Below are positions 1 through 64,000 of a stretch of DNA of 64,000 nucleotides, piece after piece. Within the stretch, counting starts at the first letter, position 1; the number at the start of each line of letters is the position of its first letter. Below the pieces are notes generated by a model. The model saw only the letters and a list, made by a program, of their open reading frames with translations, was not told the DNA's origin and did no database searches. The position numbers and the translations under genes were made by a program. The stretch is from Marinobacter sp. (GTDB lineage Bacteria > Pseudomonadota > Gammaproteobacteria > Pseudomonadales > Oleiphilaceae). The stretch is taken from contig JAGYIS010000010.1 of assembly GCA_018402255.1 (NCBI GenBank), positions 1 through 64,000 on the forward strand. Direction: 5' to 3'.

Positions 1-57
1 AAGCACCTGCCCCATTATGCCAACCTGATGCAAAGTTACGGCGCCCAGCAGGGATAA
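1..57 (+). CDS. C-terminal end of a truncated upstream gene
   Basis: The first frame is open from base 1 and ends at a TAA at 55-57, giving the tail KHLPHYANLMQSYGAQQG. The rest of the gene lies outside the window, so no function can be assigned. It runs in the same direction as the pirin gene, with about 115 bases between them. The tail is short enough that a chance open frame cannot be excluded. Confidence 0.4.
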   Translation, partial: KHLPHYANLMQSYGAQQG

Positions 58-172
58 TGCGGTCAAACCTCGCAGCCAAAGCGCTTGGGTGCGGGGTTCT
101 TCATTTGACAGAGCCTCACCTGTAACCAACCTTCTCAGATAAACCTGCCTCTCCGTCAGAGTTGGAGCCCAA

Positions 173-1087
173 ATGAGCAATCTCTCATCACAAACCGAAT
201 TCGACTGCCCAATCACCAAAGAATGCGACGCGGTGGTTCAACTCCTGCAGCCTCGTGAACGAGACCTCGGCGGCTTTTCAGTGAGGCGGGTACTTCCGGT
301 GCTGGGACAAAAGATGATCGGACCCTGGATTTTCTTTGATCACATGGGCCCTGCACATTTTCCTGCGGGTGATGGTATCAATGTGAGCCCTCACCCGCAT
401 ATTGGTATCGCTACGGTCACTTACCTGTTTGAAGGCGAAATACTGCATCGCGATTCCCTCGGGAGCCTGCAACCCATCCGCCCGGGCGATATCAATCTGA
501 TGGTGGCCGGGCACGGCATTGTGCATTCGGAGCGGGCGCGCCCGGAGATCACGGCAACTGACCACACACTCCATGGCTTGCAGCTATGGCTGGCGCTGCC
601 TGAGGCGGAAGAAGAAACAGATCCCGCTTTCTACCACTACCCGGAGAGCACCGTACCCTCCGTGTCGGTAGGTGATGTGCCTGTCCGTATAATGATGGGC
701 AGTGCCTATGGTGAGACCTCACCGGTAAAGGTATTTGCCGACACCCTGTACGTAGAGGCATGGCTGAAGCCTGGCCAAAAGCTTACCTTGCCGGACGCCC
801 AGGAACGGGGTCTCTATGTGGCGAAGGGACGACTTCTGGCAGGCGGAACGGAGATTCCCGAGTTCTCCATGGCCGTTCTGTCAGAGCAGCAAGGCGTCAT
901 CGTTGAAGCCTTGGAAGAAACGCGGCTCGCACTGATTGGTGGCGAGCCCCTTGGTAAACGGTTTATCGAGTGGAACTTCGTTTCCAGTCGCAAGGAGAGA
1001 ATTGAAGCGGCCAAAAAAGACTGGCAGAACGGGCGTTTTCCAGTCGTTCCCGACGATGAAAGCGATTACATTCCATTGCCGGAGTGA
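173..1087 (+). CDS. pirin family protein
   Basis: A 304-residue protein of the pirin (bicupin) family, the usual length for the group. The N-terminal cupin carries the family's metal-binding region, seen as HPHIGIATVTYLFEG at about residues 75-90, followed by GDINLMVAGHGIVHSER with the second histidine and a glutamate. Characterised members include quercetin dioxygenases and redox-sensing co-regulators, but the substrate here cannot be told from sequence. The start is supported by a GGAG seven bases upstream. It converges on mqo, the two stops being almost adjacent. Confidence 0.9.
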   Translation: MSNLSSQTEFDCPITKECDAVVQLLQPRERDLGGFSVRRVLPVLGQKMIGPWIFFDHMGPAHFPAGDGINVSPHPHIGIATVTYLFEGEILHRDSLGSLQPIRPGDINLMVAGHGIVHSERARPEITATDHTLHGLQLWLALPEAEEETDPAFYHYPESTVPSVSVGDVPVRIMMGSAYGETSPVKVFADTLYVEAWLKPGQKLTLPDAQERGLYVAKGRLLAGGTEIPEFSMAVLSEQQGVIVEALEETRLALIGGEPLGKRFIEWNFVSSRKERIEAAKKDWQNGRFPVVPDDESDYIPLPE

Positions 1088-1089
1088 AG

Positions 1090-2541
1090 CTAGGCGCTGA
1101 TTCCCAGCGCCTTGTTGGCAGCATCCCTCACTTCCCGATATCGTTCAGGATTGTTGATCAGCGTGTCCAGATTATCCTCCGGAAACATGGCTTTCAGTTT
1201 CGTTTTGGCGTCATCGCCATCAGCAATGGCGGGCATTAACTGTTGAAGCGCCCGCAGCATCACTTCCGGTGATACCGAAGCGCCCGGGGATGCCCCCAGA
1301 ATGGTGCCGTAGGTTTTGTCGGAAGACACGATAATCTCCGTGCCCATCTGCAAATCGCCGTCTTTGATAATCTGCACGCGTTGGCCGGCTTCGATGGGCT
1401 TCCAGTCAAACCTCTCGCTCAGGCCCGGCGCAAACTTCTCAAGGGAGGCCAGCATGCTTGTTTCGCCCTTGAAGGTTTCGGACACCAGGTACTTCACCAG
1501 AGGGAAATGATCGAGCGCAACATTCAACAGTCCCGGAATGTCATGCAGTCGCATGGCGCAAAGGTAATCGATGAATCCTCTGCCTTTCTCAAGGACCGGT
1601 TTAAACGACGCAAACGGGCCAAACAACAGGTAATGCTGGCCGTTGGCCACTCGCAAATCCAGATGCGGAACCGACATAGGCGGTGCCCCGACTTCGGCTT
1701 TACCATAGGTTTTAGCCCGGTACTGATCGGCTTGTTCCGGTGTGATCCTCGCCTGCAGAAAACGCCCACCCACGGGGAACCCCGTAAACCGGCGGGCGAA
1801 TGGCATGTGGCTTTTCTTGAGAATCGGGAACGCGCCGCCACCGGCACCCACAAACAGAACATCGGCTCGGTGTTGTATCGCGGCGCCCCGGGTTTTGGTT
1901 TCTACCAGCCAGCTTCCTGCCGGGCTGCGATGCACGCGTTTCACGTGCACGCCATACTCGATCTTTACGCCAAGCTCGTTCATGGCGTAATCCGCCATGT
2001 GCTCTGTCAAGGCGCCAAAATTGACGTCTGTGCCGGTTTCAATGACGGTGGCCGCCATTTTCTCATGACGCGGACGCCCCTCCATGGTGTAGGGAATCCA
2101 GTCTTTGATCTGATCAAAATCCTCGGAGTACCGCATCTGTTCAAAAAAGTGATGGGCAGACATTTCCTTGAAACGCAGCTTCAATTCCTCGATTGAAGGT
2201 TCGGACACGATGGTGCAGTGCTTGGTCTGGTTGATAAAACTGGTTGGCTCTTTAATCGCGCCCTTTTCCACCAGATACGCCCAGAACTGCTTGGCGACAT
2301 TGAACTGCGCGTGGATTTTCAGGGCCTTCTCAACCGAAATGACCTCTTCATCCACCGGCGTATAGTTCAGTTCGCAGTTCGCCTCGTGGCCCGTGCCTGC
2401 ATTGTTGAAGGCCCATGAGTTGCCTTCTCCGGCCTTGTCCAGTCGCTCCAGAATGGTCACGTCCAGGTCGGGTGCCAACTCTTTTGCCAGAATGGCAAAC
2501 GTGGTGCCCATGATGCCTGCGCCGATGATGATCAGTTTCAT
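1090..2541 (-). CDS. mqo: malate:quinone oxidoreductase
   Basis: A 483-residue FAD enzyme that oxidises malate to oxaloacetate and passes electrons to the quinone pool at the inner membrane face, bypassing NAD-linked malate dehydrogenase in the TCA cycle. The N-terminus shows the dinucleotide-binding motif GAGIMG (residues 7-12) and the Mqo signature region NNAGTGHEANCELNYTP at about residues 46-62. It is slightly shorter than many Mqo proteins (about 490-550). The start has an AGGACCACCTT stretch just upstream. It is transcribed alone, divergently from yebG and convergently with the pirin gene. Confidence 0.88.
   Translation of the reverse strand: MKLIIIGAGIMGTTFAILAKELAPDLDVTILERLDKAGEGNSWAFNNAGTGHEANCELNYTPVDEEVISVEKALKIHAQFNVAKQFWAYLVEKGAIKEPTSFINQTKHCTIVSEPSIEELKLRFKEMSAHHFFEQMRYSEDFDQIKDWIPYTMEGRPRHEKMAATVIETGTDVNFGALTEHMADYAMNELGVKIEYGVHVKRVHRSPAGSWLVETKTRGAAIQHRADVLFVGAGGGAFPILKKSHMPFARRFTGFPVGGRFLQARITPEQADQYRAKTYGKAEVGAPPMSVPHLDLRVANGQHYLLFGPFASFKPVLEKGRGFIDYLCAMRLHDIPGLLNVALDHFPLVKYLVSETFKGETSMLASLEKFAPGLSERFDWKPIEAGQRVQIIKDGDLQMGTEIIVSSDKTYGTILGASPGASVSPEVMLRALQQLMPAIADGDDAKTKLKAMFPEDNLDTLINNPERYREVRDAANKALGISA
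1093..1111 (+). terminator. possible terminator hairpin between pirin and mqo
   Basis: A perfect 7-bp stem (GGCGCTG / CAGCGCC) with a 5-base loop lies just after the pirin stop and is followed by TTGTTGG. It overlaps the last codons of the convergent mqo gene. The T tract is poor, so this is a weak call. Confidence 0.3.
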
Positions 2542-2653
2542 AAGGTGGTCCTACCGGTATCCATTTTGGTCGTGTTCTCAAAAAGCCTGTGTCTTGAACC
2601 TACCATAATTGGGGCATGTCTCGATAACTGCAACAGACTACGTTATGATGAGG

Positions 2654-2669
2654 CTGTATATTCATACAG
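2654..2669 (+). promoter_or_regulatory. LexA (SOS) box upstream of yebG
   Basis: CTGTATATTCATACAG is a perfect match to the gammaproteobacterial LexA operator CTGT-N8-ACAG with an AT-rich centre. It ends 29 bases before the yebG start codon. YebG is a known SOS-regulon member in Escherichia coli, so the site and the gene identity support each other. Confidence 0.9.
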
Positions 2670-2698
2670 TCGTCTACAAACAGCGAGGAAGCTTCTTA

Positions 2699-2983
2699 AT
2701 GGCTGTTCAACCTTTGTTCTACTCAGACCGCGACGGACTCGAAATGGCACTCAAAACTCCCGATTCGATGCTCTTCACGACCAAAGCCGAAGCCGATGCC
2801 CGGGATAAAATGCTCGAGCTCTCTGAAAACATTCAGCTGTGGCTGGAGAAAAAAATCCCGGCGATGCCTGAAGAATACGCAGAGCAGTGCGCCCTGTTGA
2901 TTGCTGAAAACAAGGATCTGTTTCAGAAGGCTTTGAAAAAGCCCGAAATCCTGAGTGAACCCGAAAGCGCCGATGCTGAATAA
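2699..2983 (+). CDS. yebG: YebG family SOS-induced protein
   Basis: A 94-residue small acidic protein of the YebG family, induced by DNA damage and reported to bind DNA; its exact role is not settled. Family features are the start (MAVQPLFYSDRDG), then TKAEADARDKMLEL at about residues 30-43. An upstream in-frame ATG at 2609 is rejected because it precedes the LexA box; the chosen ATG has a GAGGA element about 10 bases upstream. The gene stands alone between mqo and the alcohol dehydrogenase. Confidence 0.85.
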   Translation: MAVQPLFYSDRDGLEMALKTPDSMLFTTKAEADARDKMLELSENIQLWLEKKIPAMPEEYAEQCALLIAENKDLFQKALKKPEILSEPESADAE

Positions 2984-3114
2984 CGGTTGGTCCACCGTTC
3001 GCGGCTTTTAATTCAGGCACCTTCCAACAGGCATTTGTGTCTGGCATGGTCTATATGACAGTGTTTACGTAACTTACACCGAACGTTCAAAGTTAACTTA
3101 TCAAGGAGTCTTTC

Positions 3115-4170
3115 ATGGCCAATACACGCGCATACGCAGCCACAAGCCCAACTTCGGGTCTGGCGCCCTACTCCTTTGACCGGCGTGAATTGCGTCCAGA
3201 TGACGTCGCCATTGAGATCGACTATTGCGGCGTCTGCCACAGCGACCTGCATACCGTTGAGAATGACTGGGGTGGCTCTCAGTACCCGGTCGTTCCCGGC
3301 CACGAAATTGTCGGTCGTGTTACCGCGGTGGGCTCCAGTGTCACCGACTATAAAGCGGGCGATCTCGTGGGTGTTGGCTGTATGGTTGATAGCTGCCGCA
3401 GCTGCTCCGCCTGTGAAACCGGACTCGAGCAATACTGCATTGAAGGCTCGACCATGACCTACGGCAGCCTTGACCGCCACGACGGTACCGTCACCCACGG
3501 CGGCTATTCCGACAAAATCGTCGTCAGTGACCGCTTTGTGGTACGGATGCCCGAGAAGCTCGATGCGGCCAGTGCTGCGCCTTTGCTGTGCGCTGGCATT
3601 ACCACCTATTCACCGCTCAAGCATTTCAACGTGGGTAAAGGTCACAAGGTCGGCGTGTTGGGCATGGGCGGTCTCGGCCATATGGGTGTGAAGCTTGCCA
3701 AAGCTTTGGGTGCAGAGGTGACCATTTTCACCCGGTCAGAGAACAAAGTTGCCGAGGCGAAGAAGCAAGGCGCGGATCACGTCATTATTTCGACTGACAA
3801 GGCTCAGATGAAAGCGGCGGCGGACTCGTTCGATTTTCTGCTCGACACGATTCCGGTTGCCCACGACTTCAATCCGTACCTGAAATGCCTGAAGTACGAC
3901 GGCACCCATATTCTGGTGGGGCTGCTGACCCCGGTTGAGCCTGCGTTGCAGGCCGGACTGCTGGTGACCAAGCGTCGTACGGTTGCAGGTTCTCTGATCG
4001 GTGGCATGCCAGAGACCCAGGAAATGCTGGACTTCTGCGCCGAGCATGACATTACCTGTGATGTGGAAATGCTCGACATCCACAACATCAACGAAGCCTA
4101 TGAACGCATGAAGAAAGGTGACGTGAAGTATCGCTTCGTGATCGACATGAAGACGCTCAAAGAAAGCTGA
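3115..4170 (+). CDS. zinc-dependent NAD(P)-alcohol dehydrogenase (YahK/CAD-like)
   Basis: A 351-residue medium-chain zinc alcohol dehydrogenase of the cinnamyl-alcohol/YahK branch, which typically reduces aldehydes with NADPH in the cytoplasm. The catalytic zinc region CGVCHSDLH is at about residues 38-46 and GHE at about 62. The structural zinc quartet follows the C-x2-C-x2-C-x7-C pattern (SCRSCSACETGLEQYC) at about residues 101-116. The coenzyme motif GMGGLGHMG lies near residue 183. The start has AAGGAG upstream. It is monocistronic, with a terminator hairpin downstream. The natural substrate is unknown. Confidence 0.88.
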   Translation: MANTRAYAATSPTSGLAPYSFDRRELRPDDVAIEIDYCGVCHSDLHTVENDWGGSQYPVVPGHEIVGRVTAVGSSVTDYKAGDLVGVGCMVDSCRSCSACETGLEQYCIEGSTMTYGSLDRHDGTVTHGGYSDKIVVSDRFVVRMPEKLDAASAAPLLCAGITTYSPLKHFNVGKGHKVGVLGMGGLGHMGVKLAKALGAEVTIFTRSENKVAEAKKQGADHVIISTDKAQMKAAADSFDFLLDTIPVAHDFNPYLKCLKYDGTHILVGLLTPVEPALQAGLLVTKRRTVAGSLIGGMPETQEMLDFCAEHDITCDVEMLDIHNINEAYERMKKGDVKYRFVIDMKTLKES

Positions 4171-4184
4171 GTTTCCTGCCTCAA

Positions 4185-4217
4185 ACCCCCGGGATGCAAA
4201 TCTGGCGTCCCGGGGGT
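4185..4217 (+). terminator. intrinsic terminator after the alcohol dehydrogenase
   Basis: A 13-bp GC-rich stem with one G-T wobble (ACCCCCGGGATGC / GCGTCCCGGGGGT) and a 7-base loop, followed by GTCTTTG. It sits 15 bases after the dehydrogenase stop. The stem is very strong although the T run is short. Confidence 0.7.
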
Positions 4218-4303
4218 GTCTTTGACAATCCGCTAATAACCAATCCGGTTGCAAAGGTTTAGCATGGGTCTATGTTTACCGTATCAGACCCTGGACACAG
4301 CGC

Positions 4304-5272
4304 ATGACTTTTGCACGCATTGCCGGAACCGGTTCTTACCTGCCGGACAACATCGTTACCAATCGCGACCTGGAAGAGCGGGTGGATACCTCTGACCAGT
4401 GGATCCGTGACCGCACCGGTATTGAGCAACGGCACATCGCCCTCCCCGGCCAAAGCACGGTAGACCTGGCCGAACAGGCTGCACTTCGCGCCATTGAAGC
4501 GGCAGGGATCGATGCGACCGATATCGACCTGATCATATTCGCCACCACCACGCCGGATAAAGTGTTCCCCAGCTGTGCCTGTATCCTGCAAGCCCGCCTG
4601 GGCATTCAGGGTTGCCCTGCTTTTGATATTCAGGCCGTGTGCAGTGGTTTTGTGTACGCCCTGGCTACCGCCGAAAAGTTCATTCGTACCGGTACCAGTA
4701 AAAAGGCGCTGGTGATTGGTGCCGAAGTGTTCTCCCGTATTCTGAACTGGAGTGACCGCACCACCTGTGTCCTGTTCGGAGACGGCGCCGGCGCTGTGGT
4801 ACTCGAAGCCAACGAGGAAGCCGGCATTCTGTCCACTCACCTGCATGCCGATGGCCGCTATGAAAAGCTCCTGCACGTGCCTTGTGGCGTGGCTAACGAT
4901 TTCGATGCGGTGAAGGCCGGTCAAGCCTTTGTCGAGATGAAGGGCAATGAAGTCTTTAAAGTAGCGGTCAACACGCTTGGACAAATCGTTGATGAAACTC
5001 TCGAGGCGAATCAGATGCAGAAGTCCGATATTGACTGGCTGGTGCCTCATCAAGCTAACTTAAGGATCATTATTGCCACCGCCCGCAAACTGAACATGTC
5101 GATGGACCAGGTGGTGATGACCGTTAATCGCCATGGCAACACCTCGGCGGCCTCTATTCCTCTGGCACTGGACGAAGCCGTGAGAGATGGCCGCATCAAG
5201 CGCGGCGAGGTTGTCCTGCTTGAAGCCTTTGGCGGCGGCTTTACCTGGGGTTCAGCATTGCTCCGGTACTGA
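4304..5272 (+). CDS. fabH: beta-ketoacyl-ACP synthase III
   Basis: A 322-residue condensing enzyme that starts fatty-acid synthesis by joining acetyl-CoA to malonyl-ACP. The Cys-His-Asn triad is visible: AVCSGF at about residue 112, VPHQANLRI at about 248 and [10 protein letters not shown] at about 278. The glycine-rich [11 protein letters not shown] and the C-terminal [13 protein letters not shown] are typical. It lies alone, not in a fab cluster, so it may be a second KASIII or a stand-alone copy; many gammaproteobacteria have more than one. The start has no strong ribosome site but gives the family N-terminus. Confidence 0.88.
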
Positions 5273-5393
5273 AACAGAGCCTTTTGCATATTCCATAAAA
5301 CGATTTTAATATTTGTTATTAATATTTTTAGTTCTTAGCAACCTTTGTTAAATTGCTCCTCAGATTCACCTTCCAGGTTCTGAGGAGCTCATC

Positions 5394-6397
5394 ATGAAAC
5401 AACTGCTTAAAGGATTGGCACTGGGCACGGCCCTGCTTTCCGCCCAACCGGCCTTTGCCGCCGATCGGGAGCTTCTCAATACTTCCTACGATATCGCCCG
5501 GGAGCTCTTCGCCGCTTATAACGAAGAGTTCGCCAAGCATTGGCAGGAAAAAACCGGCGAGACCCTTGAGGTCAAACAGTCGCACGCTGGCTCCTCCCGT
5601 CAGGCGCAAGCCATTATTCAGGGCCTGAAAGCAGACGTAGCGACGTTTAACCAGGTTACCGACATTGACATCCTGCACAGCCGCGGTGATTTAATTCCGG
5701 AAAACTGGGCTGAGCGCCTGCCAAACAACAGCTCACCCTATTACTCCACCATGGCGTTCCTGGTTCGCAAGGATAACCCGAAGAACATTCAAAACTGGGA
5801 TGACCTGGTGCGTGAAGACGTTGCGCTGGTGATGCCCAACCCGAAAACCTCCGGCAATGGTCGATACACCTATCTGGCTGCTCTGGGCTACGCGCAGGAC
5901 GAATTTGGCGACGATCAGGAAAAGATTGACCAGTTCCTTGCAGATTTTCTGGGACAGGTCCGGGTTTTCGACAGCGGTGGCCGCGGTGCAACCACCACGT
6001 TCATCGAGCGCGGCATCGGCGACGCCCTGTTGACGTTTGAATCGGAAGTCCTGAACATCGCGGACCGTTATGACGAAGGTGAGTATCTGGTTATCACCCC
6101 GAAGTCAGCTTTCTTGCTGAGTTTCCGGTGACCTGGATCGATGACTATATCGAGCAGAATGGTACCGAAGAGCTGGCGAAGGAGTACCTCACTCATCTGT
6201 ACGCTGAAGACTCCCAGCGCCTGCTCGCCGGATTTAACTATCGTGTACACAACGAAACCGTCCAACAGGAAACCAGCGACCGCTTCCGGGAGCTCAAACT
6301 CAAGTCCATCGACGAAATTGCCGGTGGCTGGGAAAAAGCCATGGCAGAGCATTTCGCCAGCGGCGGTAAGCTGGATCAGTTGCAGCGGCGTCGCTAG
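5394..6397 (+). pseudogene. cysP: sulfate/thiosulfate-binding protein CysP, frameshifted
   Basis: A periplasmic binding protein for thiosulfate/sulfate feeding CysTWA. The N-terminus is a signal peptide ending AQPAFAA. Family blocks [43 protein letters not shown] and GGRGATTTF match CysP better than Sbp. The frame breaks after TPKS and resumes as [10 protein letters not shown] in the next frame. One missing base between 6108 and 6109 explains it: restoring GAC gives the expected [13 protein letters not shown]. Nothing else is damaged and the operon downstream is intact, so this is likely a sequence error or a very recent mutation. The upstream ribosome site is TGAGGAG. Confidence 0.88.
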
Positions 6398-6405
6398 GGT
6401 CTGAC

Positions 6406-7278
6406 ATGTCGGCATCTGCTAATTCTGGCGTCGCCCCCGTGCGGCGCTTTTCTGGTCGAAGCAAACGCGTATTGCCGGGGTTTGGTCTAAGCCTCGGCAT
6501 TTCGCTGTTCTTTGTCAGTCTGGTATTGCTGCTGCCGTTGTCCGGTCTGGTGGTGGAAACCTCTGGAATGAGCTGGGACCAGTTCTGGTTCACGATCACC
6601 GACCCACGGGTTGTGGAGTCCTACAAGGTAACCCTATGGACGGCCTTTGCTGCCTCGGTATTTAATGGTTTTTTCGGGCTGCTGCTGGCCTGGATTCTGG
6701 TTCGTTATGAGTTTCCTGGAAAACGCATTGTGGATGCGTTTGTGGATCTGCCCTTTGCACTCCCAACGGCCGTTGCCGGTATTACCCTCGCCACGTTGTT
6801 CGCCCAGAATGGCTGGTACGGTCAATGGCTGGCCAAGCTTGGCATCGAGGTTGCGTTTACGCCGCTTGGCATCGTGGTCGCGATGGCTTTTACCAGTATT
6901 CCTTTTGTGGTGCGTACGGTTCAGCCCGTGCTTGAAGAGCTGTCACCGGCAGATGAAGAGGCCGCCGTCAGCCTGGGCGCCAGTGATGGCCGGGTATTCC
7001 GCAAGGTGATCTTTCCCTCACTCTGGCCGGCACTGGTGACGGGCGTTGCGTTATCGTTCACCCGCAGCCTGGGCGAGTTCGGGGCCATCATCTTCATCGC
7101 AGGCAATACCCCTTACGTCAGTGAAGTAACCAGCCTGATGGTCTTTATCCGACTGCAGGAATACGACTACGCGGCGGCCAGTGCCATTGCCTCCGTTGTA
7201 CTGTTGGCGTCACTGGTTCTGTTGTTTGCTATCAACCTGTGGCAAGGCCGCTACCTGCGCCGCCTGGAGGGTCGATAG
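6406..7278 (+). CDS. cysT: sulfate/thiosulfate ABC transporter permease CysT
   Basis: A 290-residue inner-membrane permease (CysT, also called CysU) with about six membrane segments. The EAA loop that contacts the ATPase is visible as EEAAVSLGASDGRVFRKV at about residues 184-201, followed by FPSLWPALVTG. The PFALPTAVAGITLATLF block at about residues 115-131 is typical of this branch. It begins 8 bases after cysP and its stop abuts the cysW ATG, so the genes form one operon. Confidence 0.92.
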   Translation: MSASANSGVAPVRRFSGRSKRVLPGFGLSLGISLFFVSLVLLLPLSGLVVETSGMSWDQFWFTITDPRVVESYKVTLWTAFAASVFNGFFGLLLAWILVRYEFPGKRIVDAFVDLPFALPTAVAGITLATLFAQNGWYGQWLAKLGIEVAFTPLGIVVAMAFTSIPFVVRTVQPVLEELSPADEEAAVSLGASDGRVFRKVIFPSLWPALVTGVALSFTRSLGEFGAIIFIAGNTPYVSEVTSLMVFIRLQEYDYAAASAIASVVLLASLVLLFAINLWQGRYLRRLEGR

Positions 7279-8136
7279 ATGGACACCGGTCATAGACGCG
7301 TCGGGGATCAGCCTTGGGTTCGCCGTACATTGATCGGGATCGCCCTGCTGGTGGCCCTGTTCATGCTGGTCATCCCGGTCGTGGTGATTTTTGCTGAAGC
7401 CTTCAGTGCTGGCTGGTCGACGTTTGCAGGCAATGTGACCGATGAGTACACAGTGCATGCCATCGGCCTGACTTTGTTTGTTGCCGCCCTGACCGTACCC
7501 TTGAATCTGGTGTTTGGCACCGCGCTTGCCTGGTCGGTTACCCGGTTCCGGTTTCCAGGCCGCAAACTGCTGATTACCCTGATCGACATCCCCTTTGCGG
7601 TGTCGCCCGTTATTGCTGGCCTGCTGTACCTGCTGTTGTACGGCCGTAACGGTTGGCTCGGTGGCTGGCTGGCCAGTCACGATGTACAACTGATGTTTTC
7701 CTGGCCCGGCATTGTGATGGTGACGGTGTTTGTGACTTGTCCGTTTGTTGCGCGGGAACTGATCCCGTTAATGCAACAACAAGGCAGTGAGGAAGAAGAA
7801 GCCGGCGTGGTTCTTGGCGCGTCCGGCTGGCGGATCTTTCGCAAGATTACCCTGCCCAATATCAAGTGGGCACTGATCTATGGCGTGGTGCTGACCAATG
7901 CCCGTGCCGTCGGTGAATTCGGAGCAGTATCTGTTGTTTCAGGCAACGTTCGCGGTGAAACCAACACCTTACCTCTGCATGTTGAACTGCTTTATCAAGA
8001 TTATAATGTTGTCGGTGCCTTCGCCAGCGCTTCATTACTGGCGGCCATTGCCATGCTCACCCTGGTGGTCAAAGCCTTTGTGGAGTGGCGGCAATCCCGA
8101 CCAATCGTATCGACGCCCGAGAAGGAGGTGTCTTAG
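7279..8136 (+). CDS. cysW: sulfate/thiosulfate ABC transporter permease CysW
   Basis: The second permease of the CysTWA importer, 285 residues, with about six membrane segments. The EAA loop EEEEAGVVLGASGWRIFRKI lies at about residues 172-191 and PFAVSPVIAGLLYLLLYG at about 104-121. The ATG follows the cysT stop with no gap and has CTGGAGGG upstream. CysT and CysW form the heterodimeric channel through which sulfate or thiosulfate enters for cysteine synthesis. Confidence 0.92.
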   Translation: MDTGHRRVGDQPWVRRTLIGIALLVALFMLVIPVVVIFAEAFSAGWSTFAGNVTDEYTVHAIGLTLFVAALTVPLNLVFGTALAWSVTRFRFPGRKLLITLIDIPFAVSPVIAGLLYLLLYGRNGWLGGWLASHDVQLMFSWPGIVMVTVFVTCPFVARELIPLMQQQGSEEEEAGVVLGASGWRIFRKITLPNIKWALIYGVVLTNARAVGEFGAVSVVSGNVRGETNTLPLHVELLYQDYNVVGAFASASLLAAIAMLTLVVKAFVEWRQSRPIVSTPEKEVS

Positions 8137-9258
8137 ATGAGCATCACTATTGACCAGATCTCCAAAACCTTTGGTCGTTTTCATGCGCTGCGGGATGTAG
8201 CGCTCGACATTCCGGAAGGCAAGCTGACTGCCCTCCTTGGCCCGTCAGGCTCAGGTAAAACCACGCTTCTGCGGATCATTGCCGGGTTGGAATCGTCAGA
8301 CTCTGGCCGCATTCTGTTTGGCGGGGAAGACGTCAGTAACCTGCATGTGCGTGACCGTAATATCGGTTTCGTATTCCAGCACTATGCCCTTTTCCGACAC
8401 TTGACCGTGGCCGAGAACATCGCTTTTGGCCTGGAATCCCTGCCCCGCAAACAACGGCCGTCCAAGGCGGAGATTCGTCAGCGCGTTGAAAAATTGCTGG
8501 AGATGATCCAGCTGCCACAACTGGCCGACCGGTACCCGGCCCAGCTGTCTGGCGGTCAGAAGCAACGGGTTGCGTTAGCCCGAGCTCTGGCTACACAGCC
8601 CCGTATCCTGCTGCTGGATGAGCCGTTTGGCGCGCTTGATGCGAAGGTGCGCAAGGATCTCCGGCGCTGGCTGAGAGCCCTGCATGATGAGTTCCACTTC
8701 ACCAGCATCTTCGTCACTCATGATCAGGAGGAGGCACTGGAGCTGTCAGATCAAGTGGTTGTAATGAGCCAGGGCCAGGTTGAACAAGTCAATACGCCGA
8801 CAGAGCTTTACGCCAAGCCTGAGAGCCGGTTTGTTTTCGATTTTCTGGGCCACGTTAATGTGCTCTCGGGCGCTGTCAAAAACCAGAAACTGGCTCAAGG
8901 CGATGCTTGGGTGTCCTTGCCCGGTCATCGGTCCGAGCAGGAAGCTCAGCTCTACCTGCGCCCCCACGAAGTCCATCTGGCGCGAGCACCCAGTGTCCAT
9001 GCCCGCCTGCCACTGCGGATCGACGCCGTCAGCCTGATCGGCTCTGAAGTCCGTATTGAGTTAGTGCCGGAAGGTTGGCACAGCGAAGAAATCTGGGAAA
9101 TCGGCATGAGCCACAACGAGTTCGCTCAGCAAAACCCCAGTCGTGGTGAACTCTGGTTTGCCGTTCCTGATGTCGGCCATCTGTTTTCAGGCGACAACAG
9201 CCAGCCCAAGACGGTGGACTGGCAATATGCAGAGGCGGCAAACGCCTGCAATATGTGA
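8137..9258 (+). CDS. cysA: sulfate/thiosulfate ABC transporter ATPase CysA
   Basis: A 373-residue ATPase powering CysTW. Walker A is GPSGSGKTT at about residues 33-41, the signature motif [15 protein letters not shown] at about 134-148, Walker [13 protein letters not shown] at about 155-166, and the H-loop THDQEEALE near 192. The C-terminal 130 residues form the TOBE-like regulatory domain of this family. It has the best ribosome site of the operon (AAGGAGGTG). It ends 3 bases before the convergent dabA stop, with no obvious terminator between. Confidence 0.93.
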
Positions 9259-9261
9259 GGG

Positions 9262-11661
9262 TCAGATAGCCTGCCAATCACCCGCACAGTATTGCTCAAC
9301 ATCCCTACCGGCTACCCGCCAAAGCCAGAGCCATTGGTTTTCAACCAGGGCTCTGACATCCGGGTGCGCCGATAGTACCAGCTCGATACGCTCCGCCGGG
9401 GCATCAATCAGCACCGTCAATCGCATCGGTTCATGGCGCCAGCGCTCACCGTCGTGGACGGATTGTATGGGCAAGCCGATGCGTAGATCGCTACCGTTGC
9501 CCTCAATCACACCCAGATTGCCCCCAACAACGGAATGCAGCAGTTTATTGCCGGCTCCGTAGATTGCCGGTTGGCTGACCGATGCGAAATACTGCAGGTT
9601 AATCCAGTTGGCCACCACCATTGGTGCCGACATCAAGGCCGACAACACTGATCCGTCTGTATCCAGATCCGGATTGTACTCATGAAGAAAGCAGCGCCCG
9701 CCAAGGTTAAGCTCCCGGGTTGTGTGCCTGGGACCAATGACCATCGCCGCGTTGTTCGCAAGCCCCCATTCCGGCCGCACTTCTGCCCAGTTGTGGGTTC
9801 GACGCTGCATTTCAGTATGCAATTGCTGATCGGAATATCCATTCAGCCTCAGCGCCGTGGCGCGTTCCCGTCGGCAAGCGCTACCGGCTGCCCGGAGTTG
9901 GTTGACCAGATTGCCATAGATGCGCTGATGGCTTTGCGGAATGCCCTTGCCCTCAAAAATCCGCACGTCGTCCGTCACGGTACAATGCTCTGCGGCAAGC
10001 ACCAGCGTGCTCTCGGGCAGAACAATGCCCCTCTGTGCCAAACCCGCTCTGACGCTCCGATCATTCAACAGATCGGCTGCAATACTGGCGTTAACGCCGC
10101 CATTTTTGCCGCCACAGGCACCGCAGGCCAAACCTGCCTGATTAGGATTGTTGTCGGTGTGGGCACCGTGGCCCACCAGTAACACCACACTGGCAAACCG
10201 GCGAGTGAGAGACATTGCCCTGAGAAGGGATTCAGCCAGATCAACGCGTTCCCGATCCGACAACGGATCGCCGCCATGGCAATGGAACAACCTGCCCTCG
10301 GGCGAGCGGGGCTGCTTTGACTGATTTCGATGGAGACTGTCACGGATAAGCTTCCAGGCCCAGGCCAGGCCGGTCGTTTCTACCAGCGTGAAGGTCGAAA
10401 GGCTGGAATATTTAGCGGATCGGACAGACTCACGCACCTGCTCACGCCTGTCCAGCTGCCTGTTGAGGGCGACGTCAGCAGCGGACGAGCCCTGGGTTTC
10501 ACCAAAACGGTAGACCGGTGCCAGCAGTCCCGGCAGTTGCGCCTCATCGCTCGATGGGCCGAGTTTCTGGTGTACCACTGGCATACCAAAAAAACCGGCT
10601 ACACCCAGTGTTTCAGCTTTTGGATAAGCGCTTTCAAGATGACGGCGAAACACCTCTGAGCGGACATCGATGCAGAATGCGGCTTGAACTTCAGGTGCGG
10701 CCGTCTCTGGTTTCTCAAGCCGGGCTTTGCTCTGCCATCGCTCAAGAAACTGCCTTTGCCAGGCCATTTCATAGGCACGGTGCCAGATCCAGAGGATGTG
10801 TTTTGTCTCTCCTGCAGCATCGTTGGTCGCACCGACGGACGACAACTGCCAGGCACTGAGATCTCGCTCGGAAAGCTCACTGACCGCAAGCCATTCGTAT
10901 ACCAGAAGAACCGTTGCAAGCTGTGGGCAGAGGTAGAGCGCCCGCCCCTCAAGGCCAGCCCGCCAATCTTCACCACGGCACCAGGACGACCAGCCAGGTA
11001 GCTGGAGTAACAACTTGTGAACCAGCGTCCCAAGCGGGTTGCCGGTGCAAGCCAACTCGGTGGCGACAAATATCGCAGCCTGCTCCCAGTTCGTCGGTAA
11101 ATCAGCTAAGCGGCCCCCAGCCCGGCCGCGGCCTGAACCGCCACCCGGTGTTTGCTGTCCTAACCAATACTGGTAAAGATTCTGATCACCGGTGTCAGCC
11201 CGCCACCTACCCTGGCGCTTGTCAAAATAGCGGGCACAAAGGTCGCCCAAGAGCCGATGAATGGAATCCAAATTGTCGCCACAGGCCAGCGATGACCTGC
11301 CACCCGCCTGTGGGCGTCGGGAAACGCGCAGTTGATTTACAAGTTGAACAGCGTTAGCGCGTGATTGCCGCTCTCGCGCCGCTGCGAGCAAGTCACCTTC
11401 TCTGATTCGGCTACCCTGCCAGGCATCAAGATAGAAGTCTGCAGGCATCAGCAAGCTGATGTTGGCGCGTGTGCACAGTTCGGTATCGGCTTTTTCAATC
11501 GCCTGATGGCGGTGCCCCCACCAGGGATTGACTGCAATCCACCGATCCAGCGGCCAGGTTGGCGCAATGCGTTCGCAGGCAGCGATAAGGGTTGTCAGGA
11601 TTTCATGGTTTCTACCCACCGCCCTCGGTTCGTCAAGCCGGGAAGATACGGAAGCAGTCAT
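9262..11661 (-). CDS. dabA: DabA, zinc subunit of the DAB inorganic carbon transporter
   Basis: A 799-residue DUF2309/UPF0753 protein. With DabB it forms the DAB complex, thought to couple an ion gradient to one-way conversion of CO2 to bicarbonate at the membrane, using a beta-carbonic-anhydrase-like zinc site. Expected zinc ligands are visible: FCIDVRSE (Cys and Asp near residues 328-330), VGHGAHTDNNPNQAG (His near 497) and CGACGGKNGG (Cys near 513). It overlaps dabB by 4 bases (ATGA), indicating coupled translation. An orphan non-transport DUF2309 role is unlikely given the adjacent dabB. Confidence 0.92.
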   Translation of the reverse strand: MTASVSSRLDEPRAVGRNHEILTTLIAACERIAPTWPLDRWIAVNPWWGHRHQAIEKADTELCTRANISLLMPADFYLDAWQGSRIREGDLLAAARERQSRANAVQLVNQLRVSRRPQAGGRSSLACGDNLDSIHRLLGDLCARYFDKRQGRWRADTGDQNLYQYWLGQQTPGGGSGRGRAGGRLADLPTNWEQAAIFVATELACTGNPLGTLVHKLLLQLPGWSSWCRGEDWRAGLEGRALYLCPQLATVLLVYEWLAVSELSERDLSAWQLSSVGATNDAAGETKHILWIWHRAYEMAWQRQFLERWQSKARLEKPETAAPEVQAAFCIDVRSEVFRRHLESAYPKAETLGVAGFFGMPVVHQKLGPSSDEAQLPGLLAPVYRFGETQGSSAADVALNRQLDRREQVRESVRSAKYSSLSTFTLVETTGLAWAWKLIRDSLHRNQSKQPRSPEGRLFHCHGGDPLSDRERVDLAESLLRAMSLTRRFASVVLLVGHGAHTDNNPNQAGLACGACGGKNGGVNASIAADLLNDRSVRAGLAQRGIVLPESTLVLAAEHCTVTDDVRIFEGKGIPQSHQRIYGNLVNQLRAAGSACRRERATALRLNGYSDQQLHTEMQRRTHNWAEVRPEWGLANNAAMVIGPRHTTRELNLGGRCFLHEYNPDLDTDGSVLSALMSAPMVVANWINLQYFASVSQPAIYGAGNKLLHSVVGGNLGVIEGNGSDLRIGLPIQSVHDGERWRHEPMRLTVLIDAPAERIELVLSAHPDVRALVENQWLWLWRVAGRDVEQYCAGDWQAI

Positions 11662-13265
11662 GAGCGCTCTCCGATCGTTGCGTTATAGGAATCGGTTACT
11701 CGATCACCGGTGCCGGGCGCCAGCCAGCGTTTGGCCCAGCGGCGGGTAAACTGTTCAAACGGGCGATCCAGATAGAAACCCTGGCTTGCCGGGCGATGTA
11801 GTCGTTGCATCCAGGCGGCGCACGGCCACAACTGGGTCACTATCGAGACCGTCGCAAGACAGAGAATCAGACCCCAACCGAATACCTCCGCCATTATCGG
11901 TACACTGTTACCGCCATTGGTCTGGATCGCCGGGCCTAGTATCAGGTTCAGCAAGCCGTATAGCGGAACCAGAGCTAACGCCATGAAAAAAACCGTTACC
12001 TTGGCTCGCCCGGAACTTTCGCCAGGCACTCCAAATACCGTGGAAGCGACCGCCATTATCAACAAGCCAGCCAGAATGCTTTTGTTCTCAACCAGGCCCG
12101 GCGCAAACCACAAGATGGCGCCGGAAATAGCCGCCGCCAGACAGGCCAGAGCCCCGTTGGACCAGTTGGGCCGCCCAGTAAAATGCATCGCCGAAACGCG
12201 CACGGTCCGCCCGGAAGCCAGGAACGAATGGGCCTTGTAAAGCGAATGCGCCAGCAAGTGCAGAAGCGCAAGGGTGTAAGCACCGAGGGCAATTTCAAAT
12301 AGCATGAAGCCCATCTGAGCATTGGTGGACCAGACCAGAGCATGTTTCACTGAGGTTTGAGTCATCATGGTGAACACCGCCACCAAGGCCGTTGTGCCAC
12401 CCACCACCAGTAAGATCAGATGCCCCGCCGTGAAGCCATCAAAGACCGGGAACAATCGCAGCCAGAGAAACCCGCCCAGATTAATAACGCCTGCGTGCAG
12501 CAATGCAGACACCGGCGTTGGCGCTTCCATCACCCGAATCAACCAGCCGTGAAAGGGAATCTGTGCGCACTTCAGCGCCGCGGCCACCGCCAGAAACACA
12601 GAGGCCAGGGTCAGTTCCACGGAAGACATGGCTGCCTGAGACGACAAGGCATAAATCTCCGGTATCCGGAAGCTGCCATAATGCCGCCAGATGAGCACCA
12701 CGGCGGCAATGACCGCAAGGTCGCCAAGGCGACTGGTAATAAATTTCTGGACCGCCGCCAACCTGGCTTCGGTGCGATCCGGATACAGCGTCAGTAAGTG
12801 GTGCAGGGCCAGACTTATGCTCACCCAAGCGCCAGCCAGAACCAGCAAGTGATTGGTAAATATCAGGACTAAAACGCTGGCAACGGTGACCAGAAACCAG
12901 GGGAGGAAGCCTCGGGATGCCGCATCACCCCGCAGGTAATCTCGGGCGTACCGTAGAATAATCCAGGCAACAAAGCTCACCATCGCGGCCATCCATACGG
13001 CTAACCCATCCGGATAGAGCCCGAGCGCGGTGCCAATCTCAGGCAAACCTGTGTTGACCCCAAAGCCGTTGGCTATTAATCCCAGCCCAACGACACCCGA
13101 AGTAATAAGCAGCGCTTTTAAAATGATTTCAGCTATACGCCAGCAGTGATTGAGTTTGCTTGGCGTGGATGTCCAGTTGGCAAATCCGGCAATCGCCAGG
13201 AGCGAGATCGGAAGAGCCAGCCAACTGGCCAGTACGAACATCGAGAAAGACGTGATGAGGGTCAT
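11658..13265 (-). CDS. dabB: DabB, membrane subunit of the DAB inorganic carbon transporter
   Basis: A polytopic protein of the proton-conducting NuoL/MrpA family, 535 residues from the chosen start, with at least a dozen hydrophobic segments. The block FHGWLIRVMEAPTPVSALLH with its lysine/histidine-rich channel context is the family hallmark. An ORF extension to 13382 is rejected: the ATG at 13265 has AGGAGCG just upstream and opens with the usual hydrophobic N-terminus (MTLITSFSMFVLASWLALP). Together with dabA and the divergent LysR gene this is a classical DAB operon. Confidence 0.9.
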   Translation of the reverse strand: MTLITSFSMFVLASWLALPISLLAIAGFANWTSTPSKLNHCWRIAEIILKALLITSGVVGLGLIANGFGVNTGLPEIGTALGLYPDGLAVWMAAMVSFVAWIILRYARDYLRGDAASRGFLPWFLVTVASVLVLIFTNHLLVLAGAWVSISLALHHLLTLYPDRTEARLAAVQKFITSRLGDLAVIAAVVLIWRHYGSFRIPEIYALSSQAAMSSVELTLASVFLAVAAALKCAQIPFHGWLIRVMEAPTPVSALLHAGVINLGGFLWLRLFPVFDGFTAGHLILLVVGGTTALVAVFTMMTQTSVKHALVWSTNAQMGFMLFEIALGAYTLALLHLLAHSLYKAHSFLASGRTVRVSAMHFTGRPNWSNGALACLAAAISGAILWFAPGLVENKSILAGLLIMAVASTVFGVPGESSGRAKVTVFFMALALVPLYGLLNLILGPAIQTNGGNSVPIMAEVFGWGLILCLATVSIVTQLWPCAAWMQRLHRPASQGFYLDRPFEQFTRRWAKRWLAPGTGDRVTDSYNATIGERS

Positions 13266-13317
13266 AAGCGCTCCTTGGTTTACGGGCCTACTCTGCCGAT
13301 GATGCACACATAGATAA

Positions 13318-13342
13318 AATGGTTTATAAAGATCAAACCGTT
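13318..13342 (+). promoter_or_regulatory. candidate LysR-type operator between dabB and lysR
   Basis: An interrupted inverted repeat, AATGGTTT - 9 bases - AAACCGTT (7 of 8 positions pair), lies in the 115-base divergent intergenic region, 38 bases before the LysR start. Its AT-rich spacer and placement fit an autoregulatory LysR-type binding site serving both promoters. No binding data exist here. Confidence 0.45.
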
Positions 13343-13380
13343 CACTAAAAAAGAACATATTGACGATCAGGGACCCAGGC

Positions 13381-14280
13381 ATGCGTTTGAACTACCATCA
13401 CCTGTTCTATTTCTGGAGCGTCGCCCGCACCGGGCACCTGACGCGTGCCGCAGAGTCGCTTCATATTTCACAGTCGGCGCTATCCGGGCAGATTCGAAAA
13501 CTTGAAGAAAACCTCGGGCACGATCTGTTTGTGAGGGAGGGCCGGCAATTAAAGCTCTCGGAGGCGGGCCGGGTTGCGTTCACCTATGCCGAAGACATTT
13601 TTCGCCAGGGTGCAGAGCTGCAGGCTCTCTTCAGCACTGGCCAACAAACCAACCGTGAAGTGTTAAAAGTCGGGGCGCTGGCAACCCTGTCACGAAACTT
13701 TCAGGAGGGATTTCTGCGGCCACTGCTCGGCCGAAAGGACCTGGAACTCAAGCTCCAAAGTGGCAGCCTGGACGACCTGTTGCGCAGGCTGTCGGCACAC
13801 CGGCTGGACTTGATTCTTTCAAATCAGCGGGTACAGGGCGACGACGAAAACCCCTGGCTCTGCCGGCGAATAGCCCGTCAGCCGGTGAGTATTATCGGAC
13901 CACCGGGAATCGAGAAATCCGGCGGGTTTGCCCAGATGTTGCAAGGCAGCCCGCTGATATTGCCGGGCCCGGACAACAACATTCGCCAGGCTTTTGACCA
14001 GCTGTGTGATTACCATCAGATTCATCCCATTATTCTGGCGGAGGTTGATGATATGGCGATGATGCGCCTGCTGACCAGAGACAGCGGCCACCTTGCCGTG
14101 CTTCCTCCGGTTGTAGTGAGAGACGAACTTAAGAATGGAAACCTGTTTGATTACGGAGTCTTACCGGGTGTATTTGAAGAATTCTATGCGATCCGCATTC
14201 GGCGACAGTTTGAATCATCAGCGCTTAAGCAGTTGATGTCCCAGCCGGCCGAACAGTTATTGACCTTTCCGGACAATTAA
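13381..14280 (+). CDS. LysR family regulator (NhaR-like), divergent from dabBA
   Basis: A 299-residue LysR-type regulator. The helix-turn-helix covers about residues 3-60 (HLTRAAESLHISQSALSGQI), followed by a periplasmic-binding-like effector domain. The N-terminus MRLNYHHLFYFW resembles the NhaR branch. The ATG at 13381 is preferred over 13360 because it gives the family start. Its position head-to-head with dabBA suggests it controls the carbon pump, as LysR proteins do beside other bicarbonate uptake systems; regulation of sodium stress is the alternative suggested by NhaR similarity. Confidence 0.85.
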   Translation: MRLNYHHLFYFWSVARTGHLTRAAESLHISQSALSGQIRKLEENLGHDLFVREGRQLKLSEAGRVAFTYAEDIFRQGAELQALFSTGQQTNREVLKVGALATLSRNFQEGFLRPLLGRKDLELKLQSGSLDDLLRRLSAHRLDLILSNQRVQGDDENPWLCRRIARQPVSIIGPPGIEKSGGFAQMLQGSPLILPGPDNNIRQAFDQLCDYHQIHPIILAEVDDMAMMRLLTRDSGHLAVLPPVVVRDELKNGNLFDYGVLPGVFEEFYAIRIRRQFESSALKQLMSQPAEQLLTFPDN

Positions 14281-14358
14281 TCTGGTGGAAACGGTCTTTT
14301 GGTTGCCTGGGCAGCCGGTTATAGTCGTGAACTAAAACAACAAGATCAGGATCTGTCC

Positions 14359-15849
14359 ATGACCAAACCCAGACCCACCCCCAAAAAACCCTCGGTTCTT
14401 ATCATTGGCACCGGATTTGGCGGGATCGGGATGGCGATCCAGCTGAAAAAAGCAGGGTACAACCGAATCACGTTACTGGAAAAAGCCGACTCGGTTGGCG
14501 GTACCTGGCGCGACAATACCTATCCCGGTGCCGCCTGTGATGTGCAGTCGCACCTCTACTCCTATTCCTTTGAACCAAAGCATGACTGGAGTCGGAAGTT
14601 TGGTGGCCAGGCCGAAATTCTTGACTACATGGAATACTGCGTCAGCAAACACGGGCTCGATAACCACATTGAGTTTAATCGCGCGGTTACGTCAGCCAGC
14701 TTTGATGGCCAATCTAATCAATGGCAGGTAACCACTGAATCCGGTCATCAGTACACGGCCGACGTGTTGGTAACTGCCATCGGGCAGCTGAACCGACCGG
14801 CCATGCCTGCGATACCGGGCCTGGACCGGTTTAAGGGCAGCTGGTTTCACTCCGCGCGCTGGAATCATGAGGTTGACCTCGCGGGCAAGCGGGTTGCGGT
14901 TATCGGCACCGGGGCCAGCGCCATTCAGTTTGTGCCGGAAATCACGACGAAAGTCGCCCAACTGGACCTTTATCAGCGGTCGGCTGCCTGGGTATTGCCC
15001 AAACCTGACCGGCGGTTTACCCCGTTTGAGCAGAGGCTTTTCCAAAAACTCCCCTTCTGGGACCGCGCCTACCGTGCGTTGATCTACTGGAAAAATGAAT
15101 CCCGTGCCCTCGCTTTCACCCGATTTTCCTGGATACTCGATCTGTTTTCCCGCCAGGCGAAAAAAGAGGCGAACAGGTGGGTGACAGATCCGGATAAACT
15201 GAAAAACATCATCCCCGACTACCGGATCGGGTGTAAACGGATTCTGATCTCGAACGATTGGTACCCCGCGATCAATCAGCCCCATCTCGATTTAATAACG
15301 GAAGGTGTCTCACACATCGATGAGACCGGCGTGGTCAGCGCAAACGGAAAACACCGGAAGGTAGATGCCATTATCTTTGGCACCGGGTTCAAGGCCAGTG
15401 AATTCTTGTCACCGATTCAGGTGACCGGCCGCCATGGCCAGTCGTTGAATGACGCCTGGGCAAAGGGCAGTAAAGCATTCAAGGGCATGACCGTGAATGG
15501 TTTTCCCAACTTGTTTATTCTGTATGGGCCAAATACCAATCTGGCTCACAATTCAATCCTTTATATGCTGGAGTCTCAGTTCCGTTACGTTATCAGTGCC
15601 CTGGACGCGCTTTCCCAATACCCGGGTGAAGCCATGGAAGTTCGGGAAGAAGCACAAACCAGATACTGCCAGGTGGTTCAGGACGGGCTTTCGGGGAGTG
15701 TCTGGGATTCTGGCTGCACATCCTGGTACCTGGATGAACACGGGCGCAACACCGTGAACTGGCCAGGATTCACCTTCAGTTATCGGTTTGCTACCCGCTC
15801 GGCAGACACGACGGATTACCAGTTTTCACCGTCGGAAACAGGCCACTGA
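14359..15849 (+). CDS. flavin-containing (Baeyer-Villiger type) monooxygenase
   Basis: A 496-residue class B flavoprotein monooxygenase. The FAD Rossmann motif GTGFGGIGMA is near residue 17, the signature F-x-G-x3-H-x3-W appears as FKGSWFHSARW near residue 155, and the NADPH motif VIGTGASAIQ near 183. Such enzymes oxidise ketones to esters or lactones, or oxidise heteroatoms, using NADPH and O2. The ATG at 14359 has AGGA upstream and matches the family N-terminus; an upstream in-frame ATG at 14299 adds an unlikely extension. No pathway partner is adjacent, so the substrate is unknown. Confidence 0.85.
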   Translation: MTKPRPTPKKPSVLIIGTGFGGIGMAIQLKKAGYNRITLLEKADSVGGTWRDNTYPGAACDVQSHLYSYSFEPKHDWSRKFGGQAEILDYMEYCVSKHGLDNHIEFNRAVTSASFDGQSNQWQVTTESGHQYTADVLVTAIGQLNRPAMPAIPGLDRFKGSWFHSARWNHEVDLAGKRVAVIGTGASAIQFVPEITTKVAQLDLYQRSAAWVLPKPDRRFTPFEQRLFQKLPFWDRAYRALIYWKNESRALAFTRFSWILDLFSRQAKKEANRWVTDPDKLKNIIPDYRIGCKRILISNDWYPAINQPHLDLITEGVSHIDETGVVSANGKHRKVDAIIFGTGFKASEFLSPIQVTGRHGQSLNDAWAKGSKAFKGMTVNGFPNLFILYGPNTNLAHNSILYMLESQFRYVISALDALSQYPGEAMEVREEAQTRYCQVVQDGLSGSVWDSGCTSWYLDEHGRNTVNWPGFTFSYRFATRSADTTDYQFSPSETGH

Positions 15850-15905
15850 CCTAGATTTCACGCTTAAAGCCAACCGTGGTCTTGAGGTTTACAGTTAAAC
15901 ATAGG

Positions 15906-15918
15906 ATGATTGGGTCAT
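15906..15918 (+). promoter_or_regulatory. candidate GntR operator
   Basis: The palindrome ATGA-TTGGG-TCAT lies 21 bases before the GntR gene start, in its probable promoter. Short 4-5-4 palindromes of this kind are typical of FadR-subfamily operators, and autoregulation is common. This is inference from position and symmetry only. Confidence 0.35.
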
Positions 15919-15939
15919 AGTGCTAAAGGATGACAGGCA

Positions 15940-16614
15940 ATGTTAAAACCGATCAAAAAAGGCTCTCTGGTTGAAACAGCCATCGAAAGCCTGCGAGCAG
16001 CGATAGAAAGCGAACAATGGCCAGTCGGCACTCGCCTGCCCGTTGAGGCAGAGTTGTCAGAAGCCCTCGGCATCAGTCGCAATACCATTCGCGAAGCCGT
16101 CAGAGTACTGGTTCATGTTGGGATGCTTGAAACCCGGCAAGGCGATGGAACCTACGTCCGCGCCAACCGGGATGCCGGCGAGACACTCCGCCGCATATCC
16201 AGAAGCAAACTGGCGGAGCAGCTTGAGGTACGCATCATGCTCGAAACCGAAGCGGCTCGACTTGCCGCTAGCCGGCGTACTGAACAAGATCTTAAAACGA
16301 TGAGCGAGGCGCTGGATGCCAGGGCCGCAGCGGGCAACGATCTCGAGGAGCGAATTTGTCACGATGAGCGGTTTCATCATGCCCTGGTCCGCGCCTCCCA
16401 CAACGCCGCACTGACCGAGCTTTACGATTATTTCTCTCAGGCAGTGAGCCAAACCATCGAACGTACTGAGCGCGATGAAGATCTGCCTGAGCCCTCACAG
16501 GAAGATCACGAACTGTTGTTAGCAGCTATTCGCCGTAAAGATGCAGGCAAGGCCGAGGCGCTTTCAAGAGCCTTGCTAAAACCAAGCTTAAGCGCGCTGA
16601 CAGGACAGAAATAG
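15940..16614 (+). CDS. GntR/FadR family transcriptional regulator (FCD domain)
   Basis: A 224-residue regulator. The winged helix is at about residues 8-72, with LPVEAELSEALGISRNTIRE and the wing ETRQGDGTYV. The C-terminal FCD ligand domain follows, with metal-type ligands such as DERFHHALVRASHN near residue 142. FCD proteins respond to small organic acids and sugars acids. Only 3 bases separate its stop from the Na+ symporter ATG, so it most likely controls that transporter in response to the transported solute. Confidence 0.87.
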   Translation: MLKPIKKGSLVETAIESLRAAIESEQWPVGTRLPVEAELSEALGISRNTIREAVRVLVHVGMLETRQGDGTYVRANRDAGETLRRISRSKLAEQLEVRIMLETEAARLAASRRTEQDLKTMSEALDARAAAGNDLEERICHDERFHHALVRASHNAALTELYDYFSQAVSQTIERTERDEDLPEPSQEDHELLLAAIRRKDAGKAEALSRALLKPSLSALTGQK

Positions 16615-16617
16615 ACC

Positions 16618-17625
16618 ATGAAGTTCCGTATCGATACCTTCACGTTGTTGTTACTGGGCGCGATTGTTCTGGCATCGTTCTTGCCGGTCACCGGCCAGGC
16701 AGCCGATACCCTGGCGACAGTAGGTACCCTTGCGGTCGCTCTGCTGTTCTTCTTCCATGGCGCGGCTCTGTCGCGAAAGCAGATCGTCGATGGTGCAACC
16801 CATTGGCGGCTTCACATACTGATCACTGCCCTCACCTTCGTGTTTTTTCCTCTGGCCGTGTTGCCCATTAATGGTCTGAGCAATCTGATTCCGGAGTGGA
16901 TGCCGAAAGATCTTGGCCTCGGCTTTCTCTATCTGGGGGTTTTGCCGTCGGCCGTGTCGTCGTCGATTGCCTATACGGCGATGGCCAAAGGCAATGTGCC
17001 TGCGGCGATCTGCAGCGCCGCCGCATCAAACGTATTCGGGATGATGCTGACTCCGTTCCTTCTGCTCCTCCTGGTGTCTACCTCAGGCGCAGCAGACTTT
17101 TCCGTTACCGAAGCGTTGAAAGATATCGTGCTGCAGTTGTTACTACCGTTTGCGGTGGGCCATGCCATGAGGCCTTGGTTGGGCGGATTCTTGTCAAGCA
17201 ACGGAACTCTGATGACCCGGTATGACCAGTGCGTGATCTGGCTGATCGTATACTCGGCGTTCTCTCATTCGGTGGTCAGCGGGCTGTGGCAGAATTTACC
17301 GATTCAAGCTATTGTTTTGACGATCATGCTTTGTTTCGGTTTGCTTGGGCTGTTCATGCTGATCGCGCAGTTGATGGTGAGGAAGCTGGGATTCAGCCTT
17401 GAAGACGAAGCCGCCGTGGTATTCTGCGGCTCCAAAAAGAGTCTTGCATCGGGACTGCCCATGGCCAAGGTGCTGTTTTCGGGTCACCCTGGCTTTGGCA
17501 TGATCGTGTTACCGATCATGTGTTACAACCAGATCCAGGTGATTGTCGGCGCCATTCTCGCCCAGAAATACCGTGCAAAGATAGAACAGGCGTCAGCCGC
17601 CCATGCCGCCGAACAGCGTCGCTAA
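16618..17625 (+). CDS. bile acid:sodium symporter family transporter
   Basis: A 335-residue inner-membrane protein of the BASS/SBF-like group (the SLC10A7-like branch) with about ten hydrophobic segments. Features include ALLFFFHGAALSRKQI near residue 45 and FCGSKKSLASGLPMAKVLF near 268, both conserved in the group. Bacterial members import organic anions with Na+, and some carry pantoate or steroid-like acids; the solute here is not predictable. It forms a two-gene operon with the preceding GntR regulator. Its 3' end overlaps the convergent J-like gene by 33 bases. Confidence 0.87.
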   Translation: MKFRIDTFTLLLLGAIVLASFLPVTGQAADTLATVGTLAVALLFFFHGAALSRKQIVDGATHWRLHILITALTFVFFPLAVLPINGLSNLIPEWMPKDLGLGFLYLGVLPSAVSSSIAYTAMAKGNVPAAICSAAASNVFGMMLTPFLLLLLVSTSGAADFSVTEALKDIVLQLLLPFAVGHAMRPWLGGFLSSNGTLMTRYDQCVIWLIVYSAFSHSVVSGLWQNLPIQAIVLTIMLCFGLLGLFMLIAQLMVRKLGFSLEDEAAVVFCGSKKSLASGLPMAKVLFSGHPGFGMIVLPIMCYNQIQVIVGAILAQKYRAKIEQASAAHAAEQRR

Positions 17626-18270
17626 TATGATGATACCTACAATCCACCCGATGACTGCCGGCCAGAAGTTGGTCATTGGCGGCTGTTCCGGGAAGTCCTG
17701 ATCCGGCGCCATGTCAGATTCCGGATAGTTGCGGGGGTCGGCATTGCGTGGTTCAGCCGCCTGGCTGGCTTCGCGCACACTGGACCATTCGAACCAGTCC
17801 CCCAAAAAGTGGGCTACCGGGCCAGGAAAAGCTCCGTTTTCAGCCATTGGCCGAATTCTGGATTCGAGCTGCCGTCCCACCTCGCGTCGAAGTGCCAACT
17901 GGTCGGCCGGTGGCTCGCACAGTATTGCTTTCCAGATCGCCACGTCCTGCTGGCGCTGGTCGTCGTTCATCAGCGCTTTGATCTGTATCACTACCTCACG
18001 GGCAATCTGAACCTCATTGGCATCCAGTTCGCGCACCGCAGCAGTGGGCTGATCTTTCTCCACCGATTGATAGCGCTCTGACTCCGGGGCCTCGTCGGTG
18101 CTCTGCATGGGCTGCGGTTCCGACGGTTCATCACCGATGGCCTCCCTGAACGCTTGCTCCAGAGTTCGAGCCTCCGCGTCAGAAGCGAATTTCATTTGGC
18201 GCTCATAAGCCTCACGAATGCGCTCCAGATCCCCAGTTGGCTCAATACCCAGAATGTCCCAGCAAGTCAT
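17593..18270 (-). CDS. degenerate J-domain protein with C-terminal membrane anchor
   Basis: A 225-residue protein. The first 45 residues resemble the start of a J domain (WDILGIEPTGDLERIREAYE), but the HPD tripeptide needed to stimulate Hsp70 is missing and the helix after it is short. The middle is acidic and proline-rich. Residues about 200-221 form one hydrophobic segment (FWPAVIGWIVGIIILATLFG), implying a tail anchor in the inner membrane. It is transcribed alone and divergently from the TonB receptor unit. It may tether or compete with a true J protein, but this is speculation. Confidence 0.65.
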   Translation of the reverse strand: MTCWDILGIEPTGDLERIREAYERQMKFASDAEARTLEQAFREAIGDEPSEPQPMQSTDEAPESERYQSVEKDQPTAAVRELDANEVQIAREVVIQIKALMNDDQRQQDVAIWKAILCEPPADQLALRREVGRQLESRIRPMAENGAFPGPVAHFLGDWFEWSSVREASQAAEPRNADPRNYPESDMAPDQDFPEQPPMTNFWPAVIGWIVGIIILATLFGGMGG

Positions 18271-18393
18271 ATACGCGTAACTCCGGAAATGTAAAATCTG
18301 TAATCTTTATGGAGACAAACTGTTTTTTCTCCCCTAGGATTCAGGAAGAATCAAAACAACGCTGTCAGCCCGGCAAATTATAGAACGACACCT

Positions 18394-20603
18394 ATGCTCA
18401 TTACGAATTACCTGTCAGCAAAACGGTCGAGCGAGCGCGGCTCTCACAGAATATTTCCTGTCTCGTTGCTGGCCTCAGCCCTGATCAGCATGGTCGCCAC
18501 AAACGCCGTCGCACAAGCGACTCAGCAAGAGTTCGACCCCGCCTTGGTCGCCTTCGGCGATGACATCCCGGAGGTGCTGACTACCACCCGGCTGCGTCAG
18601 CCAAAAACCCGGGTGCCCGGCACGACCACGGTAATCACCGGGGATATGATTCGCGATCTTGGCATCATGAACCTGTACGAGGTTTTCCGCCTGGTGCCGG
18701 GTATGGTGGTCAATTTTGTTGGCAGTCACCAGCCGGTCACCACCTATCATGGCACCGTCCATTACGAGCAGCGGCGAATGCAGGTGCTCGTGGATGGTCG
18801 AACGTCTCACAAGGCAACTCTATCAGACATGGACTGGGAAACCATGCCTGTCCCACTGGAGATGATAGAGCGAATTGAAGTCGCTCGCGGCCCAAACTCT
18901 GCCGCTTACGGTATCAACGCCTTTCTTGGCACCATCAATATCATTACCCGTGACCCGGCCGACACCGCCGGTGTGGAAACCCGGGTAGTCAGCGGATCCC
19001 GAGGTTACTTGCGCACCTTTGGCTCTGTCGGCAACGCCGGCCCGGACCTTGACTGGCGGCTGACCTACGAGAAGCGGAAATTTGACGGCTTTGACTACCA
19101 GGTGGATGGCGGCGAACAACTACCGTTTCGCGATGGCCATGACATTAATTCCTTCACCTACGATTCTCGACTGAAATTCGATGAGCAAACGGATCTCGAA
19201 ATACGAGTTGGCATGGTTGACGGCACCAAGTACAACGATAAGGACAAAAGCGGCGAACTGAACCCCTTTACTGACCCCGACATTGATGTTCGTGATTACT
19301 ATGTGCAGTCAAAGCTGAACATCAGCACCTCGGATCGTCATTTTTTTCATGTTATGGCGGCTGTCGAAAACTTCAACCGGCGCCAACCCTACACGGTCGT
19401 CTTCCCGGACGAGGCGGTAGTCCTGCCTCGCAAACGGAACACCTCTCTTCAGACGAGACAGCAATCGTGATTTTATCTGTTTTCCGGATGATGCCTCGAC
19501 GGGCGGTTTGGCGGAGGTAGACGCAGACTCAGAAGATACCCGCCTCGAGTTGGAGCTGCAGGATACCCTGATTATCACCAATGATATCAAGATGGTTTCT
19601 GGTGCCGGCTTCCGCAAAGACACGTATCGTTCGGAAACCTACTTCAATGGCCGCGGCAATAACTACCAGTCCCGATTCTTTGGCAACCTCGAATACACAC
19701 CCCTGTCCTGGCTGACATTGAATGCTGGCGGCAACTGGGAGCGAACCAGCACCACCGATAATAGTTACTTTTCGCCCCGGCTAGCCGCAAACTTCACCCT
19801 CAACAATCGACATGCACTTCGGTTGGTTTATTCCGAAGCGGTTCGCACTCCGGATGGTTTTGAGCAAAATCCTGACTGGGGCTACACCCTCAAGAACGTC
19901 AGGCCAAGCCAGTACTCAAACCTTGAAGGGCGCAGAATTACCACGTTTGACGCCTATGAGGTTCTGGGCTGGCTCACCCTGGGCAAAGATCTTGATGAAG
20001 AACGCATTACCTCACGTGAAATCAGTTACTTCGGGCAGTTTCCCCTCGAGCAAGCCATGCTGTCTGTCGAAGTCCGGGGGTTCAAAGACGAACTTCGAGA
20101 CATGATCAGTGGCGTCATCCAGCTCAAGGACTGGAGCGTTGATAATAACGTTGCGATCGATCAGAAAGGTTTTGAGGTCGAAGCCTCGCTCGAATTTCCT
20201 GGCACCATGCTCCGGACCAGTTACGGATACCTGGATCAGGACACCCGGTACACCGGCGAGCCCATCATCAACGACGACGGCAATGTAGACACCCGGAAGC
20301 AGAATCAGGCGGTGGCCCTGCTAACCCGGATGTCGGTCCGCCACTCTGGCAGCGTTGCTGTTATCCAGGACCTACCCTGGGGGCTCAAGGCCTCGTCCGC
20401 CTTTTACTGGGCCGATGAGTTTGGCCGGAGCCAGTTCGAGCGGATAGATGCAAGAATAGCCAAGCGAATCTACCAGCCCCGCTATACCGCTGAACTTGGC
20501 TTTCACCATGCAGCACTATATGAATCGGGATCCGGAACTGAGCTCAGACAATAATATCGAAAACCACAACCAGTTCTTCGTAGAGGCGGGAGTCCGGTTC
20601 TGA
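18394..20603 (+). pseudogene. TonB-dependent outer membrane receptor, two frameshifts
   Basis: An outer-membrane receptor with an N-terminal signal peptide, a plug domain (about residues 60-190, with VPGTTTVITGDMIRDLG and IERIEVARGPNSAAYG) and a 22-strand-type barrel. The frame breaks around 19421-19450 (one extra base) and resumes as FRRDSNRDFICFPDDAS. It breaks again near 20509-20513 (one extra base) and resumes as YMNRDPELSSDNN, ending with EAGVRF, an aromatic-terminated barrel end. Restored length is about 735 residues. The cargo is unknown; a periplasmic binding protein and a hybrid kinase follow, so it may deliver or sense a nutrient. Confidence 0.8.
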
Positions 20604-20614
20604 CGCTATGATAA

Positions 20615-21635
20615 ATGGACGTAACACCAAGATCGTTCACCAATCGGGACGGTATGATCTCATCCAAATTTGCTGAATTCATTCAGTCATACAATGTTCA
20701 GAGGCGGCCGTCGGTCAGGTTGGCGCTGTTCTGGCTGTTGTTATCCATACTGCCGTCCACCAGTTATTCTCAGATGAGCGAACCTGGCGCTAACGTTATC
20801 TACATTGCCGGTTCTGGCAACAAGGCTCTGGATCTTCACATTACCCGCTTGCTTACCGACGAGCTTGGTGACGAAGCGTCGCTGGTGCCGGTGCGAGATG
20901 ATCAAAGCATGATTGGCACTGACAGCCCGATTGTGACCATCGGGCCGGTGGCGTTTTCAAAGATCCGCCAGATGAATCGAGACGCACCCATTCTGGCTTT
21001 GATGGTTGAAAAGACCTTCATCCAGAGTTACGCCACTCGCTCGCCAGGCCAGGTATCTGCGATCTATTATGATGTGCCATTGCTAAGACAGGCGCTGACG
21101 GGGACAACCATCCTGCCGCAGGCAACACAGATCGCGCTGCTGGCGTCGACAGAAACCGTCGAGCTCTATGAAGACCTGATTGACCAACTTGCAGCTTACA
21201 ACCTGAGAGCACGTGTATTCATCGCAGACAGTGACGAACAGCTAATCCCAACCCTCGTCAGGGCTCTCACCTACGGCGATTTTGTTCTGGCCGCTTCTGA
21301 CGACGCCATTTATAACCCTCGCAATATTAAACACATCCTGCTGACCGCCTATCGACGTAACAAGATTGTCATCGGCCCTAGTCAGGCTTACGTGAAAGCT
21401 GGCGTTCTGGCCTCCAGTTATGCGCCATTCCCTGCCATAGTCGAAAAGGCAGGCACCTATGTTCGGGCCTTTCTTGCCGAGCAGTCGCTTTCCAGAGCCA
21501 GATTATCCGGATGAGTATCGGGTCGAAATAAATCAGCAGGTTGGTCGCTCACTCAACATTCCCTTACCTGAACGGGAGTGGATTGCCGATCAGGTGAACA
21601 CACTGATCATAACCGGCCGGGAGGATTCAGAATGA
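20615..21635 (+). pseudogene. periplasmic ABC-type substrate-binding protein, frameshifted
   Basis: A secreted protein of the ABC_sub_bind type. After a basic N-terminus a hydrophobic stretch (LALFWLLLSILPSTSYSQ, about residues 37-54) forms a signal peptide; the body has two alternating alpha/beta lobes. The frame stops early at 21514, but removing one T from the run at 21489-21491 reads on as LPEPDYPDEYRVEINQQVG to a TGA at 21633-21635. That TGA overlaps the kinase ATG (ATGA). The start may be 20615 or the ATG at 20654. No ABC permease or ATPase is adjacent, so it probably acts as a sensor partner, not a transporter. Confidence 0.72.
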
Positions 21636-23575
21636 GTCGATCTGCCACCCGTCTCGGTGTATCACTGTCCAGAAAACTCCTGTTGCTTGGTGCTCTGCCC
21701 GCGGTGGTCATGTTCGTGGCGCTGATGGCGTTCTTTACGTCAGCACGACTGGACGATGCCCGTATTGATCTGGCGCGGAATGCCCAGATGCTGGCAGACA
21801 GCCTGGCGCCGGCACTCGAATACGCGGTCGTTTCAGGGAACACTCTGGCACTGGATCAGGTGTTAAGCCAATCCCTACGTCGAAGCAAAGCGGAGTGGAT
21901 TCGGGTAACCGACGTGGTTGGCGAGGAATTGGGGTTTGTAAGCAATAGCCTGCAAGACTCGTCAATGAGACGTAATGGGTTCGACCTCTATCAGGCCGAG
22001 ATATTACAGGAGCCGCTGGAACTGGGCAGCGGCACAGACTGGTTCAACCCCGGCTACGGCTTCAGCACTGGTTCTTTGCGTGTTGGCACGGTTGAGGTGG
22101 GAGTTGATCCTGAAGTGCTGGCGCATCGGCAGCAGGATATCCTGTGGTCCTCTATGGCCGTAGGCGTCGCCATGCTGCTGTTCACCATCCTCATGGTGAA
22201 TCACTTCCTCAACAGTATTCTTCAGCCAATCCGGAAACTGGCCAGTCGGGTCAGTATGCTTATCGGCGGTGATTATTCCGACCAGAAAGTTGTTACCGGG
22301 GGCAACTCAAAAGAGATCGTGGCCATCCAGCACCAGTTGAATGAGCTGGCACAACACCTTGAGAAGTTGCGGTCGGCCCGGGACCAGACCTTGGCCATGT
22401 CGGAATCCGCACGGGAGAAAGCCGAACTGGCCAGTCAGGCCAAATCTGAGTTTCTTGCAACCATGAGCCATGAGCTGAGAACGCCATTGAACGGTGTACT
22501 TGGCATGGTAGACCTGATTCAGGAAGAACCGCTTACCAAACGCCAGAGAGACTATCTGGGCACGGCACGGCAGGCGACAGAAGATCTGCTGACGGTGATA
22601 TCAGACATTCTGGACTACGCCCGAATGGACAGCGGTAGTCTTGAGCTTGAAAATCAGGAGTTTGATTTACGCATTCTGATCACCAACTGTGCAGCGTCGT
22701 ACCGCTATGCAGCAGAGCAACAGGGACTGGCGCTGGATGTGAACTTTCTGGGCGAGTGGCCTGAAAAGCCGTTGGTCATCGGTGATGCGCCACGGGTCAG
22801 GCAGATTCTCGCCTGCCTGCTCGATAACTCGCTCAAGTTTACCAATAACGGTTTTGTGAGCGTTCGCGCAAGCTGGCTTCCCCTCGAATCCAACTGCCTG
22901 ATGCTCACGTGTTCAGTCAGCGACACCGGGACCGGAATACCCGGAGACCGGTTGACCAACATTTTCCATACCTTTGAACAGATGGACAGCAGCAACACTC
23001 GTACACACGGTGGCACCGGCCTGGGTCTGTCTCTGGTTCAGCGCCTGGTGGAGCTGATGGGCGGCCACATTCAGGTAGAGTCGGATATCGGGGAAGGTTC
23101 ATCATTCCGCTTTGAAGTACCGTTCGAGCTTGCAGACCAGCAACACGGGTCCCAACCTACCCCGCCCAATAGCCCTCGGGAAACCATCGGGAGCACAGCC
23201 CGGGCTCTGGTGGTAGAGGACAACGCAGTGAACCAGAAGGTCACCGTCACACTGCTCAGCAAGTTGGGCTTTCAGGTGGAGTCAGCTCACAATGGCCAGG
23301 AAGCCATAGAGATGGTAAGAAGCAAACATGAGGGCTATGAGCTGATCCTGATGGATTGTCAGATGCCGATCATGGACGGCTATGAGGCAACCCGCATCAT
23401 TCGTGAATGGGAACAAAGTAACGGTCAGTCTGGTGTACCCATCATTGCCTTGACCGCCGACGTATCACACCAAACCAAAGAACTGTGCCTGGCCTCAGGT
23501 ATGAACGATTACATCCCGAAACCAGTCCGTCGTGAAACCCTTCGGGAAGTTCTCAGCCGCTGGGTTCGTCTATAA
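21632..23575 (+). CDS. hybrid sensor histidine kinase (HAMP-HisKA-HATPase-REC)
   Basis: A 647-residue inner-membrane hybrid kinase. Membrane segments lie at about residues 16-37 and 174-194 around a 135-residue periplasmic domain, followed by HAMP. The H box is FLATMSHELRTPLNG, the N box LLDNSLKFTNNG, and the G boxes DTGTGIPG and GGTGLGLSL. The C-terminal receiver has the phospho-acceptor in LILMDCQMPIMDG and the conserved lysine in IPKPV. The ATG at 21632 overlaps the preceding stop, so translation is coupled to the binding protein, which likely presents a ligand to the sensor. No HPt or DNA-binding regulator is nearby. Confidence 0.88.
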   Translation: MSRSATRLGVSLSRKLLLLGALPAVVMFVALMAFFTSARLDDARIDLARNAQMLADSLAPALEYAVVSGNTLALDQVLSQSLRRSKAEWIRVTDVVGEELGFVSNSLQDSSMRRNGFDLYQAEILQEPLELGSGTDWFNPGYGFSTGSLRVGTVEVGVDPEVLAHRQQDILWSSMAVGVAMLLFTILMVNHFLNSILQPIRKLASRVSMLIGGDYSDQKVVTGGNSKEIVAIQHQLNELAQHLEKLRSARDQTLAMSESAREKAELASQAKSEFLATMSHELRTPLNGVLGMVDLIQEEPLTKRQRDYLGTARQATEDLLTVISDILDYARMDSGSLELENQEFDLRILITNCAASYRYAAEQQGLALDVNFLGEWPEKPLVIGDAPRVRQILACLLDNSLKFTNNGFVSVRASWLPLESNCLMLTCSVSDTGTGIPGDRLTNIFHTFEQMDSSNTRTHGGTGLGLSLVQRLVELMGGHIQVESDIGEGSSFRFEVPFELADQQHGSQPTPPNSPRETIGSTARALVVEDNAVNQKVTVTLLSKLGFQVESAHNGQEAIEMVRSKHEGYELILMDCQMPIMDGYEATRIIREWEQSNGQSGVPIIALTADVSHQTKELCLASGMNDYIPKPVRRETLREVLSRWVRL

Positions 23576-23636
23576 GCCGACGACTGCCCTGACCCACTGC
23601 ATCACATCAAGTGAGTCAGGTGGCCGCGCTGTCAGC

Positions 23637-24998
23637 TCAGGCCACCGGCTCGCGCATGGTGACAAACTCTTCTGCAGACGTCGGGTGGATACCAATGGTG
23701 GCGTCAAACTGGGCCTTGGTCGCGCCCGCTTTAATCGCCACCGCCAATCCCTGAGTGATTTCACCAGCATCCGGCCCCACCATGTGGGCGCCCAGCACCT
23801 TGTCGGTCTGATCATCAACCACCAGTTTCATCAGGCAACGCTCATCCCGACCACTGAGGGTATATTTCATCGGCCTGAATTCAGAACGGTAGATCCTGAG
23901 TTTGTGGCCAGCCTCTCTCGCCTGCTCTTCCGTCAGGCCCACCGTGCCGATGTTAGGCTGGCAGAAGACCGCGGTAGGAATAGCACTGTAATCCATCTCA
24001 CCCTGACCATCGCCAAACAGTCTGCGTGACAGCACCATCGCCTGAGCAAGTGCGACTGGCGTCAGTTGTGGGGTACCAATCACATCGCCTAGCGCGGATA
24101 TCGACGGCACCGAAGTCTGGAAATAGTCATCCACCACAACATGCCCGGAGGCGTTAAGCTCGATGCCAAGGTCAGTCAGGCCAAGGCCGTCAACCAGTGC
24201 CCTGCGACCGGTTGCGGCCATCACCAGGCCAGTCTCCAGCTGCTCACCGTTGGACAGATTTACCTGATAGTGCGCGCCTTCGGTTTCAATGGACTCGATC
24301 GTGACGTTGAACTGCAGATCAATGCCTTTCTTGCGCATTTCCTGCTCGGTAAAGCGGCGAATGTCATCGTCAAAACCCCGCAGGAACAAGTCACCCCGGT
24401 ATAACAGGGTGGTTTTGACTCCCAGTCCCGCCAGAATGCCGGCAAACTCCACCGCGATGTAACCGCCGCCCCACACTACGGCGTGACGGGGCAACTGGGG
24501 CAAATAGAACATCTCATTGGAGGTCAGTATGCATTCTTTGCCGGGTACATCCGGAACCACCGGCCAGCTTCCGGTCGCTACGGTGATGTGTTTGGTTGAA
24601 TAGCGTTGGTCACCGACCACAACGGTATTGGCATCCTGAATGCTGGCAGTGCCCCGAATAATTTCCACTCCTGCGTTCTCAAGCAGGCGACCGTAGATAC
24701 CGTTCAACCGCTCAATCTCAGCATTCTTGTTGGCAACCAGGGTTGGCCAATCGAAGCTCACGTCGTCCATTGGCACGCGCCAGCCGTATCCAGCGGCATC
24801 CTCAAGATCGTCGTGAACATGAGCCCCGTATACAAACAGCTTTTTCGGAACGCACCCTACATTGACGCATGTTCCGCCGAGATAGCGCGACTCCACGACG
24901 GCCACGCGGGCGCCTCGCTGTGCAGACATTCTCGCCAGCCGGACACCACCGGACCCAGCACCAATTACAATCAGATCGAAATCCTGGCTGTCAGACAC
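23637..24998 (-). CDS. gor: glutathione-disulfide reductase
   Basis: A 453-residue FAD enzyme keeping glutathione reduced with NADPH. The FAD motif [10 protein letters not shown] is near residue 13, the redox disulfide is [13 protein letters not shown] near residues 41-53, and the C-terminal catalytic histidine lies in [14 protein letters not shown]. The second nucleotide site reads [11 protein letters not shown]. The [12 protein letters not shown] region resembles the plant/cyanobacterial and many proteobacterial glutathione reductases. It stands on the same strand as the acetyltransferase upstream, 25 bases away. Confidence 0.92.
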
Positions 24999-25023
24999 AC
25001 TCTCTCCTGTTCACAAAAAGATA

Positions 25024-25701
25024 TTAATGCTGGGCTGCCTCGCTTCGGCGTTCATCTGAATCCGCTTTGATCTCGCGATAAAGTACGTGATCTTCGAAAT
25101 CACCGAGGCGAATCTTGCCCAGGCTCTGGAACCCCTCAGACTCATAAAAAGGCAGGTATCGGCTGTTACCGGTATCCAGAACCAGCCCGCTGCCGCGAGG
25201 GTTCTCCTCACAGAGTCTTTCTACTGCTTTTAACAATACCCGACCGTAGCCCTGATGCTGGTATTTTGGGTTAACCCCCATCAAAGGCAACTGATGAGCC
25301 TGCGGGTGTGGCAATAAGTCGCGGATTTTCTGATGATAATCCAGGTAACGACGGGTTGAGGCGAAGCCGGCCGTCAGCACCATGCGAATTCTCCAGCTGA
25401 ACTGATCGGCCAGGTTCATTCGCAATTCCGGGTCGCCAATGAACGCCACGGCGATAAGGGTCTCCCCTTTCATGACGCCGACGGCGTCCTGATTCAGATC
25501 GAGATACAGATCGATCAGTTCTCTGACCGTCGCCCTCACTCGCTGATCATAGCCTGCCCGACGGTGATCAAAAAGGTACTGGAACGTCGGATCTTCCCGG
25601 TAGGCACTACAGAGAATGGACTGGGCCTCATTACGCGCCGTCTCATCAAGCCGAACCACGACGGCATCGGTATTATTATTGTTTTCTTGCGTATCACGCA
25701 T
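25024..25701 (-). CDS. GNAT family N-acetyltransferase
   Basis: A 225-residue acetyltransferase. The acetyl-CoA pyrophosphate motif QHQGYGRVLLKAVERL is near residue 148, preceded by LPLMGVNPKY and followed by LVLDTGNSRYLPFYESEGF, the usual order in the GNAT fold. The ATG at 25701 is chosen over a GTG at 25743 because it has GAGGAG about 9 bases upstream. The acceptor substrate is unknown. It follows gspM on the same strand by 48 bases but is not a secretion component, and may only share read-through. Confidence 0.83.
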   Translation of the reverse strand: MRDTQENNNNTDAVVVRLDETARNEAQSILCSAYREDPTFQYLFDHRRAGYDQRVRATVRELIDLYLDLNQDAVGVMKGETLIAVAFIGDPELRMNLADQFSWRIRMVLTAGFASTRRYLDYHQKIRDLLPHPQAHQLPLMGVNPKYQHQGYGRVLLKAVERLCEENPRGSGLVLDTGNSRYLPFYESEGFQSLGKIRLGDFEDHVLYREIKADSDERRSEAAQH

Positions 25702-25749
25702 TTTCTCGTGCTCCTCAGGAACTCCGGTCAACGTTGGGTTCACGCCCGT

Positions 25750-26280
25750 TCAGATCGTCAAGGTAAGCCGGACCGAAACCCGGCCCGGCTCATTGCCTCT
25801 ATCCAATGCAGCCTGGTCAATAATCACGCCATTGCGTGAATCAAGTTGCTCAATCCAGGCTGCGACGTCAGCGAACGGAGCACCCTCAAGCCAGACACGT
25901 ACGCCGTTTTCACCACTGGGCTCAAACCTTTGCAGAGACAGCCCGGCCTCGCCAGCCGAGCGAGTGACCAGCGCCATCAATGCACGCCCGTCTGCTGGCC
26001 TATCGACGGCGGTTGCGGAGCTTGCCGAGTCTGTTCCGCCTAGCTGGCGAATGCTGGACTCGTTCGCCTGCATCCAGGCCAACAGCTGTTCTGCATTTTC
26101 CCGACCTGATTCCGCCCGGTCACGAAAATCCGACACCGGGCTCCAGATGGCAAAGTACAGTATTGCCAGCACCAAGGCGACGGTGAGAATACCCAGCGCC
26201 TGCCGGTCCCTGACGGGAAGTTGGTCGTATCGGGCGATCAGTTTGCCCACCGCTGGCTGGTCTTTAATTCGGGTCCACAT
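25750..26280 (-). CDS. gspM: type II secretion system protein GspM
   Basis: A 176-residue inner-membrane protein of the T2SS assembly platform, which binds GspL. It has one N-terminal membrane segment at about residues 33-53 (ALGILTVALVLAILYFAIW) and a ferredoxin-like periplasmic domain. It is the last secretion gene of the gspE-M operon and starts 4 bases after the gspL stop. Identification rests on topology and on its position. Confidence 0.87.
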   Translation of the reverse strand: MWTRIKDQPAVGKLIARYDQLPVRDRQALGILTVALVLAILYFAIWSPVSDFRDRAESGRENAEQLLAWMQANESSIRQLGGTDSASSATAVDRPADGRALMALVTRSAGEAGLSLQRFEPSGENGVRVWLEGAPFADVAAWIEQLDSRNGVIIDQAALDRGNEPGRVSVRLTLTI

Positions 26281-26284
26281 GATA

Positions 26285-27592
26285 TCAGCCTCCAGAGACC
26301 GTCAAACGGCCACGAGAGCCGGAACTTTCATTGACCACAGAGCCAATCTGAGCCTGCAGACCCTGGTTGGCAAGCCCGTTTCTCAAACTGCTCATCCGTT
26401 CGTAGCTATCCGCCCGCACATCCACCACCAACTCGCCGCGGTTTCGGCTGTAGTTGATCGAATTGAAAGTGACCGCTCCGCTCGACGGCAGGCGGCTGTA
26501 CTGATCGCCGGTGTATTTGAGCAAAGTGACAAAGTCCACTTCCTGCTGACCGGAACCCGCAACCCGTAACTGGCCTTCGATGACACGACGCACGTTGCCG
26601 GCGTGGGTGCGACGATCACCGGGGAAGGCTGACTGATATATGGCCAGGGCCTGCTCCTGGAGCTTCTCCGCTTCTTGGTTGTGATAGATGCCCATACCGG
26701 TATTCAAAGCCAACTGCACGACAAACCAGACCGAGGCTACCGCTATCAATGGCTTCCATGGTCTAAGCGGACTGCTACCATCCTTGTTTACAGCGAATGG
26801 GCCCTGGCAAAGATTGACCGGATTACACATGTGGTGGTGGTAAGCCCACGCGAGAAACTCCAGGGGCGAGAACTCAAGGGGTTTCTGGCTCAATTTCAAG
26901 CGGCCGTCACCGCTGCCCAATTCCACAATTACCGATTGATAGCTTTCCAGATCTGAGTCTGTGCCATAAACATTGACTGGAATTTCTGCAACGACCTCCT
27001 CGGAAGGAGGTGCCGCCAGCGTGATGCCCAACATCCCGAGGTTGCTGGTCTGCATACGCAACCATTCACCTCTTTGACTGAGCAACATGACGCCGTCGCC
27101 ATCCAGGCAGGCAGTCCAGCCTCCCTCAGTGGCCGGAAGCAGAGCGGCGTCAGGGAAAATCGCGTCCAGACGGACGTGTTCCCAGCCTGAGAACAACGCC
27201 AGCCAACGTCCCATCTGCTGCTGATCGATAGCAGCTACCTGGTAGCCGTCGGGTGTGTGACGACCCAGTGCCAGGTGCACCGATTCGATGTCCTGGGCGA
27301 CTTGCTCTTCGACCGCGAATGGCAATGCCTGAAGCACAAAGCGGCTTTGCTTTGCGGGAATATCTGCTACACAGAACAGCGCCTCATCACCAGGAATCAG
27401 GCCAATCAGCAGCACTTTATCCAGTGCATTCTGAGCCAATGTCTGCTCAATAACCTCTCTGGAATCTGCAGCCCCTCTGGCCTGCGCGTCGCCACTGGCA
27501 TCCTGAAGCAACCAGCTGAACAATTGTGACTCCGGATTCTGCTCCGTGTCCGCAAAGGGCGGAACCGGCCGGACAAAAAGGCGATAAGACAT
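26285..27592 (-). CDS. gspL: type II secretion system protein GspL
   Basis: A 435-residue protein with a cytoplasmic actin-like domain that docks the ATPase GspE (about residues 1-270), one membrane segment near residues 278-298 (LIAVASVWFVVQLALNTGMG) and a periplasmic ferredoxin-like domain. It links the motor to the pseudopilus platform. It lies 2 bases after the gspK stop in the operon, as in other T2SS clusters. Confidence 0.9.
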   Translation of the reverse strand: MSYRLFVRPVPPFADTEQNPESQLFSWLLQDASGDAQARGAADSREVIEQTLAQNALDKVLLIGLIPGDEALFCVADIPAKQSRFVLQALPFAVEEQVAQDIESVHLALGRHTPDGYQVAAIDQQQMGRWLALFSGWEHVRLDAIFPDAALLPATEGGWTACLDGDGVMLLSQRGEWLRMQTSNLGMLGITLAAPPSEEVVAEIPVNVYGTDSDLESYQSVIVELGSGDGRLKLSQKPLEFSPLEFLAWAYHHHMCNPVNLCQGPFAVNKDGSSPLRPWKPLIAVASVWFVVQLALNTGMGIYHNQEAEKLQEQALAIYQSAFPGDRRTHAGNVRRVIEGQLRVAGSGQQEVDFVTLLKYTGDQYSRLPSSGAVTFNSINYSRNRGELVVDVRADSYERMSSLRNGLANQGLQAQIGSVVNESSGSRGRLTVSGG

Positions 27593-27594
27593 GG

Positions 27595-28608
27595 CTATCC
27601 TTCCGAGATTGAATAGGGTTCTTTGGTAATGCGGTTCTTCTGCCCGGAATCCCTGTGAACCGTCCGGACTTCTCCCTCCGGATTACGAAAAACAGTGCTG
27701 ACCATAGTGACAACACGATCATCGTAGGTAATCCTTGAGACAACTTCAAAAAACCGTGATTGCAGAGAGAGCCCCGCAGCTTTGAGGCCCATGCCCGCAA
27801 ATTCCTGCAATGCCAGAAAGTCCTGCAGGTTTTCAAAACGCTGCTCTTCTCTCTGGGCGAGAATGGAAGCAGCCTGAGCCTCGGTTACTTCGTCGTGCAA
27901 AGACATGAGCACCGGACCCGTCGCGGTGTTCACATTAATACCAATACCACTGACCGGCAAGGCAATGACGTGAGGTCTGAGCGCAACGTAAATCTCTTCC
28001 GTCATGCCCTCGATCAGTCTTAATTCCGTGATCGATAGAAATGGCTGATTGGCCGCTCGATAGGGTTGCTCCGCCATCAGGTACTGGCCGTCTTCTGCAC
28101 CATAGGCACTTATAGTCTGGTCATCCGCATCGATCCAGTCGATCAATGCATCCACAGACACCGTGGTGATACCCAGCGCCCTGAACAAGCGGATCAGGCG
28201 GTCTCTGGTCATGGTATCCAACTGGCCATTGGCGCTGACGAGATCATTAAGGTTGATTCGCCCGCTCAGGTCGTCAATCTGGACCTCGGCCACGCCGTTA
28301 GTATCCAGGGGCAATATCGCGGCATACATCGCCCAGAACTCATCCGGGCTATCAACCATCAGGCCGTCTTCCCGGTCCTGTTCAAAATCCCGGATCAGGA
28401 TCCGGCGAGCAAATTCTTCGGCACCCAGCGCTATGCTGTGCCCCTGTTGCTGGGCGAGATAATGCCCGGCCTTGAATACCCTAATGCTTTGCTTCTGGGT
28501 CATGCCCGTGGCCAGCATAACCACCAAGGCCATGGCTAACAGCACCATAATCAGTGCAACGCCATTTTGTCGCCCGTAAATCCTGGTCAGCGCTACCGAC
28601 GTTTTCAT
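27595..28608 (-). CDS. gspK: type II secretion minor pseudopilin GspK
   Basis: A 337-residue minor pseudopilin, much larger than the others as usual for GspK. The prepilin leader precedes GVALIMVLLAMALVVMLATG. Unlike the other pseudopilins it has no Glu at position 5, a GspK hallmark, because it caps the pseudopilus tip with GspI and GspJ. The large inserted domain contains helix-hairpin-helix-like repeats (GINVNTATGPVLMSL). Its ATG overlaps the gspJ stop by 4 bases. Confidence 0.9.
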   Translation of the reverse strand: MKTSVALTRIYGRQNGVALIMVLLAMALVVMLATGMTQKQSIRVFKAGHYLAQQQGHSIALGAEEFARRILIRDFEQDREDGLMVDSPDEFWAMYAAILPLDTNGVAEVQIDDLSGRINLNDLVSANGQLDTMTRDRLIRLFRALGITTVSVDALIDWIDADDQTISAYGAEDGQYLMAEQPYRAANQPFLSITELRLIEGMTEEIYVALRPHVIALPVSGIGINVNTATGPVLMSLHDEVTEAQAASILAQREEQRFENLQDFLALQEFAGMGLKAAGLSLQSRFFEVVSRITYDDRVVTMVSTVFRNPEGEVRTVHRDSGQKNRITKEPYSISEG

Positions 28609-29357
28609 GGCTCGGTACCCTGCTGTTCCTGGCTTTCTTCGTTATCGGTATCCGATTCGCTGGCCGCCTCCATTTGCTGATTCACAACAACCTGAGCCTG
28701 AGTCACATCAAAGTCCGGCAGCGCAAACGTTCTCACCAGCTCGCCAAACCGTTCATGTTCCAGGGTGACTTCTATACCGCGCGGCATGGGCAGCGTTGGT
28801 CTGGCACCGGGAGACAAATTCGCCAACTCCTGGTCGGCAGGCCATTCCTCCTGCCAGGTCAACTCGCTTGTTAAAAACCGGATATCGAAAGCCAGTACGC
28901 CTTCCAGCATCAGCATATCGCGGCTGCTGTCGTCCTGGGCCTGATCAACCGATGGCCAGTAACGCCGGCGCAGTTCAGCCCCGGTGTATTCCCAGGCTAC
29001 CCGCTGCAAACCGCTACGCCGCAGACCAAGCGGATTCCGCCAGCCCTGTCGCGTCAATTGCAGAACAAAGGCGTCTTCGCGACTGTTCAGGGCAGGCTGA
29101 AAGTCACCGTAAACATCACGTACCGGACGATTGACCAGCTGCGTCAGATCCCGCTCCAAAAACAACATGGTTTTCTGGAGGCCTTCGAACTCATCGGCTA
29201 CTTCATTCACCCTGTCGCGAGAAGTCACCACACTGTTGATCACCTGCCAGACCCCCAGGCCGATGACGGCGGTAATGGTCACGGCGATCAGCACTTCCAT
29301 CAGGGTAAAACCGGCGTTGTGCCTGCCAGTTAGAGCGAAATTGGAGCGAACCATCAC
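28605..29357 (-). CDS. gspJ: type II secretion minor pseudopilin GspJ
   Basis: A 250-residue minor pseudopilin with the prepilin-peptidase site G-FTLMEVLIAVTITAVIG at about residues 16-33, including Glu5 of the mature form. The C-terminal tail (after about 225) is rich in Glu, Gln and Ser and probably disordered. It forms the tip complex with GspI and GspK. Start and stop overlap its neighbours by 4 bases each. Confidence 0.9.
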   Translation of the reverse strand: MMVRSNFALTGRHNAGFTLMEVLIAVTITAVIGLGVWQVINSVVTSRDRVNEVADEFEGLQKTMLFLERDLTQLVNRPVRDVYGDFQPALNSREDAFVLQLTRQGWRNPLGLRRSGLQRVAWEYTGAELRRRYWPSVDQAQDDSSRDMLMLEGVLAFDIRFLTSELTWQEEWPADQELANLSPGARPTLPMPRGIEVTLEHERFGELVRTFALPDFDVTQAQVVVNQQMEAASESDTDNEESQEQQGTEP

Positions 29358-29731
29358 TTCTCACCCAGAAACGCAGACAGCGTATGCACCGGTGTTGCTT
29401 CTGTCCGACCGCTGGTATAACGGGCAACCGTCACTTCAACACGGCGCATGGAGGGCTCTTCAGTGCCCTGCACAACGGTGGTTACCTGCCAGCGGTAGGT
29501 ACCGTAGTCCCGGTCATCGGAATTTTCAGATATGCCCGGCAGATCTTCCTGAAGCCTCAGCTCATTTATTCGATTATCGGCTAACCAACCGGCAAGTGTT
29601 TTGTCACGCACCCGCTCGTAGCTGGATATGTACTGACTACCCACTTCCGCGGCGGCGGTAGCAATCAAGCCGAACACCAGCAAAGCGATTAACACCTCCA
29701 GCAGCGTAAATCCACGAGCGCTTTTGATCAT
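29354..29731 (-). CDS. gspI: type II secretion minor pseudopilin GspI
   Basis: A 125-residue minor pseudopilin, normal length. The cleavage site and hydrophobic helix read G-FTLLEVLIALLVFGLIATA at about residues 7-26. It nucleates the tip complex with GspJ and GspK. The ATG overlaps the gspH stop by 4 bases. Confidence 0.9.
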   Translation of the reverse strand: MIKSARGFTLLEVLIALLVFGLIATAAAEVGSQYISSYERVRDKTLAGWLADNRINELRLQEDLPGISENSDDRDYGTYRWQVTTVVQGTEEPSMRRVEVTVARYTSGRTEATPVHTLSAFLGEK

Positions 29732-30255
29732 ATCTCGCCCTCACCGCCGGGTTTGCGCCACTGCATCGGCTCTAAACCGTCCGATTCGAGAGTGTGCATG
29801 TTGTCGGTATCGCGGCCGAGGGTAAACTCGAGAATAAAGGGAGTGGTTTCACCGCTGGAAAAAAACACCACATCCGGGCGCAGCTGATCTTCTGAGGAGG
29901 TCAGCCGGGGCGCATCATTTTCAATGTAATCGGTGAGAACCAACCATTCTGGCAATGGACGGGACCGGAACAGTCGTTCACCGGACATTTCCCATTCACC
30001 AGTGTCGTCCTGAAACGCCACAAAGCGATAACTGTCCTCATCCAACAACAATCCCAACTCGGAATTGTTCAGCACCGCCTGTTCCGAGGCCGTCTGCATC
30101 AATAGATACAGATCCTGCACGGTGTTCTCGAGCTCGCGCTGCTGAGAGCTGCCAGCCATATTGAACACGGCCAACGCGGCCAGCAGCCCGACGATAATCA
30201 GGACAACCAGGATTTCAATCAGCGTAAAGCCGCTTTGGTTTGCCCTGGGTTTCAC
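29728..30255 (-). CDS. gspH: type II secretion minor pseudopilin GspH
   Basis: A 175-residue minor pseudopilin with cleavage site and helix G-FTLIEILVVLIIVGLLAAL at about residues 9-27. GspH links the tip complex to the GspG shaft. It starts 6 bases after the gspG stop and overlaps gspI by 4 bases. Confidence 0.9.
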   Translation of the reverse strand: MKPRANQSGFTLIEILVVLIIVGLLAALAVFNMAGSSQQRELENTVQDLYLLMQTASEQAVLNNSELGLLLDEDSYRFVAFQDDTGEWEMSGERLFRSRPLPEWLVLTDYIENDAPRLTSSEDQLRPDVVFFSSGETTPFILEFTLGRDTDNMHTLESDGLEPMQWRKPGGEGEI

Positions 30256-30261
30256 GATCGC

Positions 30262-30729
30262 TTAGTTCCCGACTTTCCATACGCTGAGGTCGGCGGCATC
30301 ACCTTCACCACCTTCCTGACCGTCTGATCCGTAAGAATAGAGATCGTAAGGACCTTCCGTGCCAGGGCTAACGTATTGATACTCATTGCCCCAGGGGTCT
30401 TGTGGCACGCTCTTGAGGTAGCCATCCGCATTCCAGTTACGGGGCTCAGGACTGCCACTGGGCCGTTGGACCAATGCATCCAGGCCCTGCTGGGTGGAGG
30501 GATAATGACTGTTATCCAGTCGATACAGGTCCAGTGCGTTGGCAAGATTGTTGAGCTGGGTTTCAGCCACGGTCACTCTGGCCTGATCGCCGCGCCCCAT
30601 GATGTTTGGCCCTACGATGGCCACCAGCAAGCCGAGAATAACCATTACTACCATGATCTCAATCAGGGTGAAGCCTTTGCTCTTGGCGGGGTTAAGGTTG
30701 TTCTTCATGTTCATAGTGTCACTCGTCAT
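30262..30729 (-). CDS. gspG: type II secretion major pseudopilin GspG
   Basis: A pseudopilin of about 155 residues that polymerises into the pseudopilus shaft. The cleavage site and helix G-FTLIEIMVVMVILGLLVAI are near residues 18-37 from this start. The major-pseudopilin C-terminus with calcium-binding acidic loop is visible in the PWGNEYQYVSPGTEGPYDLY region. The start is uncertain among in-frame ATGs at 30729, 30714 and 30708; none has a strong ribosome site. Confidence 0.9.
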   Translation of the reverse strand: MTSDTMNMKNNLNPAKSKGFTLIEIMVVMVILGLLVAIVGPNIMGRGDQARVTVAETQLNNLANALDLYRLDNSHYPSTQQGLDALVQRPSGSPEPRNWNADGYLKSVPQDPWGNEYQYVSPGTEGPYDLYSYGSDGQEGGEGDAADLSVWKVGN

Positions 30730-30767
30730 TGATTCAGGTCTTGGGTTAAACGGTTTATGGCAGCGCA

Positions 30768-31979
30768 TCAGCCCACCAGGTTGCTCATGTTCAGGATCGG
30801 CAGCATGATTGCGAGCACGATAATCAGCACTACCACACCCATTACCAGCAGCATCAGCGGTTCAAACAAACCGACAATCGCTGCGATTTTGGATTGCAGG
30901 CTGTTTTCCTGCATGCGGGCGGTCCGTTCCAGCATGCTGTCGAGTTCACCACTGGCCTCGCCACTGGCAATCATGTGCAGCATCATCGGAGGAAAATAGC
31001 CCGACTGGTCCAATGCCCGATGTAACGATCCCCCTTCGCTGACTTTGCGAGCGGCATCTTTCAGTTCCTTGCGAAGATAGTCGTTCGACAGCACCTCACC
31101 GGCAATTTTCATCGCTTCGACCAACGGCACGCCACTGGTGGTCAGAATACTCAGCGTGCTGGCATACCGAGCGGTATTGACGCCCCGCACCATTCCCGAA
31201 AACAGCGGCAAATGTAATAACTGTTTATGAAACCGCATCCGGAATGCCGGCTTGGTCAGTGCAATCCGGAAACCCACAATGGCCAATGCCAACGCAATAA
31301 GAAGATAGACACCGTAAGCGCCGAGAAATTCCGACACAGACAACATGGCAACCGTGAGGCCAGGCAGATCCTGCCCCTGGCGCACGAACACCTCGATGAT
31401 GTCAGGCACAACGTACGTGAGCAAAAACACCACAATGGCAATGGCCACAAAGCTGAGAATCAGGGGGTAGATCGCTGCCAGCTGTATTTTCTGGCGGGCC
31501 TCCTGGCGGTTCTCGGTGTAATCCGCCAATCGATTCAACACCAGGTCCAGATGACCCGCATGCTCACCGGCGGCCACAGTGGAACGATACAGCCGGGGGA
31601 AAGCTCTGGGGAATTCGCCAAAACTGTCCGCCAGGGTGTAGCCTTCCATGACCTTGGCACGGATGGCGATCAGCATGCTGCGAATACGAGGTTTGCTGGA
31701 CTGTTGTGCCGCAGCGCTGAGCGATTGCTCAATAGGGATGCCAGACTGGATAAGCGTCGCAAGCTGCCGGGTAACCAACGCGAGATCCGCTGCGCTCAGC
31801 GAACCCCGGTTACTGAACGGGCTGGTTTGAGCCTGCTTTTCGACCGCAGCCTCGACGGTCAGTGGCGTCAGGCCCTTGTCACGCAATTGCTGGCGAACAG
31901 CGCGCGGCGCGTCGGCTTCAACAACGCCCTGCTTTTGCTTTCCCCTCTGGTCCAGCGCTTTATAAACGTAGGCTGGCAT
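30768..31979 (-). CDS. gspF: type II secretion inner-membrane platform protein GspF
   Basis: A 403-residue polytopic protein with two repeated T2SSF domains, each a cytoplasmic helical bundle followed by membrane segments (about residues 168-190, 220-240 and 375-395). Motifs LVTRQLATLIQSGIPIEQ and YASTLSILTTSGVPLVEA mark the two repeats. It anchors the assembly platform and contacts GspE. It begins 3 bases after the gspE stop. Confidence 0.92.
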   Translation of the reverse strand: MPAYVYKALDQRGKQKQGVVEADAPRAVRQQLRDKGLTPLTVEAAVEKQAQTSPFSNRGSLSAADLALVTRQLATLIQSGIPIEQSLSAAAQQSSKPRIRSMLIAIRAKVMEGYTLADSFGEFPRAFPRLYRSTVAAGEHAGHLDLVLNRLADYTENRQEARQKIQLAAIYPLILSFVAIAIVVFLLTYVVPDIIEVFVRQGQDLPGLTVAMLSVSEFLGAYGVYLLIALALAIVGFRIALTKPAFRMRFHKQLLHLPLFSGMVRGVNTARYASTLSILTTSGVPLVEAMKIAGEVLSNDYLRKELKDAARKVSEGGSLHRALDQSGYFPPMMLHMIASGEASGELDSMLERTARMQENSLQSKIAAIVGLFEPLMLLVMGVVVLIIVLAIMLPILNMSNLVG

Positions 31980-31982
31980 GAA

Positions 31983-33524
31983 TTACTGGCTCCGGTGGGT
32001 AACGCGCAGAACTTCTTCCACGGTGGTGATGCCTTCGAGGATCTTTTTAACGCCATCCGCATGAATACTGGGGCTGTGCAACCGAGCCGCTCTTTCAAGA
32101 TCCAGCTCGCCGGCCCGTTTGTGAATCAGGGTGCTGATTTCCTCGGTGATCTCAACTGTCTCGTAGATACCAATCCGGCCCCGATAGCCTAGATGGTTGC
32201 AATGTTCGCAGCCTTTGGCACGGTAAATGGTCGGAGGGTTGGCGGCACTTTGCTGCAGAAATTCGCAGTGCTCTTCTGTCGGCGTGTAAGGCTCCCGACA
32301 ATGGGTACATAACACCCTGACCAGGCGCTGGGCAACAATACCCACCAGACTGGAAGATATCAGGAATGGCTCAATACCCATGTCCATCAACCGGGTGATG
32401 GCACCCACCGCGGTGTTGGTGTGCAGGGTGGATAACACCAGGTGGCCGGTCAAACTGGCCTGAACAGCAATCTCTGCCGTTTCCAGATCCCGGATTTCAC
32501 CAATCATCACAACGTCCGGGTCTTGTCGCAGGATCGCGCGAAGCCCACGGGCAAAGGTCATATCGACTTTGGTATTGACCTGGGTCTGCCCGATGCCGGG
32601 CAAGTTGTACTCAATCGGGTCTTCAACCGTCAAAATATTCCGGGTGCGGTCGTTGATTTCCTGGAGCGACGCATACAGCGTGGTCGACTTACCCGAACCA
32701 GTGGGGCCGGTCACTAGCAAAATGCCATAGGGCCGGAAGATCAGCTTGCGCAGGGTTTTAAGGTCATTACCGGCCATGCCAAGGGATTCAAGACGAATGG
32801 TGCCCGCCTGCTTGTCGAGCAGTCGCAAAACCACTCGCTCGCCACTGGACGATGGCATGGTAGACACCCGGATATCCACCTCGCGCCCGGCTACCCGCAA
32901 GGCAATACGGCCATCTTGTGGCACACGCTTTTCGGCAATATCCAGCTTGGCCATAACCTTGATACGAGAAACCAGCAAAGGTGCCAGCGCACGCTTGGGC
33001 TGAACGACTTCGCGCAGCACCCCGTCAATGCGAAAACGCACCACGAGCTGCTTCTCATAGGTTTCGATGTGAACGTCAGAGGCGTTGGTTTTGACTGCTT
33101 CGGTCAGAATGGCGTTGATCAAGCGGATAATCGGGGCGTCGTCCTCCTGCTCCAGCAGATCTTCGGTCTCCGGGACCGAATCCGCCAAAGAGGCCAGATC
33201 CATATCATCACCGATGCCCTCCACCATCTGCATGGCTTCTGCCGAATCGTTCTGGTAAGCCGCATTGAGGGCCTGATCAAACCGGCTCGCCTCGATCGTG
33301 GTGAAACGGGCGCGACCGCCGCTGATACGGTTGGCCTCGGCCAGTGCCGAATGCGACGCACCCGGGCGCACCATAACCACTGGCTCCCCGTCTTCGTTAC
33401 GGGTCAGGATCACACCGTTGCGCTTGGCAAAGGTGAAAGGCAGACGCCCCAGCGGCGCATCCTGCGGCTGAATTTCGGTATCTATGGTCAAGGACTTCCT
33501 CGTTGTTTCCGTCAGATCGCTCAT
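31983..33524 (-). CDS. gspE: type II secretion ATPase GspE
   Basis: A 513-residue hexameric ATPase driving pseudopilus assembly. Walker A is [13 protein letters not shown] near residue 275, the Asp box and Walker B region [20 protein letters not shown] near 330-350, and the tetracysteine zinc element CTHC...CEHC between about 413 and 455. The N-terminal T2SSE_N domain, which binds GspL, covers about residues 30-130. It is the first gene of the gspE-M operon, divergent from gspC, as in the Xcp system of Pseudomonas. Confidence 0.93.
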
Positions 33525-33710
33525 TATTCTTCTTGGGCCTCGATAGTACCCGAAAACCCTTTAAATCGTGCGTTACTCAGTCGCTTCAAAAAAGGCTACC
33601 ACAGGAATGGGAACCACTGAACAACTCTATACACTATACTGCCACTAATTCATTGCAGTCTGATAACCTGTGGGCTTTTTACGCTTACGATCAATCACTC
33701 AGGATCATCA

Positions 33711-34379
33711 ATGTACGCTCTTGATAAACGGATTCCGCCACTACTTGCCCTGGTCGCTGTGATCGCCATGCTTGGCTTGACGGGATGGCAGGGTTATCAG
33801 TTCTGGCAGACCGAAACCCAGCGTACGCTTCCTCGTGTGCAGGTAGCCGGAACGGAGGCAAGTGATGCCCGGCAGACGGTACCCAATGTTCAGCTGGCAA
33901 GCCTGACGGTGTTCGGCACAGCCGCCGCAGATAATGGCAGCCCTGAGCTGGACACCGAGAACCTGCCTGAGACCAATCTCCGGCTGTTTTTGCGTGGCGT
34001 TCTGGCTGCCGACGGCGAGTTCCCTGGAAGCGCCCTGATTGAGGATGACAAAGGCAAAACCGAAGCCTACCTGGTGGGTAATGAGCTGCCGGGGAGTGCC
34101 AAGCTTCGAACCGTCTTCCCTAACCGCATTATTATTGAGCGGGCCGGCAAGCTCGAAAATCTCTATTTCCCGGAGTTGGAAGACCGTTCTGGGGTCGCGC
34201 TGGCAAGCAGCACAAACGACGAATCACTCGACCAACAGATACAAGAACGACAAACGGCCCAGCCCACACAACAACCCTCCTCCAGCAGCGCGCAGTCCTC
34301 GGCGGGTGAACAACAACGACGAGAGGAAATTCGTCAGCGACTGGAGCAATTACGTCAACGGCTACAGAACAGTAACTGA
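33711..34379 (+). CDS. gspC: type II secretion system protein GspC
   Basis: A 222-residue bitopic protein: short cytoplasmic N-terminus, membrane segment at about residues 9-27 and the periplasmic homology region (NLRLFLRGVLAADGEFPGSA, with LPGSAKLRTVFPNRIIIE) that normally binds the secretin GspD. No PDZ or coiled-coil domain is clear, but the C-terminus is a Gln/Arg-rich helix. The start has CAGGAT upstream. The gene opposite gspE is right for an Xcp-like cluster, but gspD does not follow. Confidence 0.82.
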   Translation: MYALDKRIPPLLALVAVIAMLGLTGWQGYQFWQTETQRTLPRVQVAGTEASDARQTVPNVQLASLTVFGTAAADNGSPELDTENLPETNLRLFLRGVLAADGEFPGSALIEDDKGKTEAYLVGNELPGSAKLRTVFPNRIIIERAGKLENLYFPELEDRSGVALASSTNDESLDQQIQERQTAQPTQQPSSSSAQSSAGEQQRREEIRQRLEQLRQRLQNSN

Positions 34380-34387
34380 GGCCCGTA

Positions 34388-35047
34388 ATGACAACGGCAA
34401 CTTACCTCCAGTGTCGCCGTTCCCTACTTATCCCCCTGTTACTGGTTGTGTCTCTTGCGGGTGCCATAGAGCTCAGTGATCGCCTGATGGATTACGTGCT
34501 CCGGGATTTTGGCCCTGAGGCTCATCAGAGACTGCAAGACTGGCAACGGCTGCACCTGCTGGCCAGCAACGCGCCGATAGATCGCCAGTTAAGACTGGTC
34601 AACTCGTTTTTTAATCGGGTTCGCTTTGTCAGCGACATTCAACATTGGGGCGAAGAGGACTATTGGGCGACCCCAGTCGAATTACTGACCACCAATGGCG
34701 GTGATTGCGAAGACTTTTCGATTGCCAAGTACCTTTCCCTCAGAGCCATGGGCGTCCCGGACGACGAGCTCCGGATTATCTACGTCAAAGCCCTCGAGTT
34801 GAATCAGGCGCACATGGTGCTGGCCTGGTATAAAACCCCTGATGCCGACCCACTGATCCTCGACAACCTGATAAACGACATCAAGCCTGCGTCGCAACGT
34901 CCTGACCTGGAACCGGTTTACAGCTTTAACGGTGAGGGTTTGTGGCTTAACCGGTCCTCCGGTGACAGGTCACGAATAGGTGATGCACAAAATCTGGAGC
35001 GCTGGCGGAATCTCAACGAGCGGTTGACCGAATCGCTCCGACCATGA
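34388..35047 (+). CDS. lapG: LapG-like periplasmic transglutaminase-like cysteine protease
   Basis: A 219-residue bacterial transglutaminase-like cysteine protease (DUF920 family) with an N-terminal signal or anchor (LLIPLLLVVSLAGAI). The catalytic triad is visible: Cys in NGGDCEDFSIAKY, His in NQAHMVLAWY and Asp in LILDNL. In Pseudomonas LapG cleaves the adhesin LapA when the c-di-GMP receptor LapD releases it, causing biofilm dispersal. Neither lapA nor lapD is in the window. It starts 9 bases after gspC and is probably co-transcribed with it. Confidence 0.83.
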   Translation: MTTATYLQCRRSLLIPLLLVVSLAGAIELSDRLMDYVLRDFGPEAHQRLQDWQRLHLLASNAPIDRQLRLVNSFFNRVRFVSDIQHWGEEDYWATPVELLTTNGGDCEDFSIAKYLSLRAMGVPDDELRIIYVKALELNQAHMVLAWYKTPDADPLILDNLINDIKPASQRPDLEPVYSFNGEGLWLNRSSGDRSRIGDAQNLERWRNLNERLTESLRP

Positions 35048-35182
35048 CCGGCTGCATTACCCGAGCCCTGGCACAGCGCGCGTGGCGCCATTTGACACAA
35101 CCGCTGTCGTACTCGGACAGTGCAATCGTGTGCCAACCCTCTAAACTGCCGGCACATTCAGTTCATCAGGGAGTTAGTGCAA

Positions 35183-36786
35183 ATGCGACGCTGGAACGGT
35201 TGGGGCGATGATCAGTTTTCTCTAGAGTTGCCCGAAGAGGGTCAGGCTTTTCTCGCCCAGCGGATTGGCCGCGCCACGCCACTGCAGGACGTCACGCTCG
35301 AACAGGTCTGCAATGAACTGCCCGCCTCTCGCCTGCCCTCTGATCCAGTCATGGCCGATTTGATTGATGTCAGTGACGATGCTCGTGTGCGACATGCCCG
35401 CGGCCAGAGCCTGGTTGACTGGCTGGCGATGCGCAGCGGCGACATTGGCACCTATCCGGACGGCGTTGCCTTTCCCGCCAGCAATTCCGATGTGCGTGCA
35501 TTGTTGCGCTACGCCCACGACCACGACCTGCACCTGATTCCCTATGGCGGCGGCACCAGCGTTGCCGGCCACATCAACCCTGTCGATCAGGGCAAGCCGA
35601 TTCTCACCGTTAGCCTGGCCAAGATGAACCGCCTGCTCGATCTGGATCGCGAAAGCCAGCTCGCCACCTTCGGTGCCGGCACGCCCGGGCCACTGGTCGA
35701 AGCGCAACTGCGTGCGCACGGCTACACTTTGGGGCATTTTCCGCAATCCTTTGAACTGTCCACCATTGGCGGCTGGGTGGCGTCCCGCTCCAGCGGCCAG
35801 CAATCCCTGCGCTACGGGCGGATTGAACAGCTGTTTGCCGGCGGCCGCATCGAAACCCTGCAAGGCACCTTGACCATACCGACGATTCCAGCCTCCAGCG
35901 CGGGCCCGGACATCCGGGAAATGATTCTTGGTTCAGAAGGTCGGCTGGGATTGATCACCGAGGTTCAGGCTCGCGTCAGCCGGTTGCCCGAGCAGGAGAA
36001 TTTCTACGTGGTGTTCTTCCCGTCCTGGGACCAGGCCAGAACTGCAGCCCGACAACTGGCGCAGGATCGCATCCAGCTGTCCATGCTGAGGCTCAGCAAC
36101 CCCATTGAAACCGAGACCCAACTGGCGCTGGCCGGCCACCCGGGTTTGATTGGTATGCTGGAAAAGTTTTTGTCGTTGCGCGGCGCCGGTGACGGCAAAT
36201 GCATGATGACCTTCGGGGTGACCGGCAGCAAAGCCAGTGTCGCGCCGCCTTGAAGGAGGCTCGTCAGGTGTGCTCGACGCATCAGGGCGTGTACACAGGC
36301 ACCCGGCTGGGTGCCAAGTGGGCGGAGAAGCGCTTTACTATGCCCTACCTGCGGGAAGCGTTATGGCACATGGGTTACGCCGTCGATACCCTGGAAACCG
36401 CCACCGACTGGGACAACGTCGACAACCTGCTCAACAAGATCGAAGACAACCTTCGGAACGGGCTCGGCAGCCAGAACGAGAACACCCATGTGTTTACCCA
36501 CCTCTCGCACTTTTATGGTCAGGGCTGCTCGATCTACACCACCTACGTGTTCCGGGTGGCCGACAGTTACGCGGAAACCATCGCGCGCTGGCAACACCTG
36601 AAAGACACCACCTCGGAGCTGATCGTGCGCAACCGCGGCACCATCAGCCACCAGCACGGGGTCGGCAAGGACCACGCGCCTTACCTTCCGCTGGAAAAGG
36701 GCGAACTCGGCATGCGCGCTATCCGGGCGCTCACCACGAGCTTCGATCCGGACAACCGGTTGAACCCGAAAACCCTTCTGGACTGA
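35183..36786 (+). pseudogene. FAD-binding oxidase of the alkyl-DHAP synthase type, frameshifted
   Basis: A flavoprotein of the vanillyl-alcohol-oxidase superfamily, about 534 residues when restored. The FAD domain shows YPDGVAFPASNSDVRALLRY and PYGGGTSVAGH near residues 90-130 and the FPQSFELSTIGGWVASRSSG block typical of alkyldihydroxyacetonephosphate synthase-like proteins; the C-terminus has ISHQHGVGKDHAPYL. One C is missing next to 36234-36235: adding it joins GVTGSKA to QCRAALKEARQVC. The start has AGGGAG upstream. A GlpD-like gene and an FGGY kinase follow closely, suggesting a joint glycerol or ether-lipid-related role. Confidence 0.82.
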
Positions 36787-36793
36787 GGTGGCT

Positions 36794-38383
36794 ATGACAA
36801 GGCAACAGATCCTCGCCGACTTGCGCAGTGGCAAGGCCCAGTTTGATGTGGTGGTGATTGGCGGCGGCATAACCGGCGCAGGCGCGGCCAGAGAAGCCGC
36901 CGGCAGTGGCCTGAAAACCCTGCTGGTCGAGCAGAAGGATTTCGCCTGGGGCACCTCCAGCCGCTCCTCCAAAATGGTCCACGGTGGTCTGCGCTATCTC
37001 GGCAGTGGCCACCTTGGGCTGACCCGAGCCGCCGTGCGCGAACGCCAGCGACTGATGACGGAAGCGCCGGGGTTGATTGAGCCGCTGCGCTTTGTGATGC
37101 CGCATTACCAGGGCCAATTCCCCGGCCCACGGGTGTTCCAGACCTTGCTGGCTGTCTACGATCGATTGGCCGGCGTGCGTTCGCGGCAACGACTGAGCCC
37201 GGCACAGACCCTGCAGTGGGCGCCCGGCCTTGCCCAATCCGGTCTGCTCGGAGCCAGTCTGTTTACCGACGCCCTCACCGACGACGCCCGCCTGGTCCAG
37301 CGGCTGATTTCTGAAGCCCGTCGCGATGGCGCAGTTTGCCTGAATTACGTTGCCGCCAAACGGGTAATCCGAGATGACAACGGGTGGGTAAGCGGCCTGA
37401 AAATTGGTGTAGACGGCGAGCCCGCGGAATCCGACATCACAATATCCGCCACGCGCATTATCAACGCCACCGGCGCCTGGGCGGACCAACTGCAAAACCA
37501 GGGGCCATCAGACCAGCCACTGAGCATCCGCCCCCTGCGCGGCAGTCACTTGGTGGTGCCCTGGCAACGGTTGCCAGTGACCTGCGCGGTATCTCTGTTC
37601 CATCCGGACGATAAACGACCGGTATTTGCCTTCCCCTGGGCCGGCACCACGGTTCTGGGCACCACCGACCTGGACCACCGCGATGACCTCAGCCACGAAC
37701 CGGTGATCGCCTCAACCGAAGTGGCGTATCTGCTGAAGGTTGCAACGGCGTTGTTCCCCGGCGCCCAATTAACCGCAAACGATGTGGTGTCGACCTGGGC
37801 CGGTGTCCGCCCCGTGGTGACCGACGGACAAGGCAAAGCGCCCTCGAAGGAGAACCGAGAGCACGCCTTGCGGCTCGATAAGGGCCTGATCAGTATCGCC
37901 GGTGGCAAGCTGACCACCTTCCGGTGCATCGCCCGAGAAGCCCTGCAAGCGGCACTGGGCGAATCATCACCGTTCACCGTCCGGCCCGATGGCCGGCTCG
38001 TGTTCAGCCAGGCCCAGGCACCAGCCCGGCCAGACGCTATCCGGCACGCGACCTGGCGACGGCTGACAGGCTATTACGGCCTTGACCTGGTTCAGCTTTG
38101 TGTTGATGCCGATCTGACAGAAATACCCGGTACCGACGTGCTCTGGGCCGAGTTGACCTGGGCCTGCCGACACGAACAGGTCATCCACCTGGACGATCTG
38201 TTGTTGCGCAGAACCCGCCTTGGCCTGATTCTCCCGAACGCCGGCGCAGCGCTGCTGTCCGAGATCCGCCAGCACTGCCAGGCCGTGCTGGGGTGGGACG
38301 ACCAGTACTGGCAGCAGGAAGTCGAGCGCTACCTGGCACTGCATCAACACGCCTATGCGCTACCGCCTGGCGAGGCCCGGTGA
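36794..38383 (+). CDS. glycerol-3-phosphate dehydrogenase/oxidase (GlpD-like)
   Basis: A flavoprotein of about 529 residues related to aerobic GlpD, which oxidises glycerol-3-phosphate to DHAP and reduces quinone at the inner membrane. The FAD motif VIGGGITGAGAAREAAG is near residue 21 and SSRSSKMVHGGLRYL near 56, both GlpD hallmarks. The GTG at 36788 is rejected for the ATG six bases on, which has GAGG upstream. It lies between the FAD oxidase and the FGGY kinase, so it may act on a related phosphorylated substrate and is not necessarily the housekeeping GlpD. Confidence 0.85.
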   Translation: MTRQQILADLRSGKAQFDVVVIGGGITGAGAAREAAGSGLKTLLVEQKDFAWGTSSRSSKMVHGGLRYLGSGHLGLTRAAVRERQRLMTEAPGLIEPLRFVMPHYQGQFPGPRVFQTLLAVYDRLAGVRSRQRLSPAQTLQWAPGLAQSGLLGASLFTDALTDDARLVQRLISEARRDGAVCLNYVAAKRVIRDDNGWVSGLKIGVDGEPAESDITISATRIINATGAWADQLQNQGPSDQPLSIRPLRGSHLVVPWQRLPVTCAVSLFHPDDKRPVFAFPWAGTTVLGTTDLDHRDDLSHEPVIASTEVAYLLKVATALFPGAQLTANDVVSTWAGVRPVVTDGQGKAPSKENREHALRLDKGLISIAGGKLTTFRCIAREALQAALGESSPFTVRPDGRLVFSQAQAPARPDAIRHATWRRLTGYYGLDLVQLCVDADLTEIPGTDVLWAELTWACRHEQVIHLDDLLLRRTRLGLILPNAGAALLSEIRQHCQAVLGWDDQYWQQEVERYLALHQHAYALPPGEAR

Positions 38384-38384
38384 A

Positions 38385-39944
38385 ATGACCCAAGAACCGC
38401 TGATTCTCGCCATCGACAACGGCACCCAGAGCGTGCGCGCCTTGCTGTTCGACAAGCACGGCAACCTGCACGGCAAAGGCAAGCAGGAACTTGTGCCGTA
38501 TTTCTCGGAACAACCCGGCTGGGCCGAGCAACACCCGGAGTATTTCTGGGACAACCTGGGCCTGGCCTGCCAGTCGCTCTGGCAAAGCACGGAGGCCAGG
38601 CCAGACCAGGTGGCGGGCGTTACCGTCACCACCCAGCGTGGCACGGTGGTGAACCTGGATCAGCAAGGGCAGCCGTTACGGCCGGCGATCATCTGGCTGG
38701 ACCAGCGCCACGCCCGCGTGGACGGCCCGGTCAAAGGCCCCTGGGGGCTATTGTTCAAAATCGCGCGATTGGAAGACACCATCCACCGGTTTCGGGAGAA
38801 GACCCAGGCCAACTGGATCGCCCAGAACCAGCCGGAGCTCTGGGCCAGAACCCACAAATACCTGCTGTTGTCCGGCTACCTCAACTTTCGGCTGACCGGC
38901 GAGTACACGGATTCCACCGGCAGTCAGGTGGGTTATCTGCCATTTGACTACAAGAAACAGCAGTGGGCAGGCCCGCGAGATTTCAAATGGCAAACCATGC
39001 CCATTACCCGGGACATGCTGCCCGATCTGGTCAAGCCCGGTGAGCGCCTGGGTCAACTCATTCCGGAAGCCGCCGATCAGCTGGGCCTGAGCGCCGGTTT
39101 GCCGGTGTTTGCCGCGGCCTCTGACAAGGCCTGTGAAATCCTGGGTTCTGGCGGTCTGAGCCCGGACACCGGCTGCATGAGTTATGGCACCACCGCCACC
39201 ATCAACACCACCAACCACCGCTATGTTGAGCCGACCCGGTTCATGCCGCCCTACCCCTCGGCCCTGCCCGGCCATTACTCCACGGAAGTGATGATCTATC
39301 GGGGCTTCTGGATGGTGAGCTGGTTCAAGAAGGAATTCGGCTTGCGGGAACAGACCATCGCCGAGCGCAAAGGCATAGAGCCGGAAGCGCTGTTCGACGA
39401 ACTGGTCAACTCGGTTCCGCCCGGTTCCATGGGGCTGATGCTGCAACCCTACTGGAGCCCGGGTGTGCGCCAGCCCGGTCCGGAAGCGAAAGGCTCGATC
39501 ATCGGCTTTGGTGATGTGCACACCCGCGCCCACATCTACCGGGCCATTCTGGAGGGGCTGGCCTACGCCCTGCGCGAAGGCAAGGAGCGGATCGAGAAGC
39601 GCAGTGGCCAGGCCATTAAACGCCTCCGTGTTGCCGGCGGCGGCTCCCAAAGCGATGCCGCCATGCAACTGACCGCAGACATTTTCGGTCTGCCCGCGGA
39701 ACGGCCCCACACCTATGAAACCTCTGGCCTGGGCGCAGCCATCGACGCCGCCGTTGGTCTGGGCCTGCATCCGGACTTTGACAGTGCAGTCCGGGCCATG
39801 ACCCGGGTTGGCGACGTGTTCGAACCGGCACCGGAAGCACAGGCGATGTACCAGCGCCTGTATAAAGAAGTCTATCTCGACATGTATCCCCGCCTGCAGC
39901 CGCTCTATCGCAAGATCAGAAACATTACCGGCTACCCGAAATAG
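38385..39944 (+). CDS. FGGY family carbohydrate kinase
   Basis: A kinase of about 519 residues with the two-lobed actin-like fold of the FGGY family. The ATP site begins LAIDNGTQSVRALLFD near residue 8, the second phosphate motif is CMSYGTTATIN, and the C-terminal adenosine motif VAGGGSQSDAAMQLTADIFG is near residue 417. It resembles glycerol, ribulose and xylulose kinases, but the substrate is not assigned. The ATG follows the GlpD-like stop by one base, so the three genes form one operon. An in-frame upstream ATG at 38355 would overlap that gene. Confidence 0.85.
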   Translation: MTQEPLILAIDNGTQSVRALLFDKHGNLHGKGKQELVPYFSEQPGWAEQHPEYFWDNLGLACQSLWQSTEARPDQVAGVTVTTQRGTVVNLDQQGQPLRPAIIWLDQRHARVDGPVKGPWGLLFKIARLEDTIHRFREKTQANWIAQNQPELWARTHKYLLLSGYLNFRLTGEYTDSTGSQVGYLPFDYKKQQWAGPRDFKWQTMPITRDMLPDLVKPGERLGQLIPEAADQLGLSAGLPVFAAASDKACEILGSGGLSPDTGCMSYGTTATINTTNHRYVEPTRFMPPYPSALPGHYSTEVMIYRGFWMVSWFKKEFGLREQTIAERKGIEPEALFDELVNSVPPGSMGLMLQPYWSPGVRQPGPEAKGSIIGFGDVHTRAHIYRAILEGLAYALREGKERIEKRSGQAIKRLRVAGGGSQSDAAMQLTADIFGLPAERPHTYETSGLGAAIDAAVGLGLHPDFDSAVRAMTRVGDVFEPAPEAQAMYQRLYKEVYLDMYPRLQPLYRKIRNITGYPK

Positions 39945-39965
39945 ATAGTGTCGCATTTTCATCGA

Positions 39966-39990
39966 AAACGTCTATAATGATGAAACGTCT
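39966..39990 (+). promoter_or_regulatory. promoter -10 with flanking direct repeats before the toxin-antitoxin pair
   Basis: A perfect TATAAT (39973-39978) sits 29 bases before the antitoxin ATG. It is embraced by two copies of AAACGTCT, at 39966-39973 and 39983-39990, spaced 17 bases start to start. No good -35 is seen. Repeats on the promoter are the usual binding sites for autorepressing antitoxins, so this is a candidate operator. Confidence 0.5.
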
Positions 39991-40006
39991 CACCGGAGTA
40001 CCTGCC

Positions 40007-40372
40007 ATGACCGAATCCGCAGCACTGGCCCCACAAACCAGCGACAAGGCACTACTTGCCAAGGCCCTGCTGAATGCCGCCAAAGCCTTCGGCTTGCCGC
40101 AGGCGGAAGTCGCGGCCATTGTTGGTCGCAACCGCAGCGGGCTGACCCGTGACGGTATTGATCCGGCCAGCAAATCCGGCGAATTGGCGCTGTTGTTTGT
40201 CCGGGTATACCGAAGCATCTATGCCCTGACCGGCGGCGACAGTGAAGCCATGGCGCATTGGCTGAACACCCGCAATGACTATTTTCACGCCGTCCCCAGA
40301 GAGCTGGTCCAGTCCACCGAAGGACTGGTGAGGGTGGTGCACTATCTTGATGCCATGCGAGGGCGCATTTGA
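40007..40372 (+). CDS. Xre/MbcA/ParS-type antitoxin (DUF2384)
   Basis: A 121-residue antitoxin. The N-terminal half is a Xre-like helix-turn-helix (AFGLPQAEVAAIVGRNRSGL) and the C-terminal half the toxin-binding DUF2384 domain, with FVRVYRSIYALTGGDSEAMA and HWLNTRNDYFHAVPRELVQS. Such antitoxins neutralise RES-domain toxins by covering their active site and also repress their own promoter. The ATG at 40007 has GGAG 9 bases upstream. Its TGA overlaps the TTG start of the toxin. Confidence 0.87.
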   Translation: MTESAALAPQTSDKALLAKALLNAAKAFGLPQAEVAAIVGRNRSGLTRDGIDPASKSGELALLFVRVYRSIYALTGGDSEAMAHWLNTRNDYFHAVPRELVQSTEGLVRVVHYLDAMRGRI

Positions 40373-41163
40373 ATTACAAGGAACGTATCTCTGCGGCAAT
40401 CGGCAGTGTTCAGGGCATTCTCTACCGGGTAGTTGAGAGTCAGGAGGAGATTGCCACCTCACGCATCGTGGACAACATGCAGGAGCAAGCACGCCTGGAA
40501 CAGCTGCTGGATGCCAGCAAACCAGCTGCGCCCGCCGGCGCCGATAACCTCCATTACTTACTGACAACGCCGTTTCGCTACCCGCCCCTGAAGCATGGCT
40601 CCCGTTTCGGCCGCAGCTTTGAGCCGAGTCTGTTCTACGGCGCCATGAGTGTGCCAACGGTACTGGCAGAGACAGCCTTCTACCGGTTTGTGTTCACCAG
40701 TCACCTTTCAGTGCCCTTCCCGCGCCCGTTGACCACCCTGCATACGCTGTTTTCAGCCCGGTTCCGTTCGGCGCATGCGGTGCGATTGCAATGCCCGGAC
40801 TGGCAAGACCTTCACGAAACTCTGACCGATCCTACAAGCTACCGGGAAACCCAGGCGCTGGGCACAGACATGCGTAACAGCGGGGTTGATGTCTTTCAGT
40901 TTCTGTCGGCGAGAGCACTGCAGGCCGGTCTCTATCAGCTGCCCTGGAACTTTGAACAGGGTATGTCAGGGCTTAACGTCGCCCTGTTCTCACCCGGCCC
41001 GTTCCGGGACCGCACCCCAAAGTCTTATCAAAAGCTGATTGTGGCGACATCTGACCATCAGGTTTCAATGAGTCTGGCGCTGGGCCATGGCGGCAAACAG
41101 GTTCATAACTTCAACAAATCCGAGTTTCTGGTAAACGGCGTTATTCCTGAGCCTGCGCTGTAA
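40369..41163 (+). CDS. RES-domain toxin
   Basis: A 264-residue RES protein. Characterised relatives (MbcT, RES toxins) destroy NAD+ and halt growth. The conserved Arg, Tyr and Glu appear in SRFGRSFEPSLFYG and VLAETAFYRF near residues 77-105, and a conserved Ser near the C-terminus is likely in FNKSEF. It is longer than minimal RES toxins, with about 70 extra N-terminal residues. Translation starts at a TTG that overlaps the antitoxin stop (TTGA), so production is coupled and probably weak. The 3' end overlaps the convergent nodT gene by 23 bases. Confidence 0.83.
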   Translation: MNYKERISAAIGSVQGILYRVVESQEEIATSRIVDNMQEQARLEQLLDASKPAAPAGADNLHYLLTTPFRYPPLKHGSRFGRSFEPSLFYGAMSVPTVLAETAFYRFVFTSHLSVPFPRPLTTLHTLFSARFRSAHAVRLQCPDWQDLHETLTDPTSYRETQALGTDMRNSGVDVFQFLSARALQAGLYQLPWNFEQGMSGLNVALFSPGPFRDRTPKSYQKLIVATSDHQVSMSLALGHGGKQVHNFNKSEFLVNGVIPEPAL

Positions 41164-42548
41164 CCAGACGAGACTGTTCGTGCTCCCAACCGCCACCCAA
41201 CGCTTTGTAGAGATCCACTGCGGCAAGCAATCGGCTCAGCCGGGCCTGGCTGAGTTGTTGGCGAACGTCAAAAACACTGCGCTGGCTGTCCAGCAGGGTC
41301 AGCAGCTCATCAGCGCCCTCCCGGTAACGCACCTCTGTCAGCCTGAGTGATTCCTCCGCCCGGGCCAGGATATCCTGCAAACGCTCCTCCTGCTCCTGAA
41401 ACAGCGCCTCGCGATCCAGCGCATCGCCGACTTCCTGAAATGCCGCCAGCAGACTGCCCCGATAGCTTTCCAACAGTGCGATCTGCCGGGACTGCGATAT
41501 CGCGACGTTATTACGGCGCTGGCCGCCATCGAACAACGCCTGGCTCAGGCCGACCAGACCATTCACACTTCGGACAGGATCGGTCAGGCTCAGAAAGCCG
41601 TCTGCAGACAGCCGGGCCGCGGCACTTAGCGAAACAGCCGGAAGCAGCGTCGCACGCGCTTGCATAATATCAGCACTGGCGGCGGTCAGCCGAGCCTCGG
41701 CTGCGGCAAGGTCCGGTCGGCGCGTGACCAGGTCGGACGGTGTTTCCGGGTTTATTTTCGGTATGCTCACCGCGGCAATGTCAGCCACTGGCGGTGTTCC
41801 TGCAAATGGCAGTTCACCGGTCAATACCCGCAAGGCCGCCAGACGTTGCCGCGCCTGATACTCCAACGGAGGCACCGCATTGCGCAGGCCAAGTACGGCG
41901 GTTTGCTGACGGGCAAGTTCGGCTCGGCTGGCAACACCGTTGCGATAGCGCACCTCTACAAGACTGAGTGTTCTCTCACCCAGCTCAAGGTTGCGATTGG
42001 CAACCTCAACACGCTGGCGCAACTCCAGCCATTCAAACCAGCTGGTGGCGACCGCAGCGACCAGGGTAATGCGCGCCGTATCGTAATCAAATCGAGTCGC
42101 CTGAAAATTCGCCACAGCGGCGCCCTCAACAGCCGACAACCTGCCCCATAGATCCAGCTCATAATCCACGGCAACTCCGGCACTGGTGGAGCCTCCGGTA
42201 ACCGAGCCCTGCCCCGGCGCTCTTGAGGCTTCGACGTCCGCTGCTTGCTGAGGCGGACACCGACGGTAGCAGGGCCGCGCCCGCGTTTCGCAGTTGCAGA
42301 TCCGCCTGAATGACCGATTCCGCCGTCGCCGCCAAACCGGGGTTCGCTGCGATCGCCCTGTCAATCAACCGATTCAGGTGGGCATCATCAAAAGCCTGCC
42401 ACCAATCTGCATCCACCGTGGCTCCGGATGTGTCCTCATGGGCCCATTGATCTGGTGGTGTCAGCGGCAAGCTGACCGGCTCGGGTTCAAAGGTTGCGCA
42501 ACCTGCCATCAACAGCACGGGCACCAGTGCATATAATCGCGTGTTCAT
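41141..42548 (-). pseudogene. NodT/TolC-family outer membrane efflux lipoprotein, frameshifted
   Basis: The outer-membrane channel of the adjacent MacAB pump. The N-terminus is a lipoprotein signal with lipobox LMAGC, then repeated helical and beta regions of the OEP family (about 468 residues restored), including VDYELDLWGRLSAVEGA and LTRRP-type VTRRPDLAAAEARL. The frame breaks at about 42238-42245, where one base appears missing: ASASS should continue to ADVEASRAPGQGSVT. The start has GAGTAGACCT upstream and lies 4 bases after the macB stop. It is most likely functional if the shift is an error. Confidence 0.82.
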
Positions 42549-42552
42549 AGGT

Positions 42553-44485
<1,933 letters not shown>

Positions 44486-44489
<4 letters not shown>

Positions 44490-45637
44490 CTCAAGACACC
44501 CCGGAAATTAGCCGTGCGGTTGGCCGCAGCCGCTCTGGGGTCGCGAGTAATGAGGGCAACTCGGTCGCCTTCATCAAGGCCTGATAACACCTCATAATGA
44601 ACCCGGTTACTCACACCGGTTTCGATATCACGGAGCTGAGCCTTACCGTCGCTACCGACAACCTGAACCTGTTTTCCCTGCACGGCACTCACCGGTACCC
44701 GCAACACATTCAGCGCTTCTTGTTGAACGAAGAACACCTGAGCGGTCATGTTTGGTAACAACCGCCCGTGCGTGTTGTCAGCATCGAACAACGCGTTGTA
44801 CAGCACGACGTTGTTGGTGACTTCGGGGGTAGGCTCAACGTAGTTCAGGGTGCCGTAGAGTTTGCTGTCGGGGTCTCCCAGGGTAGTGAAGTACACCTTC
44901 ATCCCGGACTGGATTTTACTGACGTCCGCCTCCGATACCTGGGCGCGAACCCGCATGGTGGCCAAATCCGCTATGCGCATCAGCACAGGTGCAGTCTGGG
45001 TTGCGTTCAGGGTTTGGCCCTGGCGGGCTTCAATCGACACCACGGTGCCGTCCATGGGGGCATAGATACGGGCGTATCCAAGGTTTGCTTCCTCCGCGCG
45101 AAGGGTTGAGGAGGTTTGCTCGATCTGAGCCTGCAGCATCGCCAGTTGAGCACTGGCAGAGGCCAATGAGGCTTCGGCCATTTGCAGCGATTCCCGGGTA
45201 GTGGCTTCTTCCCGGAACAGATTTTCTTGACGCTGGAACTGGATCTCCGCAAGTCTGAGCTGGGCATTACGGTCCTGAATCTGCGCTTGCTGGTTTTTCA
45301 GCTGGGCGCGCGTTGCATCCACTTTGGCCACGTATACGGTAGGGTCGATTTCCGCCAGCAAATCACCCTGCTCCACCGTTTGCCCGACTCTTACGTGGAT
45401 CGTCTCCACCTGGCCGGAAACCTGGGCACCTACATCCACATAATTACTGGGTTCCAGTATCCCGGTGGCGCTGACCAGCTGTTGAATGTCGCCGCGGGTT
45501 ATTTCGATGGTGTTCAAGGGCGCACCCTGACTGGCGTCACTCTGAAGGTACCACCAGCCAGAACCAGCAACTATCACGAGAATGACAACGCCTGGCCACT
45601 TAGGCCACCTTCGTGTGGAACTGGTCAATGCTGCCAT
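44486..45637 (-). CDS. macA: MacA-type periplasmic adaptor of the efflux pump
   Basis: A 383-residue membrane-fusion protein. One N-terminal membrane segment (about residues 15-30), a lipoyl/barrel-sandwich domain, a long alpha-hairpin coiled coil (about 100-190, rich in Ala, Gln, Glu) and a beta-barrel end. The hybrid motif [20 protein letters not shown] near residue 62 is typical. It bridges MacB to the outer-membrane channel; MacAB systems export macrolides, lipopeptides or toxins. Its ATGA overlap with macB and the adjoining nodT show one tripartite operon. Confidence 0.9.
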
Positions 45638-45744
45638 TCAGAAACTCTCCGTGTGCTCAAATCAGAGCAAACCATAGAGAAGCTCAGGGAGGAAAAAAAG
45701 AGGGATCTCAGGGTTTTGCCAAACCTTTACAGAACAATCACGTT

Positions 45745-48099
45745 TTACGACGATGCCGGCCAGGAAAACGCCCTTGCCCAGGTCATTGCATCATCAAATG
45801 GCAGTGGGCGCGCGTAATAGAAGCCCTGCCCCAAGTCGCAACCCAGGGCCACAAGGCGTTGGTGCATACCTTCGGTTTCTATGCCCTCCGCCACTACCCG
45901 CCGGCGGAAACTGTTCGATAACCCAAGAATGGCATTCACCACACTCTCTGCGTCTGGGTCCTCCATCATGTCGTTAACAAAGGACCGATCGATCTTGATT
46001 TCCTGCACTGGCAGCTTGCGGAAATAATCGAGCGAGGAATACCCCGTGCCAAAGTCGTCGAGCGAAATCACTACCTCAAGATTGCGGCAGTCGGTTAGGG
46101 TTTTCATGACCACCTGGGTGTCGTCCATGGCGGTGGTTTCCAGCAATTCCAGGATCAGTCGATGCCTGATCGGAACGGGTAATCGTTCGACCGCTCCGGT
46201 CAGGTCGTCGATGAACGATTGGCCCAGAAAATGCGAGGGGCTCAGGTTAACGCTGACGGAATACTCCAGATCTTCACTGGCGAAGGCCAGCAGCCGGTCG
46301 ACCGCTTCGTTAATGACCAGATTACCAACCGAGCGCGCGTACTCGGTGTATTCAATATGACCAAGGAAGCTGCCCGGGCCAAGCAGACCATCCTCGGGGT
46401 GGTTCCATCGAATCAGCGCCTCGAAACCCGCGACCACTTGCCGCTTAAGATCAATCTTGGGTTGGTAGTAGAGCTCCAACTCTTTGTTGCTGACCGCCCG
46501 TCCGATTTGTTCAAGCACCCGTACCCGCTCCTTGCGGTTGAAATGGGACTGAAGATCAAAAATGGTATAGGCGTTTTTGCCGGCTTCTTTGGCGGCATAC
46601 ATTGCCTGATCTGCATGGCGCAGCAGCATGTCAGCATCCACATCATCATCCGGGTACACCGTGACACCCATACTGCCAGAGATATGCAGCACAAAGTGCC
46701 GATAGCTGATGGGTTGCCGAATGGCCTCAAGAAGGCGGGAATAGACTCGTTCGTCGTCCACATCGCGCAGTATCGCGACGAACTCGTCGCCCCCCAGGCG
46801 TGCAATCACATCGTGGGCTCGCACCGTGGTTTTCAGCCGCTCAGCAACACATTTGAGCACAGCATCGCCCACCGAATGGCCGTGTTCATCGTTAATGTCC
46901 TTGAAACCATCCAGATCAATAAAGCAGACGGCCACTTTGCCATTGCGCTGGACGGCTTCGTAGATTTCCTGTTCAAACAGTTCGGTTAATCGCCTGCGGT
47001 TTGGCAATCCGGTAAGCGCATCGTAGTTTGCGGCTTGCTCAAGACTTTGCTGATGTTCGCGTTTTTCCTGATACAAACGTTTGCGCTCAAGCAGAGTGCC
47101 GACTGTCTGCAACAGGGGCGCCAGATCCTCTCCAATCTTCAGCTTGTAGCCACCAGCCCTGTTTGCCAAACCGACCAGACCAATCATTTCTTGACCGGAA
47201 TAGACTGGCAAACCGATGTAGCAGTCAATCGTCGGATGCCCCGGAGGCAAACCACCACGCCGTGAATCGCTGGAGTATTGATTGGCAAGAACCACCTCGC
47301 CACTGATCAGCGCTGCACCGAGCAGATTATCCAGCCGCTCAAACAGCATGCCTCTGCGCTCAACCTGCTGATACAGTGCCTGGGTCTGGGGGCTCCAGGC
47401 TATGTTGGTGATGGCCCCCACTTTTAAATAGGGCGTGCCGTCGTCTCTTCGCATGACCTCACCAATGAAGCCAAACTGGCTCCCGGTCAGGGCCAGCAAA
47501 TCCGCCAACATCAATTCGAAGGCTGCCCGCTCATTCTCATTGGTCAGGAACACATTCTGGGCGCGCTGAATCGCCCGGCTCAGGTGCGATACCTGAATAT
47601 CACTGTCGCCGTTTCCTGACAGGTACGCAGCCTCCAACTCATCTTCAATCACGCTGGCGAGCGTGCGCAGCACGTCCAGGTCCACTTCCCGGATCTGGCG
47701 CGGTTTATCATCAATAATACACAGAGAGCCCAACTTGAAGCCGCTTGGCTCGCGCACGGGAATGCCCGCGTAAAACCGGATGTTCGGAAAGCCGGTGACC
47801 AGCGGGTTGTTCTTGAACCTTGGATCGGTGCTGGCATCTTCAACGATAAATGCTTTGTCCTGGCGAATGGCATGGTCACAAAAAGCCAGGGAGCGCGGAG
47901 TTTCAGTAACATCCAGCCCATCCCTGGACTTAAACCACTGGCGCTCATCGTCAAGGATGGAAAACAGGGCTGTCTTAACTCCGTAAAACTGGCGTGCTAT
48001 CCGAACCAGCCGGTCGAACCGTTCTTCCGGGGGGGTATCCAGAATCCCCAACTTCTCCAGCGCGGCAAGACGCCGTTTTTCGATAGGGCCCGTGGGCAT
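45745..48099 (-). CDS. GAF-GAF-GGDEF-EAL cyclic-di-GMP protein
   Basis: A 784-residue signalling protein without membrane segments. Two GAF domains occupy about residues 25-155 and 180-330, the GGDEF domain about 345-510 (ARLGGDEFVAIL intact) and the EAL domain about 525-775 (GFEALIRWNHPEDG, VVISLDDFGTGYSSLDYF and IKIDRSFV intact). Both synthase and phosphodiesterase motifs are therefore whole, and the net activity on c-di-GMP cannot be told. Ligand for the GAF domains is unknown. It lies 38 bases downstream of the chemoreceptor gene on the same strand. Confidence 0.87.
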   Translation of the reverse strand: MPTGPIEKRRLAALEKLGILDTPPEERFDRLVRIARQFYGVKTALFSILDDERQWFKSRDGLDVTETPRSLAFCDHAIRQDKAFIVEDASTDPRFKNNPLVTGFPNIRFYAGIPVREPSGFKLGSLCIIDDKPRQIREVDLDVLRTLASVIEDELEAAYLSGNGDSDIQVSHLSRAIQRAQNVFLTNENERAAFELMLADLLALTGSQFGFIGEVMRRDDGTPYLKVGAITNIAWSPQTQALYQQVERRGMLFERLDNLLGAALISGEVVLANQYSSDSRRGGLPPGHPTIDCYIGLPVYSGQEMIGLVGLANRAGGYKLKIGEDLAPLLQTVGTLLERKRLYQEKREHQQSLEQAANYDALTGLPNRRRLTELFEQEIYEAVQRNGKVAVCFIDLDGFKDINDEHGHSVGDAVLKCVAERLKTTVRAHDVIARLGGDEFVAILRDVDDERVYSRLLEAIRQPISYRHFVLHISGSMGVTVYPDDDVDADMLLRHADQAMYAAKEAGKNAYTIFDLQSHFNRKERVRVLEQIGRAVSNKELELYYQPKIDLKRQVVAGFEALIRWNHPEDGLLGPGSFLGHIEYTEYARSVGNLVINEAVDRLLAFASEDLEYSVSVNLSPSHFLGQSFIDDLTGAVERLPVPIRHRLILELLETTAMDDTQVVMKTLTDCRNLEVVISLDDFGTGYSSLDYFRKLPVQEIKIDRSFVNDMMEDPDAESVVNAILGLSNSFRRRVVAEGIETEGMHQRLVALGCDLGQGFYYARPLPFDDAMTWARAFSWPASS

Positions 48100-48136
48100 A
48101 AAGGTTGTGCTCCATCAGAGAAATACCACCACTGCG

Positions 48137-49690
48137 TTACTTGAACCGCACGACCAACTCGTGCAGATCCGTTGCAATTTTCTCCACCGCCCTGACACTC
48201 TGGGTGGACTCTTCACCTTTATCCAGATTTTCCGACGCCATGGCGGCAATTTTTTCAATCTGCTGATTAATCTCCTCACTCACCTGCGCCTGTTGCTCAA
48301 CCGCCGCGGCCATTTGTAGTGCCATTTCAGCAATGGTAACGACCGACGTCGAAATCTGGCCAAGGGCGTCTTCCGCTTCAATCATCTGGTCAAGACCACG
48401 GTCCGCCGCATCGGCGCCCTGGCTTGCGCCTTGAACAGAATGATCTGCTTTTGCAACCAGGTGCTCAACAATCTCGTGAATCTCGCGTGTTGACTCTCTG
48501 GTGCGCTTTGCAAGATTGCGTACCTCATCTGCAACCACAGAGAAACCCCGCCCGTGTTCGCCAGCCCTTGCGGCTTCGATGGCGGCGTTCAAGGCAAGCA
48601 GGTTGGTTTGCTCGGCAATGTCATCAATGGTTGCAGCTGCATTACGAATTTGAGTTGTTTGCGTTGCCAGCTCATTCACCGAAGAACTGATGCCATGAAC
48701 CCGGGCTTTCAAATTCTCTATGGATTGTCGGGTAGAAACCACAACACCCCGGGATTTTTCCGCAAACTCGCTGGCACTCTCCGCTCTCTCGGCGGTTGAC
48801 TGCACGCTGCCGGCCACCTCGGAGATACTCTGAGACATCTCATGAATCGCAGCCGCAATCTGCTCAATCTCTGATTCCTGCCGGTGTAGCGTGCACTGGA
48901 TCTCATCGGCAACGGACAATCCTCGGGAGGCCTGGGTTCGAACACTGCCGGAGGAGTCCTCAATCCGGGTTAATACAGCATCCAGGTGAGCCTGCTGTGA
49001 CTTTACCGCTACCTTCAACTTACCGACGGCTTTGTCGTCATCGGTATAGCTCATGGCGGCGAGGTCATCCGTGAAGCTTTTGCCCATCAACTTCAACAAG
49101 GACGTAGTCAGGTGTTTTTGATTGGCCCGGGACCAGAGCACAAATCCAAGCAGGCCAACCGAGACAGTCGATAACCCGCTGCGTTCAAAGCCGGAGGCAA
49201 ATAAAGCAATCGCCAGCACAATGACACCAACGCTGAATAGCTCCCGAGCCGGCAAGCTCCTGAGGGAAAACAGGCCTTTTTTTCCTGCACGGATACCGGC
49301 ATAGAGCTGCTCAGCACGCGCAACGTCTTGCGGTGTCGGGCGAGACCGCACCGATTCAAAGCCAATGACCTTTCCGTTCTCGGTCACCGGTGTGACGTAG
49401 GCGCTGACCCAATAGTAATCTCCATTTTTACAACGGTTTTTTACCAGCCCCATCCAGGGCCGGCCGGCTTTAAGCTGGCCCCACATATTGGCGTAAGCTT
49501 GAGGTGGCATATCCGGGTGCCGCACGATGTTGTGTGGCTGCCCGATCAGTTCCTCCCGAGCAAAGCCACTCACTTCTACAAAAGCCTGGTTGCAGTGAAC
49601 AATCTTGCCAGTCAGATCTGTGGAGGAAATGAGTTTCTGTTCAGCCGGGTAAGTCTTCTCTCGGTCTGTAATCGGCAAGTTATTGCGCAT
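48137..49690 (-). CDS. Aer-like chemoreceptor with N-terminal PAS domain
   Basis: A 517-residue methyl-accepting-type receptor. The PAS domain covers about residues 15-115 ([33 protein letters not shown]), the arrangement of the FAD aerotaxis receptor Aer. Two close membrane segments (about 155-195) form a hairpin and no large periplasmic domain is present. The C-terminal signalling tip reads [20 protein letters not shown]. It probably senses redox or oxygen state for flagellar control. No che genes are adjacent. Confidence 0.86.
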
Positions 49691-50057
49691 TAACAGAAAT
49701 CCTCGTATCCGTATGGGTCGTGCACGGATTATAGGTCACAATTTGATGACAGGCGCATAATCTTGCTGCCTTGGCGCACTGGTCATAACAGAGTGTCTTA
49801 ACGAGTGAGGTAGAGCGATTTTACACTCAGGGTTATTCCCTATGAAAAAAGGCTATCTATTCGGAGTGAGCAGGAGTACAGTTGGCTTCGTTGGAAAGAT
49901 TTAGCAAAGCATTCATCAATAAGACGCATCTCAGTAGTAATATGTAGCTTTCGTCCTGTTTTTGATCACGCAAGTTTTTTGTTTCCGCATACCGCTGATC
50001 TGGCATCACAATGATGTTGGACGGCACATTAAAAGATTGAATTCAGGATAGTAAAAT
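49691..50057. other. 367-base intergenic region, probable cold-shock leader
   Basis: No supported gene lies here. The part next to the cold-shock gene is AT-rich and probably includes a long 5' untranslated leader, as is usual for csp genes whose mRNA folds differently at low temperature. A possible 20-codon frame at 49842-49904 has no ribosome site. No clear promoter elements can be fixed by eye. Confidence 0.4.
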
Positions 50058-50264
50058 ATGTCTACTGTTACCGGTACTGTTAAGTTTTTCAACGAATCCA
50101 AAGGTTTTGGTTTTATCACTCGTGAAGGCGGCCCGGACGTTTTTGTTCACTACAGCTCCATTCAGGGCGGCGGCTTCAAGACTCTGGCTGAAGGCCAGCA
50201 GGTAGAATTCACCGTATCTCAGGGCCAGAAAGGTCCTCAGGCGGAAAACGTAATCGGTCTGTAA
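50058..50264 (+). CDS. CspA-family cold shock protein
   Basis: A 68-residue single OB-fold RNA chaperone. RNP1 is KGFGFIT near residues 16-22 and RNP2 VFVHYSSI near 29-36, both complete. It binds single-stranded RNA and DNA, melting structure in the cold or acting as a general stress and growth-phase factor. It is monocistronic, with a strong terminator 23 bases downstream and a long AT-rich upstream region. Confidence 0.95.
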
Positions 50265-50286
50265 ATAACAGCCCGAATACGATTTG

Positions 50287-50312
50287 AAAAGGCAGCTTCG
50301 GCTGCCTTTTTT
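50287..50312 (+). terminator. intrinsic terminator of the cold shock gene
   Basis: The stem GGCAGC-TTCG-GCTGCC with a UUCG tetraloop, flanked by AAAA and followed by six T residues, is a textbook bidirectional-looking intrinsic terminator. Confidence 0.9.
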
Positions 50313-50476
50313 CGTTTCTGAGACAACCCTCCGCTCACGCCCAAGCCCACACTGCCCCGCAATCCACACCGTTTTGACCAGCCAAACTTCTGATCCTGCT
50401 CTATACTGCCAAAACGCGGCCGAAACTTGTCGTTGTTTTTGTTAAGTGTTCGGGAAGTTACCTGGAGGTACCAATC

Positions 50477-52234
50477 ATGCCCGGCAAACGTGGCCAGAGA
50501 GCACCTCAACCTTCCGCTGATCCTGTTCCGCACCCACCGCTTGCCAAGAAACAAAGTGAACAAAATTTCTACGAACTGATTGAGAGCCTGCCGATGGTCG
50601 CGGTACAAGGCTATGATCGGCAGCGTCGGGTAATCTATTGGAACGACGCAAGCAGGCGGCTTTACGGATACTCGCGACAAGAAGCCGAGGGCCAGTTACT
50701 GGAAGATCTGATTATCCCGGACGCCATGCGAGAAGGCGTCATAGCTGCCCATCAGGACTGGCTGGACCACAACATCAGCATTCCCGCAGAAGAAATCGAG
50801 CTCAAACACAAAGACGGCCATCTGGTACCGGTCTACTCCAGCCACGTAATGATCAAGCAGGATACCGGTGATTGCGAGATGTTCTGCATAGACATCAGTC
50901 TGCAGGAGCAGAAAAAGGCCAATGAAAAACTACACTGGATGGCCAGCTTCGACGATTTGACCCAACTTCCCAACAGGCGGTTGATGGAAGTCGAACTTTC
51001 TGTGCGTCTCGCCGAAGCCGAACGTAGACCGAACGGACAGGTAACGGTCGTATTTATTGATCTCGACAACTTCAAGTTGATCAATGACACACTCGGCCAT
51101 CATCACGGTGATGAGCTCTTGCTGGCCGTTGCTGACGGCCTGAAAGCCGAAATTAGAAATTGCGATCTACTGAGCCGGTTTGGCGGCGATGAGTTTGTAT
51201 TGTTGCTGTTCGACACCGACGGCCCGGAAGGTATTCATGAACTGCTTCGGCGCCTGATTACTGTTCTTGACCAGGGATTTCTGCTTGATGACGTTTGCTA
51301 TCAGGTGACTGCCAGTTTCGGCGTAAGCCAGTTTCCCCAGGACGGTAAAACCGTCTCAGAGCTCATGGGGAACGCTGATGCCGCCATGTATCAGGCTAAA
51401 GAGAAGGGTAAAAACAACGTCTGTTTCTATACCTCAGACATCAATGACCGTCTCATCCACTACCAGGAGGTGACGGCCCTTCTCCGCACAGCCCTCACCA
51501 CCGATCGCCTGCAACTTTACTTTCAGCCGCAGATCCACCTTCACGATGGGCAAATCCGATCCGTTGAAGCGTTGCTGAGATGTTTTGATGACAACGCCAG
51601 GCCCGTCTCTCCGGATGTTTTTATTCCGGTGGCAGAGAAGTCAGGGCTCATCAATCGCGTTGGTGATTGGGTGATTGAAGCTGCGTGCAAGCAACTGAGT
51701 GCCTGGAAAGGCACTGAGCTTACAAACATCCGAGTAGACATCAATCTATCCGGCAAGCAACTGAACAACTTGAACCTGGCTGATCATATCCTCAACACGC
51801 TGCAGACATATGACCTACTTCCCTCACAACTGGGCGTTGAGCTCACAGAGAATGAAGTGATCGGTGGAGATTCAGAGCAAATAGGTCAGTTGGAATGCCT
51901 CAAAGAAGCCGGGGTGCATATTTCCATTGATGATTTTGGCACCGGCTATTCATCGCTGGTGTACTTGAGAAAGCTACCCGTGTGTAGCCTGAAGATCGAC
52001 CGGAGTTTTTTGCATCATGCCATGGAAGACGACGGCGATATGGCCATCATGCAGGCCATTATCACCGTCGGGCACCGCCTCGGCCTGGGTGTGGTTGTCG
52101 AAGGCGTTGAAACCGAGGAACAGAACGATCTGGTCAAGGAGCTGGGCTGCGACCTGGCACAAGGTTTTCTGTACGCCAAGCCCATGCCGGCCAGCGCGTT
52201 AACTCACTTTCTGGCTGACCGATCGCAAACCTGA
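50477..52234 (+). CDS. PAS-GGDEF-EAL cyclic-di-GMP protein
   Basis: A 585-residue soluble protein. PAS covers about residues 28-150 (YWNDASRRLYGYSRQEAEGQ), GGDEF about 155-315 (SRFGGDEFVLLL intact) and EAL about 330-575 (VEALLRCFDDNARPVSP, ISIDDFGTGYSSLVYL and LKIDRSFLHHAM). The EAL motif itself reads EAL and the key acidic residues are present, so the phosphodiesterase may be active; the cyclase site is also intact. An ATG with GGAGG a few bases upstream fixes the start. It stands alone on the plus strand. Confidence 0.88.
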   Translation: MPGKRGQRAPQPSADPVPHPPLAKKQSEQNFYELIESLPMVAVQGYDRQRRVIYWNDASRRLYGYSRQEAEGQLLEDLIIPDAMREGVIAAHQDWLDHNISIPAEEIELKHKDGHLVPVYSSHVMIKQDTGDCEMFCIDISLQEQKKANEKLHWMASFDDLTQLPNRRLMEVELSVRLAEAERRPNGQVTVVFIDLDNFKLINDTLGHHHGDELLLAVADGLKAEIRNCDLLSRFGGDEFVLLLFDTDGPEGIHELLRRLITVLDQGFLLDDVCYQVTASFGVSQFPQDGKTVSELMGNADAAMYQAKEKGKNNVCFYTSDINDRLIHYQEVTALLRTALTTDRLQLYFQPQIHLHDGQIRSVEALLRCFDDNARPVSPDVFIPVAEKSGLINRVGDWVIEAACKQLSAWKGTELTNIRVDINLSGKQLNNLNLADHILNTLQTYDLLPSQLGVELTENEVIGGDSEQIGQLECLKEAGVHISIDDFGTGYSSLVYLRKLPVCSLKIDRSFLHHAMEDDGDMAIMQAIITVGHRLGLGVVVEGVETEEQNDLVKELGCDLAQGFLYAKPMPASALTHFLADRSQT

Positions 52235-52260
52235 ACTCCTTCACGTGCCATCGCTATGCA

Positions 52261-52548
52261 TCACTTGAAACGAGAGGTCGCCTGCTTGATCGAGCGGTTT
52301 ACAGAATCCCAGGCGCTGTCCACACCAGCTTTTAGATCTTCCCAGGCGTCGTCGCCTGCGTCGCTCAGTTCATCGAGCTTCTTTCTGACGTCTTCGCGCA
52401 TGGATTTCAGCTCTTCGATCTGCTTGTAGTACTCCTGCTGAGCGCCCGCTTCCTTGTAGTCAGCCTTGGCTTTCAGCTTGTCGATCTCGGCGTTCCATTC
52501 ATCCAGTTTGGCCCGTAGCTTCTTGATGTAAGTGTCTTTCATGCTCAT
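52261..52548 (-). CDS. small coiled-coil stress protein (sll1863-like)
   Basis: A 95-residue charged, entirely helical protein with strong heptad character (KLRAKLDEWNAEIDKLKAKA, then EYYKQIEELKSMREDVRKKL) and an amphipathic C-terminal helix. It resembles the sll1863 family of small coiled-coil proteins found beside stress genes; no biochemical function is established. The ATG at 52548 has AAGGA upstream, with a second ATG two codons later. It is convergent with the GGDEF-EAL gene. Confidence 0.7.
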   Translation of the reverse strand: MSMKDTYIKKLRAKLDEWNAEIDKLKAKADYKEAGAQQEYYKQIEELKSMREDVRKKLDELSDAGDDAWEDLKAGVDSAWDSVNRSIKQATSRFK

Positions 52549-52823
52549 TTCAGAAATTCCTTATCCTATGATTTTTGGACAATTTACGCGGAATCACATC
52601 TGGCACCGCTCATCTATAGCCACTTCAGGCTAGTGCTTCGTGCAGCCTGACGCAAACCCGGTCAGGCCAACCGCCGCGCCATTTGTTCCTGTTACCCACC
52701 AACGTTATCATGTATTCCACTAAGGTAGCTCTCCTGTTATCGCCGGCAACGGCCTAGAATAAAGGCCTAAGCCCGCTAAATACGTAATCGCCATATCACT
52801 GTTGCGATTCGGAAAGGAAGAAC

Positions 52824-53553
52824 ATGTTTTTAGACTCTTTTTACTCCGTTCAGAACGAACGCATCGTGGTTACGGAAGTACAGGCCAGCCATTTTGCAAA
52901 GGAAGTGGCCGGCGACTTCAACCCGATCCACGACCCAGGTGCTCGCCGGTTCTGCGTGCCCGGCGATCTGCTATTTGCCATTGTATTAACCCGGTTTGGC
53001 CTGCATGAGCAGATGACCTTCCGCTTCAGAAATCTGCTTTCAGCCGAAGTGCCGCTGGGGTTTAAAGAGAACCGATGATGGCACCGTGCAAGTCTGTGAC
53101 GACGCTGGCAAGATTTACCTTGAAGTCAGTCGCACAGGGGCAGTCACACGAGACGAGCAGGTAATCGAGGAGTTTATCCGTTGCTACGTGGCAGCCTCGG
53201 GCAAGAACTTCCCCCACACCCTCCAGCCGCTGATGGAGTCCCATGGCGTGATGTTCAATCCGGATCGCCCCATGGTGATGTACGAAAGCATGAGCCTTGC
53301 GCTCAACCACCTCGATAACTCAGAGGCAGACCTCGAACTCAACAAGGCCAGCCTCGACATCGCCGGCAAGCGCGGTAACGTCACGCTAGATTATCACCTG
53401 ATGTCTGCTGGCAAGGTTGTTGGAGAAGTCTCCAAAAAGCTGTTGCTGGGCAGTCTTCGTGAATATTGCCCCGATACTATGGCGGGCATTGTCGAGGAGT
53501 TTTATCGACTTAAGGCAAGGGGCACCCGGCTCGGTATGGACGACGCAGGCTAA
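52824..53553 (+). pseudogene. DUF3581 family protein, frameshifted
   Basis: A gammaproteobacterial protein of unknown function, about 242 residues restored. The N-terminus has EVAGDFNPIHDPGARRF and VPGDLLFAIVLTRFGL, a hot-dog/MaoC-like look (a His-Asp in NPIHD), so a dehydratase-like fold is possible but unproven. The frame stops after GFKEN; dropping one C at 53072-53073 lets it continue as DDGTVQVCDDAGKIYLEVSR. The start has AAGGAAG upstream. Its stop at 53551-53553 is immediately followed by the displaced fdsA tail described below. Confidence 0.75.
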
Positions 53554-53554
53554 G

Positions 53555-53590
53555 GCTACGCCGGGCTCAACCGGCATGCCGCATACTTTA
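53555..53590 (-). repeat. displaced copy of the fdsA 3' end (left direct repeat)
   Basis: The first 16 bases (53555-53570) are identical to 56343-56358, and 30 of 36 positions match 56343-56378. On the minus strand it encodes LKYAACRLSPA and a stop, against FKYAACRLSPA at the end of fdsA. Within the shared YAACRLSPA part all differences are synonymous (GCA/GCG, TGC/TGT, CGG/AGA). It is therefore a genuine gene-end copy and not a chance match. Confidence 0.8.
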
Positions 53591-53649
53591 GCTTCAAACT
53601 AGCCAGTCGGTCATTGTCACCTTCAGCACAGGCACGCGGGCAGCCGCAA

Positions 53650-54531
53650 TCAACCATCCAGAATCAGCTCCTGTTCCATGAATTTGCCGGTGGCCCGAAA
53701 CGCTTCTGCCAGGGCCATTAAAGCCAAGCCTCTCCGCGAGCGATAAAGCTCTGGTAAACCGCTCGGTGCTGTCCGGTGTTTTACGGAACCGATCCAACCA
53801 CGGTTGCCAGTCACGCGGCTGCACAAACCTGGCTTTATCACCGACCGACGCTGCTATCGTCGAGAACATTTGCAGACCACCGGCATCGTAATCGAATGCG
53901 CAGAATACGTCGTCGTAGTCCTTCAACCAGTCAAGAACTGCGCTGCTGGTCACCCGGTTGCCACCGCCCAACACCACATCGCAGCTCGCCAGATGCAAGG
54001 CCCTGCCAAGAGCCTCACCGGTGAACTTCAGCATCTGCTGATACTGGTAGAAGTTACGCTCGTTTTCTATTAGCAGCACGGAGCCTGCGCGCTGAAAACC
54101 GATGTCAACAGAATCGCTCTCGATAACAACCACATCCGGACGGCTGGATGCCAATCCCCCACGGTAAACCAGAAGAAAACTTACCTCAGTACCATGGCGA
54201 TGAGAGTCACCTTTTCTGGCGGCGTCTACTCTGTTTAAGGGAGCCTCCGCGACGTTCTGCAGCTCCGCGAAAGCAGTTTCATCCTGAACCGTGACCAGCC
54301 ATCGGTTGGACTGGACCTTTTCTGTGCCAAAGATGTCTCGATGGCGCCGGCGAAACTGCTCCGGAAGCCTCTTCAGGAAGGCTTCATAATTAATCGGTTG
54401 GCCACGCAGGATTTTGTTCAGGTAGTCGTTCAACGATGCACCGCCATAGGTCCGGGAGTTGCGCGAGCAGAGGCAAAATCAACTCGGCATTGAAAACTGA
54501 ATACAGGGTTTAGTGTAACTCTATCAACCAT
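53650..54531 (-). pseudogene. TOPRIM-like protein (JetD/DUF2220-like), frameshifted
   Basis: A protein of about 290 residues when three one-base shifts are undone. From an ATG at 54531, dropping one base in the four-base run at 54493-54496 and one in the three-base run at 54454-54456 gives FNAELILPLLAQLRTYGG leading into the open frame; a third shift near 53718-53740 restores GLALMALAEAFRATGKF and a stop at 53650. TOPRIM-type features are LLIENERNF (catalytic Glu, about 150), VVLGGGNRVTSSAVLDWL and VFCAFDYDAGGL (Asp-x-Asp). JetD of Wadjet defence and type IIB topoisomerases share this order. No jetABC genes are nearby and the function is unknown. Confidence 0.65.
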
Positions 54532-54623
54532 GGAAAGCCTGGTGCAGGGCCAAGCCAGCTAATTTCCCCATTTCGCTCTGACCTCATGCTCAATTATCAG
54601 GGAGTTACGAATGGTTCTTGGAG

Positions 54624-55049
54624 TTACTTAGTACTGGTGGCCATCATAATAATGCGCTTTACGATGCCCTTATCGGACATAACCGGTATATAGCAAGCTT
54701 CCAGCCAGTTCGGCTGCCCGTCTGCACCAAGATTCAGGAATCGTCCTTGTTGCACGTGGCCTGAAACCAGTTCACGCCAGAACCTGATGTACTCCTCACC
54801 ACGCGCATCCTCAGGCTTACAGAGCACCCGGTGATGCTCACCAATCAGCTGTTGCTCCTGGTAGCCAAGCATATCCAGAAAGACATCGCTGACCGATTCA
54901 AACAGTCCATCGCCACTCATTACCGCAAGCGCCACCGACCGCTGAATTGCCTGCCAATCGGCCTCCAGTTCAGACACCCGGTTCTCGGCGGCCTCGAGCT
55001 TTTCCAGAGCGTCCTGCAGTTCCTGCTTTCGTTTACTTTGAAACACCAT
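54624..55049 (-). CDS. coiled-coil plus PAS domain protein
   Basis: A 141-residue protein. Residues 1-35 form a coiled coil (LQDALEKLEAAENRVSELEA), and about 40-138 form a PAS domain resembling those of chemoreceptor or BdlA type (DVFLDMLGYQEQQLIGEHHR, FWRELVSGHVQQGRFLNL). No output domain is present, so it probably acts through partners or is a truncated receptor. The ATG at 55049 has AGGGAA upstream and is preferred to 55085. Confidence 0.75.
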   Translation of the reverse strand: MVFQSKRKQELQDALEKLEAAENRVSELEADWQAIQRSVALAVMSGDGLFESVSDVFLDMLGYQEQQLIGEHHRVLCKPEDARGEEYIRFWRELVSGHVQQGRFLNLGADGQPNWLEACYIPVMSDKGIVKRIIMMATSTK

Positions 55050-55270
55050 CAGTTTCCCTTTATTGAGCGTATGATCTTTTTCCAAAGTAACGAGTAGAAC
55101 AGAAACCCCAGATCACTTCAAGAGCGCGCCATGAGCCTGATATCCAAACCTTTTTATGACAGCGGCGTGGACATGTTTGCTGTCATACCCAACTGATACA
55201 GTGACAGATGCGGTTCGTAGAATAGTAGGGAGTCACCAAACGAAACCAGTTTTAACGCAAAGGAATATGT

Positions 55271-55654
55271 ATGAACAATTCTGAAGACATTCTTCAATCT
55301 CCACTGTTTCAAACCGTCGCTGACTTGGCTTTTGAATCGATCATGGTGACAAAAGCGACTTCCGATCATACAAACTCTGTGATCATCTATGTAAACCAGG
55401 CCTTCAGCAATCTGACCGGCTATTCTGCGGATGAAGTAATCGGAAAAACACCAGGATTGCTTCAGGGACCGAGAACCGAGAGCGGAGTCAAAGAGCGGTT
55501 GGCTGAAGATCTGAGGAATAACCGGACCTTTCACGGCGACACCATCAATTACCGCAAGGACGGCTCCTCGTTTGTCATTGAATGGAAAATTGCACCTTTG
55601 ATGGATGGCGACGAAGTCACCCACTATGTGGCAGTCCAGAGAGCTATCGGTTAG
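55271..55654 (+). CDS. single-domain LOV-like PAS protein lacking the photoactive cysteine
   Basis: A 127-residue stand-alone PAS domain. It follows LOV order (VNQAFSNLTGYSADEVIGK, then LLQGPRTE, NYRKDGSSFVIEWKI), but where LOV photoreceptors have GRNCRFLQ this has GKTPGLLQ, with no cysteine to form the flavin adduct. It is therefore unlikely to be a classical blue-light sensor, though it could bind flavin or another ligand. The start has AAAGGAAT upstream. The downstream CIA30 gene is on the same strand, 44 bases away. Confidence 0.78.
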   Translation: MNNSEDILQSPLFQTVADLAFESIMVTKATSDHTNSVIIYVNQAFSNLTGYSADEVIGKTPGLLQGPRTESGVKERLAEDLRNNRTFHGDTINYRKDGSSFVIEWKIAPLMDGDEVTHYVAVQRAIG

Positions 55655-55698
55655 GGCTTATAAACTCCTCCGAGCAGAGAGCGACCGAAAGAAAGCCA

Positions 55699-56226
55699 AT
55701 GAAAGACACGCACAGTAACAGCCGCGGCAACCATACCCTTGTTACGTTCGATACCAGGGGCGAGCGATTGGAATGGGACTCCTTGGGTGACCAGGTAATG
55801 GGCGGACAATCGGACGGAACGCTGGTTCACTCTGCGGAAGGAGTCGGTCTCTTTGAAGGCACCGTGCGATTGGATAACGGCGGCGGTTTTGCCTCTGTCA
55901 AAGCAGACTTGCCGGAACCCGTCGATGCCTCACAGTGGACAGGCATTGAATTGTTGGCAAAGGGCGACGGAAAAACCTACAAGATCGGCCTTCGCAACAG
56001 CACCAACCGGCGAACCGTTATTTACCAGCATGCATTCACACCAGGGACAGACGAATGGAGCCGCATCCGACTCACCTTCAGTGAGTTCATCCCTACCTGG
56101 CGCGGCAAAACATTGACCGATGAGGTGGCACTGAATCTTTCGCACCTGGCTTCAGTCAGCCTGTTTGTTTCCGGGCGCCAGGTTGGTAAATTTCAACTGA
56201 AGATGCAGGATTGGATGCTTTTCTGA
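55699..56226 (+). CDS. CIA30 family protein
   Basis: A 175-residue protein of the complex I intermediate-associated protein 30 (CIA30) family, a galactose-binding-like jelly roll. Characteristic stretches are WDSLGDQVMGGQSDGTLVHS near residues 25-44, GGFASVKADLP and the C-terminal FVSGRQVGKFQLKMQDWMLF. The eukaryotic member helps assemble complex I; bacterial roles are unclear. No signal peptide is seen. An upstream in-frame extension overlapping the PAS gene is rejected in favour of the ATG at 55699, which is preceded by GAAAG. Confidence 0.8.
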   Translation: MKDTHSNSRGNHTLVTFDTRGERLEWDSLGDQVMGGQSDGTLVHSAEGVGLFEGTVRLDNGGGFASVKADLPEPVDASQWTGIELLAKGDGKTYKIGLRNSTNRRTVIYQHAFTPGTDEWSRIRLTFSEFIPTWRGKTLTDEVALNLSHLASVSLFVSGRQVGKFQLKMQDWMLF

Positions 56227-56342
56227 TCATGAAATTGACCGGGCCTTCTTCACCCGGCGGGATCGGCTCAATTCATTCTCCACGAAAGCCCCGACGGCAC
56301 TTTGAGCGTCCCCGGATAACCCCTGATCTCGCTAGAAATGAA

Positions 56343-56378
56343 GCTACGCCGGGCTCAATCTACACGCCGCATATTTGA
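56343..56378 (-). repeat. fdsA 3' end (right direct repeat)
   Basis: The native end of fdsA, encoding FKYAACRLSPA and the stop, matches 53555-53590 in the same orientation (30 of 36 positions; 16 bases perfect at the stop-codon side). The two copies bracket 2.75 kb carrying the TOPRIM-like, two PAS and CIA30 genes. Confidence 0.8.
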
Positions 56379-59208
56379 ATTCCGGGATCTTCCCGAAAGG
56401 GTCCAGCGCCGGGTTGGTGAGCACGTTTGCTGCCGCCTCCACAAAGGCAAAGGGAACGAACACCATGCCCTCCGGCATGGTCTGGTCGGCCCGCGCCGTC
56501 AGAGTGATGGTGCCACGGCGGGTGGTGACCTGGATGGTGTTGCCCGGTGTTACTCCCAAGCGGTCCAGTTCTGCGGGAGCCAGATAGGCTGCCGCTTCCG
56601 GCTCCCGCTCGTCCAGTACCTTGCTGCGGCGGGTCATGGCGCCGGTGTGCCAGTGTTCCAGCAGTCGCCCGGTGGTTAGCACCATGGGGTAGGCTTCATC
56701 GACCGGTTCGTCTGGCGGCAGCGGCCGGGCGGGCGACAGTTTGGCGCGGCCGCCGGCGCGGGGGAAGGCATCGGAGAAGACAACGTCCTGACCCGGGGCG
56801 TCATCCGCGGGGCATGGGTAGGTTACGGAGCCTTCCCTCTCCAGGCGGGACCACGAGATATGATCCAGAGACCGCATGCCCTGTTTCATTTCAGCGAAGA
56901 CCTGCTCAGGGCCGGCATAGTCCCACGCCAAGCCGAAACGCCGGGCGATTTCCTGGATGATCCACCAGTCGGGCTTTGCCTGCCCCGGCGGCGCCAGTGC
57001 GGCGCGGCCCATTTGTACCTGCCGGTTGGTGTTGGTGACGGTGCCGGATTTTTCCGACCAGGCGGCGGCAGGCAGGATAACGTCGGCAAACTGGGCGGTC
57101 TCGGTGACGAACAGGTCCTGCACTACCAGGTGTTCCAGCGTGCCCAGCGCGGCCCGGGCGTGGGTCAGGTCCGGGTCAGACATGGCTGGATTTTCGCCAA
57201 GGATATACATGCCCTTGATGGTGCCTGCAGTGATGGCGTCCATGATCTCCACAACGGTGAGCCCGGGCTTCGGGTCCAGTTTGGTATTCCAGAGTTCTTC
57301 GAATGCGGCCCGCAGCTGGGTGTCGCCTACCGCTTGGTAGTCTGGCAGCACCATTGGGATCATGCCGGCATCGGAGGCACCCTGGACGTTGTTCTGGCCA
57401 CGCAATGGGTGCAGGCCGGTGCCGGGCCGGCCCGTGTGGCCGCAGGTCAGGGCCATTGATATCAGGCAACGGGCGTTGTCGGTGCCGTGTACGTGCTGGG
57501 ATATCCCCATGCCCCAGAAGATCATCGCGTTTTCGGCGCCGGCGTAGGCCCGGGCCACTTCGCGGATGGCGTCTGGTTCAACGCCGCAAACCGGGCTCAT
57601 GGCCTCCGGGGTCATGTCAGCGACACTGGCGGCCAGCACATCAAACCCTTCGGTATGGGCATCAATGTAAGCCTGATCGTAGAGCCCTTCGCTGATGATC
57701 ACATTGAGCATGGCGTTTAACAGCGATACGTCGCCCCCCGGCGAAAACCGCAGGCTGCGCCAGGCGTAAGCGTCCAGAGCCTGGCCCCGGGGGTCGATGA
57801 TGATCAGCCTGGTGCCGTTGCGGGCCGCCTGTTTGAAGTAGGTGGCGGCCACCGGGTGGTTCACGGCCGGATTGCAGCCGGTAAGGATCACCACATCGGC
57901 CTCAAGCGCCTGCATAAAGGAGGCGGTGACGGCGCCGGAGCCCAGGCACTCCATGAGCGCGGCCACGGAGCTGGCGTGGCAAAGCCGCGTGCAATGGTCC
58001 ACGTGGTTGGAGCCGAAACCGGTGCGCACCAGCTTCTGGAACAGCCAGGCTTCTTCGTTGGAACACTTGGCGCTGCCAAAACCGGCGAGCGCGCTGGGAC
58101 CGTATTGGCCTTTGAGTTTCATCAGTCCGGTGGTCGCAAGATTCAGTGCCTCTTCCCAACTCGCCTCGCGAAAATGCGTCAGGGGATTGGCCGGATCAAA
58201 ATCAGGGTCGACGCCCTTGGCCATGCCTTCCCGGCGGATCAGCGGTTTGGTCAGCCGTGCCGGGTGGGAGGGATAATCGAAGCCGAAGCGTCCCTTAACA
58301 CAGAGCCGGTTCTGGTTTGAGGGGCCATCTTTACCTTCCACAAACAGGATGCGTCCGCGTTGCTCCCCTGCTCCGTTTTGCGCTGGCGCGTCTTTGACGT
58401 GATAGGTCAACTGGCAGCCCACCCCACAATAGGGGCAGATGGAATCCACGGTGCGATCGGCGATGGCGGAATCCCCACGGCCGACCGTATCAATCAGGGT
58501 GGCGGGCATCAGCGCCCCGGTTGGGCAGGCCTGCACGCATTCGCCGCAGGCCACACAGGTGCTGTCGCCCATGGGGTCGTCGAAGTCAAAGACGACTTTG
58601 GATTCGGCGCCACGATGCGCCAGGCCGATCACGTCATTGCCCTGCACTTCCCGGCAGGCGCGTTCGCACAGACCGCAAGTGATGCAGGCGTCCAGGTTCA
58701 CGCTCATGGCCGGATGGGTGGCGTCCTGCCCCCGGGCGTGCGGCAGTGCATCGGACCTTGGTTCGACATGGTGCACCGTGGGCTCTGCCCGATCTGAACG
58801 GGCCGGGATGCGCCGGCGCAAAGAACCGGCATCAATGGCCAGTTGATCCGCGATACCCCACAGATGGCTGGAGCGGTCGGGGCTGTCTGATCGCTCGGGC
58901 TGGTCCGCCAACAGCAATTCCAGCACCGCTGTACGGGCCGCCCGGACACGGCTGGAGCCCGCACTGCGCACGACCATGCCGGGTACCGCCTGACGAATGC
59001 AGCTGGCGGCGAGTACCCGTTCGCCTTCCACTTCTACCATGCAGGCTCGACAGTTGCCGTCCGCTCGATAACCGGGGGCGTCTTTGAAGCACAGGTGCGG
59101 AATGGTCTCGCCGGCGCGTTTGGCCACCTGCCAGAGGGTTTCGCCGGGATAGGCCTGAACTTCCACGTCGTCCAGTGTCAGGGTGAAGCTTCTGTTGGTG
59201 TTGCTCAT
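56344..59208 (-). CDS. fdsA: NAD-dependent formate dehydrogenase catalytic subunit
   Basis: A 954-residue molybdenum or tungsten enzyme oxidising formate to CO2. In order: NuoG-type [2Fe-2S] domain (CFKDAPGYRADGNCRACM near residues 40-57), two [4Fe-4S] clusters (CITCGLCERAC and CVACGECVQACP near 175-230), the Mo-domain cluster (CPYCGVGC near 258), then the bis-MGD domains. The metal ligand is Cys (TRLCHA, codon TGC), not selenocysteine. It is 7 bases after the fused diaphorase gene. fdhD and fdsD are not in the window. Confidence 0.92.
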   Translation of the reverse strand: MSNTNRSFTLTLDDVEVQAYPGETLWQVAKRAGETIPHLCFKDAPGYRADGNCRACMVEVEGERVLAASCIRQAVPGMVVRSAGSSRVRAARTAVLELLLADQPERSDSPDRSSHLWGIADQLAIDAGSLRRRIPARSDRAEPTVHHVEPRSDALPHARGQDATHPAMSVNLDACITCGLCERACREVQGNDVIGLAHRGAESKVVFDFDDPMGDSTCVACGECVQACPTGALMPATLIDTVGRGDSAIADRTVDSICPYCGVGCQLTYHVKDAPAQNGAGEQRGRILFVEGKDGPSNQNRLCVKGRFGFDYPSHPARLTKPLIRREGMAKGVDPDFDPANPLTHFREASWEEALNLATTGLMKLKGQYGPSALAGFGSAKCSNEEAWLFQKLVRTGFGSNHVDHCTRLCHASSVAALMECLGSGAVTASFMQALEADVVILTGCNPAVNHPVAATYFKQAARNGTRLIIIDPRGQALDAYAWRSLRFSPGGDVSLLNAMLNVIISEGLYDQAYIDAHTEGFDVLAASVADMTPEAMSPVCGVEPDAIREVARAYAGAENAMIFWGMGISQHVHGTDNARCLISMALTCGHTGRPGTGLHPLRGQNNVQGASDAGMIPMVLPDYQAVGDTQLRAAFEELWNTKLDPKPGLTVVEIMDAITAGTIKGMYILGENPAMSDPDLTHARAALGTLEHLVVQDLFVTETAQFADVILPAAAWSEKSGTVTNTNRQVQMGRAALAPPGQAKPDWWIIQEIARRFGLAWDYAGPEQVFAEMKQGMRSLDHISWSRLEREGSVTYPCPADDAPGQDVVFSDAFPRAGGRAKLSPARPLPPDEPVDEAYPMVLTTGRLLEHWHTGAMTRRSKVLDEREPEAAAYLAPAELDRLGVTPGNTIQVTTRRGTITLTARADQTMPEGMVFVPFAFVEAAANVLTNPALDPFGKIPEFKYAACRLSPA

Positions 59209-59215
59209 GGTGGCC

Positions 59216-60931
59216 CTACCCTTTAGCGATCAGGTTCTGGCTGGCGAGTTCGGTGCGAAAATCCCGCAACAGGCTCAGCACCGGGTTGGGTGCGGCCTGG
59301 CCCAGGCCGCAGATGGAGGCATCCGCCATCACCCGGGCCAGGTTTTGGAGCGTGTCCTCATCCCAGGTTGTGCGTTCCAGCAAGGTGAGCATTTTCTCGG
59401 TGCCCACACGGCAGGGGGTGCACTGCCCGCAGGACTCATCCGCGAAAAAACCCAGAAGGTTGGTTGCCGCGGCTTGCAGGTTGTCCTGATTCGATAGCAC
59501 GATCACCGCGGCAGAGCCGATAAAGCAGCCGTGCTCCTGGAGAGTGTCGAAGTCCAGCGGGATGTCAGCTTTGCTGGCGGGCAGGATTCCGCCGGAAGCC
59601 CCGCCGGGCAGATAGGCCAGAAGGCGGTGCCCTTCGGCCATGCCACCGCAGTGTTCCTCTATTAGTTCATTGAGGGTGATACCTGCAGGTGCAAGATGGA
59701 CGCCCGGCCGGGCCACCCGTCCGGAGACTGAAAAGCTGCGAAGCCCCTTACGACCGTGGCGCCCCTGGCTCGCGAACCATTCGGCGCCCTGGGCATGGAT
59801 GCGGGGGATCCAGTAAGCCGTCTCCACGTTGTTTACCAGGGTTGGCTGATCAAACAGGCCCTTCTGGGCCACAAACGGTGGGCGATGGCGCGGTTTGCCG
59901 GCTTTACCCTCCAGAGATTCGATCAGGGCGGATTCTTCGCCGCAGATGTAGGCTCCAGCGCCACGGCGCAAAATAATGAAGCCCGGCTCGACGAGACCGG
60001 CGGCTTCCAGCTCGGCCAAGGCCTCGGTCAGCACCTTATGCAAGCCCGGATATTCATCCCGCAGATAGATATAAAGGGCCTTTGCGTCCACTGCCCAGGC
60101 GCCAACCAGGGCCCCTTCCAGAAAAACATGAGGTTCATGCTCCAGGTAATAGCGATCCTTGAAAGTGCCCGGTTCGCCCTCGTCGGCGTTGATTACGGCA
60201 TAGCGTGGCCCCGGCTCGGCTCGCACCGCCCGCCATTTGAGGTAGGTGGGAAAACCGGCGCCGCCCAGTCCGCGCAGGCCCGCATGTTCCAGTTCCTGCT
60301 CCAGCGATTCGACGCTCACCCGGCCTTCTCGGCAATCGGCCAGCAGTCCATAACCGCCGGTAGAACAGTAATTCGCCAGGCGTTGCCAGTGAATCTCTTC
60401 CGGGTGAATCTGGCCGTCTTCCACCGCCGCACCCACATTCTGGACATTGGCATGGCCCACATGATGGCGGCCAACTTCCACCACCGGTGCTGTGTCGCAG
60501 CGCCCCATGCAGGGTGCCCGCTTTACCCTTACCCGGGCCGGATCAACACCGTCAGTCAACGCCTGATGCAGTGCTTCTGCCCCGGCCAGATGGCAGGATA
60601 GTGAGTCACACACCCGCAGGGTCAACCAAGGCGGCGGTGCCTGTTCGTCGTGAATAACGTCAAAATGGGCGTAAAAAGTAGCGGTTTCGTAAACAGCGGC
60701 CATGGGAAGATTCAGGAAAGCCGCCAAGGCCCTGAGCCGGGGCATTGAGAGGTAACCGTAGGTGTCCTGAACTGCGTGCAGGTGTTCGATCAGATGATCC
60801 CGTCGGCGCAGTGACGAATCGATGCGTTCGTCACCGATCAGGCCGCGAAGCTCGTCGAGTATGACAGGCTCCAGTTGGCGTCCCCGAGGTGAAGATCGCC
60901 GGGGTTTGACCATCTTATCGTGTATTTTCAT
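59216..60931 (-). CDS. formate dehydrogenase FdsG-FdsB fusion (NuoE-NuoF-like diaphorase)
   Basis: A 571-residue fusion passing electrons from FdsA to NAD+. The N-terminal 170 residues are the NuoE/FdsG thioredoxin-like [2Fe-2S] domain (CDSLSC and APCMGRCD). The rest is NuoF/FdsB: FMN/NAD region LRGLGGAGFPTYLKW near 190, ICGEESALIESLEG near 325, and the [4Fe-4S] cluster CGQCTPCRVGTEKM with SICGLG near the C-terminus. FdsG and FdsB are separate genes in Cupriavidus, so the fusion is a noteworthy but known variant. The start is uncertain (a second ATG is at 60913). Confidence 0.88.
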   Translation of the reverse strand: MKIHDKMVKPRRSSPRGRQLEPVILDELRGLIGDERIDSSLRRRDHLIEHLHAVQDTYGYLSMPRLRALAAFLNLPMAAVYETATFYAHFDVIHDEQAPPPWLTLRVCDSLSCHLAGAEALHQALTDGVDPARVRVKRAPCMGRCDTAPVVEVGRHHVGHANVQNVGAAVEDGQIHPEEIHWQRLANYCSTGGYGLLADCREGRVSVESLEQELEHAGLRGLGGAGFPTYLKWRAVRAEPGPRYAVINADEGEPGTFKDRYYLEHEPHVFLEGALVGAWAVDAKALYIYLRDEYPGLHKVLTEALAELEAAGLVEPGFIILRRGAGAYICGEESALIESLEGKAGKPRHRPPFVAQKGLFDQPTLVNNVETAYWIPRIHAQGAEWFASQGRHGRKGLRSFSVSGRVARPGVHLAPAGITLNELIEEHCGGMAEGHRLLAYLPGGASGGILPASKADIPLDFDTLQEHGCFIGSAAVIVLSNQDNLQAAATNLLGFFADESCGQCTPCRVGTEKMLTLLERTTWDEDTLQNLARVMADASICGLGQAAPNPVLSLLRDFRTELASQNLIAKG

Positions 60932-61092
60932 TATTGTTGACCAGACCCAGGAATACGCGAGACCGCCTTGTTGGCTGATCTGACTGTTGGCTAGTCATTG
61001 AAGCATAGCAGGATGCGTTGGTGCCAGGTGATCGAAACTGTATACCTGTTCGCTGGCTCTAGCGCGAGTACGTTAAGCAAGCCAGGTTGAAA

Positions 61093-61118
61093 ACTGCCTG
61101 CGAAACCTTGCAGGCAGT
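61093..61118 (-). terminator. hairpin downstream of csbD
   Basis: A perfect 9-bp inverted repeat (ACTGCCTGC / GCAGGCAGT) with an 8-base loop lies 24 bases after the csbD stop. The T run on the csbD strand is only TTTC, so it is a plausible but not ideal terminator, also separating csbD from the formate dehydrogenase promoter. Confidence 0.55.
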
Positions 61119-61141
61119 ATACAAGCACTATCTGGCGTAAA

Positions 61142-61345
61142 TCAGCGCTTTGCGGTTTTTTCGAAATCGTTGATCTGCTTATTGGCCTCATCTCTGGTTA
61201 CGCCATAAGCCTGCTGAATCTCGCCCGCCAGCTGCTCACGCTTGCCGGCAATTTCATCAAGACGGTCATCAGTCAACTTACCCCACTGCTCCTTCACTTT
61301 GCCCTTAAGTTCTTTCCAGTTGCCTTCGATGGTGTCCTTATTCAT
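61142..61345 (-). CDS. CsbD family stress protein
   Basis: A 67-residue hydrophilic helical protein of the CsbD family (MNKDTIEGNWKELKGKVKEQ, then LTDDRLDEIAGKREQLAGEI). Family members are abundant under general stress (sigma-B in Bacillus, RpoS-type in gammaproteobacteria), with no known enzymatic activity. The ATG at 61345 has AGGAGCGAAC just upstream, so the longer frame up to 61474 is rejected. It is divergent from the BON lipoprotein gene. Confidence 0.88.
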   Translation of the reverse strand: MNKDTIEGNWKELKGKVKEQWGKLTDDRLDEIAGKREQLAGEIQQAYGVTRDEANKQINDFEKTAKR

Positions 61346-61631
61346 GTTCGCTCCTTTGACCATGCGGTCTGATAGTGGGTGAAACCTGCGAAAGCCCGCG
61401 TCAATTGCAGCTGCGCACAATCGCCTGATCATCATTTTGTAAATCCGACTCGCTGTCTGTGCGCTATCAAACACTGACTGAAGCTCACTGCACGTGCTCT
61501 GTTGGCCAACGAACAGACTCGCTTTCAGGAGCCGCGCTATTCTCGCTTTGCCCCCGGTCAGTCAACCGCCGAGGCGCGGCTCCAATGGAGCAACAGAACG
61601 AATGGGGTTGGCTGCGACAGGAGACTAAGCT

Positions 61632-61946
61632 ATGGAACGGATAATGCGATCAGTCCCGATGCTGGCGGCAATCATGCTGTTGGCTTTGCTCGTCGGATGC
61701 GCCTCTACAGAGTCCAGTTCGGGCACCGGTGAGTACATCGACGATACAGTGATTACCACCAAGGTTAAGGCTGCAATTTTCAACGAGACAACATTGAAGA
61801 GCGCCGAAATTAACGTTGAGACCTACAAGGGTGTTGTTCAACTGTCAGGCTTCGTCAATTCACAGGCCGACATCGATACCGCTGTAAAGCTGGCCCGTGC
61901 AGTTAAGGGTGTCAAATCAGTTGAAAACAGCATGGGGCGAAAATAG
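61632..61946 (+). CDS. BON-domain lipoprotein
   Basis: A 104-residue lipoprotein. The signal peptide ends in the lipobox LLVGC (Cys near residue 23). One BON domain follows (ITTKVKAAIFNETTLKSAEI, YKGVVQLSGFV and AVKGVKSVENSM), like half of OsmY. BON domains bind phospholipid and support the envelope under osmotic stress. The ATG has CAGGAG upstream. Confidence 0.87.
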   Translation: MERIMRSVPMLAAIMLLALLVGCASTESSSGTGEYIDDTVITTKVKAAIFNETTLKSAEINVETYKGVVQLSGFVNSQADIDTAVKLARAVKGVKSVENSMGRK

Positions 61947-62133
61947 CGACGACTGAAAACGGGCCTTTCCTGGTTTACACCTGCTCAGTTCGATAGCGAA
62001 CAGACCGGGGAGTACAGAGAGCCTAGTCTAGCGAAAGATGAGGCAAAGGAGCCGCCCCAACAGGATGTTGCATCATGCGCCACATGGACGAGGCGCAACC
62101 AGAATTCAGGAATCTCAGGCAGAGGATCTACCC

Positions 62134-62208
62134 ATGAATAGACTCATTTATATTGTCGGAATCGTGGTTATCATTCTGGTGGTTCTTTCCTTTCTAGGCT
62201 TGCGTTGA
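62134..62208 (+). CDS. 24-residue membrane microprotein
   Basis: A very short gene encoding MNRLIYIVGIVVIILVVL followed by SFLGLR, essentially one membrane helix with basic ends. It has GAGGATC 10 bases upstream and is followed by a strong terminator. Similar tiny proteins occur near CsbD and BON genes of proteobacteria from memory, but the function is unknown. The RBS, hydrophobicity and terminator make it more than a chance frame. Confidence 0.65.
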   Translation: MNRLIYIVGIVVIILVVLSFLGLR

Positions 62209-62271
62209 GACGGGGTTATAAATTGCCCCACATTGCCAGTGTGGCTCTGGACCCGCAGTGCCCTTAAGCAC

Positions 62272-62302
62272 CGGCCTCGCTCCCAGCGCAGGCCGTTTTT
62301 TT
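62272..62302 (+). terminator. intrinsic terminator after the microprotein gene
   Basis: A two-part stem (CGGCCT-CGCT / AGCG-C-AGGCCG, one bulged C) with a CCC loop is followed by seven T residues. It closes the BON-microprotein unit. Confidence 0.85.
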
Positions 62303-62541
62303 ATGCCTATTTAGAATGACCGCCCGTCAGCATACGTCAGAGTCTGGCTCGGGCTCTTTACCCTACCGATCAAAGCATGTGTGTGCTTGCGAACAGACGG
62401 CAGAGTGGTCCGTGACTCATCCTGTTGAAGTGCGCATAACTCAGGCAAATCCAACAACATTTGCTGCGACAAGATCCGCGTCAGGTAAGAATTGGCGCAT
62501 TACGGAAATGCAATTTGAACAATGTAAGCAAGGAGCTTCTC

Positions 62542-63090
62542 ATGATTAGAATAAAGACTGCAGCGATCACTTTCTGTCTGCTAGGTGCCCTGCCCCTGGC
62601 AGTATCAGCCCAGTCCGCTGAGTTTGGCCCAATCGAGGGTGACCGTGAATTCTCCCTATCCGGAACTGGCAGTAACGACCGGGATTTCAATAGTGGCAGC
62701 TTCGGTGTAACCGGTGATCTAGGCTGGTATCTGCGGAATGATGTCGTAGCCGGCATTCGCCAGAGCGTAAATTATGCTGATATCGAGGGTGAAGGTGTCA
62801 CGGATGACTTCTGGAACGGCTCAACCCGTGGCTATCTCGACTATCAATTCCTGAATGATCGCGCACGACCTTTTGTCGGTGCCAGCCTTGGCGGCATCTA
62901 TGGCGATGGCGTCAAGGACAGTGCCTTTGCCGGCCTGGAAGCCGGATTAAAGTACTACGTGCAGACCAAGACGTATTTCCTTGCTCGCGCCGAGTATCAG
63001 TTCCTGTTCAGCGACACCAGTGATGCCAACGATGCGTTTCAGGACGACGGAATCTGGGCCTACACAGTGGGTTTGGGCTATAACTTCTGA
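62542..63090 (+). CDS. outer membrane beta-barrel protein
   Basis: A 182-residue protein with a signal peptide (ITFCLLGALPLAVSAQ) and an alternating pattern of about eight strands: GSFGVTGDLGWYLRNDVVAG, YLDYQF, ARPFVGASLGGIYG, and a terminal aromatic (VGLGYNF). This is typical of small OmpW/OmpX-like barrels. The ATG at 62542 has AAGGAG upstream; the longer frame from 62461 lacks a signal. The stop overlaps the convergent protease gene by 13 bases. Confidence 0.8.
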   Translation: MIRIKTAAITFCLLGALPLAVSAQSAEFGPIEGDREFSLSGTGSNDRDFNSGSFGVTGDLGWYLRNDVVAGIRQSVNYADIEGEGVTDDFWNGSTRGYLDYQFLNDRARPFVGASLGGIYGDGVKDSAFAGLEAGLKYYVQTKTYFLARAEYQFLFSDTSDANDAFQDDGIWAYTVGLGYNF

Positions 63091-63863
63091 ACCGGATTAA
63101 GTGCTGATTCAGCAGAAGTGTTGCCGGTGGCCAGTTGACGGTCACTGGCGCTGTGCCCATAAAGCTGTTGTATGCCAAGCAGATCGCCAGGCTGCAATCC
63201 GGGGAAGTTTTCGGTGTAGCGAAAGCCCATTACTTGCCCTGACGGGCCAGGATGATCCAGACCGATGGCGTGGCCGATCTCATGAATAAGTGTGTAGCGT
63301 ATGTCGTAGATTTCGGGGTCTCCACCAAAACCGACCTTCCACTTATGTTCGGGATTCAGGCATATCAAAGCCTGGTCAATGGCGCGTACATCCCCTGTTC
63401 CATCAGTTGAAAAGGTGACATTGGCAAAGGCCCGCCGCTGTGGCTTGCCCTGGGCCCCGAGAATGATGTCTGCATCGCGGGCATTCGAAACCCGTTGAAA
63501 TGAAAGGTCAGCAGCGCGCTCCCAAACCCGGAACGCTGCAGCGGTTTCCTGTACCAGCGTCTCGAATGCCAAGTCCTCACCGGAGAGCGCGTCCATCGGC
63601 GCCAGAACACCGCAATTACGGGCATTATCAAAGTTCAGCGTTTCATCCGCGAAGGCATAAGTTATCCTTGCCCCGGTGCCCAGCCGCTGCTCGCCCCATT
63701 TAACCAGATAACCTTCCAGCTCAAGCAGCCGATAGCCGTCCTGCTTTGCTGAGGCAAGTAGTGGCAGCGACAGTAGCGAAAAACTCACTACTATCAGTGC
63801 TCTGATGATATTCCCTGACCGAAAAACACGTTCCCGCAGTGCCGATGATCGATGCATGGCCAA
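63078..63863 (-). CDS. matrixin-type secreted zinc metalloprotease
   Basis: A 261-residue member of the M10A matrixin family. A signal peptide (about residues 20-39) is followed by a mature protein with the zinc motif HEIGHAIGLDH near residue 192 and a Met-turn (VMGFRY) after it. There is no cysteine switch prodomain and no hemopexin domain, so it is a minimal form. It may be secreted by the Sec system alone or via the type II machinery in this window. ATGs at 63863 and 63857 are both possible starts. Confidence 0.82.
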   Translation of the reverse strand: MAMHRSSALRERVFRSGNIIRALIVVSFSLLSLPLLASAKQDGYRLLELEGYLVKWGEQRLGTGARITYAFADETLNFDNARNCGVLAPMDALSGEDLAFETLVQETAAAFRVWERAADLSFQRVSNARDADIILGAQGKPQRRAFANVTFSTDGTGDVRAIDQALICLNPEHKWKVGFGGDPEIYDIRYTLIHEIGHAIGLDHPGPSGQVMGFRYTENFPGLQPGDLLGIQQLYGHSASDRQLATGNTSAESALNPVQKL

Positions 63864-63928
63864 AGAATACGGTCAGCACCGGCGGTTGTCGGTTGTAGTT
63901 TGGTAAAGGAATGTTGATCAGGAAACAA

Positions 63929-64000
63929 TCAACCAAGGCGTGCAAAGGCAAACAGCTCCGTCAGCGAGTGTGGGCGGTTTTCGATCTGCGCGCGCAGCAA
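63929..64000 (-). CDS. C-terminal end of a gene entering from the right edge
   Basis: A frame open from the window edge runs leftward to a TGA at 63929-63931, giving a tail that ends IENRPHSLTELFAFARLG. The codon use looks like coding sequence, but 23 residues do not identify the family. Confidence 0.4.
   Translation of the reverse strand: MLRAQIENRPHSLTELFAFARLG

Follow-up and report, generated by a model that had tools for sequence, protein, structure and literature searches.

The window, a 64,000-nucleotide stretch of the Marinobacter genome G000, carries on its minus strand fdsB (59216..60931), the upstream gene of its operon, which encodes a fused small and beta subunit of 571 aa, and fdsA (56344..59208), which encodes the 954-aa formate dehydrogenase alpha subunit. 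Both are open reading frames with Pfam matches, fdsA to Molybdopterin, Molydop_binding and Fer2_4. The last codons of fdsA constitute its current tail (56343-56376, minus strand), and a repeat search places a second copy of them, KYAACRLSPA-stop, at 53555..53588, identically oriented and 2,788 bp beyond the fdsA stop. This relic tail, which is read as a displaced older gene end, starts one base past the stop codon of a DUF3581 gene on the plus strand (52824..53553). The second half of the DUF3581 gene matches PF12119 (E 6e-48), and alignment to the intact copy in the sister genome G051 locates a frameshift near 53080.

The segment between the two tails contains both genes and gene fragments. 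Next to the relic lies a probable C-terminal fragment of a LysR regulator (FKLASRSLSPSAQA; 53591..53640, plus), recognized from a short nucleotide match and from its peptide by eye, and overlapping it on the minus strand is an orphaned gene resembling jetD of the Wadjet system (53594..54433), which comparison with relatives shows to be frameshifted after about residue 238. Two PAS-domain genes follow, both identified by Pfam. The first (54624..55085, minus) is missing at the counterpart place in G051, where the alignment has a gap, and the second (55271..55654, plus) is common to the window and G051; its PAS domain is LOV-like around the LQG motif and seemingly lacks the photoactive cysteine. 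A CIA30-domain gene (55702..56226, plus; PF08547, E 3e-40) is followed by two remnants identified through Pfam matches of relatives: 59 bases of the 3' end of a flavin oxidoreductase (Oxidored_FMN) gene (56240..56298, minus), complete in G051 with 440 aa, and about 45 internal bases of an amine-oxidase gene (56294..56338, minus; relative L022:7630-8724).

Analysis of the two tails reveals that 53555-53588 and 56343-56376 form the longest direct repeat found in the surrounding 7.5 kb. Across 36 bases, 30 are identical, while the next best place in the whole window reaches 21 and the best match in 200 simulated 64 kb windows (first-order Markov) reaches 24, a distance that rules out chance similarity. 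Both copies read YAACRLSPA-stop in frame, and none of the four in-frame base differences (GCG/GCA, TGT/TGC, AGA/CGG) alters an amino acid. If all four arose neutrally, the probability of synonymous-only differences is 0.002; this is not decisive, because the current tail changes under selection. The duplication with its 30 matching positions, the synonymous differences and the single base separating relic and DUF3581 stop had all been noted in the sequence-only reading, and each is borne out. Moreover, the separately assembled G051, 92% identical to the window over 52800-53660, carries the relic at the same place (G051:C47:18079-18108), where it is already drifting (FAARRLSPA), so that an assembly artefact is also ruled out. 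The second fdsA tail of the window is thus a real repeat. At 30 compared sites the relic differs from the tail of another genome at 2 and from its own at 4, a slight margin.

The cargo between the window tails may have a composite history. In most relatives only residues 1-238 of the JetD-like protein are matched, and in the window the protein matches neither a Pfam nor a PADLOC model. Family assignment comes instead from relatives, where L038 matches PADLOC JetD at E 1e-8 and L025 at E 5e-4, the latter with JetD_C at E 1.3e-4 and 21.8 bits (cut-off 22); these values weakly suggest that the TOPRIM-like gene, broken in the window, belongs to a JetD-like family. The relatives' homologue adjoins a JetC-like gene, and loci that reach further show two extra genes beside the JetC/JetD-like pair, one MksE/JetB-like (in one locus scanned) and one matching no model. 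The window locus resembles Wadjet (JetABCD) through its JetD-like gene and this row in relatives; it differs in that the window keeps only the frameshifted gene at 53594-54433, with no JetA-, JetB- or JetC-like gene beside it and hence no complete JetABCD operon, that the family matches in relatives are weak, and that the fourth gene of the row is without a model match. In G051 the JetD-like gene is complete (260 aa) and DUF3581 is intact. Relative to it, each of the two window genes carries a single-base frameshift, which may reflect either decay or assembly error. Within 53655-54433, identity of the JetD-like gene to G051 is 93% up to 54000 and 77% beyond, while identity to G009 is 83% up to 54000 and 95% thereafter, a switch that is a sign of recombination inside the gene.

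The LysR assignment of 53591..53640 follows from two alignments with the end of a LysR gene in G048, one of 40 nt at 85% (E 3.5e-5) and one of 32 nt at 87.5% (E 0.016); tblastn does not report the fragment. The G051 segment bears the same scar with one PAS gene missing and the flavin oxidoreductase gene complete, which contradicts the proposal that the TOPRIM-like gene, the two PAS genes and CIA30 entered as one four-gene unit. As a cargo inventory, that proposal correctly named four genes that are present; it omitted the flavin oxidoreductase, amine-oxidase and probable LysR fragments and the frameshifts. Judged from these alignments, the window segment is an eroded patchwork of gene fragments rather than four intact cargo genes. 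Additionally, some distant relatives have JetD-like, CIA30 and flavin oxidoreductase genes downstream of fdsA as well, so an old fdsA neighbourhood rather than a single element may account for part of the cargo.

The wider distribution of such junctions was surveyed in 124 Marinobacter genomes. DUF3581 is matched in 107 and an fdsA end in 44, counting G000 and a fragment in G125; 41 of these 44 ends were examined in detail, G010, G100 and G125 being left out. Only in G000, G051 and G132 do fdsA and DUF3581 lie on one contig less than 10 kb apart, distances being undefined across contigs. DUF3581 directly downstream of fdsA, without intervening genes, is found at none of the 41 ends. The nearest case is G132 (L090), in which fdsA and fdsB have decayed by internal deletions 5.3 kb from DUF3581 and another gene is convergent to DUF3581. 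The empty site in relatives that would support the suggestion of DUF3581 and fdsA as former direct convergent neighbours is accordingly not found in this sample.

A second tail downstream of fdsA in the same orientation occurs at 5 of the 41 ends, with stop-to-relic distances of 2,788 bp in G000, 3.47 kb in G051, 1,412 bp in G062, 1,158 bp in G040 and 815 bp in G080. A degenerate tail pattern allowing up to 3 mismatches, run on all 124 genomes, recovers two tails in G000, G040, G062 and G080; in G051 it detects the relic and misses the genome's own altered fdsA end (KYAACRLSLL). A separate search of the 41 loci, covering at least 3.3 kb downstream, returns the same five genomes. A second match on another contig of G010 and a lone match in G086, with 3 mismatches each, are read as chance, and widening the search to 163 genomes of the family adds no further second tail. 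The exact pattern retrieves 34 stretches from the genome collection, two of which, from M. maroccanus N4 and M. algicola DG893 (taken to be G062 and G040), carry it twice. In all five genomes the relic is closer to the tail of some other genome than to its own, as is partly expected when 40 other tails are available for comparison. Phage or viral carriage of the tail was considered and rejected, the exact pattern being absent from viral contigs and without a phage match. The plasmid search gave 22 records, none covering 80% of the query, and among the best 10 of the 22 the matches were to fdhF or, distantly, to the cassette genes.

In G062, G040 and G080 the second tail bounds a piece of 0.8-1.4 kb that is unrelated to the window cargo and consists of PDC-M21A/B, candidate defence genes. 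Both G062 genes match this PADLOC candidate system (PDC-M21A, E 7e-75; PDC-M21B, E 1e-95), whose defence role is a candidate one only; it differs from the window cargo in that a search for PDC-M21B found none in G000. PDC-M21B is complete only in G062, being damaged or mostly missing in G040 and G080. Relatives provide empty sites for this cassette: the far tail and its flank in the cassette genomes match the empty-site species, and 119 nt separate the relic stop from the next gene in each of the three, exactly the distance from the fdsA stop to the next gene in 7 of 7 empty sites checked (G124, G090, G122, G039, G043, G023 and G087). The expectation that fdsA-end repeats would be found around other gene content, as at a repeated hotspot, is thereby confirmed by three other genomes with unrelated cargo and empty-site relatives. 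The PDC-M21 pairs of G136 (L122), presumably downstream of a HIT-domain-like gene, and of G092 (L124), inside what we take to be a BREX-type cluster, have at their flanks, over the stretches compared, no direct repeat above 9 nt, which indicates that the cassette does not always move by the tail route.

The origin of the tails is clearest in G040. Within 40 nt of the fdsA stop, 9 informative sites side with the cassette-bearer G062 and 4 with the empty-site genome G122, whereas between -200 and -40 the counts are 5 and 19 (Fisher p 0.006, or p 0.03 with sites out to -600, for a comparison chosen after seeing the data). The G040 relic, conversely, is G122-like from position -25 on and differs from the native tail of G122 at 2 of 30 sites as against 8 from its own current tail. 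On the fdsA side the relatedness thus changes 25-40 nt ahead of the stop, and the relic shows its change in the same stretch, with both switch points lying within about 15 bases around GGAGTTCAAGTA. Furthermore, the serine-bearing variant CSLSPA occurs only in G040 and G062 among the 41 ends. The natural reading of these patterns is that the current G040 tail would have come with the cassette and that the relic would be the native tail. In G080 the tail is CRLSPA and close to that of G043, so that it may be of either origin. Relic and flank differ between G040 and G062 about as much as elsewhere, so shared descent of the insert in these two genomes is possible.

These features are best accommodated by site-specific integration in trans at the fdsA 3' end, to which roughly even confidence is attached. 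Under this model, the fdsA 3' end would act as an attachment-like insertion point in Marinobacter, and incoming DNA would bring along its own version of the gene's final 30-40 bases. Recombination in a short core (GGAGTTCAAGTA, codons E-F-K-Y) would join the resident fdsA body to the incoming tail, which keeps fdsA whole and places the resident tail beyond the insert, with a site-specific recombinase presumably supplied in trans. The window insert, comprising the JetD-like remnant, PAS and CIA30 genes, would have arisen in the same way, earlier than the PDC-M21 cases, and would later have been eroded by deletion and frameshift; its resident fdsA would have ended one base from DUF3581. Observed directly are the tail relics, the empty sites of PDC-M21 and the change of relatedness near the G040 fdsA end. 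The fdsA tail stands as a direct repeat at both insert boundaries in 5 of 41 loci, the window included, and the window relic starts at roughly the codons where the others do, right after the probable LysR fragment. The proposal that DNA entered at the fdsA 3' end with its own copy of the gene end is supported by three other genomes, most clearly G040; for the window itself, no empty DUF3581/fdsA site was found.

The absence of an integrase, remarked on from the start, is upheld for tyrosine integrases: a tyrosine recombinase search finds none encoded in the inserts. The nearest ones lie at about 322 kb in G000, 249 kb in G062, 127 kb in G040 and 22 kb in G080 (on the fdsB side), and the G051 contig has none. 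A helper acting in trans, or one since lost, must therefore be assumed. An autonomous element with a tyrosine integrase at fdsA was sought and not found, over the full list for 5 genomes and among the matches listed for 27. A scan for integrase motifs, which had no working positive control, found nothing close to the fdsA ends and made two doubtful matches in other places. A more far-reaching formulation, in which fdsA in Marinobacter would be an attachment site for a family of mini-elements of 1.4 kb or more that lack an integrase, bear candidate defence genes together with 30-45 nt copied from the fdsA end and are mobilized by a recombinase in trans, the window containing the eroded trace of one with Wadjet, is put forward tentatively.

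The main rival, especially for the window, is homology-facilitated illegitimate recombination, by which linear foreign DNA containing the 3' part of fdsA and its downstream genes would recombine homologously within fdsA and illegitimately on the other side, leaving the resident tail as a scar without any dedicated recombinase. It would yield the same product, and such a mechanism, with the old 3' end shifted back, is proposed in PMC5361080 for Vibrio effector-immunity arrays. The required donor layout is a natural one: downstream of fdsA, some other species carry JetD-like, CIA30 and flavin oxidoreductase genes. A ComEC (Competence) domain was detected in 6 of the 6 genomes searched, a weak indication that E. 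coli and others share. Against this stands the G040 switch, 25-40 nt from the stop on both the fdsA and relic sides, a position that long tracts would rarely produce on both. The relics are also short whichever of the two cargo types they bound, though any long repeats would probably be unstable and lost. As to a long homologous donor tract in fdsA, none is seen in G040, and along the window fdsA the nearest relatives change. Illegitimate recombination is accordingly a serious possibility that nevertheless falls clearly short of even. An ancestral duplication or an old resident copy, with the relic as the last trace of another fdsA gene or fds operon whose end formerly adjoined DUF3581, appears unlikely, though it retains some probability for the window taken by itself. 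The decayed fdsA/fdsB of G132, 5.3 kb from DUF3581, demonstrates that fdsA decay near DUF3581 occurs, and the confinement of all four in-frame differences to synonymous changes also speaks for it; no further fdsA sequence lies beside the relic, however, the probable LysR fragment and JetD-like gene being immediately next to it, and the PDC-M21 cases would be left unexplained. Transposon target-site duplication shares with the chance similarity dismissed above a very low probability: it would account for short direct repeats at the insert flanks, but it copies resident sequence, and it is rejected since the current tail of G040 looks foreign.

Integration in trans has parallels among known elements. 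Islands and phage satellites integrate at the 3' ends of genes (fis, icd and tRNA genes) by an att identity block, according to PMC10111431, and resemble the present case in that the element supplies a new gene end, which keeps the target gene working, while the old end is found beyond the insert. The fdsA inserts differ from the elements described there in having no integrase inside, in spanning 0.8-3.5 kb from tail to tail and in targeting fdsA. The effector-immunity arrays of the Vibrio cholerae T6SS, perhaps formed by homology-facilitated illegitimate recombination (PMC5361080), likewise have new DNA displacing a resident gene end whose old 3' part stays downstream; here, by comparison, about 33-45 nt of the old gene are left, the host gene is metabolic and the G040 switch lies at the very end.

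Other candidate defence genes also occupy the position downstream of fdsA. For example, the genes just downstream in other species include type I restriction (G045), DndF (G056), SspF (G024), MzaC (G007), HmaA with PtuA (G055) and a type IV restriction-like protein (G067, with a homologue in G003). The protein directly downstream of fdsA at L105 (G067) and L024 (G003) has about 1,280 residues and combines methyltransferase, PLD, helicase and DUF3427 parts. When each distinct cluster is represented by a single first gene of 150 aa or longer, with the window excluded and PADLOC E up to 1e-10, 8 of 20 clusters are matched downstream of fdsA versus 3 of 17 upstream, an enrichment that is suggestive without being convincing. 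First genes are highly diverse on either side of the operon, falling into 20 clusters at the 41 downstream loci and 19 at the 24 upstream ones, which indicates that the operon itself sits in variable places.

The literature searched contained no mention of fdsA as such an insertion site. Small defence modules can occupy conserved places even when they lack mobility genes, and their arrival route is often unclear. A gene-end scar whose tail apparently came with the insert, and for which there are empty sites and a second, independent cargo, makes the fdsA end a place where a recombinase acting in trans can be tested directly against illegitimate recombination.
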